A DNA stretch of 36,756 bases from Candidatus Fermentithermobacillaceae bacterium. Its GTDB lineage: Bacteria; Bacillota; Sulfobacillia; Fermentithermobacillales; Fermentithermobacillaceae. The translations under genes and the position numbers were made by a program. This document shows positions 1 through 36,756 of the stretch, piece by piece (within the stretch, counting starts at the first letter, position 1; each line of letters opens with the position of its first letter). Location: NCBI GenBank assembly GCA_012842685.1, contig DUSI01000008.1, positions 1 through 36,756 on the forward strand, written 5' to 3'. The notes under the pieces are model-generated. The model was not told the DNA's origin and did no database searches. It was given only the letters and a program-made list of their open reading frames with translations.

Positions 1-525
1 CGAGATGAGCGAGAGATGCTTTCGGACCTAAGGTCCAAGGCGACTCTCATAATCGACACGTCCAACTTGAGTCCCACGGACCTCAGGAAACAGCTCGTCG
101 AGGTTTTCTCCAAGAAGGTCAAATTCCAGAAGCTTCTCATAACCATAGTCACGTTTGGGTTTAAGTACGGCCTCCCCCTGGACGCCGATCTTGTTTTCGA
201 CGTGAGGTTTCTCCCAAATCCCCACTACGTGGCGGATCTCAAGCCCCTTACCGGGCTCGATCCGAAGGTGAGCCGCTATGTCATGAAGTCGAGCCTCGCC
301 AGGGCTTTTTTCGGCAGGTTGACCAGGTTCATAGATTTCCTCCTCCCGGCATACGTGGAGGAAGGTAAATCTCACCTTACGATCGCCATAGGCTGTACTG
401 GAGGCAAACACCGTTCCGTCGCGCTAGGAGAGGCCCTCAGGGCTCACCTGGAGGCCAACGAACATACGGTCGTGGTGGAGCACAGGGATATCGAACGAGG
501 AAATTCCGGAGGTACAGACAATTGA
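1..525 (+). CDS. rapZ: RapZ family protein, C-terminal part (cut by window edge)
   Basis: The reading frame is open from base 1, so the gene begins upstream and only about 174 codons are present. They correspond to the C-terminal domain of RapZ/YvcJ. The diagnostic features are the FGFKYGLP segment, the DVRFLPNPHY stretch, and the GCTGGKHRSV motif near the end, which is thought to bind phosphate or RNA in this family. The N-terminal P-loop domain lies outside the window. In enterobacteria RapZ is an adaptor that targets the GlmZ small RNA and senses glucosamine-6-phosphate. In Bacillota YvcJ is a nucleotide-binding protein of less certain role. Its TGA overlaps the TTG start of yvcK by 4 bases and a GGAGGT ribosome site for yvcK lies inside its last codons, so the two are translationally coupled. 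Family assignment is firm; the role here is inferred. Confidence 0.95.
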   Translation, partial: RDEREMLSDLRSKATLIIDTSNLSPTDLRKQLVEVFSKKVKFQKLLITIVTFGFKYGLPLDADLVFDVRFLPNPHYVADLKPLTGLDPKVSRYVMKSSLARAFFGRLTRFIDFLLPAYVEEGKSHLTIAIGCTGGKHRSVALGEALRAHLEANEHTVVVEHRDIERGNSGGTDN

Positions 526-1517
526 GCAGCCTGAAGAAGCTCAAGATCGTGGCCATCGGCGGAGGCACCGGGCTGGCTACCGTGCTCAGGGGCCTCAAGT
601 CCCTAGACTGCGACATAACTGCCATAGTCACGGTCGCCGACGACGGAGGCAGTTCGGGAAGGCTCAGAAAGGACATGAAGATGCTGCCTCCGGGTGATAT
701 CCGGAACTGCCTCGTAGCCCTGGCCGAAGCCGAACCGGATATGACGAGCCTCTTTAACCACAGGTTCACCCGCGGGGACCTCGCGGGGCACAATTTCGGA
801 AACCTCTTCCTGGCCGCCATGACCGAGATGACGGGAGACTTTCAGCTGGCCATCAGGACGATGTCACGGATCCTGGCCGTAAAGGGAAGGGTCCTCCCCG
901 CGACGCTCAGCGATGTCACCTTGCGGGCGGAGATGGAAGACGGCACGGTCGTCTTCGGCGAATATGCGATCCCCCTGGTACGGAAGCGCATAATAAGGCT
1001 GAGCCTTATGCCGCCGGATCCGCCCGCCCTAGACGAAGCGGTCAAGGCTATTGAGCAAGCGGACGGCATAGTCATTGGCCCGGGAAGCCTCTACACGTCC
1101 ATATTGCCCAACCTACTGGTGCCGGGGATCAGGGACGCCATCGCGTCTTCGCGAGCCCGGAAGCTTTACATCTGCAACATAATGACCCAACCGGGCGAGA
1201 CAGACGGCTATTCGGTGTCAGATCACGTCCTGGCCATCGAAAGGCACGCAGGCCGCTTGTTCACGTCGGTCCTGGCAAACACCTCCGAAGCTCCGGAGGA
1301 AACCGCGGCGAAGTACGCGGAAGAAGGCCGGTTCCAGGTCCGTCTCGACCGTGCAGGCCTGACCGAGAAAGGATATTCGGTCGTAGCGGGAGACTATCTA
1401 TCTAGGGGCGATCTGGCGAGACACGACTCGGCCAAACTGGCTTTCTCCATAGTCCAGTTCGTAAGAGGCATGGGAGACCTGAGCATCCGGAGAAAGAAGG
1501 TCGCGTCTGGAAGTTGA
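522..1517 (+). CDS. yvcK: YvcK/CofD-like gluconeogenesis factor
   Basis: 331 residues with the full YvcK pattern: the N-terminal AIGGGTGLATVLRGLK loop, then TVADDGGSSGRLR and the PPGDIRNCL segment, and later GIVIGPGSLYTSILPN. The fold is shared with CofD (2-phospho-L-lactate transferase). In Bacillota, however, YvcK binds UDP-sugars and supports cell-wall synthesis and growth on gluconeogenic carbon rather than making F420. Nothing else for F420 synthesis is visible here. The TTG start at 522 is chosen because GGAGGT at 508-513 precedes it at good spacing and the protein begins directly at the conserved beta strand. It overlaps rapZ by 4 bases upstream and whiA by 4 bases downstream, so the three genes form one translationally coupled operon. 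Confidence 0.95.
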   Translation: MSSLKKLKIVAIGGGTGLATVLRGLKSLDCDITAIVTVADDGGSSGRLRKDMKMLPPGDIRNCLVALAEAEPDMTSLFNHRFTRGDLAGHNFGNLFLAAMTEMTGDFQLAIRTMSRILAVKGRVLPATLSDVTLRAEMEDGTVVFGEYAIPLVRKRIIRLSLMPPDPPALDEAVKAIEQADGIVIGPGSLYTSILPNLLVPGIRDAIASSRARKLYICNIMTQPGETDGYSVSDHVLAIERHAGRLFTSVLANTSEAPEETAAKYAEEGRFQVRLDRAGLTEKGYSVVAGDYLSRGDLARHDSAKLAFSIVQFVRGMGDLSIRRKKVASGS

Positions 1518-2467
1518 AAGACAAAGACACCTTTTCTCGTGCCGTCAAAGAAGAGCTTGCGAGAGTCACGCCGCAGAGCCGCAAGCAAGCCTACTGGGAG
1601 ATGGCAGCGCTCACGAAATATCTGCGGCTCAAAGGCGGAAGAAAGGGAAGCGGCGAAATCCCCACCGAGCCGTTCTTGGCGCGGAGGCTCCTCTATCTAA
1701 TGAAGCAATGCGGGATGGAGCTCGTCCGGGATATGGATATGCCCCTGGAACACACGGCGTCCGGGCCAGAGAACTCGGTTAAGGACGCACCCAAAGACAT
1801 ATTCAGAGAAATCCTGCGCATAGAGGCATTTAGGGACATCTCTCCCGACTCGATGAGAGCCCTGCTTCGCACCCCATCCAACAGGAGGGCCTTCTTGCGG
1901 GGAGCCTTCCTCGCGCGGGGGTCCATATCTTCCCCGAGCAAGAATCACCACCTGGAGATCGCCCTGCCTACCTACGAGGACGGGGTTTTCGTGAGCAAGA
2001 TACTGGAGAAGGAAGGACTCAAGGGTGGCCTCGTGAGGCGCCGGTCTTCTCATGTGGCATATCTCAAGGACGCCGACGGGATCGCCGAGTTCTTGAGGCT
2101 CACGGGAGCGTCTCAGGCGGTCCTCGATTACGAGAATGTCAGAGCCAGGAAGTCGCTCATGAGCTCGGTCCTGAGGGTAGTCAACATGGACCGGGCAAAC
2201 GTCTCCAGGGCCGTCGAAGCCTCCATGAAGCAACTAGCGGACATACGGCTTATAGACGAAGAGATGGGCCTCGGCCACTTACCTGCCGCTCTGAGAGAGC
2301 TCGCCCGTACGAGACTCGCGCATCCGGACCTCACCATGGAAGAGCTGGGACATCTCCTGAGCCCCCCTGCATCCAAGTCAGCGGTAAACCACAGGTTCAG
2401 GCGCATAGCCGAGATCGCTGACGAGATCAGGAAAAAGAAGAGCGGGGAAGGCGATTTCCCCGCTTAG
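1514..2467 (+). CDS. whiA: WhiA family DNA-binding regulator
   Basis: 317 residues with the WhiA arrangement: a degenerate LAGLIDADG homing-endonuclease-like N-terminal part (about 1-200, including the FLRGAFLARGSIS segment) and a C-terminal helix-turn-helix from about 215 (MDRANVSRAVEAS to the SKSAVNHRFRRI recognition helix). WhiA controls sporulation septation in Streptomyces and affects cell division and chromosome segregation in Bacillus. The TTG start overlaps the yvcK stop (TTGA), which fixes it by coupling. crh, the usual next gene in Bacillus, is absent. whiA is the last gene of the plus-strand cluster and converges on the SHOCT-like gene. The last codons form a perfect 9-bp stem-loop (see 2441-2464). 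Confidence 0.95.
   Translation: MKDKDTFSRAVKEELARVTPQSRKQAYWEMAALTKYLRLKGGRKGSGEIPTEPFLARRLLYLMKQCGMELVRDMDMPLEHTASGPENSVKDAPKDIFREILRIEAFRDISPDSMRALLRTPSNRRAFLRGAFLARGSISSPSKNHHLEIALPTYEDGVFVSKILEKEGLKGGLVRRRSSHVAYLKDADGIAEFLRLTGASQAVLDYENVRARKSLMSSVLRVVNMDRANVSRAVEASMKQLADIRLIDEEMGLGHLPAALRELARTRLAHPDLTMEELGHLLSPPASKSAVNHRFRRIAEIADEIRKKKSGEGDFPA
2441..2464 (+). terminator. stem-loop in the 3' end of whiA
   Basis: A perfect 9-bp inverted repeat, AGCGGGGAA (2441-2449) with TTCCCCGCT (2456-2464) and a 6-base loop, ends 1 base before the whiA stop codon at 2465-2467. No T-run follows directly; the next bases are AGGCGCGGTCTTTG. It may still act as a weak or Rho-assisted terminator, or protect the 3' end. 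Confidence 0.4.
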
Positions 2468-2486
2468 GCGCGGTCTTTGTGCTGCT

Positions 2487-2517
2487 GGCCGCGCCGGCTC
2501 AACCGGATGTGGCGGCC
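2487..2517. other. intergenic hairpin between convergent genes
   Basis: GGCCGC (2487-2492) pairs with GCGGCC (2512-2517), and an inner CCGG/CCGG pair (2494-2497 with 2503-2506) closes a 5-base loop. It fills the gap between the converging whiA and SHOCT-like genes and is the natural place for a shared transcription stop. Neither strand has a T-run, so the terminator role is only inferred from position. Confidence 0.35.
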
Positions 2518-2530
2518 GCGACCCGCAGCT

Positions 2531-2911
2531 TTACTCTACTATGACCTCTACGTGGACCTGCTCTTCCTCGTCCACAACGTCTATGATCTTGCCTCGCATA
2601 CCGTAGTTGATGGCCGACCTGAGCTCCTCGAGGTTAACGCCCATCCCGTTCAGTTCAACGCCTCCCAACGAGGCGAATTTGGTACCGGCTCTGAGGGCCC
2701 AATCCACGAGCCCGATGGGAAGATTGACCGACACCTTCACCCTGTTGGTCTTGAGGTCCGTCACCCTTACTCTTAACCACTTGGCCTTGGTCTCCGGGAC
2801 ATCCGCATCTTCAGCGGGAGCCTCCAGAGCCTCCAGGAGCTTGGTCGCCTCTTCAACGGTCAGAGTGCCTTCCTTGACCATATTGAGGATACGAATTCTC
2901 TCTTCTTCCAC
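2531..2911 (-). CDS. small SHOCT-like domain protein
   Basis: 126 residues from a GTG start preceded by GAGGAGG at 8-base spacing. Residues 3-30 form a short two-helix hairpin (RIRILNMVKEGTLTVEEATKLLEAL) of the SHOCT-like type found at the N-terminus of LiaX/YvlB-type proteins. After an acidic linker (about 31-41), residues 44-126 form a compact beta-rich domain (KWLRVRVTDL, VKVSVNLPIGLVDWAL) ending in a strongly acidic strand. There is no signal peptide or membrane segment, so it should be cytoplasmic. It is the last gene of a three-gene minus-strand unit, 31 bases after the DUF4097 gene, which carries the same hairpin at its own N-terminus. Related proteins appear in envelope-stress modules. 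A precise function is not known to me. Confidence 0.85.
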   Translation of the reverse strand: MEEERIRILNMVKEGTLTVEEATKLLEALEAPAEDADVPETKAKWLRVRVTDLKTNRVKVSVNLPIGLVDWALRAGTKFASLGGVELNGMGVNLEELRSAINYGMRGKIIDVVDEEEQVHVEVIVE

Positions 2912-2942
2912 GGTTCCGTCCTCCTCATGGAACCCGATTATT

Positions 2943-4154
2943 CTAGAAAACCACGATCACCCTGCCCGAAGCGGTGTGCGCCTTGATGGAACCCCTGACT
3001 TCGGCAGCGTCGTAATTCCTGCTCCTCGCCTTATAACGCCTGGCTCCACCCGAGTGACGCACTTCGTTTATCAGGACTTCGGCGTCTTCAAGCCCGGCCA
3101 CGTCGACCTTCCCCGAGACAGAGGAAGCTTCAACCTCATAGGCAGCGCCGGGGATCTTGCGGACGTTTAGCTCGATCCTCCCGTTTGCGCTAGAGAGGTT
3201 CCAGTTCCCTGCCCCTTCCACGTCGGCGACTACCCGGCCGTTGGCAGTCCTGAGGCTGAGGTCCCGGACCTTCCCGGTAAACTCGATCCTCCCGTTTGCC
3301 GAGTCGAGACTGATGTCGCTAAAATCCAGGCCTCTTGCCTCTATGCGCCCATTTGCGGTGGAGGCCTTAAGGGAAGAACCCTTCACCCCTTCAAAGGTAA
3401 GCCGTCCGTTGGCAGAACTGACGACTATCCTTGCACGTCTGTCTCTAGGGAGCGTCAGGGCGAAGTGGACCGATGGGCTGGAGCCGAACAAGTTGTTTCT
3501 GTGTTCTCTCCCGCGGGCCCTGAGGGTCAGTCCGTCCTGGGTGAATTCGTACAGGTCGTTCGCTTTGCTTCTAGCTTCTTCTTCTGTCGCAGCCGGCACT
3601 CTACGGGTTACGACGAGCCGGTAGCCGGGCTCATCCCACACATCCAGACTGATCCGGCCGTTCAGAGTGCCCATATCCACCGTTATCTCGCCCTCAGGTG
3701 GGAGTTCTCCTCTGATTTCCTCGGGGAAATCGTACTGGTTTCCTCCGCCGAATACCCATCCGCCGCCGAAGATCCGGGCGAAGATCTTGCCCAGATTCTC
3801 GCCGCTTTCTCCGAGCACTTTCCCGAGGTTCTCGCCTTGCTCGGCAAATCTCTGGGCGAACTCTTCGGCGCGCTTGGCTGCCGCCTCCGCCGCGGCCTGG
3901 GCCCTCTGGACGCTGGCTTCGACGGTAGTCTCTATGGTCCGGCGGATGTTTTGCTCGAGAGCCGAACCGAAATCTCCTGCCGGGGCATCCGGCTGCCTCA
4001 CGTCCGCGTAGTGCGGAGGAGGCGCGACGGGCGGCCTGGAAGACGACTCGGGCCGCGAATCTCCGAGGGCTCTCAGAAGCTCGGCCCCCTGTTCCGGCGT
4101 TATCTTCCCTTCTGCCACCATCTGCAGGATCAGCATCTTTTCCTCTTTGGACAT
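2943..4154 (-). CDS. DUF4097 beta-ladder protein with N-terminal SHOCT-like hairpin
   Basis: 403 residues. Residues 3-31 are a helical hairpin (EEKMLILQMVAEGKITPEQG) like that of the next gene. Residues 35-60 are a proline-rich linker, 64-128 an alanine/glutamate-rich helix likely to form a coiled coil, and 129-139 a glycine-rich turn. From about 155 to the end lies a repetitive beta domain of the DUF4097/adhesin-like type, with ANGR motifs whose Asn falls at about 249, 268, 287, 305 and 324, plus related NGR/SGK/SGR turns at 165, 348 and 396. This is the regular rung spacing of a beta-helix. No signal peptide or transmembrane segment is present. B. subtilis YvlB has a comparable layout and belongs to envelope-stress genes. 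ATG start with AGGGAGGAG upstream. 127 non-coding bases separate it from the DUF2089 gene, including a 12-bp palindrome at 4253-4264. Confidence 0.85.
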   Translation of the reverse strand: MSKEEKMLILQMVAEGKITPEQGAELLRALGDSRPESSSRPPVAPPPHYADVRQPDAPAGDFGSALEQNIRRTIETTVEASVQRAQAAAEAAAKRAEEFAQRFAEQGENLGKVLGESGENLGKIFARIFGGGWVFGGGNQYDFPEEIRGELPPEGEITVDMGTLNGRISLDVWDEPGYRLVVTRRVPAATEEEARSKANDLYEFTQDGLTLRARGREHRNNLFGSSPSVHFALTLPRDRRARIVVSSANGRLTFEGVKGSSLKASTANGRIEARGLDFSDISLDSANGRIEFTGKVRDLSLRTANGRVVADVEGAGNWNLSSANGRIELNVRKIPGAAYEVEASSVSGKVDVAGLEDAEVLINEVRHSGGARRYKARSRNYDAAEVRGSIKAHTASGRVIVVF

Positions 4155-4281
4155 GCTTACTCCTCCCTTTTCGTGCCACCCTTTACTCGGCCTCTTATCC
4201 CCGGCCGGGCGGCTTTTATGGATAACCCCGAAGCGGCGATGCCAGACCGCTCGGGAGATCTCCCATGTTGTTAAAGGGACT

Positions 4282-4674
4282 TCACTTGTCGGACAGGTTC
4301 TTGAGCTGCTTTATGGCTTCTTGCGCCGTGATTTCGCCCTTGGAAAGCTTGTCGATTATGGTTTTCCTCTGGACGGCTTTTTGGGCTTCAGAAACCTCAG
4401 GCTCGGAATCCACGGGATATCCGAGCGCACGGATCAGGGCTTCGAGCCTGCTCCGGACAGTCGGGTAGGATATACCCAGCTCCTTCTCGACATCGCGGAT
4501 GTTTCCCCTGTTCTTGATGAAGATCTCTGCAAAGGCCCTCTGCTCTGGAGGGAGCTTGCAGAATTTGCAGAGGTCAAAATGACCTGATATACGGGTGCGG
4601 CAAGTCGGGCACTGGAGCTCGGTAACTTCCAGGTCACCACCGCACACGGGGCACTTACCTATGACTTCGGGCAT
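4282..4674 (-). CDS. DUF2089 zinc-ribbon/helix-turn-helix regulator
   Basis: 130 residues. The N-terminus has Cys pairs of zinc-ribbon type (CPVCGG, CPTC, then CKFC). A helix-turn-helix follows (GNIRDVEKELGISYPTVRSR, about 53-72), then an acidic linker, and the C-terminus (about 102-130) is again a short helical hairpin (IIDKLSKGEITAQEAIKQL) resembling those in the two downstream proteins. This is the DUF2089 family, regarded as transcription regulators. The ATG at 4674 is preferred over an in-frame GTG at 4683, because GGAAGGTGA sits just upstream of the ATG and covers the GTG. With the promoter at 4695-4723 the mRNA leader would be only about 14 bases. It is the first gene of the three-gene unit and may regulate its own promoter, which carries a palindrome. 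Confidence 0.85.
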   Translation of the reverse strand: MPEVIGKCPVCGGDLEVTELQCPTCRTRISGHFDLCKFCKLPPEQRAFAEIFIKNRGNIRDVEKELGISYPTVRSRLEALIRALGYPVDSEPEVSEAQKAVQRKTIIDKLSKGEITAQEAIKQLKNLSDK

Positions 4675-4691
4675 ATATCTCACCTTCCACT

Positions 4692-4707
4692 GCCAGTATA
4701 ATCTGGC
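4692..4707. promoter_or_regulatory. palindrome over the -10 box (candidate operator)
   Basis: GCCAG-TATAAT-CTGGC is a perfect 5-bp inverted repeat with a 6-base centre that lies exactly over the -10 element of the DUF2089 promoter. The position suits a repressor site, most simply autoregulation by the HTH protein encoded next to it. This is inference from position; no binding data are implied. Confidence 0.5.
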
Positions 4708-4723
4708 GTTTTATAGATGTCAA
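4695..4723 (-). promoter_or_regulatory. sigma-A-type promoter of the DUF2089 operon
   Basis: On the minus strand the -35 box is TTGACA (4718-4723, perfect consensus), followed by a 17-base spacer and the -10 box TATACT (4695-4700). The first start codon lies about 20 bases downstream, so this drives the DUF2089/DUF4097/SHOCT unit. Confidence 0.8.
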
Positions 4724-4872
4724 CATACATATCAAAAAAATTAATATCCGAGACAAAAACCTCTGCAGCGTTCCCCATCCCGGGTCAAAATCACCTAAGT
4801 GGCCGGCTCTCCGCATGCCCGGGTACGGCTGTTCATCACCATCTCCCGACACCGGTCTATGCCTGGGCTTTC

Positions 4873-4902
4873 TTGACTTCTTCGCCCATTAGATGGTAAT
4901 AT
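4873..4902 (+). promoter_or_regulatory. sigma-A-type promoter of the riboswitch/transporter transcript
   Basis: -35 TTGACT (4873-4878), 18-base spacer, -10 TAATAT (4897-4902). A start near 4909 would give a leader of about 415 bases that includes the whole riboswitch. Confidence 0.7.
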
Positions 4903-4984
4903 CTTCACCGAGTTACAGCGCTCAGCAATGGCGTGGCTTAAGCCACGGCACGCAGCAAGATCTCCCCGTTGAACACAAGCTTCC

Positions 4985-5105
4985 GTTCTGCGCTGAATCT
5001 CCCGGCACGGGAGAGCGGGGGACCCAAGTAGTTCGGGGCGAATCCGTAACGGTAGGGCTACTTCATCGGCCCGAGCCCGTCAGCTAACCTCGTAAGCGTC
5101 GATGG
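4985..5105 (+). promoter_or_regulatory. cyclic di-AMP riboswitch (ydaO/yuaA leader)
   Basis: The conserved core of the ydaO/yuaA class is present in order: CGCTGAATC, a P2-like hairpin TCTCCCG-GCA-CGGGAGA (4998-5014), GCGGGGGACCC, GGGGCGAATCC, GGTAGGGCTACTTC, then CCCGTCAGCTAACCTCGTAAGCG. A P1 helix can form between GCGCT (4990-4994) and AGCGT (5095-5099). In this class binding of c-di-AMP usually turns the downstream gene off. Known targets include potassium and osmolyte transport and cell-wall hydrolases. Here the first downstream gene is a peptide-type ABC transporter binding protein 220 bases further on. Identification rests on sequence match to the known consensus; covariance scoring was not possible. 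Confidence 0.93.
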
Positions 5106-5123
5106 GGGACACTTGCGCTCAGT

Positions 5124-5217
5124 GGCGTCAGAGGGGCGGAGGCACTTTCGCATTAGGTAGCCATCCTATCGTTCGGTAATATTGCCTCAAAATCCCAGGC
5201 CTCCCCACTGTGACGCC
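5124..5217 (+). promoter_or_regulatory. long-range stem downstream of the riboswitch (candidate expression platform)
   Basis: GGCGTCA (5124-5130) pairs perfectly with TGACGCC (5211-5217). Inside it, GGGG (5133-5136) and GAGGC (5139-5143) can pair with the CCCC and GCCTC tracts at 5199-5206. The loop is about 55 bases. It starts about 20 bases after the aptamer, where an expression platform is expected. No T-run follows the 3' arm, so a simple intrinsic terminator is not evident. Confidence 0.4.
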
Positions 5218-5323
5218 TCACGCTGCCCCGGCGGCTCAGGTGGGATTTCTTCGTCCCGGACGGCCACGCCACAGACCGCTGATCGCGAGCTTTACTACCA
5301 CACCATGCAGGGGAGGTTGGAGC

Positions 5324-5773
5324 ATGACCCATCCGAGGAGCCTAAAGAGGTTTTTTTACCTGGCCCTCAGCCTTTGCTTGATCTCGGCGATAGCGGTTTC
5401 GGCATGCGCCAAAGAAGAACCGCAGCCCGCGGAACCTGCGGGAAAAACCCTCTCGCTGGTCATCGACTGCGAAGCCAACCGGAAAGATGAGGCAGAAGCC
5501 ATAGCAAACCAGCTGAGACAGCTGGGTATACAGGCAGAGGTCAGGACCTGGGAATGGAGCGCTTTGAAAGAAGAATTCTTGGCCGGAAACCGGCAGCTTT
5601 ACATGACCGACTGGGGTAGCTCTTACTTCGACCCGTTTGACCTAGCGATACCGAAGCTGGTCACAGGCGAGCGAGGGAATTACTCCTTCTACTCCAACCC
5701 GGAAGTAGACGAACTCTTGAGACAGGCCACTTCGACCGTAGACGACGAGGCGCGTAAAGAGCTTTACTACTAG
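5324..5773 (+). CDS. peptide ABC transporter binding lipoprotein: leader plus C-terminal segment, ending at in-frame TAG
   Basis: 149 codons from an ATG with GGGAGG 7 bases upstream. Residues 1-28 are a lipoprotein signal (basic start, hydrophobic core, VSAC lipobox, Cys28), followed by a charged linker (AKEEPQPAEPAG). From residue 40 the sequence is not the usual mature N-terminus of a family 5 binding protein. It is the family's C-terminal part: LSLVIDCEANRKDEAEA, LGIQAEVRTWEW, the TDWGSSYFDPFD region and YSFYSNPEVDELL. The frame stops at TAG 5771-5773 within a segment that normally continues. After the TAG the same frame goes on as VQEIIYEDAPWIF, the expected next family segment. On its own this product would be an exported fragment of a binding protein and probably not functional. 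It is the first gene of the operon behind the c-di-AMP riboswitch. Confidence 0.75.
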   Translation: MTHPRSLKRFFYLALSLCLISAIAVSACAKEEPQPAEPAGKTLSLVIDCEANRKDEAEAIANQLRQLGIQAEVRTWEWSALKEEFLAGNRQLYMTDWGSSYFDPFDLAIPKLVTGERGNYSFYSNPEVDELLRQATSTVDDEARKELYY

Positions 5774-5851
5774 GTACAGGAGATCATCTACGAAGACGCC
5801 CCGTGGATTTTCGGCTACTGCCTCGAGGAGATCGCCGCGGCTTCCACCAAA

Positions 5852-6919
5852 GTGGGCGGCTGGCGCGTGTCCATGGACTCCCGGATCAACATGCACGACG
5901 TCACCCTTGAGGGCGGAGACACCATCGTCATCGGACTAGGCACCGATAGGATAGTCACTTTGGATCCAGGGAACTACCGCGACCGCGATACCGAGACCGT
6001 GATCCGGAACATATTCGACGCCCTGGTCACGCGGACATGGGATGGCAATGTGGTACCCGAGATAGCCGAGTCTTGGGAGATACCCGACCCCACCACCTAC
6101 GTGTTCAAGATAAGAGAGGGTATCAAGTTCCACAACGGCGAACCCTTGGACGCGGACGATGTCGTCTTCACGTTCGAGAGAGTTATCAATGAAAACGGGA
6201 TCGGCGGGCAGACTTCCCCGAGACAAGGGCTCCTTGGACCCCTGAGCTCCGTCACCAAGATCGACCAGTACACCGTCCAGTTCAACCTGGAAAGCCCGTT
6301 CCCAGTACTCCTCCAGGCCCTGTGCCATTTCCAGATAGTGCCCAAGGATTATGTGACCGAAGTGGGCGACCAGGTATTTGCCGAGAAACCCGTCGGAGCA
6401 GGCCCGTTCAAGTTCAAAGAGGGGCGCCTCAATGACCAGATAGTCCTGACGAGGTTTGAGGATTACTACGGGGGATCTCCCGACCTGCCTCCGGTGGGTC
6501 CCGCGAGCATGAACACGGTCGTCTTCCGGATGATGCCTGACCCGGCGACGAGGGTGGCGGCCCTCAAAGCGGGAGAAATACATATCGCCGATAAGCTGCC
6601 GCCCGACATGGCCGAGTCTCTCAAGGGCGACCCCAACATCAAGGTCGACGCGGTTCCGGGGACTAGGACATACGGCATAGAACTCTGCCTCACCAAACCA
6701 CCTTTCGACGATGTCAGGGTCCGGCAGGCGCTCAACTACGCCATAGACTGGGATGCCATCCTGGAGACCATATACCGCGGCCAGGCGGTCAGGCTGTCTA
6801 CTGCGTTCTTGCCCAGCGGTTTCGGTTACCACAGCGAGCTCAAGCCCTACGAGTACGACCCGGCAAAAGCGGTCGAGCTCCTGAGAGAAGCCGGCTTCAA
6901 TGTGTCGCTTCCAGAGTAA
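5852..6919 (+). CDS. peptide ABC transporter binding protein: rest of C-terminal end fused to the family N-terminal segment
   Basis: 355 codons in the same frame as the preceding segment. The first possible GTG is given as start, but no good ribosome site supports it. The coding signal already resumes directly after the TAG (from 5774), so this is probably the continuation of one gene. Residues 1-20 complete the family C-terminus (SMDSRINMHDVTLE). From about residue 21 (base 5912) the protein begins again as the normal mature N-terminus of a family 5 solute-binding protein: TIVIGLGTDRIVTLDPGNYR, the signature-region stretch PEIAESWEIPDPTTYVFKIR, then FHNGEPLDADDVVFTFERV, KPVGAGPFKFKE and DVRVRQALNYAIDWDA. 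It ends at YDPAKAVELLREAGFNVSLPE, where the C-terminal part would normally follow. Alone it lacks a signal peptide and would stay in the cytoplasm. Confidence 0.75.
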   Translation: MGGWRVSMDSRINMHDVTLEGGDTIVIGLGTDRIVTLDPGNYRDRDTETVIRNIFDALVTRTWDGNVVPEIAESWEIPDPTTYVFKIREGIKFHNGEPLDADDVVFTFERVINENGIGGQTSPRQGLLGPLSSVTKIDQYTVQFNLESPFPVLLQALCHFQIVPKDYVTEVGDQVFAEKPVGAGPFKFKEGRLNDQIVLTRFEDYYGGSPDLPPVGPASMNTVVFRMMPDPATRVAALKAGEIHIADKLPPDMAESLKGDPNIKVDAVPGTRTYGIELCLTKPPFDDVRVRQALNYAIDWDAILETIYRGQAVRLSTAFLPSGFGYHSELKPYEYDPAKAVELLREAGFNVSLPE

Positions 6920-6987
6920 GACCTCGGGGGTAACCGGCTGAGGGTGGACGTCAAATCGAGGCCTTAGAAAAAGGAGACGCGAGCGAA

Positions 6988-8010
6988 GTGCGTGGAGTCA
7001 AGATCCTGGAAAGAGCTCTATCTGCGATCCCCATCATGCTGGGGGTTTGCATAGTAGTCTTCCTGTTCATGCGGCTCATCCCGGGGGATCCCGTTGACAT
7101 CATGCTGGGAGAGGCCTCCAATGTTACCCAGGAAGAGATAGAGCGCCTCAGGGCTCAGTTCAACCTGGACGACCCAATCCACGTGCAGCTCGCCACCTAT
7201 CTCGGGAGGGTCCTCAGGGGGGACCTGGGGTATTCGATCTCTAGGTCGGCCAGCGTCGGGAACCTCATACTTGAGGCCCTCCCCGCCACCGTAGAATTGG
7301 CCCTGAGTTCCATCACCGTGGCACTGATCATCGCCGTGCCTCTTGGGATCATAACCGCCGTGAAGCACAGATCCATAGTCGACCGGGGCAGCATGGCGGC
7401 GTCCTTCCTAGGGATATCCATGCCCGCATTCTGGCTCGGGATAGTGCTCATCCTGATCTTCGCCGTGGAGCTCAAGTGGCTCCCGACCGCAGGAAGGGCC
7501 GCATACGGCTTCGCCCCAAGACACGTGACCGGGCTCTACGTGCTGGACTCCATCCTGACTTGGGACCTGCCGGCCCTTAAGGACTCCGTCCGGCACCTGA
7601 TCATGCCGTCGATCGCCCTGGGAGCCGGACCCGCGGCGGTCCTAACGAGGGTGATCCGGTCTTCCATGCTCGAGGTCATGAGAAAGGACTACGTGACCTT
7701 CGCCCGCGCCAAAGGAGTAGCCGAATGGGCGGTGATCATCAAGCACGTCTTCAGGAACGCCCTGATCCCGGCGGTAACGGTGACCGGGCTGGAAATCGGG
7801 AGCCTCCTGGGAGGAAACATGGTGGTCGAAACCATTTTCGCCTGGCCCGGCATGGGCCGGCTAGTGGTAGACGGCATCTTCAGCCGGGACTACCCCCTAG
7901 TCCAGGGGGCGGTCATGGTCTACGGGTTCACTTTCGTGACCGTGAACCTCATCGCGGATATCCTCTACACGTGGCTCAATCCTAGACTTACGTTCGGAGA
8001 GAAGGTGTAA
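6988..8010 (+). CDS. peptide ABC transporter permease (OppB/DppB type)
   Basis: 340 residues from GTG with AAGGAG 11 bases upstream. It has the DppB/OppB layout: transmembrane helix 1 at about 9-30 (AIPIMLGVCIVVFLFMRLIP, ending in the family hallmark RLIPGDP), a periplasmic stretch with LDDPIHVQLATYLGRVLRGDLGYS, then five further membrane helices. The cytoplasmic EAA loop (YVTFARAKGVAEWAVIIKHVF, about 232-252) docks to the ATPase subunits. It pairs with the next gene to form the membrane channel for di- or oligopeptides, or for another substrate of this family such as nickel chelates. The 68 bases between the binding-protein stop and this gene contain no hairpin or promoter that I can see. 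The gene is therefore probably co-transcribed from the riboswitch promoter. Confidence 0.93.
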   Translation: MRGVKILERALSAIPIMLGVCIVVFLFMRLIPGDPVDIMLGEASNVTQEEIERLRAQFNLDDPIHVQLATYLGRVLRGDLGYSISRSASVGNLILEALPATVELALSSITVALIIAVPLGIITAVKHRSIVDRGSMAASFLGISMPAFWLGIVLILIFAVELKWLPTAGRAAYGFAPRHVTGLYVLDSILTWDLPALKDSVRHLIMPSIALGAGPAAVLTRVIRSSMLEVMRKDYVTFARAKGVAEWAVIIKHVFRNALIPAVTVTGLEIGSLLGGNMVVETIFAWPGMGRLVVDGIFSRDYPLVQGAVMVYGFTFVTVNLIADILYTWLNPRLTFGEKV

Positions 8011-8013
8011 GGC

Positions 8014-8925
8014 GTGATAAGGGGTCTAAGCGCCGGCGCGAGCGCACGAAGGAAACTCCTCTTACTGCGGCTTTCCCTGTGGGCCGAAAGCGCGGCGACC
8101 ACGGCAAGGCGCCTGAGTCGCAACAAAGCCGCAGTCCTTGGAGGCATTGTGGTTCTGATCATAGCCCTCGCGGCGGTCTTTGCCGACGATATAGCCCCTT
8201 ACGAGCCTGACGATATGAACCTGGCCGACAGGTTCAGCCCACCCGGCGGAAAGTACCTCTTGGGAGCAGATCACCTGGGCCGGGACGTACTCTCCCGGCT
8301 CATACACGGCGCTCGGGTCTCCATTTTGGTTGGCATTATCACGGTTACGATTTCGATCATCATCGGGGGGACTCTGGGCGTCCTGGCAGGATACTACGGA
8401 GGGACGTTCGACGCGGTCCTCTCGAGGCTCACCGAAGTACTCCTGGCCTTCCCTTACCTCATCTTCGCCATCGGAGCCATGGCGATGTTGGGTCCGGGCT
8501 TTTGGAACCTGGTATGGGCCCTCTGTTTCAAGGCATGGGTTGAGTTCTTCAGGCTGGCAAGGGCCGGAGTGCTTTCGGAAAAGACGAAGGAGTACGTGGA
8601 GGCGGCGAGAGTCCTTGGAAGATCCGACTTCGAGATCATGTGCTTCGAGATACTCCCCAACGTGGTGAACCCCCTCGTCGTAGTCGGGACCCTGAGAATG
8701 GGGACCATGATGGTGATGGAAGCCTCCCTGAGCTTCTTGGGGATCGGTATCCCACCCAGGATCCCGACGTGGGGTTCCATGATCCAGGACGGCTACCGTT
8801 TTATCCTAAACGCCTGGTGGCTGTCGGCTTTCCCAGGCATCGCCCTGGTGGCTCTCGTCCTCTCCGTGAACCTTCTGGGAGAGGGATTGCGAGAGGTGCT
8901 CGACCCCGACCTTCAGTCATTCTAG
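8014..8925 (+). CDS. peptide ABC transporter permease (OppC/DppC type)
   Basis: 303 residues from a GTG three bases after the OppB-type stop. An N-terminal basic/amphipathic segment precedes transmembrane helix 1 (about 44-62, AVLGGIVVLIIALAAVFAD), followed by the OppC hallmark region APYEPDDMNLADRFSPP and LLGADHLGRDVLSRLIHGAR. The inner-membrane permease domain then has five more helices, with the EAA loop at about 192-212 (YVEAARVLGRSDFEIMCFEIL). The C-terminus (LREVLDPDLQSF) is typical of DppC. It forms a heterodimer with the preceding permease. Spacing and order (B, C, D, F) match the standard peptide transporter operon. The substrate cannot be read from the sequence. Confidence 0.93.
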   Translation: MIRGLSAGASARRKLLLLRLSLWAESAATTARRLSRNKAAVLGGIVVLIIALAAVFADDIAPYEPDDMNLADRFSPPGGKYLLGADHLGRDVLSRLIHGARVSILVGIITVTISIIIGGTLGVLAGYYGGTFDAVLSRLTEVLLAFPYLIFAIGAMAMLGPGFWNLVWALCFKAWVEFFRLARAGVLSEKTKEYVEAARVLGRSDFEIMCFEILPNVVNPLVVVGTLRMGTMMVMEASLSFLGIGIPPRIPTWGSMIQDGYRFILNAWWLSAFPGIALVALVLSVNLLGEGLREVLDPDLQSF

Positions 8926-8948
8926 GCGTTTGAAAGGAGGCACGAGCT

Positions 8949-9959
8949 ATGGTGAGAGCCCACAAGGAAGAAGTCCTCTCGGTGGAGGGACTTGAGGTCG
9001 TCTACAAGACAGAAAGAGGCCCGGTTCGGGCGGTGAGGGGAGTGGACCTTTCCGTCCGCGAAGGCGAGATACTGGGGCTGGTGGGTGAATCGGGCTGCGG
9101 AAAGAGCGCGACGCTCCTTTCGATCATGGGGCTCCTTCCCCCCACGGGCAGGATTGTCGCCGGTAAGATACGCGTGGGCGGCGTGGACGTGATGGCCCTC
9201 TCTAAGAAAGAGCTCAGGTCCCTGAGAGGGAACACCGTAGCCATGGTCTTTCAAGACCCAATGTCCAGTTTGAACCCGGCCCACAAGATAGGCGCACAGA
9301 TGAGGGAAGCGCTGGAAGTCCACGGTCAGCCATACTCCAAGGACATACTGGTCCGCCTACTCCAAGAGGTAGGCATCCCATCGCCTGAAACCGTCCTGGG
9401 TTATTACCCTCACCAGCTGAGCGGCGGGATGCAGCAGCGGGTCATGATCGCTATAGCCCTCTCGTGCCGCCCCAGACTCATCCTTGCCGATGAACCCACG
9501 ACGGCGCTGGACGTGACGATTGAGGCCCAGATACTAGACCTCCTCAGGCAGATCAACCGGGAGAGGGGGACGGCCATCGTCCTTGTGACCCACAATCTGG
9601 CGGTAGCGTCCCAGTTCTGCGACCGTATCGCCGTGATGTATGCGGGGCAGATAGTGGAAGAAGGCAACGTAAACGAAGTGCTTTCAAATCCCCTCCATCC
9701 GTACACTCAGGGGCTTATAGGCTGCATACCCAGGTTCCAGAAGGGCGTGCCGCTCACGCCGATACCCGGGCAAGTGGCAGACCTGTCCGAAGACTTCGTT
9801 GGGTGCGCCTTTTACCCGAGGTGCCGGAAAAGGGACGCCTCCTGCGCTACCTCTCCCCAAGAACTCGTCCACACCGGCACCAGGCGGGTAAGGTGCCACA
9901 GGTATGGTTACGTTGAGTACACCGAGACGGTAGCGGGTCAGGATTGGGGGAACGAGTAG
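8949..9959 (+). CDS. peptide ABC transporter ATP-binding protein (OppD/DppD type)
   Basis: 336 residues with AAAGGAGG upstream of the ATG. It is a complete ABC ATPase: Walker A GESGCGKSA (about 51-59), Q-loop in VFQDPMSSLNPAHKIG, signature LSGGMQQR (about 156-163), Walker B LILADEPTTALD and the H-loop VTHNLAVA. The C-terminal oligopeptide/dipeptide extension follows, with a four-Cys set (GCAFYPRCRKRDASC and a later Cys in RVRCHRYG) that in DppD/OppD relatives can hold an iron-sulphur cluster. It provides half of the ATPase dimer with the next gene product. It ends in TAGTG, so the next gene probably starts on the GTG overlapping its stop codon. Confidence 0.94.
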   Translation: MVRAHKEEVLSVEGLEVVYKTERGPVRAVRGVDLSVREGEILGLVGESGCGKSATLLSIMGLLPPTGRIVAGKIRVGGVDVMALSKKELRSLRGNTVAMVFQDPMSSLNPAHKIGAQMREALEVHGQPYSKDILVRLLQEVGIPSPETVLGYYPHQLSGGMQQRVMIAIALSCRPRLILADEPTTALDVTIEAQILDLLRQINRERGTAIVLVTHNLAVASQFCDRIAVMYAGQIVEEGNVNEVLSNPLHPYTQGLIGCIPRFQKGVPLTPIPGQVADLSEDFVGCAFYPRCRKRDASCATSPQELVHTGTRRVRCHRYGYVEYTETVAGQDWGNE

Positions 9960-10942
9960 TGGAGGCAGCATTGTCCCTGAAAAGCAACGGGCAACCAAGG
10001 GTACCGCTGGTCCAGACGGTTGGCCTTAAGCGCTACTTCCACTCAAAGCCCGGGATACTCGCTCGGGCGCTGGCCGGAGAGAAAGAACGGACCGTGAAGG
10101 CGGTCGACGGGGTTGACCTGTTCGTGCACGAAGGCGAAACCCTGGGTCTCGTGGGAGAATCCGGGTGCGGAAAGAGCACCCTCGGAAGGGTTATAGTCGG
10201 GCTGTATCCCCCCACGGCGGGAGAGGTCTTCTACGAAGGTCGCCCGGGGACCGGCGGACAGATGATATTCCAGAACCCTTACGCATCCCTCAATCCTAGG
10301 CACACGGTAAGGCAGATACTCGGAGTAGCCTTGGAAAAAAGGGGCGTCCCGCTCGAGAACCGGGAGGAGGAATCCATAAGGCTCCTTGAGAGAGTAGGCC
10401 TTGCCGCCCACCATCTGGACCAGTACCCCCGGCAGTTCAGCGGCGGCCAGAGACAGCGCATAGGCATCGCGCGCGCCCTCGCCATGAGGCCCCGTTTCAT
10501 AGTGGCCGACGAGCCCGTTTCGGCCCTGGACGTATCGGTGCAGGCCCAGATACTCAACCTCCTGGAAGGCCTCCAGGAGGAGACGGGGGTCTCGTTCCTC
10601 CTCATATCTCACGACCTAGGTGTAGTCCACCATATGAGCCACCGGGTCGCGGTCATGTACCTGGGAAGGATCGCTGAGACGGGGCCCACCGAGAGCCTGT
10701 TTGAGAATCCGGCTCACCCGTACACCCGGGCCTTGCTTTCGGCCATCCCCAGGCTCGGGAAGACGAGGTCAGGGAGGATCCGCCTCGAGGGTTCGGTCCC
10801 GTCTGCCGTGGATCCGCCTCCGGGCTGCAGGTTCCAGACGAGGTGCCGTCACAGGAAAGATATCTGCGCCGCGGTTGACCCTCCTGCCGTAGAGCTGAGA
10901 GGTGACCCCGGCCACGTAGTGTGGTGCCACCTGCATACCTGA
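9959..10942 (+). CDS. peptide ABC transporter ATP-binding protein (OppF/DppF type)
   Basis: 327 residues if the GTG overlapping the oppD-type stop is used; GGGGGAA lies 8-10 bases upstream. A TTG at 9944 in the same frame would add five residues. Domains: VQTVGLKRYFHSKPG, a typical OppF N-terminus, then Walker A GESGCGKST, Q-loop FQNPYASLNPRHTV, signature FSGGQRQRIGIARAL, Walker B FIVADEPVSALD and H-loop ISHDLGVV. The C-terminal oligopeptide domain again has Cys residues (PPGCRFQTRCRHRKDICAA, later VVWCHLHT). It is the last gene of the transporter operon and converges on uvrC, with 76 bases between the stops. No clear T-rich terminator is present there; CCCTG/CAGGG around 10944-10963 is the only small inverted repeat. 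Confidence 0.93.
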   Translation: MEAALSLKSNGQPRVPLVQTVGLKRYFHSKPGILARALAGEKERTVKAVDGVDLFVHEGETLGLVGESGCGKSTLGRVIVGLYPPTAGEVFYEGRPGTGGQMIFQNPYASLNPRHTVRQILGVALEKRGVPLENREEESIRLLERVGLAAHHLDQYPRQFSGGQRQRIGIARALAMRPRFIVADEPVSALDVSVQAQILNLLEGLQEETGVSFLLISHDLGVVHHMSHRVAVMYLGRIAETGPTESLFENPAHPYTRALLSAIPRLGKTRSGRIRLEGSVPSAVDPPPGCRFQTRCRHRKDICAAVDPPAVELRGDPGHVVWCHLHT

Positions 10943-11018
10943 CCCCTGGAAGCCTCCTCAGGGCAGCACGACTCCTCTCGGGATCGCCAGGCAGGGCTTT
11001 GGCGGTTCGGTTTTCGGT

Positions 11019-12974
11019 TCAGCGCTCCGGTTCAGTTGTCACGGAACGATGACGTTTGAGGGTTTCCAAGATCGCCGCGGCCAGCTCAAGGCCGATGCCT
11101 TTTACCGAGGACAGTTCTTCAGGAGAAGCGCTGCGGATGGAATCCACATCTCCAAACACCCTCAAGAGCTCCCTCGCCCTCTTGGGACCGACTCCCGGGA
11201 TCTTCTCCAGCACAGATTGGGTCGCTTCCTTGGAGCGGAGCCTCCTGTGATAGGAAAGGGCAAACCTGTGGGCCTCATCCCGGAGCCTCATCACCAGGAA
11301 CAACCCTCCGGAATCCCGGGGGACCTCGACGGGATCAGACATACCCGGCAGGAACAGCTCTTCGTTCCTCTTGGCGAGCCCGACGAGGGGTATATCGAGG
11401 CCCAGTTCCGTAAGGACCTCCTTGGCGGCACTTACCTGGCCCTTGCCTCCGTCGACCATTATTAGGTCCGGGAATATAGCGAACTTGCCCTGCTTTCCCG
11501 TTTCCCTCGCTTCTTCCCTTTCCGCGAGCCCTCTCTTGAACCTCCGCCACAGGGCCTCTTGCATCATGGCGAAGTCGTCGGGCTTGCCCTCGATCTTCAT
11601 CCTGAATCGCCTGTACTGGGACCTATCGGGCTTCCCATCTGTAAGGACAACCATGGAAGCCACCGCGTGTTTGCCCGTAAGGTTGGATATATCGTAGCCT
11701 TCGATGCGTCGCGGAAGCCGCTGCAAACCGAGGAAAACCTTTAGGTCTTCCATGGCTTTCATGTTGGCGGCATGCTCCCGTTCCTCTTTGGGCACCTGCT
11801 CTTCCATCATGTTCCTGGCGTTGTCCTGGGCCATGAGCACCAGTTCCCTGAACCTTCCCCGCTTGGGAGTCCGTATCCTCACGGAACGCTCCTTCGTCCC
11901 TTGGCCGCGCCGTTCATCGTTCAGGAACTCCTCGACTTCTCTTGCCGAAGGGATATCCACGGGCACCAGTATCTCGTGGGGGAAGAACTGAACCGAAGAG
12001 TAGTATTGCACGATAAACGCCTCTATGACCTGGGCGTCGCTCTCCTCGGCGGTACCTTGAAGGACGAAACCTTCCCTGCCGACGAGTTTTCCTTCTCTCA
12101 CGGTTAGCAGGGCAACAAAGGCCAAGTCCCGCGCGCGGGCGAGCCCGATGAGATCCCTGTCTTTCCAGTCAGGCACGCTTATGTGCTGCTTGCGAATCAC
12201 ATCTTCCAACGCTCTGATCTGGTCGCGGACCCTCGCGGCCTTCTCGAATTCCATCTCTTCGGCGTAAGCCCTCATGCGGCTCTCCAGCCTGGCCTTCACC
12301 TCTCCGTGGCGGCCTTCCAGGAACTTGACGACCTCGTCGATCATCGCCATGTAGGAATCCCTGTCCAGCTCACCCGTACACGGCCCCATGCACCTGCCGA
12401 TATGGTAGTCGAGGCACGGCCTCGTCGCTTGCGCCAGCACCGTATCGGAGCAAGTGCGGTAGGGGAATATGCGCCGGAGCACAGACAGGGTCTCTCGCAC
12501 AGACTGGGATCTGGCATAAGGTCCAAAATACCTGGCCCCGTCACGCTCTCTGCGCCTCACTATGGTGACCCTGGGCCAGGTCTCCTCGATCCCTACCCGG
12601 ATGTAGGGATAATGCTTATCGTCCCTGAGCCTGATGTTGTACTCGGGCCGGTATTTCTTGATGAGGTTTAGCTCCAGGAGGAACGCTTCCGCCTCTGAGC
12701 CCACGACGATGGTTTCGAGGCGGGCGACTCTCGACATCAGGGCTTCGGTCTTGGGTGAAAGATCAGAACCAAAGTACGACCTGAGCCTGTTTTTCAGGTT
12801 CTTGGCCTTGCCGACGTAGAGAACCTTGCCGTCAACCCCCCGGAAAACATACACTCCCGGCGATTCGGGGCAGTCCTTGATCTTCTCGGCAAGCTCGTAC
12901 CGGTCACCGACGAGCCCCACCCAAGCCTCAGGTCGTTGGGAAAAGGTCCTCTCCACAACCCTTTCCAACGTCAT
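11019..12974 (-). CDS. uvrC: excinuclease ABC subunit C
   Basis: 651 residues. A leader of about 30 residues precedes the GIY-YIG nuclease domain ([20 protein letters not shown], about 38-57), which makes the 3' incision in nucleotide excision repair. The UVR motif ([19 protein letters not shown], about 241-260) binds UvrB, the UvrC/RNase H-like domain ([30 protein letters not shown]) makes the 5' incision, and a C-terminal tandem helix-hairpin-helix ([27 protein letters not shown]) binds DNA. The ATG overlaps the uvrA stop by 4 bases (ATGA). GGAGG lies only 3 bases upstream, so a TTG two codons later, at ideal spacing, is an alternative. It is the third gene of a uvrB-uvrA-uvrC transcript. 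Having all three excinuclease genes together is not universal. Confidence 0.97.
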
Positions 12975-15847
12975 CTTCCTCCGGCCGTCCGAACCCCGGC
13001 GGGCTTTTCAGCCATGTCAGTTTCAGGCCACAGGTACTTGCGCAAGAACTTCCCCGTGTACGACCTCTCGTTCATCGCTATCTCCTCGGGGGTCCCGGTG
13101 GCCACGACCGTGCCGCCGTCTTCTCCGCCCTCGGGTCCGAGGTCGATGATATAGTCGGCGCACTTCACCACATCGGGGTTGTGCTCGATGACGACCACCG
13201 TGCTACCTGCGTCGACCAGGCGCTGGAGGACACTGAGGAGCTTCCGGGTGTCCTCGAAATGTAGCCCCGTCGTAGGTTCGTCCAGAATATACAGGGTCCT
13301 CTCGTTTCCCCTGCGTGACAGCTCCGTCGCCAGTTTCACCCTCTGGGCTTCTCCTCCCGAAAGGGTCGTCGCCGGCTGCCCCAATCTGATGTAACCCAGG
13401 CCCACGTCGGCGATGGTCTGGAGGCGCCTGTGGATGGACGGCACGTCTTTGAAAAACTCAAGGGCCTCCTCGACGGTCATGTTGAGTACCTCGGATATGT
13501 TCTTGCCATGGTACTTCACTTCGAGGGTCTGGCTGTTGTACCTCTTGCCTCCGCACACCTCGCAAGGGACGTAGACGTCGGGGAGGAACTGCATCTCAAT
13601 CCTGATTATGCCGTCGCCTTTGCAGGCCTCGCACCTACCACCCCTCACGTTGAAGCTGAACCGCCCGGGCTTGTACCCCCGCATCCTGGCGTCAGGGGTC
13701 ATGGCGAAGAGATTCCTTATGTCGGTAAACACGCCTGTGTAGGTCGCAGGGTTTGACCTCGGGGTACGCCCGATGGGCGACTGATCTATGTTGATCACCT
13801 TGTCCAGGTGCTCGATGCCCGTTATCTCGTCGTGCTCCCCGGGCTTGGTACGGGCGCCATGGAGGACCGCCGCAAGTTTCCGGTAGAGGATGTCGTTCAC
13901 CAGGGTGCTCTTCCCCGAGCCAGAGACTCCGGTCACGCATGTGAAAAGACCCAGGGGGATGTCCACGTCTATGTTCTTAAGGTTGTGCTCCCGGGCACCC
14001 TTGATCCTCAGGTATTTCCCCGACGGTTTCCTCCTGGGCGGCACGGAGATAGACTTCTTCCCGGAAAGGTACTGTCCCGTGATGGATTTCTCGCAGGCAA
14101 GCACTTCCCCAAGAGTACCTGCGACTACTATGGAACCCCCGTGTTCGCCGGCGCCCGGCCCTACGTCCACGATGTAATCGGCCGTGCGTATCGTATCTTC
14201 ATCGTGCTCTACGACTATGAGCGTGTTCCCCAGGTCCCGGAGGTGCAGGAGCGTCCTGAGAAGTCGCTCGTTATCCCTGGGATGCAGGCCGATGCTGGGC
14301 TCGTCCAGCACGTAGAGGACCCCCACCAGCCCCGAGCCTATCTGAGTGGCGAGCCTTATGCGCTGAGCCTCGCCGCCCGCGAGGGTCCCGGCGTGGCGCG
14401 ACAAGGTGAGGTAGCCCAAACCTACGTCCACGAGGAACTGGAGCCTGGCCTTAAGCTGCTTGAGGACCTGGTTCGCGATGAGCATCTCCCTCTCGGTGAG
14501 CTCGAGGGTATCCAGGAACCGCAAGGCTCCCTGCACCGACAAGGAGGTTACCTCGCTTATGTTCTTCCCTCCAACCGTGACCGCGAGGGCCTCGGGTTTG
14601 AGGCGGGTACCCCGACACACGGGGCACGGCCTGGTGGCCATGAACTCTTCTATCCACTCACGCACGGCGTCGCTGGGCGCGGAATTGTACCTGCGTTCCA
14701 GGTTAGGGATAACCCCTTCAAACGTTACAAAGCGGTCGCTCGTCCTGCCGTACTGGTTTTCGTAGTGGAAATGTATGCGCTCGTTGCCGCTTCCGTAGAG
14801 GATTATGTTGACCTGTTTCTCGGTCAGGCTGTCGAAAGGCGCTTCAGTCGGGATCCCGAAGTGCTTGCACACGGAATCCAGGAGCTGCATGTAGTACCCG
14901 TCGGGAGTCCCGTTCCAGGGCACGACCGCGCCGTCGCTTATGGATTTCCGCTTGTCGGGGACTATGAGGTCAGGGTCCAGCTCCATGTTCACGCCCAGCC
15001 CGTGGCACGCGGGACAGGCCCCAAACGGGTTGTTGAAAGAAAAGAGCCTGGGTTCAAGCTCTGGGAGGTTGATCCCGCAATCCGGGCACGCGAGAGCCTG
15101 GGAAAAGATCAGGTCGCCAGACCCCTGGACCTCGACGACGACCAGGTTGCCTGAAAGGCCGATGGCGGTCTCCAGCGAGTCGATGAGGCGGGACCTTATG
15201 CCTTCCCTCATCACGAGCCTGTCGATCACGACCTCAATGGTGTGCTTCTTGTTCTTGTCCAGTCGCCGCCCGACAAACTCGCCGATCTCTCCAAGCACTC
15301 CGTCTACCCGCACTCGCAGGTAGCCTGCCCGCTGGATCTGCTCGAAGACCTTCTCGTGCTCCCCTTTCCGGCCCCGCACTATCGGAGCCATTATGGAGAA
15401 CCGCGTCCCTTCCGGGAGACCCTCGATCTGGTCGGCTATCTGGTCAACGGTTTGTTTGGATATGGGCTTGCCGCACTGGGGACAGTGTGGGTGCCCAACC
15501 CTGGCAAAAAGGAGCCTCAGGTAATCGTAGATCTCGGTCACTGTGGCCACCGTCGACCTGGGGTTGCGGGCACCCGCCTTCTGATCTATCGAGATGGCAG
15601 GCGAAAGCCCCTCGATGTAATCCACGTCGGGCTTATCCATTAGGCCCAAGAACTGCCTGGCGTACGCCGAGAGAGACTCCACGTACCGCCGCTGGCCTTC
15701 CGCATATATGGTGTCGAAAGCCAGAGAGCTCTTTCCCGACCCCGAAAGGCCGGTTATCACGGTGAGTTTGTTCCTGGGTATGTCAAGATCGACGCTTTTC
15801 AGGTTGTGCTGCCTTGCGCCTCTCAGCACTATTTTGTCTCGTGTCAT
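12971..15847 (-). CDS. uvrA: excinuclease ABC subunit A
   Basis: 958 residues from the ATG at 15847. This start gives the family's normal beginning ([20 protein letters not shown]) and has GAGG at 8 bases; a TTG 16 codons upstream is open but less likely. UvrA is the damage-recognition ATPase of nucleotide excision repair. Visible features are Walker [10 protein letters not shown] (about 33-41) in the first ABC module, zinc-finger Cys pairs ([17 protein letters not shown] with CPACHG), signature [12 protein letters not shown], second Walker [10 protein letters not shown], Cys pairs CEACKGDG and CEVCGGKRY, and second signature [12 protein letters not shown] with DEPTTGLH. Its first 65 bases overlap the end of uvrB in another frame and its stop overlaps the uvrC start, so the three are tightly coupled. 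Confidence 0.97.
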
Positions 15848-17852
15848 CGGTCTGGCCTCGCGTGTCCTTTTCTGCGAGTCTACCCTCCAGCTCAAATATC
15901 ATGTCCCTAAGGAGCGCCGCCCGTTCGAACTCAAGGTCCCTGGAAGCCTGCTTCATCTCTTTTCTCAGCCGCTCGATGAGACCAGGGATGGCTCGCTTGG
16001 GGACATCCTTGAGGTCCGTGTCGGCCCAATAGTACTTCTCCTGTGACTCGACTGGCCGCTGGGACTGGATGACGTCGCGCACGGCCTTCTCTACCGTGGC
16101 GGGCGTTATGCCGTGCTTCTTATTGTACTCTTCTTGCTTCTTGCGTCTACGGTAAGTCTCGTCGATGGCCCTGCGCATAGAGCCGGTTACCATGTCCGCG
16201 TACATTATGACCTTCCCGTTCACGTTCCTCGCGGCGCGACCTATCGTCTGGATGAGGGACGTCTCAGACCTCAGGAAGCCCTCTTTGTCAGCGTCCAATA
16301 TACAGACCAGGGAGACCTCGGGGAGGTCAAGCCCCTCTCTGAGGAGGTTGATCCCGACCAGAACGTCAAACCTCCCGAGCCTTAGGTCGCGGATAATCTC
16401 CATCCGCTCCAGGGTTTCGACGTCCGAATGCATGTACCTGACTTTGATGCCGATATCCCTGAGGTAATCGGTGAGGTCTTCAGCCATCCGTTTGGTAAGG
16501 GTCGTGACGAGCACTCGCTCTTTTCTCGCGACCACCCGCCGGATCTCAGCCACGAGGTCGTCTATCTGGCCCTTCGTCGGGCGCACCTCGACTTCAGGAT
16601 CCAGGAGCCCCGTGGGCCTGACGACCTGCTCAACTACTTGCCTCGCCTTCCTCAGCTCGTACGAAGCGGGAGTCGCCGAGACATATATGGTCTGCCCTAT
16701 CCTGGCTTCAAACTCTTCGAACGTGAGAGGCCTGTTGTCCAGGGCCGAAGGGAGCCTGAACCCATATTCCACCAGGGTCGTCTTGCGGGACCGGTCTCCC
16801 TCGTACATGGCCCGGATCTGCGGGACCGTGACGTGAGACTCGTCGATTATCACCAGGAAATCTTTGGGGAAGAAGTCCAGGAGGGTATAGGGCGGCTCAC
16901 CCGGCGCCCTGCCCGTGAGGTGCCTCGAGTAGTTCTCGATGCCGGGACAGTAGCCCAGCTGGCTCAGCATCTCAAGGTCGTGCCTCGTCCTCATCTCCAG
17001 CCGGTATGCCTCCAGGATCTTCCCGGCGTCCCGGAGCTCCTTGAGCCTTTCCTCCAGCTCCTCCTCTATGGCGCTGATGGCCCTCTGTTTCTTATCTTCA
17101 CCCACGACGTAGTGGCTCGCGGGATAGATGGCCACGTGGTTCATCTCGGCGAGAGGTTTCCCCGTTAGTACGTCAAACTCAACGAGCCTCTCAATCTCGT
17201 CGCCGAAGAGCTCCACGCGAACAGCCTTGTCGGTAGCGCCTGCCGGGTATATCTCTACGACGTCGCCCCGGACCCGGAACGTGCCCCGCTGGAAGTCGAT
17301 ATCGTTCCGCGTGTACTGGATATCTACCAGGCGCCTCAGGATAGCCTGCCTGTCTTTCACCATACCCTTCCGGAGCGAGAGGACCAGATCCCGGTAGTCC
17401 TCGGGAGAACCCAGGCCGTATATGCAAGAGACGGAAGCCACCACCAGGACGTCCCTCCGCTCAAACAGAGCGCATGTGGCCGAATGGCGGAGCTTGTCGA
17501 TCTCGTCGTTGATCGTGGCGTCTTTCTCGATATAGGTATCCGTCTGGGGCACGTATGCCTCAGGCTGGTAATAGTCGTAGTAGCTCACGAAGTACTCAAC
17601 GGCGTTGTCTGGGAAGAAGCTCTTGAACTCCGACGCCAGCTGCGCCGCCAGCGTCTTGTTGTGGGATATGACCAGCGTGGGCCGGTTGAGCCTTGCGACC
17701 ACGTTGGCGATGGTAAAGGTCTTCCCCGAGCCGGTGACTCCCAGAAGGACCTGGTCCTTGTAGCCTTTAAGTACGCCTTCGACCAGAGCGTCGATCGCCT
17801 CCGGCTGGTCTCCCTTGGGGACAAACTCGGACCTAAGTTTGAAGTCAGGCAT
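15783..17852 (-). CDS. uvrB: excinuclease ABC subunit B
   Basis: 689 residues from the ATG at 17852 (GGAGGG upstream; protein begins [19 protein letters not shown]). The frame is open for 31 more codons upstream, but that part would lie across the promoter. UvrB is the helicase-like damage verifier. It shows Walker A GVTGSGKT (38-45), the beta-hairpin with [12 protein letters not shown] used to probe DNA, the DESH box, helicase motifs V/VI ([17 protein letters not shown] and QTIGRAARN), and the C-terminal UVR motif ([20 protein letters not shown]) that contacts UvrC. After that motif there is a polar basic tail of about 30 residues whose codons overlap the start of uvrA. It is the first gene of the repair unit, read from its own promoter at 17877-17906. 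Confidence 0.97.
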
Positions 17853-17876
17853 CTGGGGACATCCCTCCGCCTGACC

Positions 17877-17906
17877 ATTATACACATGGGCATGTATAGC
17901 AATCAA
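17877..17906 (-). promoter_or_regulatory. promoter of uvrB-uvrA-uvrC
   Basis: Minus strand: -35 TTGATT (17901-17906), 18-base spacer, -10 TATAAT (17877-17882), 24 bases before the uvrB ATG. ATACA and TGTAT form an inverted repeat with 8 bases between them across the spacer and -10 box, a place for an SOS-type or other repressor. It does not match the usual Gram-positive LexA site (GAAC-N4-GTTC). Confidence 0.7.
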
Positions 17907-17968
17907 ATGTTTGGTATTGGGACGGCTCGCAGAAAAGTAGTTCACGAGGGCTTTCAGACTTGGGGTTT

Positions 17969-19243
17969 CTAGGAAGCCCTGCCGCCGGTTAGCCTCTTCG
18001 CCAGCCTGCTCAGGAACATGAGGAGAGGGCCCGAGTTGTTGGGGACCGCCAGGGGAGAGTCACCGATGCCCGGAGCCGGCAGGATGCCGACGGGCTCTGT
18101 GTCTTTCCTCCTCACCAGGATTTCCCGGGGCCTGTCTTCCCCCGGCCCGATCACGGTAAACACGAGGTCGCCGGGCACCGCGAGGGCGGCCTCCAGGTCT
18201 TCACGGCTCCTTACTTCCTCTCCGCCCACGGCGATGATGCGGGAATCGCTCCTGATCCCGGCCGCATGAGCGGGAGTTCCCTCAAAGACATCCAGGACGA
18301 CGATTTCGCCGTCCGATACGAACCTGGGATCCCTTTCGGACTCCTGCCGGTTGCCCATGCGGATCACCACCTCGTGTCCTATCGGGGCAAACAGGGCAGC
18401 CACCCACACGAAAGGAGTCCAGCGCGAAGCGGCCACAGAGAACCCGAGCAGTATTACGCTGAACAGGAAAAGGTTGCGAGAAGTCTCCACCGCTTTCTGC
18501 CTGGGCGTCACCGAGGTTGCCATGTCGCCGTACCCCAGGGCGGCCACTATGGGCATCATCTGGAACACCGGCGTCCCGGGTCCCGGAGTAAGAGGCGCCT
18601 TGATTAGAGGCCACCAGTCAGGGAGATGTATCAGTCCGGTGAGCTGCGATATGTCAGGCACGCGGACCATGAAGAGCACGATGAGGGGGACCGGCCAGAA
18701 CCTCTGCAGCAGGAACCCACCGACCGTCCGCCCGTTCTTGCCGGGCATGTATATGGGCGTGGCGCAGCCAGAACCGCTTAGGCGGATTAGGAACGACTCC
18801 CCCGCGTGCAAGCACGCCACCAGAGCCATGATCGCCTGCACGTTCACCTTGGGCCAGCCGAAGAGGAGGTAGCTCAGGCTGACCAGGGCGCCCGAATAGG
18901 AAAAGCAGAGAAACCTCGGGCTGAACAGGAATAGGAACAGCGATATGGGCAGGAGATAGCTCACTCCGGCGTCGCTCACCGTCACGCCGACCATGACCAG
19001 GAGCACCGACGCGATGAGGCCTCCCAAGAGCCCGAGCCCAATCCCCCAGAGGGTTTGGGTGAAAGCTTTGTTCTTGGCCCTCCCGTAGAACCTTTCCTCG
19101 ATAGACTGCACCCTGGCGTACTGGGCGGCGACCAGACCCAAGACAACCAGGTAGAGGACGTCTACCACCGGGTTTAGGAAGATGCCGGGGTATGACGTCA
19201 CCACCGCCCTAAGGAGTTTCACGAAAGGCTCCACTGTGAACAA
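17969..19243 (-). CDS. MinJ-like polytopic membrane protein with C-terminal PDZ domain
   Basis: 424 residues. About eight hydrophobic segments fill residues 15-300 (for example [69 protein letters not shown]). They are followed by a cytoplasmic or extracytoplasmic PDZ domain at about 325-395 ([18 protein letters not shown] to [10 protein letters not shown]) and a short tail. In Bacillus subtilis the gene between ctpB and uvrBA, yvjD/minJ, has the same layout and bridges DivIVA to MinD. Position and architecture agree here, but sequence conservation is low in this family and I do not assign the symbol. The start is TTG at 19243 with AAGGAG 5 bases upstream, 13 bases after the ctpA stop. No protease motif is visible, so it is not an S41 or S1 enzyme. 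Confidence 0.75.
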
Positions 19244-19256
19244 GACATCTCCTTCA

Positions 19257-20369
19257 TCATGATCCGGCTATCGCCTCACGCGCCATATCCAAAGCCGTCT
19301 GGAGCTGGAGATCATCTCCGTGGACTTCCACATCCGGCTGAAGCCCGTTGCCGTGGATAGACCTGCCGCTCGGAGTAAGGTATTCCGCCGTCGTCAGTTT
19401 CACCACCGACCCGTCTTTCAGCGGGAATGCTCCCTGCACCAGGCCCTTGCCGAAAGTCTTCTCTCCGATGAGGATACCTACCCCTCTATCCTGGATGGCC
19501 CCGGCCAGGATCTCGGCGGCGCTGGCGCTTCCGCCGTTGACCAAGACAAAAAGGGGCAGCCCTAGGCCCGAACCCTGGCTGGAGAAGGTTTGCGCAGGCG
19601 AGTTCTTGTAGCTCAGGGTGACGACAGGCCCCTTAGGCACGAAGATCTCGGCTATGTTGAGACACTGGTTCACGTATCCCCCTCCGTTGTACCGGAGGTC
19701 CAGGATCATGGCTTTGGCCCCCTGGGCCTTAAGGGCCTGAACGGCCTCTCTGACTTCCGTGTCCGAATGCTCGCTGAAGCTCATGAGCTGGATGTAGCCG
19801 ATGTTATCTTCCATCATGGAATAACTGGAGGCAGGTATCACGATATCCCGGCGGATGATCGTGACGTCGAAGGACTCCTCGCCCCTACCGATCGTGAGCG
19901 TCACGGGCGTGCCGGCAGGCCCCCTGATCTTTGCCGCCGCCTCGTCGCTCGTCGTTACGGGTTCTCCGTCAACCCTAAGGATCAGGTCGTCGGCCTGCAG
20001 CCCCGCTTCTTCCGCAGGCGAACCCTTCATGGGTCGCGCTATGCGCACATACCTGTCTTTGACGTCGATGGTGACCCCAATCCCCGAGTAGGAGCCCGAA
20101 GTGCGTATCTGGAACTCTTCCCACTCCCGCTGAGACATATAAGTCGAGTAGGGGTCATCAAGGCTGGACACGACACCCCGGGACGCGCCTTCGAGGACTT
20201 TTTCCCGCTCAACCGGCCTGTAGTAGTTGCGTTCAACGATGTCTACTATCCCCAATATCTTCCCGAGGGGCCCGGAGTAGACGTAGTAAAGAAGTACCCC
20301 CGAGGTCGCGGCTGCCGCTAACAATGCCACAACCAGGCAGAGAACAACAGCCCGTCGCTTGGATATCAA
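19257..20369 (-). CDS. ctpA: C-terminal processing protease, S41 family (CtpA/CtpB type)
   Basis: 370 residues with a single N-terminal membrane anchor (about 7-30). A PDZ domain at about 93-165 (GIGVTIDVKDRYVRIARPM, GSPAEEAGLQADDLILRVDG) gates the active site. The S41 protease core includes GYIQLMSFSE, MILDLRYNGGG and the GSASAAE motif. By comparison with Prc/CtpB spacing, Ser283 is the nucleophile and Lys308 (in TFGKG) the general base. It acts outside the membrane; in Bacillus CtpB cleaves sporulation proteins, and other homologues control cell-wall hydrolases. TTG start with GGGGGAG 8 bases upstream. It lies between the M23 peptidase gene (80-base gap) and the MinJ-like gene (13-base gap), in one direction with ftsEX, which suggests a role in division or envelope remodelling. 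Confidence 0.92.
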   Translation of the reverse strand: MISKRRAVVLCLVVALLAAAATSGVLLYYVYSGPLGKILGIVDIVERNYYRPVEREKVLEGASRGVVSSLDDPYSTYMSQREWEEFQIRTSGSYSGIGVTIDVKDRYVRIARPMKGSPAEEAGLQADDLILRVDGEPVTTSDEAAAKIRGPAGTPVTLTIGRGEESFDVTIIRRDIVIPASSYSMMEDNIGYIQLMSFSEHSDTEVREAVQALKAQGAKAMILDLRYNGGGYVNQCLNIAEIFVPKGPVVTLSYKNSPAQTFSSQGSGLGLPLFVLVNGGSASAAEILAGAIQDRGVGILIGEKTFGKGLVQGAFPLKDGSVVKLTTAEYLTPSGRSIHGNGLQPDVEVHGDDLQLQTALDMAREAIAGS

Positions 20370-20449
20370 AAGACGGCTCCCCCTTTCCGGGGCATGGGGT
20401 TACTTTACGATGTACTCAGTCTAGCATATACACATTTCCAAGAACAGGC

Positions 20450-21607
20450 TTAGGGCAGCCACTTGAGTGGATCTGTCGTCTCACCGTTCACCCTGACCTC
20501 GAAATGGAGGTGAGGCCCTGTTGAAAGGCCCGTGCTTCCGACCAGGGCAATCTGTTGCCCTTTGACAACTATGTCGCCGGCCTTAACCAGTAGCTTATTA
20601 CAGTGGCCGTAGAGAGTGGAAATGCCGCCGCCATGGTCGATGATCACGCAGTTGCCGTACCCTCCGTTTTCCCCTGCGAAGATCACTTTGCCCGACTCCG
20701 CTGCCTTAATGGGGACATTGTAGTCGGCGGCGTAGTCTATCCCGCTGTGGAAGCGGTCGTAGCCCAGAACCGGATGGTACCTCCAGCCGTAGTAAGAAGT
20801 TATCCAGTAGCCGGTAACCGGCCAGATCATAGAGAGCTGCCTGGCGGGAAGGCCCTCCTTGGCCTGGAGCTCGGCGATTATGCGCTCGAGCGCTTTGGAC
20901 TGAGCTTCCATCTCGTCCAGGGCCTTCTCGTATCTCTCTTTTTCGGACTCAAGCTGGGCGAGGTATTCCTGCCGCTCTTTTGTCTTCCTTATCACGGCAT
21001 CCCGTTTCTCGATCTCGGCAGCCTTAAGAGTTTCCAGTTCGGCGAGACGCGCCTCGAGAGACTCTTTTTTCTCCACGAGGGCATTCCTGTCGGCCGTGTA
21101 CCCCTCGATGAGCTCGCTGTCGCTGGCCGCGATGCGCTTGAGGTACTGAAGCCTGGCCATAAGGTCGGAGAAACTCTTGGACGTAAGCAATATGTCTATG
21201 TAGGAGGTCTGCCCGGCCTTGTACATGCTCACGAGCCGCGCCTCGAATGCCGCTTTCTGGGCGGCGAGGCGGGCTTCGATGACCGCGATCTCTTCTTTCG
21301 TCACCCGCACCTGTTCGTTATTGTAGTCGATGTTTTTCTCTATGTAGGCAAGTTCCTTTTCCGATAGGGCAAGTTCCGTATCCAGTCTCGATATCTCTTT
21401 CAGGACGCTGGCCTGGGTCTCTTGGGTCTTGCTGAGCCTCGACTTGTACTCTTCGATCTCCTTCTGTAGCTGCTCCAGCTCCTGCATCTTCTGCCAGAGC
21501 TCGTCCGAGCCCAAAACACGCCTCGCCGGCAAGACCTGCGGCGTGATGAAAGACGCGATAAACACCATAAGCGCAAGGACAGACAAGGCCAGTGAACGAC
21601 CTTTCAT
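20450..21607 (-). CDS. coiled-coil M23 peptidoglycan endopeptidase (EnvC/PcsB-like partner of FtsEX)
   Basis: 385 residues from the ATG at 21607 (GAGGAGG at 8 bases); an upstream in-frame start would overlap the ftsX end and lacks such a site. Residues 1-25 are a signal sequence. Residues 35-125 and 165-250 are two long coiled-coil stretches separated by the short SYIDILLTSKSFSDLMARL segment, typical of EnvC/PcsB proteins. The C-terminal LytM domain (about 265-380) keeps all metal ligands: His287 and Asp291 in HSGID, and His366/His368 in HLHFEV. It should therefore be an active zinc endopeptidase, unlike EnvC, whose LytM domain is inactive. The gene follows ftsE and ftsX by 13 bases, so the ATPase-permease pair most likely controls this enzyme at the septum. 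Confidence 0.9.
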   Translation of the reverse strand: MKGRSLALSVLALMVFIASFITPQVLPARRVLGSDELWQKMQELEQLQKEIEEYKSRLSKTQETQASVLKEISRLDTELALSEKELAYIEKNIDYNNEQVRVTKEEIAVIEARLAAQKAAFEARLVSMYKAGQTSYIDILLTSKSFSDLMARLQYLKRIAASDSELIEGYTADRNALVEKKESLEARLAELETLKAAEIEKRDAVIRKTKERQEYLAQLESEKERYEKALDEMEAQSKALERIIAELQAKEGLPARQLSMIWPVTGYWITSYYGWRYHPVLGYDRFHSGIDYAADYNVPIKAAESGKVIFAGENGGYGNCVIIDHGGGISTLYGHCNKLLVKAGDIVVKGQQIALVGSTGLSTGPHLHFEVRVNGETTDPLKWLP

Positions 21608-21620
21608 CTCTTGAGCCTCC

Positions 21621-22505
21621 TCACACGTCCAGATGCCTCCGGAGAGAAAGGGCAGCGCCGAGAGTCCCAACCGCGACACCCGTAAGCACGAGAATCCCCG
21701 TTATGTTGAGGATCGCTTCGCGGCTGAGGCTCAGTATCGGGATGAAGGGCAACACTTTCCCCAGGCTCTCCGTGAGGTAGTTATAAAGCCCGAGGCATAG
21801 CCCTGCCCCCAGCAGCCCTCCCAAGATCCCAAGGACGATACCTGTCAGGACGAACGGCCCTACGACAAAACCGTCGGTCGCGCCGACGAGTTTCATGATG
21901 GCTATCTCATGCCTCCTGGCCTCTATGGTCATCCGGGTGGTGTTGCCGATCACCGTAACGGCCACAAGCCCCACCACGACCGTCCCGCCTAGCGAAAGGG
22001 CTTGGGTCACCCGGCCGAGAACGGCCAGGTTCCTGCTGGCTTCTTCCTGATAGATGACATCGTCTATCCAAGGCAGTTCTTTAACTTGTTCAACCACCTT
22101 GGGAACGTCTTCTGCCCGCAGGGTAGTGATACGGATGCTCGCAGGGAGGGGGTTCTCGATCCCTTCCAGGACAGCCGCCTTGTCCTGGAACATCTGCCGG
22201 AGCTCCTCGAAGGCCTCATCCTTCGAGACGAACCTAACTCCGGCCACTCCGTCCATACCCTCGCACATCTTGACGAGGGCGGCGGCCTCCTCATCCGGAG
22301 TCTCCATCTTGAGGTAAGCCTGTATCTCCAGCTGCCTCTCGACGTCGGTGAAAATGTAGTCGAGGTTCAGGCTTATTATTATGGCCACTCCCAACAGGAA
22401 TAGGGCCAGGGCGGTGGTCCCGCACGACAGAAAGGACGACATCCGGTTTCGCCATATACTCTTGTGCGTCTCGCTAAATACGTATCCTACGAGGGTATAC
22501 CTCAA
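21621..22505 (-). CDS. ftsX: cell division permease-like protein FtsX
   Basis: 294 residues with FtsX topology: transmembrane helix 1 at about 25-47, an extracellular domain (about 48-165) with the FtsX segment IQAYLKMETPDEEAAALVKM and VRFVSKDEAFEELRQMF, then three C-terminal helices in the MacB/FtsX fold (LGGTVVVGLVAVTVIGN, ILGGLLGAGLCLGLYNYL, AILNITGILVLTGVAVGTL). The cytoplasmic MTIEARRHEIAIMKLVGA coupling motif is intact. FtsX does not transport; it passes ATP-driven conformational change from FtsE to a murein hydrolase outside the cell. The start overlaps the ftsE stop by 4 bases. Good agreement in length with Gram-positive FtsX. Confidence 0.95.
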   Translation of the reverse strand: MRYTLVGYVFSETHKSIWRNRMSSFLSCGTTALALFLLGVAIIISLNLDYIFTDVERQLEIQAYLKMETPDEEAAALVKMCEGMDGVAGVRFVSKDEAFEELRQMFQDKAAVLEGIENPLPASIRITTLRAEDVPKVVEQVKELPWIDDVIYQEEASRNLAVLGRVTQALSLGGTVVVGLVAVTVIGNTTRMTIEARRHEIAIMKLVGATDGFVVGPFVLTGIVLGILGGLLGAGLCLGLYNYLTESLGKVLPFIPILSLSREAILNITGILVLTGVAVGTLGAALSLRRHLDV

Positions 22506-23182
22506 TCGTCATACGCCCCTCTGCGGACGTCCCTCACCACAGTACCGTTCCGGAGCTCGATGACTCTCTTCCGCATTGAGTCCACAATGTGGCGAGCATG
22601 GGTGGCGACCACCACCGTGGTCCCGTACCTGTTGGCCCGTTCCATGAGCCTGAATATCTCCATGGAAGTATCGGGATCCAGGTTACCTGTAGGCTCGTCC
22701 GCGATCAGGATATCGGGATTTCTCACCAGGGACCGAGCGATGGCCACCCTCTGTTGTTCTCCACCGGAAAGCTCGCCCGGGTAGGCGCCCGCCCTGTGCT
22801 TTAGCCCCACCATAGACAGGACCTGGGCTACCGCCCTCTTGGCATCTCGCCCGTTGTAACCCGTTACCCTCAAAGCGAACTCCACATTCTCCGCCACTGT
22901 ACGGTCAGGGAGCAGTTTGAAATCCTGGAATACTACGCCGATCCTTCTTCTCAGGAAAGGCACTTCCCGCCGCCGCATCCGGGTGAGGTCTTTGCCCGCG
23001 ACGAAGACCCGCCCCTCGGTCGGCACCTCTTCACGGTAAAGGAGCTTGATCAAGGTGGACTTCCCGGCGCCGCTGTGACCCACTATGAAGACAAACTCGC
23101 CCTTTCTGATGTCGAGGTTCACGTGGCTCAGGGCAAGCATGCCTCCGGGGTATTCCTTTGTCACATCCCTCAGCTGGATCAA
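22502..23182 (-). CDS. ftsE: cell division ATP-binding protein FtsE
   Basis: 226 residues. Complete ABC ATPase: Walker A GHSGAGKST (35-43), Q-loop VFQDFKLLPDRTV, signature LSGGEQQRVAIARSL, Walker B ILIADEPTGNLD, H-loop ATHARHIV. FtsE-specific features are the start IQLRDVTKEYPGGMLALSHV and the short length. TTG start with GAGGTGA 6 bases upstream. First gene of ftsE-ftsX-M23-ctpA-minJ-like. Upstream (23183-23288) I see no clean promoter; an imperfect hairpin (ACAGG 23234-23238 with CCTGT 23251-23255) lies between this gene and the transketolase stop. Confidence 0.95.
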   Translation of the reverse strand: MIQLRDVTKEYPGGMLALSHVNLDIRKGEFVFIVGHSGAGKSTLIKLLYREEVPTEGRVFVAGKDLTRMRRREVPFLRRRIGVVFQDFKLLPDRTVAENVEFALRVTGYNGRDAKRAVAQVLSMVGLKHRAGAYPGELSGGEQQRVAIARSLVRNPDILIADEPTGNLDPDTSMEIFRLMERANRYGTTVVVATHARHIVDSMRKRVIELRNGTVVRDVRRGAYDD

Positions 23183-23288
23183 GCGGCTTCACCTCAAGAA
23201 GAGACAAAACTCCAGTACCACACCATATATTCGACAGGTTACGGGGCGTTCCTGTTTCATTCCCAGACATAGAAAAAGTAAATAAGTG

Positions 23289-24263
23289 TCATAGCAGCGA
23301 GAATGCTGTCTTGACTTTCTCCGCTATGGAAGGTCCGGTCAGCCCGTACGCCTCCAGGAGCTCCCTGGCCGGGCCCGACTCTCCGAAGCGATCCATGACG
23401 CCCACCCTAAGGACCCGTACAGGATGGTTCTCCGCGAGGCATTCACACACTGCCCCTCCCAGACCTCCTATCACGTTGTGCTCTTCGGCGGAAACCATGA
23501 GCCTGCTCCGACGAGCCAGAGCGATGCAGAGGTCCGCGTCGAAAGGCTTTACGGAGGCAAAGCCGGCAACCGCCGCCTTTATGCCGTGGGTTTCAAGGAT
23601 TGCTGCGGCGTCCAGGCACTCCTTCACCATCACGCCGCAGGCTATGAAAGACACGTCGAACCGGATCTCTTCGGGCGAAGCAGCTATGACTTGCTCCCGG
23701 GGGATACCGGGGCTAAACATGTTGCCCTTTCCAATCTCAAATGTCGCGCCAGATGGGAAAACGTCGGGAACGGCCTCGCGCCCGAGCCTGATATAGACGG
23801 GCCCATCGTGTGCAGCGGCAGCCCTCACCGCCTGCTTCGTTTCCTCGGCGTCGCTGGGGACGATGACGGTCATCTCGGGCAGGACTCTCATGAGGGCGAT
23901 GTCCTCCAAGGCCTGGTGGGTCGCGCCGTCCGGCCCCACCGTCAGCCCCCCGTGGGTGGCAACGATCTTAACGTTGAACCCCGAATAGGCGATTGACTGC
24001 CTTATCTGGTCAAAGACCCTTCCAGTCGCAAACACCGCGAACGTAGACACAAATGGGATTTTGCCTGCGCTGGCAAGCCCCGCCGCAACGCCCATCATGT
24101 TGGCTTCGGCTATCCCCACGTTGAAAAACCTCTCGGGGAATGCTTTGGCAAAAACCGACGTCTTGGTCGATGACGAAAGGTCTGCGTCAAGGACCACGAT
24201 GTCCGGGTTTTCCTTCCCGAGCTCCAGCAGTACCTCGCCGTATGCATCCCTTGCCGCTCTCAT
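23289..24263 (-). CDS. transketolase, C-terminal subunit (split type)
   Basis: 324 residues covering the pyrimidine-binding and C-terminal domains of transketolase: VVLDADLSSSTKT, the FNVGIAEANMMGVAAGLA segment containing the catalytic Glu that activates the thiamine ring, THGGLTVGPDGATHQALEDI, and the C-terminal domain from about 190. The N-terminal half is the preceding gene, which it overlaps by 4 bases, so both products should be made in equal amounts and form one enzyme. Transketolase moves two-carbon units between sugar phosphates in the non-oxidative pentose phosphate pathway. Some split pairs of this family act on other ketoses, and 1-deoxyxylulose-5-phosphate synthase is related but longer. 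The split arrangement is common in Clostridia and archaea. Confidence 0.93.
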   Translation of the reverse strand: MRAARDAYGEVLLELGKENPDIVVLDADLSSSTKTSVFAKAFPERFFNVGIAEANMMGVAAGLASAGKIPFVSTFAVFATGRVFDQIRQSIAYSGFNVKIVATHGGLTVGPDGATHQALEDIALMRVLPEMTVIVPSDAEETKQAVRAAAAHDGPVYIRLGREAVPDVFPSGATFEIGKGNMFSPGIPREQVIAASPEEIRFDVSFIACGVMVKECLDAAAILETHGIKAAVAGFASVKPFDADLCIALARRSRLMVSAEEHNVIGGLGGAVCECLAENHPVRVLRVGVMDRFGESGPARELLEAYGLTGPSIAEKVKTAFSLL

Positions 24264-25132
24264 TGCCCTCTCTCCTCCGAGTTCTCAGGCATGGCAACTT
24301 CGGCGAGAGCCCTTTCCAGCTCCTCGCCCTGGGGGGCCTTCCCGTGCCAGGCCGCGACGTTTTCCATAAAAGCAACGCCTTTGCCTTTCACCGTTTCGGC
24401 GATGATAGCCAGCGGTTTCCCGGCGGCGGGCCTCCTCATGGCGTCCAGGAGCTCCCGGACGTTGTGCCCGTCGACGCTAACCGTTTCCCAGCCAAAAGCT
24501 GAAAACTTATCTATCAGGGGCTCAACCGACATGACTTTGCCGACAGGACCGTCTATCTGGAGGCCGTTGTGGTCCACGATGGCGCGCAGATTGTCCAGCT
24601 TGTAGTGGGCAGCCGCCATGGCCGCCTCCCATATCTGGCCCTCCTGGCATTCGCCGTCTCCCAGGAGCGCCCAGACCTTGTAGTCTTTCTTGTCCAGCTT
24701 GCCCGCCAGTGCCATCCCAACCGCTATGGAAAGCCCCTGGCCCAGAGAGCCGGTGGATGCCTCCACACCAGCCACCTTCTTGCGGTCAGGGTGCCCTTGG
24801 AGGGGAGAACCCAGCTTCCTGAGGGTGAGGAGGACGTCTACAGGGAAGAATCCCATCTCGGCCAGCGCTGCATACAGAACAGGCGCCGCGTGACCCTTTG
24901 ACAGAACAAACCGGTCTCTGTCCTCCCAGAGAGGGTTCTTGGGGTCAACCCTGAGGATGCCGCCAAAGTAGAGCGCAGCGACTATGTCCGCGCTCGATAG
25001 AGATCCTCCCGGGTGACCCGACCCGGCCTTCCCCACCATGCGGATGATATGGTAACGCAGGCGGCCGGCCATCTTCTCGACGTAGTCGATGGAAGGCCCG
25101 GCGCCCGGCACCTCGCGCTCATGCTCCGACAT
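24260..25132 (-). CDS. transketolase, N-terminal subunit (split type)
   Basis: 290 residues from the ATG at 25132. An ATG six codons upstream overlaps the previous stop, but the AGAGGAG at 25141-25147 stands 8 bases before the second ATG, which decides for the shorter form. It holds the thiamine diphosphate-binding domain: AGSGHPGGSLSSADIVAALYF, SKGHAAPVLYAAL, ASTGSLGQGLSIAVGMAL and the metal/diphosphate motif GDGECQEGQIWEA followed by DHNGLQIDG. Together with the next gene it makes one transketolase. It overlaps or closely follows the WecG/TagA gene, probably an operon of convenience. Confidence 0.93.
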   Translation of the reverse strand: MSEHEREVPGAGPSIDYVEKMAGRLRYHIIRMVGKAGSGHPGGSLSSADIVAALYFGGILRVDPKNPLWEDRDRFVLSKGHAAPVLYAALAEMGFFPVDVLLTLRKLGSPLQGHPDRKKVAGVEASTGSLGQGLSIAVGMALAGKLDKKDYKVWALLGDGECQEGQIWEAAMAAAHYKLDNLRAIVDHNGLQIDGPVGKVMSVEPLIDKFSAFGWETVSVDGHNVRELLDAMRRPAAGKPLAIIAETVKGKGVAFMENVAAWHGKAPQGEELERALAEVAMPENSEERGQ

Positions 25133-25146
25133 ATCAGCTGCTCCTC

Positions 25147-25926
25147 TCATCTGAACTCGTGGTCGGCTTCTCCGGATGCGGCCTCAGGCTCTTTCTTGCA
25201 GAAAGCCGCGAGAAACTGGACCTTGAAAAAGAACTCCAAAAGCTTGAGGTCGGCCCGGAGCCTCCTCGGCTCTCTGGCCAGACGGTAAAGCCACTCAAGG
25301 CCTGCCCTCTGGAAGATCTCGGGCGCCCGTTTGGATTCACCTGCAAGTATGTCCAGCACTCCTCCGACCCCTATTGCAAGCTTGGCACCCAGGCTTTTCC
25401 TGTGGGCCCAGATGAACTTCTCCTGCCGCGGGCTCCCCATCCCAACGAGGACTACATCGGCCTTGGCCGAACGGATTGAACCTACCACGGTCCCTTCTTC
25501 GGCCGGCCCGAAATAGCCGTGGTGAGTCCCGCATATGCGGGCTCCGGGGATCTCCCGCTGGACGTTTAAGCGCGCCTTTTCCGCAACCCCGGGCCTACCG
25601 CCCAGTAGATAGATCCTGGGGGCAGGTTTCCTGCGAAGCAGGTATAACGAAAGATCCACGCCGGTCACCCGTTCCGGGAGCCGCTTCCCAAGCTTCCTGG
25701 CCGCCCAAAGGATGCCCACGCCGTCTGGCACCAAAAGATCCGCCCTGGACAAGATGTCCATGAACTGTGGATCCTTCTGAGCCGTCATGACCATAATGGG
25801 ATTGGCGGTCACGACAACCCGCGTTATTTTGTCGTTCCGCGACAGCATCCACTCGAGGGAGTTGTAGGCTCCCGCCTTAGTTACCGGGTAAAACTCCACG
25901 CCCAGGACATTTACGGAAGACGCCAC
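25147..25926 (-). CDS. tagA: WecG/TagA/CpsF family glycosyltransferase
   Basis: 259 residues, GTG start with a modest AAGGG site. Family signatures are the N-terminal VTANPIMVMTAQKDPQF, the LVPDGVGILWAARKLGKRLPERVTGVDL block with the catalytic Asp, and VLVGMGSPRQEKFIWAHR near the C-terminus, followed by a basic membrane-associating tail (EWLYRLAREPRRLRADLKL). The enzyme adds N-acetylmannosamine to undecaprenyl-PP-GlcNAc, the first committed step of teichoic acid or secondary cell-wall polymer synthesis, at the inner face of the membrane. The divergently read neighbour csaB pyruvylates such polymers, which supports a secondary cell-wall polymer role. The exact sugar donor is inferred from the family. 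Confidence 0.92.
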   Translation of the reverse strand: MASSVNVLGVEFYPVTKAGAYNSLEWMLSRNDKITRVVVTANPIMVMTAQKDPQFMDILSRADLLVPDGVGILWAARKLGKRLPERVTGVDLSLYLLRRKPAPRIYLLGGRPGVAEKARLNVQREIPGARICGTHHGYFGPAEEGTVVGSIRSAKADVVLVGMGSPRQEKFIWAHRKSLGAKLAIGVGGVLDILAGESKRAPEIFQRAGLEWLYRLAREPRRLRADLKLLEFFFKVQFLAAFCKKEPEAASGEADHEFR

Positions 25927-26018
25927 TCAAACCAACCCTTAAGCCCTTTATCCTACACTTTGCCAGGATTTTTCGTAGCGTGTCAAACTTCTACATGATC
26001 TCCCCGTCATCCTGTCTT

Positions 26019-26047
26019 TTTACACTCACTTGCTTTTTTGCTATGAT
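26019..26047 (+). promoter_or_regulatory. promoter of csaB
   Basis: -35 TTTACA (26019-26024), 17-base spacer, -10 TATGAT (26042-26047). A transcript start near 26054 rules out the far-upstream in-frame start of csaB and supports the TTG at 26123. Confidence 0.7.
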
Positions 26048-26122
26048 CCCAATCGAAAGCCTGTTCTTGGTTTTGCGCCGCTCCTCGGGTCAGATATTTC
26101 ACGAGAAATTGGGGTGCAGGTC

Positions 26123-27223
26123 TTGGCGAAGCTCCTCCTCTCGGGCTATTACGGCTTCGGAAACCTGGGCGACGAAGCCATACTAGCTTCAACCGTCGAG
26201 GCCTTGCGGCGCAGGACTCCGGAAACCGAGATATGGGTACTCTCGGCAAACCCTGAGGAAACCACCCTCTCCTACGGGATAAGGGCCTTCAACCGGATGT
26301 CGCCGATTGACCTCCTTAGAGCGGTGGGCGGAACCGACCTCGTGGTGTTCGGCGGGGGAAGCCTTCTCCAGGATGCGACATCCTTCAGGTCTCTCCTCTA
26401 CTACATCGGCATCATCTACCTGGCCAAGGTCCTGGGCAAGCCGCTTGTGGTCTACGCCAACGGCATAGGTCCCTTGGGTTCCAGGGCATCAAGATGCCTG
26501 ACAAGGTCTGCCCTCCTCACCGCCAGAGAGATCACATTGAGAGACCCCGAGTCGGAAGCCGTCCTGAGAGAGATCGGCCTCCCCACCGAAGGAAAGGTTA
26601 GTGTTACGGCCGATCCCGCGTTCCTCCTCTCTCCCGCTCCCTGCGGAAAGGTAGCGGACATAATGGCTAGGGAAGGCCTCGGAGGTCAGGGCGATATCGT
26701 CTGGCTCGCCCTGCGCGGCGGGAAAGATGTGCGTTTCTACAGGGCCGTGGCAGACGCGGTAGCCTTCATGAGGAAGGAAGGCCTTTGCCCGGCACTCTTG
26801 GTCATGCAGGAGCGGGACCTGGGCGCTTCGGAAGCAGTGCAGAAGAACCTCGAAGCAAGAGGGGAAAAACCGGTTCCGCTTGTGAAAAACGTGCGCCCGG
26901 CGGAAGCTTTGGGCCTGCTCCAGAAGGGTCTTTTCTCTTTCGGCATGAGGCTCCACACCCTCATCTTGTCGGCCCACGCGGAGATACCCTTCTTGGGCGT
27001 CGAGATAGACCCTAAGATCGGGGCATTCTGCAGGATGGTGGAAAACCCGTGTATCCCGGACCCGGGGACGGGGCCTGCCCCGGATTTGGTCTCTGGGTTC
27101 CGGAAGTTCCTAGAAAACCGCTCCACCTACTCGTCGGCCGTCAAGAAACACGTCCCCGTCCTCCGTCAGAAGGCAGAAGAAAACATCGATATGGTGGTCA
27201 GGACCCTCTACTCGATCGTGTAG
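26123..27223 (+). CDS. csaB: polysaccharide pyruvyl transferase CsaB
   Basis: 366 residues from the TTG at 26123. The preceding GGGGTG and the upstream promoter support it, and the protein then begins with the conserved LLLSGYYGFGNLGDEAIL. Other family features are LVVFGGGSLLQDATS, VVYANGIGPLG, VTADPAFLL and the C-terminal FGMRLHTLILSAHAEIPFLGVEIDPKI block. The frame is open upstream to 26030, but those codons precede or overlap the promoter. CsaB moves pyruvate from phosphoenolpyruvate onto the ManNAc-containing secondary cell-wall polymer. The ketal is the anchor recognised by SLH domains of S-layer proteins, so the organism probably bears SLH-anchored surface proteins. It ends 16 bases inside the convergent gene 27208-27708. 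Confidence 0.93.
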   Translation: MAKLLLSGYYGFGNLGDEAILASTVEALRRRTPETEIWVLSANPEETTLSYGIRAFNRMSPIDLLRAVGGTDLVVFGGGSLLQDATSFRSLLYYIGIIYLAKVLGKPLVVYANGIGPLGSRASRCLTRSALLTAREITLRDPESEAVLREIGLPTEGKVSVTADPAFLLSPAPCGKVADIMAREGLGGQGDIVWLALRGGKDVRFYRAVADAVAFMRKEGLCPALLVMQERDLGASEAVQKNLEARGEKPVPLVKNVRPAEALGLLQKGLFSFGMRLHTLILSAHAEIPFLGVEIDPKIGAFCRMVENPCIPDPGTGPAPDLVSGFRKFLENRSTYSSAVKKHVPVLRQKAEENIDMVVRTLYSIV

Positions 27224-27708
27224 ACCCCTCTCACCATGACGATAACGGCGCTTACCGCCTCGATACCCCGTCCGTCGTTCCTGGGCACCAGGAGCAGGTG
27301 GTTGGCCGGAGCGTTCTCTCCCATCCTGAGGTCCTTCCCAGCAGTGACATCGCAAAGGCCGCCGAGCTCCGAGTCGATGACGGTGGCGGTACCTCCCCGG
27401 ACGATGATCTCGGCGCCCGCCCGGGCTATGAGCTTCTGTCCGGGGCTGAGCTCCACTACCTTTAGCTCAGAGCCCGCCGGGATTTGGGAGAGAAGGGCCT
27501 GGATGCGCTCTTCGACGTACGATTCCACCTTGGCATCAACGTACGACTGTACCTTCGAATCCACGTAAGACTTGGATACAAGGGGATCCTGCTCGCTCCC
27601 GGGGAGGGGCTCGCCGGCGGCCATACCCTTCCCCACCCAACCGAGGACTACTCCAAGGGCCAGCGTCAAGACAAATACCGTGGCCAGAACCGCGTTTCTT
27701 CTCGCCAT
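27208..27708 (-). CDS. secreted or membrane-anchored coiled-coil protein, unknown function
   Basis: 166 residues, ATG with GAGGAGG 7 bases upstream. Residues 7-31 form an uncleaved anchor or signal (VLATVFVLTLALGVVLGWVG). Residues 45-75 hold three near-repeats of the type SYVDxKVx (SYVDSKVQ, SYVDAKVE, SYVEERIQ), which suggest a short coiled-coil stalk. Residues 80-166 form a compact domain (VVELSPGQKLIARAGAEIIV, GGTATVIDSELGG, HLLLVPRNDGRGI, VMVRGVYTIE). Proteins with this C-terminal pattern occur in other Clostridia as unnamed hypotheticals as far as I recall; I do not know a function. It lies 20 bases downstream of prfB and is probably co-transcribed with it. Its last 16 bases overlap the end of csaB on the other strand. 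Confidence 0.8.
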   Translation of the reverse strand: MARRNAVLATVFVLTLALGVVLGWVGKGMAAGEPLPGSEQDPLVSKSYVDSKVQSYVDAKVESYVEERIQALLSQIPAGSELKVVELSPGQKLIARAGAEIIVRGGTATVIDSELGGLCDVTAGKDLRMGENAPANHLLLVPRNDGRGIEAVSAVIVMVRGVYTIE

Positions 27709-27728
27709 GGGCCGGTCCTCCTCTTCCT

Positions 27729-28842
27729 TTATTTCCCGGAATTAGCCCGGGCGTCCTCCTGGAGCTTGGCGAATATGAACTCGTCAATATCGCCGTCCAT
27801 CACCCGTTCGACGCTCCCTATCTCAACGCCCGTACGGTGGTCTTTCACCAAGGTATAAGGCTGGAACACGTAGGACCTGATCTGGCTCCCCCACGCTATC
27901 TCTTTCTGGGGACCGCGGAGACTCTCGAGCTCTTTTCGCCTCTCCTCTTCTTTCAACGCCAGAAGTTTGGCCGCCAGGATCCTCATGGCCAGCGTCCTGT
28001 TGGCATGCTGCGACCGCTCGTTCTGGCACGAGACCACGATCCCCGTGGGGAGGTGAGTGATCCTCACCCCTGTCTCCACCTTGTTCACGTTTTGGCCTCC
28101 TGCCCCCGAAGAACGGAAAGTGTCTATCCTAAGCTCTTCCGGCTTTATCTCCACTTCCGCGTCTTCTTCTATCTCGGGGAGCACGTCTACCGACGCGAAA
28201 GACGTATGTCTCCTGGCGTTGGCGTCAAAGGGCGATATCCTGACGAGCCTGTGGACCCCGCGCTCGGTCCTCAGGTACCCGTAGGCGTAGTCGCCCTTCA
28301 CCGCGAAGCTCACGCTCTTGAGCCCTGCTTCCTCACCCGGCAGCAGATCCAGGGTCTCGACCTTGAACCCCTTGCGTTCGGCCCACCTGGTGTACATCCT
28401 GTAGAGCATCTCCACCCAGTCCATCGCCTCGGTGCCGCCGGCGCCGGCGTGGAGAGTCACTATGGCGTTCCTGGAATCGTAGGGCTCGGAAAGGAGAGTC
28501 TCAAGCTCCAGCTGCCGCGCGTCCGCGGCCAGGTCTTTGGCGGCCTGGGCCAGGTCATCCAAGAGGGACATATCTCCCTCAGCCTCGGCCAGCTCCGCCA
28601 TCTCCAGGTTTTCTTCGCACGCACGCTTGAGGGACTGCCACTTTTCCAGCTTTGCTTCTATCCTGCTGATCTTCCGGCCCGTCTCCTGTGCTCTCTTGGG
28701 ATCCTGCCATATGGCAGGGTCCTCCATCTCCTTCCGGAGGGCCTCAAGCTCTCTGGTTAAGCCCTCGGTGTCAAAGAGACCTCCCGATACTGCCGAGCCT
28801 TTCGGCTACGGACCGTAGTGTCCTGACGATGTCTTCGTACAT
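27729..28842 (-). CDS. prfB: peptide chain release factor 2, with programmed +1 frameshift
   Basis: About 370 residues when joined across the frameshift. The first 23 codons from ATG 28842 encode MYEDIVRTLRSVAERLGSIG followed by RSL and end at TGA 28771-28773. Shifting +1 on CTT-TGA gives DTEGLTRELEALRKEMEDPA, the normal continuation, in the long downstream frame. Domains are an N-terminal coiled coil, then HAGAGGTEAMDW, the SPF tripeptide (RISPFDANARRH) that selects UGA/UAA, and the GGQ loop (SSGAGGQNVNKVETGV) that triggers peptide release. Ignoring the frameshift, a start at 28727 would drop the first 38 residues. The frameshift is the known autoregulation: scarce RF2 lets ribosomes pause at UGA and shift. 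It follows secA by 51 bases. Confidence 0.96.
28770..28785 (-). promoter_or_regulatory. programmed frameshift site of prfB
   Basis: On the minus strand GGGAGG (28780-28785) acts as an internal Shine-Dalgarno. Three bases later comes CTT TGA C (28770-28776). This is the canonical slip arrangement of RF2 genes (Shine-Dalgarno, 3-base gap, CUU UGA C). Confidence 0.93.
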
Positions 28843-28893
28843 GGCGTCGCCTTACGGCTTTCCCTCCCTGAGAATTCCCTTTGAAGATCTGAC

Positions 28894-31635
28894 TTAAGCC
28901 AGCTTACCGCAGCAGTTCTTGTACTTCTTACCGCTCCCGCAAGGACACGGATCGTTACGCCCGACTTTCTTGCCCCCGCGCACGGTCTGCGCGCCCCGGC
29001 TCTGCCCCGCGGCAGGCGCCGTGACCGCCGGCCTGGCCGTCCTCGCCGGTTGTCCCCGAGAACCCGCTCCCATGGAAGCAGCGTCTTTCTTGACTTCAAC
29101 CCTTGAGAGGTACCTCACTACCGTCTCTTCGATATTCTGGACGCGGCCTTCAAACATCTCGTAACCGATACGGGTGTATTCTACCAGCGGATCTTTGTGA
29201 CCGTAAGCCTGGAGTCCGATCCCTTCCCTCAGGTCTTCCATCGCCCTCAGCTGCTCGATCCACTGGCTATCGGTCACCTTGAGCACTACGAACCTGTAGA
29301 GCTCCGGGGCCTGTTCCCCAAGGGGGGCGGCATTCCGCCGGATCTGGGACTTCACCCGCTCCGTAATGCTCTCTCTCAGCAAATCGCGATTAGCCGCCGC
29401 CTCAATCTCTGCTCTGTCAACGCCTGGGACGAGGTCCCGGAAGTATGTGGACAATCCATCGAGGTCGGCTTCTTCTTTCCTCACCTTGTCGGGCCAGTAG
29501 AGGTCGATGGCGCGCGCCACCACCCGTTCGACCATGGACATCACAACCGGCTCGGGGTCATCTGCCAGGAGCACCTTCCGCCTGTCCGAGTAGATCACTT
29601 CCCGCTGCTTGTTCAGGATGTTGTCGTATTCGAGAACGCTCTTTCTAATGCCGAAGTTGTGGGCTTCTATTCGTTTCTGCGCGGTCTCGACCGCCTTGGT
29701 GACGAGGGAGTGCTCGATGGGCTCGTCTTCGGGGAAGCCCATCCTTTCCATGAGGGCCGTGAGCATATCGCCCCCAAAGAGCCTCATGAGTTCATCTTCC
29801 AGGGAAAGGTAGAACCTGGACGAACCCGGGTCTCCCTGGCGCCCGGCGCGTCCCCTGAGCTGGTTGTCTATGCGCCTGGCTTCGTGGCGCTCGGTGCCTA
29901 TGACGTGAAGGCCCGACAGCTTCACTACCTCTTCGTGCTCCCGGTCGGTTACCTCTTTGGCCTCTTTGTACAGCTTCTGGTAAAGCTCCCTGGCTTTCTT
30001 TATCGTCTGGATGTACTCCTCGGTATCGCCCGACTCGATCCTCTCGGCTATATCCGCCGGGAGGAACTTCTCGGAGACCATCATCACAGTATCCGGGTCG
30101 AAACCGAGCTTCTTGAGCTCCTGCCTCGCCAAGAACTCCGGGTTACCTCCCAGGAGGATATCGGTGCCCCGCCCCGCCATGTTGGTGGCTATGGTCACGG
30201 CGCCCTTCCGCCCGGCTTGGGCGACGATCTCGGCCTCTCTTTCGTGGTGCTTGGCGTTCAGGACCTGGTGGGGAATTCCTTCCCTGGAAAGCATCTTGGA
30301 GAGCATCTCGGACTTCTCTATGGACCGGGTACCCACCAGGACGGGACGTCCTACAGCGTGAAGGGACTTTATCTCTTCCACCACGGCCCTGAACTTGGCC
30401 TTCTCGGTCTTCCAGATTGAATCGGGCAGAGACTGCCTTATAAGCGGCTTGTTGGTGGGGATCACCACCACATCGAGGCCGTATATCTCCCGGAACTCCG
30501 TTTCTTCCGTGAGAGCAGTGCCCGTCATGCCCGCCAGCTTCTTGTACATCCTGAAGAAGTTCTGGATGGTTATGGTGGCAAGGGTGTCGGCTTCCTCCCT
30601 GACCACGAGTCCCTCCTTGGCCTCGATGGCCTGGTGGAGCCCGTCAGAATACCTCCGGCCCGGGAGGATCCTCCCGGTAAACTCGTCTACGATGAGCACC
30701 TGGCCGTCCTTGACGACGTAGTCCACATCCCTGGTCATGAGCTCTTTGGCCTTGAGGGCCTGCCTGATGTAACCCTGGAGGTGGATGTTCTCGGGGGCGT
30801 CAAGGTCTATCCCGAGCCACTCGGCGGCTTTCTCATGTCCTTCTTCTGTAAGGGCCACCAGCTTGGCCTTTTCGTCTACCGTGTAGTGGACGTCTCTCCT
30901 AAGGGCGTTCGCAAGGTCCCTGAAGCGGTAATATTCGTCTGCAGAGCCCGAAGCGGGCCCCGCTATGATTAGCGGCGTCCTCGCTTCGTCTATGAGTATC
31001 GAGTCTACCTCGTCGATTATGGCGTAATCCAGCTCTCCCTGGACGAGGTCTTCTTTCCTTAGGGCCATGTTATCCCTGAGGTAATCGAAACCGAACTCTG
31101 TGTTTGTGCCGTAGATTATGGGGCAGGAATAGGATTTCCGCTTGGCCTGCACGTCCATTCCGGGTATGACCAGGCCTACTTGCAGACCCAAGAACCTGTA
31201 GAGACGTCCCATCCACTCGCGGTGGAACTTGGCGAGGTAGTCGTTGACGGTGACCACGTGAACCGTGCGCCCGGCCACCGCGTTGAGATAGGCGGGGAGG
31301 GTGGCCACCAAAGTCTTCCCCTCGCCTGTCTGCATCTCCGCGATGCGCCCTTCGTGGAGTACCACGGCTCCTGCTATCTGGCAGTCAAATGGGCGCATAT
31401 CCAGGACGCGAGAAGAAGCTTCCCTCACCACGGCGAAGGCTTCGACCATCATGCTGTCGGCAGATTCGCCGCGGGCAGCCCTTTCTCTAAACTCCCGGGT
31501 CTTGGCGATGAGCTCCTGGTCCGAGAGTCTTGCCATCTCAGGGCCCAGGGTGCCTACCGCCTCTACGATGGGCTTTATCCTCCTGAGCTCACGTTCATTT
31601 GAGTCGAACAGTTTCTTCAGAAAAGACAAAAGCAT
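28894..31635 (-). CDS. secA: preprotein translocase ATPase SecA
   Basis: 913 residues from the ATG at 31635 (LLSFLKKLFDSNERELRRI, the family start). An in-frame start three codons upstream is possible, and the ribosome site is weak in either case. SecA drives proteins through SecYEG. Visible are Walker A MQTGEGKTL (about 102-110), DEVDSILIDEARTPLIIAGP, the preprotein cross-linking domain, the second nucleotide-binding fold (GTRSIEKSEMLSKML, TNMAGRGTDILLGGNPEFLA), QLRGRAGRQGDPGSSRFYLS, and the helical wing and scaffold. A C-terminal SEC-C zinc motif (CPCGSGKKYKNCC) follows a proline/alanine/glycine-rich linker. Upstream, TACAAT (31675-31680, minus strand) may be a -10 box but has no good -35. 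prfB follows in the same direction, the usual secA-prfB order of Gram-positives. Confidence 0.97.
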   Translation of the reverse strand: MLLSFLKKLFDSNERELRRIKPIVEAVGTLGPEMARLSDQELIAKTREFRERAARGESADSMMVEAFAVVREASSRVLDMRPFDCQIAGAVVLHEGRIAEMQTGEGKTLVATLPAYLNAVAGRTVHVVTVNDYLAKFHREWMGRLYRFLGLQVGLVIPGMDVQAKRKSYSCPIIYGTNTEFGFDYLRDNMALRKEDLVQGELDYAIIDEVDSILIDEARTPLIIAGPASGSADEYYRFRDLANALRRDVHYTVDEKAKLVALTEEGHEKAAEWLGIDLDAPENIHLQGYIRQALKAKELMTRDVDYVVKDGQVLIVDEFTGRILPGRRYSDGLHQAIEAKEGLVVREEADTLATITIQNFFRMYKKLAGMTGTALTEETEFREIYGLDVVVIPTNKPLIRQSLPDSIWKTEKAKFRAVVEEIKSLHAVGRPVLVGTRSIEKSEMLSKMLSREGIPHQVLNAKHHEREAEIVAQAGRKGAVTIATNMAGRGTDILLGGNPEFLARQELKKLGFDPDTVMMVSEKFLPADIAERIESGDTEEYIQTIKKARELYQKLYKEAKEVTDREHEEVVKLSGLHVIGTERHEARRIDNQLRGRAGRQGDPGSSRFYLSLEDELMRLFGGDMLTALMERMGFPEDEPIEHSLVTKAVETAQKRIEAHNFGIRKSVLEYDNILNKQREVIYSDRRKVLLADDPEPVVMSMVERVVARAIDLYWPDKVRKEEADLDGLSTYFRDLVPGVDRAEIEAAANRDLLRESITERVKSQIRRNAAPLGEQAPELYRFVVLKVTDSQWIEQLRAMEDLREGIGLQAYGHKDPLVEYTRIGYEMFEGRVQNIEETVVRYLSRVEVKKDAASMGAGSRGQPARTARPAVTAPAAGQSRGAQTVRGGKKVGRNDPCPCGSGKKYKNCCGKLA

Positions 31636-31690
31636 CACTCTCAAATCTTAGTTTCGAAGGCACGGTCATGACCCATTGTACCACGGCAGC

Positions 31691-32233
31691 TCAGCGGAAA
31701 CATCGAGGCTCTGACGCGCGAAACACGAGGTAACCAACGCCGAGGGCGATCAATATGTCACCGGCGCTGACCATGGACGTGCTCCCAAAAAACCTCCAAG
31801 GGATGACGTCTGCCAGGAAGGAGAGCCTCGTGTAGGCGTTCAGCTCCACGTGGGTGATGCTCCCGGCGAGCCTCGCCGCCTCCTGGACCCTGATCGAGGG
31901 TTCGAGCCACTCGAGGCTCACGGGCATCCTAAAAGAGTTGGCGAGGGACACCGCGAAGTTGGCCAGCGCCCCCAGTCCGACGAGCGGGATGCCCGGCAGC
32001 CTCAAGTTAGCCGAGAGCCCGTAAAGAAGCATGCCGTACGTGATCAAGGTAAGCGCCGCAGCCGCAGCGTCGGGGTCAAGTCCTGCCCTCAAGGCATAGG
32101 GGGCCGCGAGAGGCAAGGTAAACGAAGCAAGGACCCAGGGAAAGCCCTTTATGTCGAGGGATAATACCTTGCGGAGGTCGCCCCCGAGGAAGAGAGCCAT
32201 GAGGGCCGAAACGATAAGCGCGGTCGCGTACAA
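31691..32233 (-). CDS. DUF5317 family integral membrane protein
   Basis: 180 residues, TTG start with GGTGGA about 10 bases upstream, directly after the HD-GYP gene (4 bases). About five hydrophobic helices: 3-17, 32-50, 58-76, 81-100 and 156-172. The loop with SLANSFRMPVSLEWLE and the stretch NAYTRLSFLADVIPWRF followed by MVSAGDILIALGVGYLVF are the recognisable DUF5317 features. No catalytic motif is evident. DUF5317 genes are often next to HD-GYP or similar signalling membrane proteins in Clostridia, which is the case here, and close spacing suggests joint expression. Function unknown. Confidence 0.85.
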   Translation of the reverse strand: MYATALIVSALMALFLGGDLRKVLSLDIKGFPWVLASFTLPLAAPYALRAGLDPDAAAAALTLITYGMLLYGLSANLRLPGIPLVGLGALANFAVSLANSFRMPVSLEWLEPSIRVQEAARLAGSITHVELNAYTRLSFLADVIPWRFFGSTSMVSAGDILIALGVGYLVFRASEPRCFR

Positions 32234-32237
32234 AGGC

Positions 32238-33500
32238 TCACTTCCACCGCCCTTGGGCGATCATCCTGTCGATGATGCGGATCATCGCGTCCACCACTTC
32301 AGGGTCAAACTGAGTGCCTGAGCACCTCTTCAGTTCTTCTTTCGCCTCTGCCAGGGTGAGTTTGGCCTTGTAAGGCCTGTCGGTGGTCATGGCGTCGAAC
32401 GCATCGGCGCAGGCTATTATCCTGGCTTCAAGTGGGATCTCCTCACCTTTCAGCCCGTCGGGGAAACCCTTGCCGTCCCAGCGCTCGTGGTGGTACTTCA
32501 CCCACTCCTGGCCCTCTCCCAAGAATGAGACGCCGGAGAGCATCTGGGCCCCGAGCTTGGCGTGAGTTTTCATCTCTTCGTATTCCTCGTAGGTATAGGC
32601 ACCTTGTTTCTTCATGATCGCGTCTCTTATGCCGATCTTCCCTACATCGTGGAGGAGTCCCACGTAGCGGATAAGCTCGATCCGGTCTTCGGGAAGCTTA
32701 AGTTCTTTTGCCAAGAGAGCCGCGTACTCCGCCACGCGCTCGGAATGGCCCCGGGTGTAAGCGTCCCTCGCGTCGATGGCGTTGGAGAGGGCCGTCGCCA
32801 TTTCCCTGTAGGCGGTGCGGAGTTCGATGTACTTGTTGAGGAAATATCTCACTGTAAGAAGCGGTAGGTAGAACAAGGTGAGCAGGAACGGACCGCCCTG
32901 CTGGGCCACGAGGATCATGAGTATGCCGAGCGGATAGAGGGCCAGCATGCTCGGAAGAGTCCACTGGATGTTCAGGCGCCACACTCCCAGGAACGACATC
33001 CCTGAATCCAGGCTGTAGTAGGACGCGAATAGGATGGCGTTAAACAGGCTCTCTACTATGGCGGCGGTGAGGAAAGCTATGAACCCCTCCGGCCATTCCA
33101 GCATCCCGAAGACACCGCCCGCTGCCTCGTAGGTCTTGGCAAACATGAACATAGATATGGCGAGCATGCCTCTGTTGAAGAGCACGAGCCGGATCGGGAC
33201 CTCTCCTGAAAGGTCCCGCTTTCTGAGTGTGGCCAGGGAGTTGACCCAAATGCCCGCCGCGGGACCGTAAAGCACGGTCACGGTGTAGTTCATAGGAGGA
33301 GAGACGGAAACGGTGCCGCTGCCGTGAGGTATCGTTACGGGAGCGATCTCGCCGATGGCGACCAGCAAGAACATGAAGAGGAACTCTGCAATCTGCGAGG
33401 TGTCCCTGAATCTCGGGAGGTTGGTGAATAGGATGAAAGCGCCTACCGCTGAGACGGTATATATGTAAACTTGTTTCGACAACCCTCCGTTTGACTTCAA
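32238..33500 (-). CDS. membrane-bound HD-GYP domain phosphodiesterase
   Basis: 420 residues from the TTG at 33500, which has AAGGTGAGG 8 bases upstream; a GTG three codons earlier lies inside that site. Residues 10-220 contain about seven membrane helices that resemble a sensory input module with no periplasmic domain of size. Residues 235-415 are an HD-GYP domain: NAIDARDAYTRGHSERVAEY, the HD pair at about 284-285 in LLHDVGKIGI, then KYHHERWDGKGFPDGLKGEEIP and ADAFDAMTTDRPYK. The metal ligands look complete. The signature triad reads GFP rather than GYP, a conservative change. HD-GYP enzymes hydrolyse c-di-GMP; activity and ligand here are inferred. It is followed closely by the DUF5317 gene and preceded by a 25-codon peptide gene. 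Confidence 0.92.
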   Translation of the reverse strand: MKSNGGLSKQVYIYTVSAVGAFILFTNLPRFRDTSQIAEFLFMFLLVAIGEIAPVTIPHGSGTVSVSPPMNYTVTVLYGPAAGIWVNSLATLRKRDLSGEVPIRLVLFNRGMLAISMFMFAKTYEAAGGVFGMLEWPEGFIAFLTAAIVESLFNAILFASYYSLDSGMSFLGVWRLNIQWTLPSMLALYPLGILMILVAQQGGPFLLTLFYLPLLTVRYFLNKYIELRTAYREMATALSNAIDARDAYTRGHSERVAEYAALLAKELKLPEDRIELIRYVGLLHDVGKIGIRDAIMKKQGAYTYEEYEEMKTHAKLGAQMLSGVSFLGEGQEWVKYHHERWDGKGFPDGLKGEEIPLEARIIACADAFDAMTTDRPYKAKLTLAEAKEELKRCSGTQFDPEVVDAMIRIIDRMIAQGRWK

Positions 33501-33545
33501 ACAGGGCACCTCACCTTGGGCCGGCGGCAGAGAGCTAGTTCTTCA

Positions 33546-33623
33546 TCAGCCTACCTGCCAAGAACGAACTCCTGCAAGAAGCAGAGCCGAAAGAGCAAGG
33601 ATGATCCTGATGAGCTTCTTCAC
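33546..33623 (-). CDS. 25-residue hydrophobic leader or small membrane peptide
   Basis: GTG start at 33623 with a perfect GGAGG 8 bases upstream (33632-33636), then MKKLIRIILALSALLLAGVR and SWQVG, stop TGA. Two lysines and an arginine followed by 13 hydrophobic residues fit a one-helix membrane peptide or a signal-like leader. It ends 45 bases before the HD-GYP start codon in the same direction, so it may be a leader peptide or a small partner of that protein. Chance open frames seldom have such a ribosome site and such composition, but there is no homology evidence. Confidence 0.55.
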   Translation of the reverse strand: MKKLIRIILALSALLLAGVRSWQVG

Positions 33624-33636
33624 GGGGCGAACCTCC

Positions 33637-33786
33637 AGTTAGCCTAATCGAAATATCCGGACCCGCTAAATCCGGACAATCTTAAGGCTCCGCTAAGAAC
33701 GTACGCCGCCGGCCCGAAAGTTGAATTCTCCGCGAGCTCGGACAATCCTCTACTCCTAGCCTGAGGCCTCCTTCCCTTTCACCTCC
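33637..33786 (-). promoter_or_regulatory. upstream region of the HD-GYP unit with short direct repeats
   Basis: 150 bases without a gene. CGGACAATC occurs twice (33673-33681, 33739-33747) and ATCCGGAC twice (33655-33662, 33670-33677), giving three TC(C)GGAC-type copies. Minus-strand TTGTCC with ATATTT 17 bases downstream (33652-33680) is a weak promoter candidate. CCTGAGG/CCTCAGG (33760-33766, 33785-33791) can form a hairpin at the end of the upstream gene, without T-run. Confidence 0.35.
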
Positions 33787-34437
33787 TCAGGCATCTCCCG
33801 TGACCAGCTGGGCAAATTTCCTGTTGATCGCATCAAGGGTTGCCTTGACCACTGCCTCCCTGTCGTCATGGGAGACGGGGCAAGAACCGGTTAGGAGCTG
33901 GTCTTTCCCGAAGGCGAACAGGCGAACCGATACGAGCGCGATACGGGTGGAGCGAGAAGACGTAATGCTCACGTCCTCGACTACGAAAGAGACATCGGGA
34001 GTAAGGTACTGGGACAGAGCGTTCACCGTCGCCAGGGCAGCAAGCCAGAGCCAATTCTTCGCGGTAGGAACGCCGTCTGCCGTCCCCATGACCTCGTTGT
34101 TGCCCATCTTGAGGTAGACATTGACTTCCGCCGAGTCGGCCTCCGATACGATCTCGACCTTCCTGAGCTGGACCCGCTTCTCCTGCCTGCCCGGATCGCC
34201 TCCCAGCTGGGCTATGGATATCTTCCGCTTGTCAATAGGGGTCCCGAAGGCGGCGATCAAAGTAGACTCCACATCCCGGGCAATGAGCTTCACGGGCCTC
34301 CCCGGACCGGCCAGGACGTGGATCTCCTCAATGGAGCCCTCTGGGCCAAGCACCGCCCTCGCCGTCACCACGTCTCTTATCCGTTTGAGGGTGTCTTCGT
34401 ACTCTTTAGCCGAGACAGTTCGCTTGTCGGCCGGCAT
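33787..34437 (-). CDS. protein of unknown function
   Basis: 216 residues, ATG with GGGTGAG about 5 bases upstream. I do not recognise a named family with certainty. Residues 12-75 (YEDTLKRIRDVVTARAVLG, EIHVLAGPGRPVKLIARDVE, GTPIDKRKISIAQL) look like a small alpha/beta domain with a conserved pattern of the kind IxEIHVLA...RPxK...RDVxSxL...DxRKISIAQ. The rest (95-216) is a second beta-alpha domain (VEIVSEADSAEVNVYLKMG, VSFVVEDVSITSSRSTRIALVSV) rather like a duplication of shape. No signal peptide, membrane helix or metal motif is visible, so it is cytoplasmic. It is 38 bases downstream of the gene at 34476-35642 and surely shares its transcript, with hpf further upstream. Confidence 0.75.
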   Translation of the reverse strand: MPADKRTVSAKEYEDTLKRIRDVVTARAVLGPEGSIEEIHVLAGPGRPVKLIARDVESTLIAAFGTPIDKRKISIAQLGGDPGRQEKRVQLRKVEIVSEADSAEVNVYLKMGNNEVMGTADGVPTAKNWLWLAALATVNALSQYLTPDVSFVVEDVSITSSRSTRIALVSVRLFAFGKDQLLTGSCPVSHDDREAVVKATLDAINRKFAQLVTGDA

Positions 34438-34475
34438 GCCTTCTCACCCTATTCCTCTTTCCCCACACCGCTCCG

Positions 34476-35642
34476 CTACGGTCTGACGCCTCTCGAAAGC
34501 GAATATGTGTTGTACCTGTAACCCGACGCCTCGCGTTCCTTGACGATCATCTCCGCTATAAGCCAGAGCCCCGCGGCCACCAGGCTATGGCCTCCCAGGA
34601 CAACCGGAATCCTGGCGCTACGGGCACACCTTGTGAACTCGCGCGTCCACGGATCCTCTATCAAGTCGTACCTTCCGAGATCTGACTGAAACCGGTCCCA
34701 GTCAGTGAGCTGTTTCTTCAAGTGACCGAATATCACCCTCGAGTCGATGAAAGCAACATCGGCCGTCCTGGCGAGGTAGTCGAAGAACTTCTCCGGCCCC
34801 ACTTCCTCGATCATGAACCCGAGGAGCGAGACTACCTCGCCTCTCTCCTCCCGGCCTAATGCCTTCATACCTCTTTCTTCGGAAAAAACGCGCATCCTGT
34901 GAACCATGTTGGAATTTATGTACTGGATCACCGCGGGCCCGACTCTTCCCACAACGGCAACTTCCTTGGACTGCTGTCTGAGGACTTCCATAGCCGCCTC
35001 AAGTGTATCCCTCGGCCAGTCCAGGGCATCTATGGCCCTTTTGGCCCTAGGGCCGCACATGGGATGCATGCCCAGCACGAGAAAATCGGTCGGCGTATCG
35101 AGGTCGAAGTTCACCCGGCCCGAGTTCGGGATGAGGACCCGGCGCATCCCAATCTCCCTGAGAAGATTGCCGAGAGGGTTGTCTTTGTTGGGAAGGTCGA
35201 TCTCGTCAATGGCCCTGGCAGGCGCAAAGGCCACCAAGTCCGCCGACTGCACATTGTTCATCACGACCAGGTTCCTCTCCCGCTTGAGAGCCACGGCTAT
35301 GTCGGAGAACTCCTCTGCAGTGATAAGGGGAGCTGCCGCTCCTCCCATGTAGATCACGTTCTCGATACCGTATTTGACAATGACCTCGCGAAGCCGTTTC
35401 CCGAAATGGAAAGGCCTTGCGCCCGGCGGTTCGAAGTCTACGCTGACACCCATCTCTCGCGCGGCCTCCGCAAGGTCTGCGTAGCTCGTCACGAGGATGA
35501 CCTCATCGATCTCTTCGACGACCTTCAGCTTCTCACAAGTGTCCAGGACGACTTCCCTACGCAGGGACGCAATAAGCGAGTCCAGCTCGGTCCTGGCTTG
35601 TCCACCTTCGAAGATGACAAGGGTAACGCGCGGTTCCAGCAT
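34476..35642 (-). CDS. nucleotidyltransferase-like (GT-A fold) protein of unknown function
   Basis: 388 residues, ATG with GAGGAA 7 bases upstream, 4 bases after the hpf stop. The first 200 residues resemble NTP-transferase/CofC-MobA type folds: IDEVILVTSYADLAEAAREM, a short F-rich loop (ARPFHFGKRLREVIVKYG), ENVIYMGGAAAPLITAEEF, the NNVQSADLVAF stretch, NPLGNLLRE and a late NFDLDTPTDFLVLG. The N-terminal glycine-rich NTP loop (LAAGxGTRM type) is not present, so catalytic activity is uncertain. The second half (205-388) is mostly helical, with a conserved YINSNMVHRMRVF and VVLGGHSLVAAGLWLIAEM. No membrane segment is convincing. Its tight link to hpf suggests expression with starvation or stress responses. 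Confidence 0.7.
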   Translation of the reverse strand: MLEPRVTLVIFEGGQARTELDSLIASLRREVVLDTCEKLKVVEEIDEVILVTSYADLAEAAREMGVSVDFEPPGARPFHFGKRLREVIVKYGIENVIYMGGAAAPLITAEEFSDIAVALKRERNLVVMNNVQSADLVAFAPARAIDEIDLPNKDNPLGNLLREIGMRRVLIPNSGRVNFDLDTPTDFLVLGMHPMCGPRAKRAIDALDWPRDTLEAAMEVLRQQSKEVAVVGRVGPAVIQYINSNMVHRMRVFSEERGMKALGREERGEVVSLLGFMIEEVGPEKFFDYLARTADVAFIDSRVIFGHLKKQLTDWDRFQSDLGRYDLIEDPWTREFTRCARSARIPVVLGGHSLVAAGLWLIAEMIVKEREASGYRYNTYSLSRGVRP

Positions 35643-35646
35643 TTTT

Positions 35647-36159
35647 CTATTCCTCAGGTTCTATGAGGCCGTAATTGCCGTCTTTCCGCCTGTACACCAC
35701 GTTGACCGTATCGGTTTCCGCATTGTGGAAAACGTAGAAGTCATGGCCCAAGAGCTCCATCTGCATGGTAGCTTCTTCGGGAGTCATGGGCTTCATGGGG
35801 AACCGTTTCACTTTGACTATACGCGGAGCTTCCATTTCCTCGCGGGGAACGGACGAGATCTCCACTTTATCGCGCCTGAAAAGCCTGGTGCGGTACTTCT
35901 CGATCTGCTTTTCGAGTTTTTCAACAACGTTATCCACCGAGCTGAAAGCGTCCCTTGCCGACTCCTCAGCCCTGAGTAGATAGCCGTTTAGCGGCACGGT
36001 AACTTCAACCACGTAGTTGTCCCGTTCGGTCGAGAATGTTACTTGAACCGAAAGGGGATCCTGTTTGATGAAGCGGTCGATCTTGGAGAGCCTCTTCTCT
36101 GCATACTGCTTGAGAGTCGGGTTCACATCGATGTTCTTGCCTCTCACGTTGATTTCCAT
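35647..36159 (-). CDS. hpf: ribosome hibernation promoting factor, long form
   Basis: 170 residues from the ATG at 36159, chosen because GGGAGGT stands 7 bases upstream and the family start MEINVRGKNIDVNPTLKQYA follows; the frame is open for about 49 more codons upstream. Residues 1-100 are the S30AE/YfiA domain that occupies the decoding centre region of the 30S subunit (KRLSKIDRFI, VQVTFSTERDNYVVEVTVPL). Residues 115-170 are the C-terminal domain (IVKVKRFPMKPMTPEEA, MELLGHDFYVFHNAETD) that dimerises and ties two 70S ribosomes into 100S particles. This long form is typical of Bacillota. TAATAT (36191-36196, minus strand) may be the -10 box of its promoter, with a poor -35. Confidence 0.96.
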   Translation of the reverse strand: MEINVRGKNIDVNPTLKQYAEKRLSKIDRFIKQDPLSVQVTFSTERDNYVVEVTVPLNGYLLRAEESARDAFSSVDNVVEKLEKQIEKYRTRLFRRDKVEISSVPREEMEAPRIVKVKRFPMKPMTPEEATMQMELLGHDFYVFHNAETDTVNVVYRRKDGNYGLIEPEE

Positions 36160-36190
36160 TTGACCGACCTCCCAAGAGAACCTTTGCGCT

Positions 36191-36218
36191 ATATTATTCC
36201 CTGCCAGGAGAATGAATC
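36191..36218 (-). promoter_or_regulatory. possible promoter of hpf
   Basis: Minus strand TAATAT at 36191-36196 preceded at 16 bases by GATTCA. The -10 is good, the -35 poor. It lies about 30 bases before the hpf ATG, a sensible place, but an activator or other sigma factor would be needed for strength. Confidence 0.3.
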
Positions 36219-36354
36219 CTTCCATCTGTTGCCTCGCGGCACATCCGACCCCGTTCGACGTATGGGACACCGCCTCGGCTATCTTCGACATGTCCTGACA
36301 ATCCACAGCGATATCCCCATGACAAAATCCATCCCTAACTGGATATCAACAGAA

Positions 36355-36372
36355 TTATTCACATTATCCACA
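36355..36372 (+). promoter_or_regulatory. two adjacent DnaA boxes
   Basis: TTATTCACA (36355-36363) is directly followed by TTATCCACA (36364-36372). Both match the DnaA consensus TTATNCACA, in the same orientation, without a gap. They stand 20 bases upstream of the -35 box of the cold-shock promoter and in the shared region with hpf. A weaker copy, CAATCCACA, is at 36299-36307. Confidence 0.6.
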
Positions 36373-36392
36373 AGCATGGGTCAAAATGTCTG

Positions 36393-36421
36393 TTGACTCC
36401 CCCTCAGGGGAATGCTATAGT
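36393..36421 (+). promoter_or_regulatory. promoter of the cold-shock gene
   Basis: -35 TTGACT (36393-36398), 17-base spacer, -10 TATAGT (36416-36421). The spacer contains a perfect CCCCT-C-AGGGG palindrome (36400-36410). A start near 36428 gives a leader of about 70 bases. Confidence 0.8.
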
Positions 36422-36446
36422 GCCAGCACGAGCAGAAAGCTCCATG

Positions 36447-36473
36447 AGACGACGCGGCCGGGACCCGTCGTCT
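36447..36473 (+). promoter_or_regulatory. hairpin in the cold-shock mRNA leader
   Basis: AGACGACG (36447-36454) pairs perfectly with CGTCGTCT (36466-36473) around an 11-base loop; GG/CC inside the loop may add pairs. It ends 7 bases before the AGGAGG ribosome site (36481-36486). Cold-shock mRNAs are often controlled by leader structure, so a temperature role is possible but unproven. Confidence 0.5.
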
Positions 36474-36497
36474 GCAATTTAGGAGGAATGTCCCGAA

Positions 36498-36698
36498 ATG
36501 CAAGGTAGAGTCAAATGGTTTAACGCGGAAAAGGGTTACGGTTTCATCGAGCGCGACGACGGTCCGGACGTATTCGTCCACTACACTGCCATCCAGAGCG
36601 AAGGGTTCCGTACCCTCAACCAGGGCGACTATGTCGAGTTCGATATCGTCGAGGGTCCCAAGGGGCTGCAGGCAGCGAACGTAGTTAAGACCTCGTAG
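36498..36698 (+). CDS. cspA: cold-shock domain protein
   Basis: 66 residues, the standard length. Both RNA-binding motifs are present: RNP1-like KGYGFIE (about 12-18) and RNP2-like VFVHYTAI (about 25-32), with the start [20 protein letters not shown] typical of CspA/CspB. These OB-fold proteins bind single-stranded RNA and act as RNA chaperones and antiterminators. AGGAGG lies 11 bases before the ATG. It is a single-gene transcript with its own promoter, a structured leader and a strong terminator. It is divergent from hpf, another growth-arrest gene, with which it shares the control region. Confidence 0.97.
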
Positions 36699-36724
36699 TT
36701 ACCGGCAAGAAACCTAAGGAAAAC

Positions 36725-36749
36725 AAAGCCCCGGACACCCGGGGCTTTT
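36725..36749 (+). terminator. intrinsic terminator of the cold-shock gene
   Basis: AAAGCCCCGG pairs with CCGGGGCTTT around the loop ACAC, and the stem runs into TTTT (36746-36749). This is a classical Rho-independent terminator about 27 bases after the stop codon, and the clearest terminator in the window. Confidence 0.93.
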
Positions 36750-36756
36750 CCATTGC

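Follow-up and report, generated by a model that had tools for sequence, protein, structure and literature searches.

Fukami-Kobayashi et al. reportedly related the type I and type II folds of solute-binding proteins (SBPs) in 1999 by a 'domain dislocation'. A natural circular permutation has been described for TpMglB-2 (Tp0684) of Treponema pallidum, a lipoprotein SBP encoded in an ABC importer operon (PMC4990184). This cluster B receptor has been demonstrated to bind glucose, which changes its shape; its relatives include proteins of Gram-positive bacteria, the name 'Cluster Bc' was proposed, and the permutation was considered a possible adaptation to lipid tethering (PMC4990184). In cluster C, a single uninterrupted stretch of sequence forms the second lobe, with the two hinge strands at its ends (PMC7312458, PMC8519434), as illustrated by domain III of EppA (residues 303-530; PMC7312458) and domain II of SapA (residues 313-531; PMC8519434). 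Natural permutation of an SBP is thus already known; for family 5 (cluster C) no report was found. The first-pass annotation of the DNA analyzed here knew of no described permuted family 5 lipoprotein, and a literature search for permuted OppA, DppA or other family 5 proteins found no description either, although one may exist in subscription papers or in structures that lack such an annotation; the single paper in which both circular permutation and SBP_bac_5 occur treats them apart from each other. The 60 best PDB matches by sequence to each of two permuted profiles contained no permuted chain, all being in the usual order.

In the window, that is, the whole stretch of 36,756 nucleotides analyzed, one gene encodes a family 5 SBP with its two parts exchanged (Table 1). 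The Pfam profile SBP_bac_5 matches the protein with 303.9 bits (E 2e-90; cut-off 32.4), and the best matches lie in family 5/cluster C only, not in cluster B (type I). The two profile segments occur in reverse order, so that the N-to-C collinearity of the family is not kept, and the same is true of the relatives. The C-block starts at the strand TLSLVID and its last residues are SRINMHDVTLE, after which the linker joins the old C terminus to the old mature N terminus; the N-block ends a few residues beyond the helix AVELLREAGF. The leader combines a signal peptide with a lipobox cysteine, as in bacterial lipoproteins, and its layout is also present in L007-L011. An AlphaFold2 model built from only four sequences (pLDDT 42, pTM 0.33) was discarded.

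Table 1. Features of the permuted SBP gene and its importer operon in the window
Feature	Position	Strand	Remarks
c-di-AMP riboswitch aptamer (ydaO/yuaA leader)	4981-5113	+	Rfam RF00379, 95.1 bits, gathering score 38, E 2e-21
Permuted family 5 SBP gene	5324-6919	+	531 codons plus stop, one in-frame TAG
Signal peptide with lipobox VSAC (residues 25-28), Cys28 presumed lipidated	5324-5407	+	Read from translation
C-block, the C-terminal part of ordinary family 5 SBPs	5444-5911	+	Pfam SBP_bac_5 profile 296-358
In-frame TAG, codon 150	5771-5773	+	Found in this genome only
Junction replacing the old termini, short linker E-GGD	5909-5920	+	Linker lengths across all permuted members
N-block, the usual N-terminal two thirds	5912-6916	+	Pfam SBP_bac_5 profile 1-279, E 2e-80
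Permease, DppB/Opp2B type	6988-8010	+	NCBIfam Opp2B 355 bits, cut-off 350; Pfam BPD_transp_1
Permease, DppC type	8014-8925	+	Pfam BPD_transp_1 and OppC_N
ATPase, DppD type	8949-9959	+	Pfam ABC_tran and oligo_HPY
ATPase, DppF type	9944-10942	+	Pfam ABC_tran and oligo_HPY

Orthologues in the usual order are present in other families (L110-L113). Upon alignment with L110, residues 43-195 of the window protein correspond to residues 410-562 (58% identity) and residues 198-524 to residues 80-406 (60% identity). Residues 80-562 of L110 are covered but for three at the cut, and the mature protein is complete, extra domain included. Both segments are homologous to one normal-order parent and have changed places without any major loss or repetition, as in a circular permutation; chance is excluded as the source of this order. 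Indeed, the arrangement proposed in the first-pass annotation, a lipoprotein leader followed by the C-terminal and then the N-terminal block, is confirmed by the lipobox, the order of the Pfam segments and the L110 alignment. The borders given there (5441-5911 and 5912-6916) are correct to within a few bases, and the proposal of a circular permutation conserving nearly all of the protein is supported.

The SBP gene is followed by two BPD_transp_1 permeases and two oligo_HPY ATPases, the gene complement expected of family 5, and the riboswitch aptamer lies in the operon leader, 210 bases ahead of the SBP start codon and above the Rfam gathering threshold. DppB, DppC, DppD and DppF likewise follow the normal-order orthologue L110, and genes for DppB and DppC (and DppD and DppF) follow the SBP in nearly all permuted loci, as they do in normal-order orthologues. 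Many permuted orthologues have the RF00379 element upstream as well, and so do the normal-order operons of L110 and L113. The same riboswitch and the same DppBCDF genes around both forms indicate one regulated importer that uses either form of the receptor. The substrates would be peptides or similar solutes. The c-di-AMP switch is an off-switch for genes of osmolyte and potassium uptake, which hints at a candidate role of the importer in osmotic balance.

Some loci differ in gene arrangement. Three fast-evolving permuted SBPs of family f47 (L091, L093 and L097, in G149, G148 and G147) have a DppD-type ATPase gene upstream, and DppB and DppC were not detected directly downstream of the SBP; these proteins may have changed function. 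In L100 and L102-L105 (families f96 and f109) the gene for the DppF-type ATPase is separated from the SBP-DppB-DppC-DppD run and is found upstream, on the opposite strand. Within the window, a DUF4097/SHOCT protein with weak similarity to LiaX (2943-4154, - strand) and a DUF2089 zinc-ribbon HTH regulator (4282-4683, - strand) form a pair divergent from the adjoining importer operon, possibly an envelope-stress module. Directly downstream of the operon, uvrC and uvrA are encoded on the opposite strand (11019-15895, - strand).

Used as a query against the genomes of the family, the permuted protein aligned without a break over residues 1-530 to proteins of three congeners (81%-86% identity) and of two other genera (73% and 68%); normal-order SBPs gave split matches only. 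None of these five relatives has an internal stop, and one of the carriers, Candidatus Fermentithermobacillus carboniphilus Bu02 (CP062796), is a single-contig genome with a complete chromosome. The window protein and the five relatives align with a mean identity of 81% per column, and the place of the junction is fully conserved. The same order in close relatives, which had been named beforehand as a check, was therefore found. For a wider survey, a profile of six permuted proteins was run against the class of the window lineage, Candidatus Fermentithermobacillia of the Bacillota (154 genomes), and an even draw of the phylum (398 genomes). Counting full-length permuted matches, the permuted SBP of the window's lineage (lineage I) occurs in ∼43 genomes of 14 families, several of them with complete chromosomes. 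Sixty loci were fetched as DNA, and an HMM was applied to their individual open reading frames to determine the block order: permuted order was found in L079-L108, L127, L128, L133, L137 and L138, normal order in L110-L126 and L129-L136, and L109, which ends at a contig end, has the N-block only. TAG, TGA or TAA codons flagged by the survey inside some relatives proved, at the level of the reading frames, to be terminal stops or to lie outside the blocks. The frame is open through both blocks in all 38 permuted relatives for which DNA was fetched. Beyond the close relatives, a profile scan of genome contigs returned only normal-order distant proteins (Pantoea, Alloalcanivorax, Bordetella). Genome G129 is taken to be Symbiobacterium thermophilum IAM 14863. 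The carrier G136, with a chromosome of 2,844,696 bases and the permuted SBP at G136:C1:900189-901751, is very probably Thermaerobacter marianensis (type strain genome, PMC3035304), in which case a cultured carrier is known. The permuted form is old and widespread, and not a one-off case.

Open frames in the relatives, the conserved operon and the normal-order orthologues together indicate a working importer with a permuted receptor rather than a mis-assembly. Very probably the protein would be a natural permuted receptor lipoprotein of a c-di-AMP-riboswitch-controlled ABC importer of the Dpp/Opp type for a peptide or similar solute, in a form that at least two, and probably three or more, lineages of family 5 SBPs in Bacillota acquired separately, each time at the same loop.

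The gene in the window is the exception among the open frames. The frame had been described as unbroken, which is not borne out: the in-frame TAG splits it in the assembly into two open reading frames, one from 5324 to the TAG and one at 5774-6919, and the four closest relatives have sense codons at this position. TAG ends 8 of the 29 long open reading frames in the window and is therefore an ordinary stop here. A PylC-like domain, searched for as a sign of TAG recoding, was not found, and pyrrolysyl-tRNA synthetase (PylS) gave no match over the cut-off, the background-level match observed being present in 13 of 14 control genomes too. Pyrrolysine, or any other recoding of TAG, was rejected on these grounds. 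The TAG may be a recently acquired inactivating mutation, a variant of this strain or an error in the sequence. With an ordinary stop at codon 150 and no sign of recoding, the gene in this genome could quite possibly be a pseudogene or a gene dependent on TAG readthrough, with no working receptor there; we lean slightly the other way. The 531 codons contain no other lesion, and dN/dS is ∼0.04-0.10 for both blocks versus the relatives, indicating strong purifying selection, so that any inactivation would be very recent; a single-base error in the draft assembly is possible as well. Either way, the relatives with their open frames are left untouched.

The number of origins was addressed with phylogenetic trees in which the blocks were arranged in the same order for all proteins. 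The first tree, of 92 SBPs, had five changes of order, at least four of them forced by supported branches; a more careful tree of 67 SBPs had four, and 0% of its bootstrap trees had only one. Lineage I is sister to the normal-order L110-L113. Lineage II (L092, L094-L096, L098 and L128; six genomes of four families) groups with the normal-order L139-L147 at 100/100, L098 being 62%-66% identical to these in the N-block and 50%-58% in the C-block, and its permeases group with those of its normal-order relatives. On the E. coli DppA precursor, residues 199-529 of lineage II align with 19-368 and residues 37-202 with 370-534 (E 2e-118), which identifies it by homology as a permuted DppA. L127 stands apart from lineage II (grouping them, p 7e-13); it is on a long branch, which makes a separate origin less certain. 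A fourth case may be L088, at a marginal p of 0.029. On the tree evidence, two separate origins are firm, three are likely and four are possible.

A single ancient permutation would account for a cut point that all lineages share to within a few residues. It would require either that the normal-order relatives arose by back-permutation, and thus that the same double event was reversed several times, or that the tree was misled by long branches; L127 and L128 are such branches, and the placement of L088 and the edge of lineage II are weakly supported. However, holding all permuted forms as one clade costs 548 log-likelihood units (p-AU 1.6e-11), and this clade was also rejected by each block on its own (N-block, p 1.3e-5; C-block, p 1.9e-40) and by the neighboring permeases (p 4.8e-69), all of these p values assuming the models. 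As lineage II is ∼50%-66% identical to its normal-order relatives in both halves, with permeases that group likewise, a single origin is improbable. Still less credible is the joining of halves from two different SBP genes by domain shuffling; for TpMglB-2, a poor match between the halves has been considered (PMC4990184). Both halves of the window protein have the same closest normal-order relatives at the similar identities given above for L110, and the trees of the N-block and the C-block agree, so the halves were not borrowed from different genes. That two ordinary SBP genes were wrongly joined, by an assembly artefact or by the collapse of tandem copies against which the first-pass annotation had cautioned, can be dismissed: the draft genome consists of 66 contigs, of which the window is one, and the gene carries a TAG such as poor sequence might show, but the same order at 68%-86% identity in five further genomes from congeners and other genera of the family, one of them a single contig, and in many other Bacillota including complete chromosomes, always with the same junction, excludes it.

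Independent permutation of one gene is thus the preferred reading, and the position of the cut is shared. In every permuted member 0-6 residues separate the helix motif LLxEAGY from the new C terminus that comes after it; the new N terminus lies just before the strand that follows this helix. Through lineage II, the cut can be placed on the E. coli DppA precursor, between residues 368 and 370. Given the contiguous second lobe of cluster C, it would fall inside the C-lobe, away from both hinge strands, which would stay intact, and no extra lobe crossing would be required. A cut near an inter-lobe crossing, as initially suggested, is therefore probably not what occurred.

The permutation may have started from an ancestor with the N-block before the C-block. 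Tandem duplication would have been followed by loss of the N-block of the first copy, the C-block of the second and the internal leader; the old termini would have been joined by a linker of 3-4 residues, and new termini opened in the C-lobe, in a surface loop that leads from the helix LLREAGY to the strand LSVVID. Tandem duplication, the usual first step of permutation, does occur in family 5 SBPs: L129 (G453:C1:2385192-2398145) has five normal-order SBP genes in tandem on one Bacillota chromosome. The permuted protein would retain its fold, both hinge strands, the ligand site and its contact with DppB and DppC, and with them presumably a Venus-flytrap function, and the lipid anchor would leave from the C-lobe instead of the N-lobe. 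The leaders of L099-L103, L105, L107 and L108 have no lipobox cysteine, and these permuted members are probably soluble exported proteins rather than lipoproteins. Moving the lipid anchor cannot therefore be the whole reason for keeping the permuted form, and tethering does not seem to be needed for it.

As a rule, a natural circular permutation is deduced from one old event between proteins that are only distantly related. In the present case, the orthologues of the two orders are ∼60% identical, share a riboswitch-controlled operon and reflect several events at the same loop, which makes the recurrence of the cut site and the effects of permutation on a binding protein (its fold, ligand, docking and tether) directly testable. 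The cut loop is also a site tested by nature for the construction of biosensors from proteins of the DppA/OppA type. Annotation pipelines label permuted SBPs as plain substrate-binding proteins, and the swap goes unnoticed.

In family 5/cluster C, a permissive loop of the C-lobe has probably allowed natural permutation to become fixed in Bacillota on three or more separate occasions, giving receptors that the other lobe would tether or hold and that would continue to serve their original DppBCDF importers; 'Cluster Cc', in parallel to 'Cluster Bc', would then name a repeated outcome of evolution. Like DppA, OppA, NikA and AppA, the window SBP exceeds the SBP_bac_5 cut-off and is encoded with DppBCDF. 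As expected for family 5, both halves of the permuted proteins align to E. coli DppA, and the proteins are exported, mostly with lipoprotein leaders; unlike in other family 5 SBPs, these halves are swapped. As in the 'domain dislocation', SBP strand order was rearranged long ago; the dislocation, however, is a deep change of fold, whereas permuted family 5 proteins remain ∼60% identical to normal-order relatives. The importer has the same five-part layout as E. coli DppABCDF (8z1y, 8z1z; PMC12136057), of whose DppA lineage II is a relative; E. coli DppA is not permuted and has its N terminus on the N-lobe (PMC12136057). With TpMglB-2, the window protein shares a natural circular permutation in a lipoprotein SBP. 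TpMglB-2, however, belongs to cluster B (type I) and is cut in the N-lobe, has an added fourth lobe crossing and contains a poorly matching permuted segment, whereas the family 5 form belongs to cluster C, is cut by homology in the C-lobe, is expected to have no added crossing, and has two clearly homologous halves and several origins.
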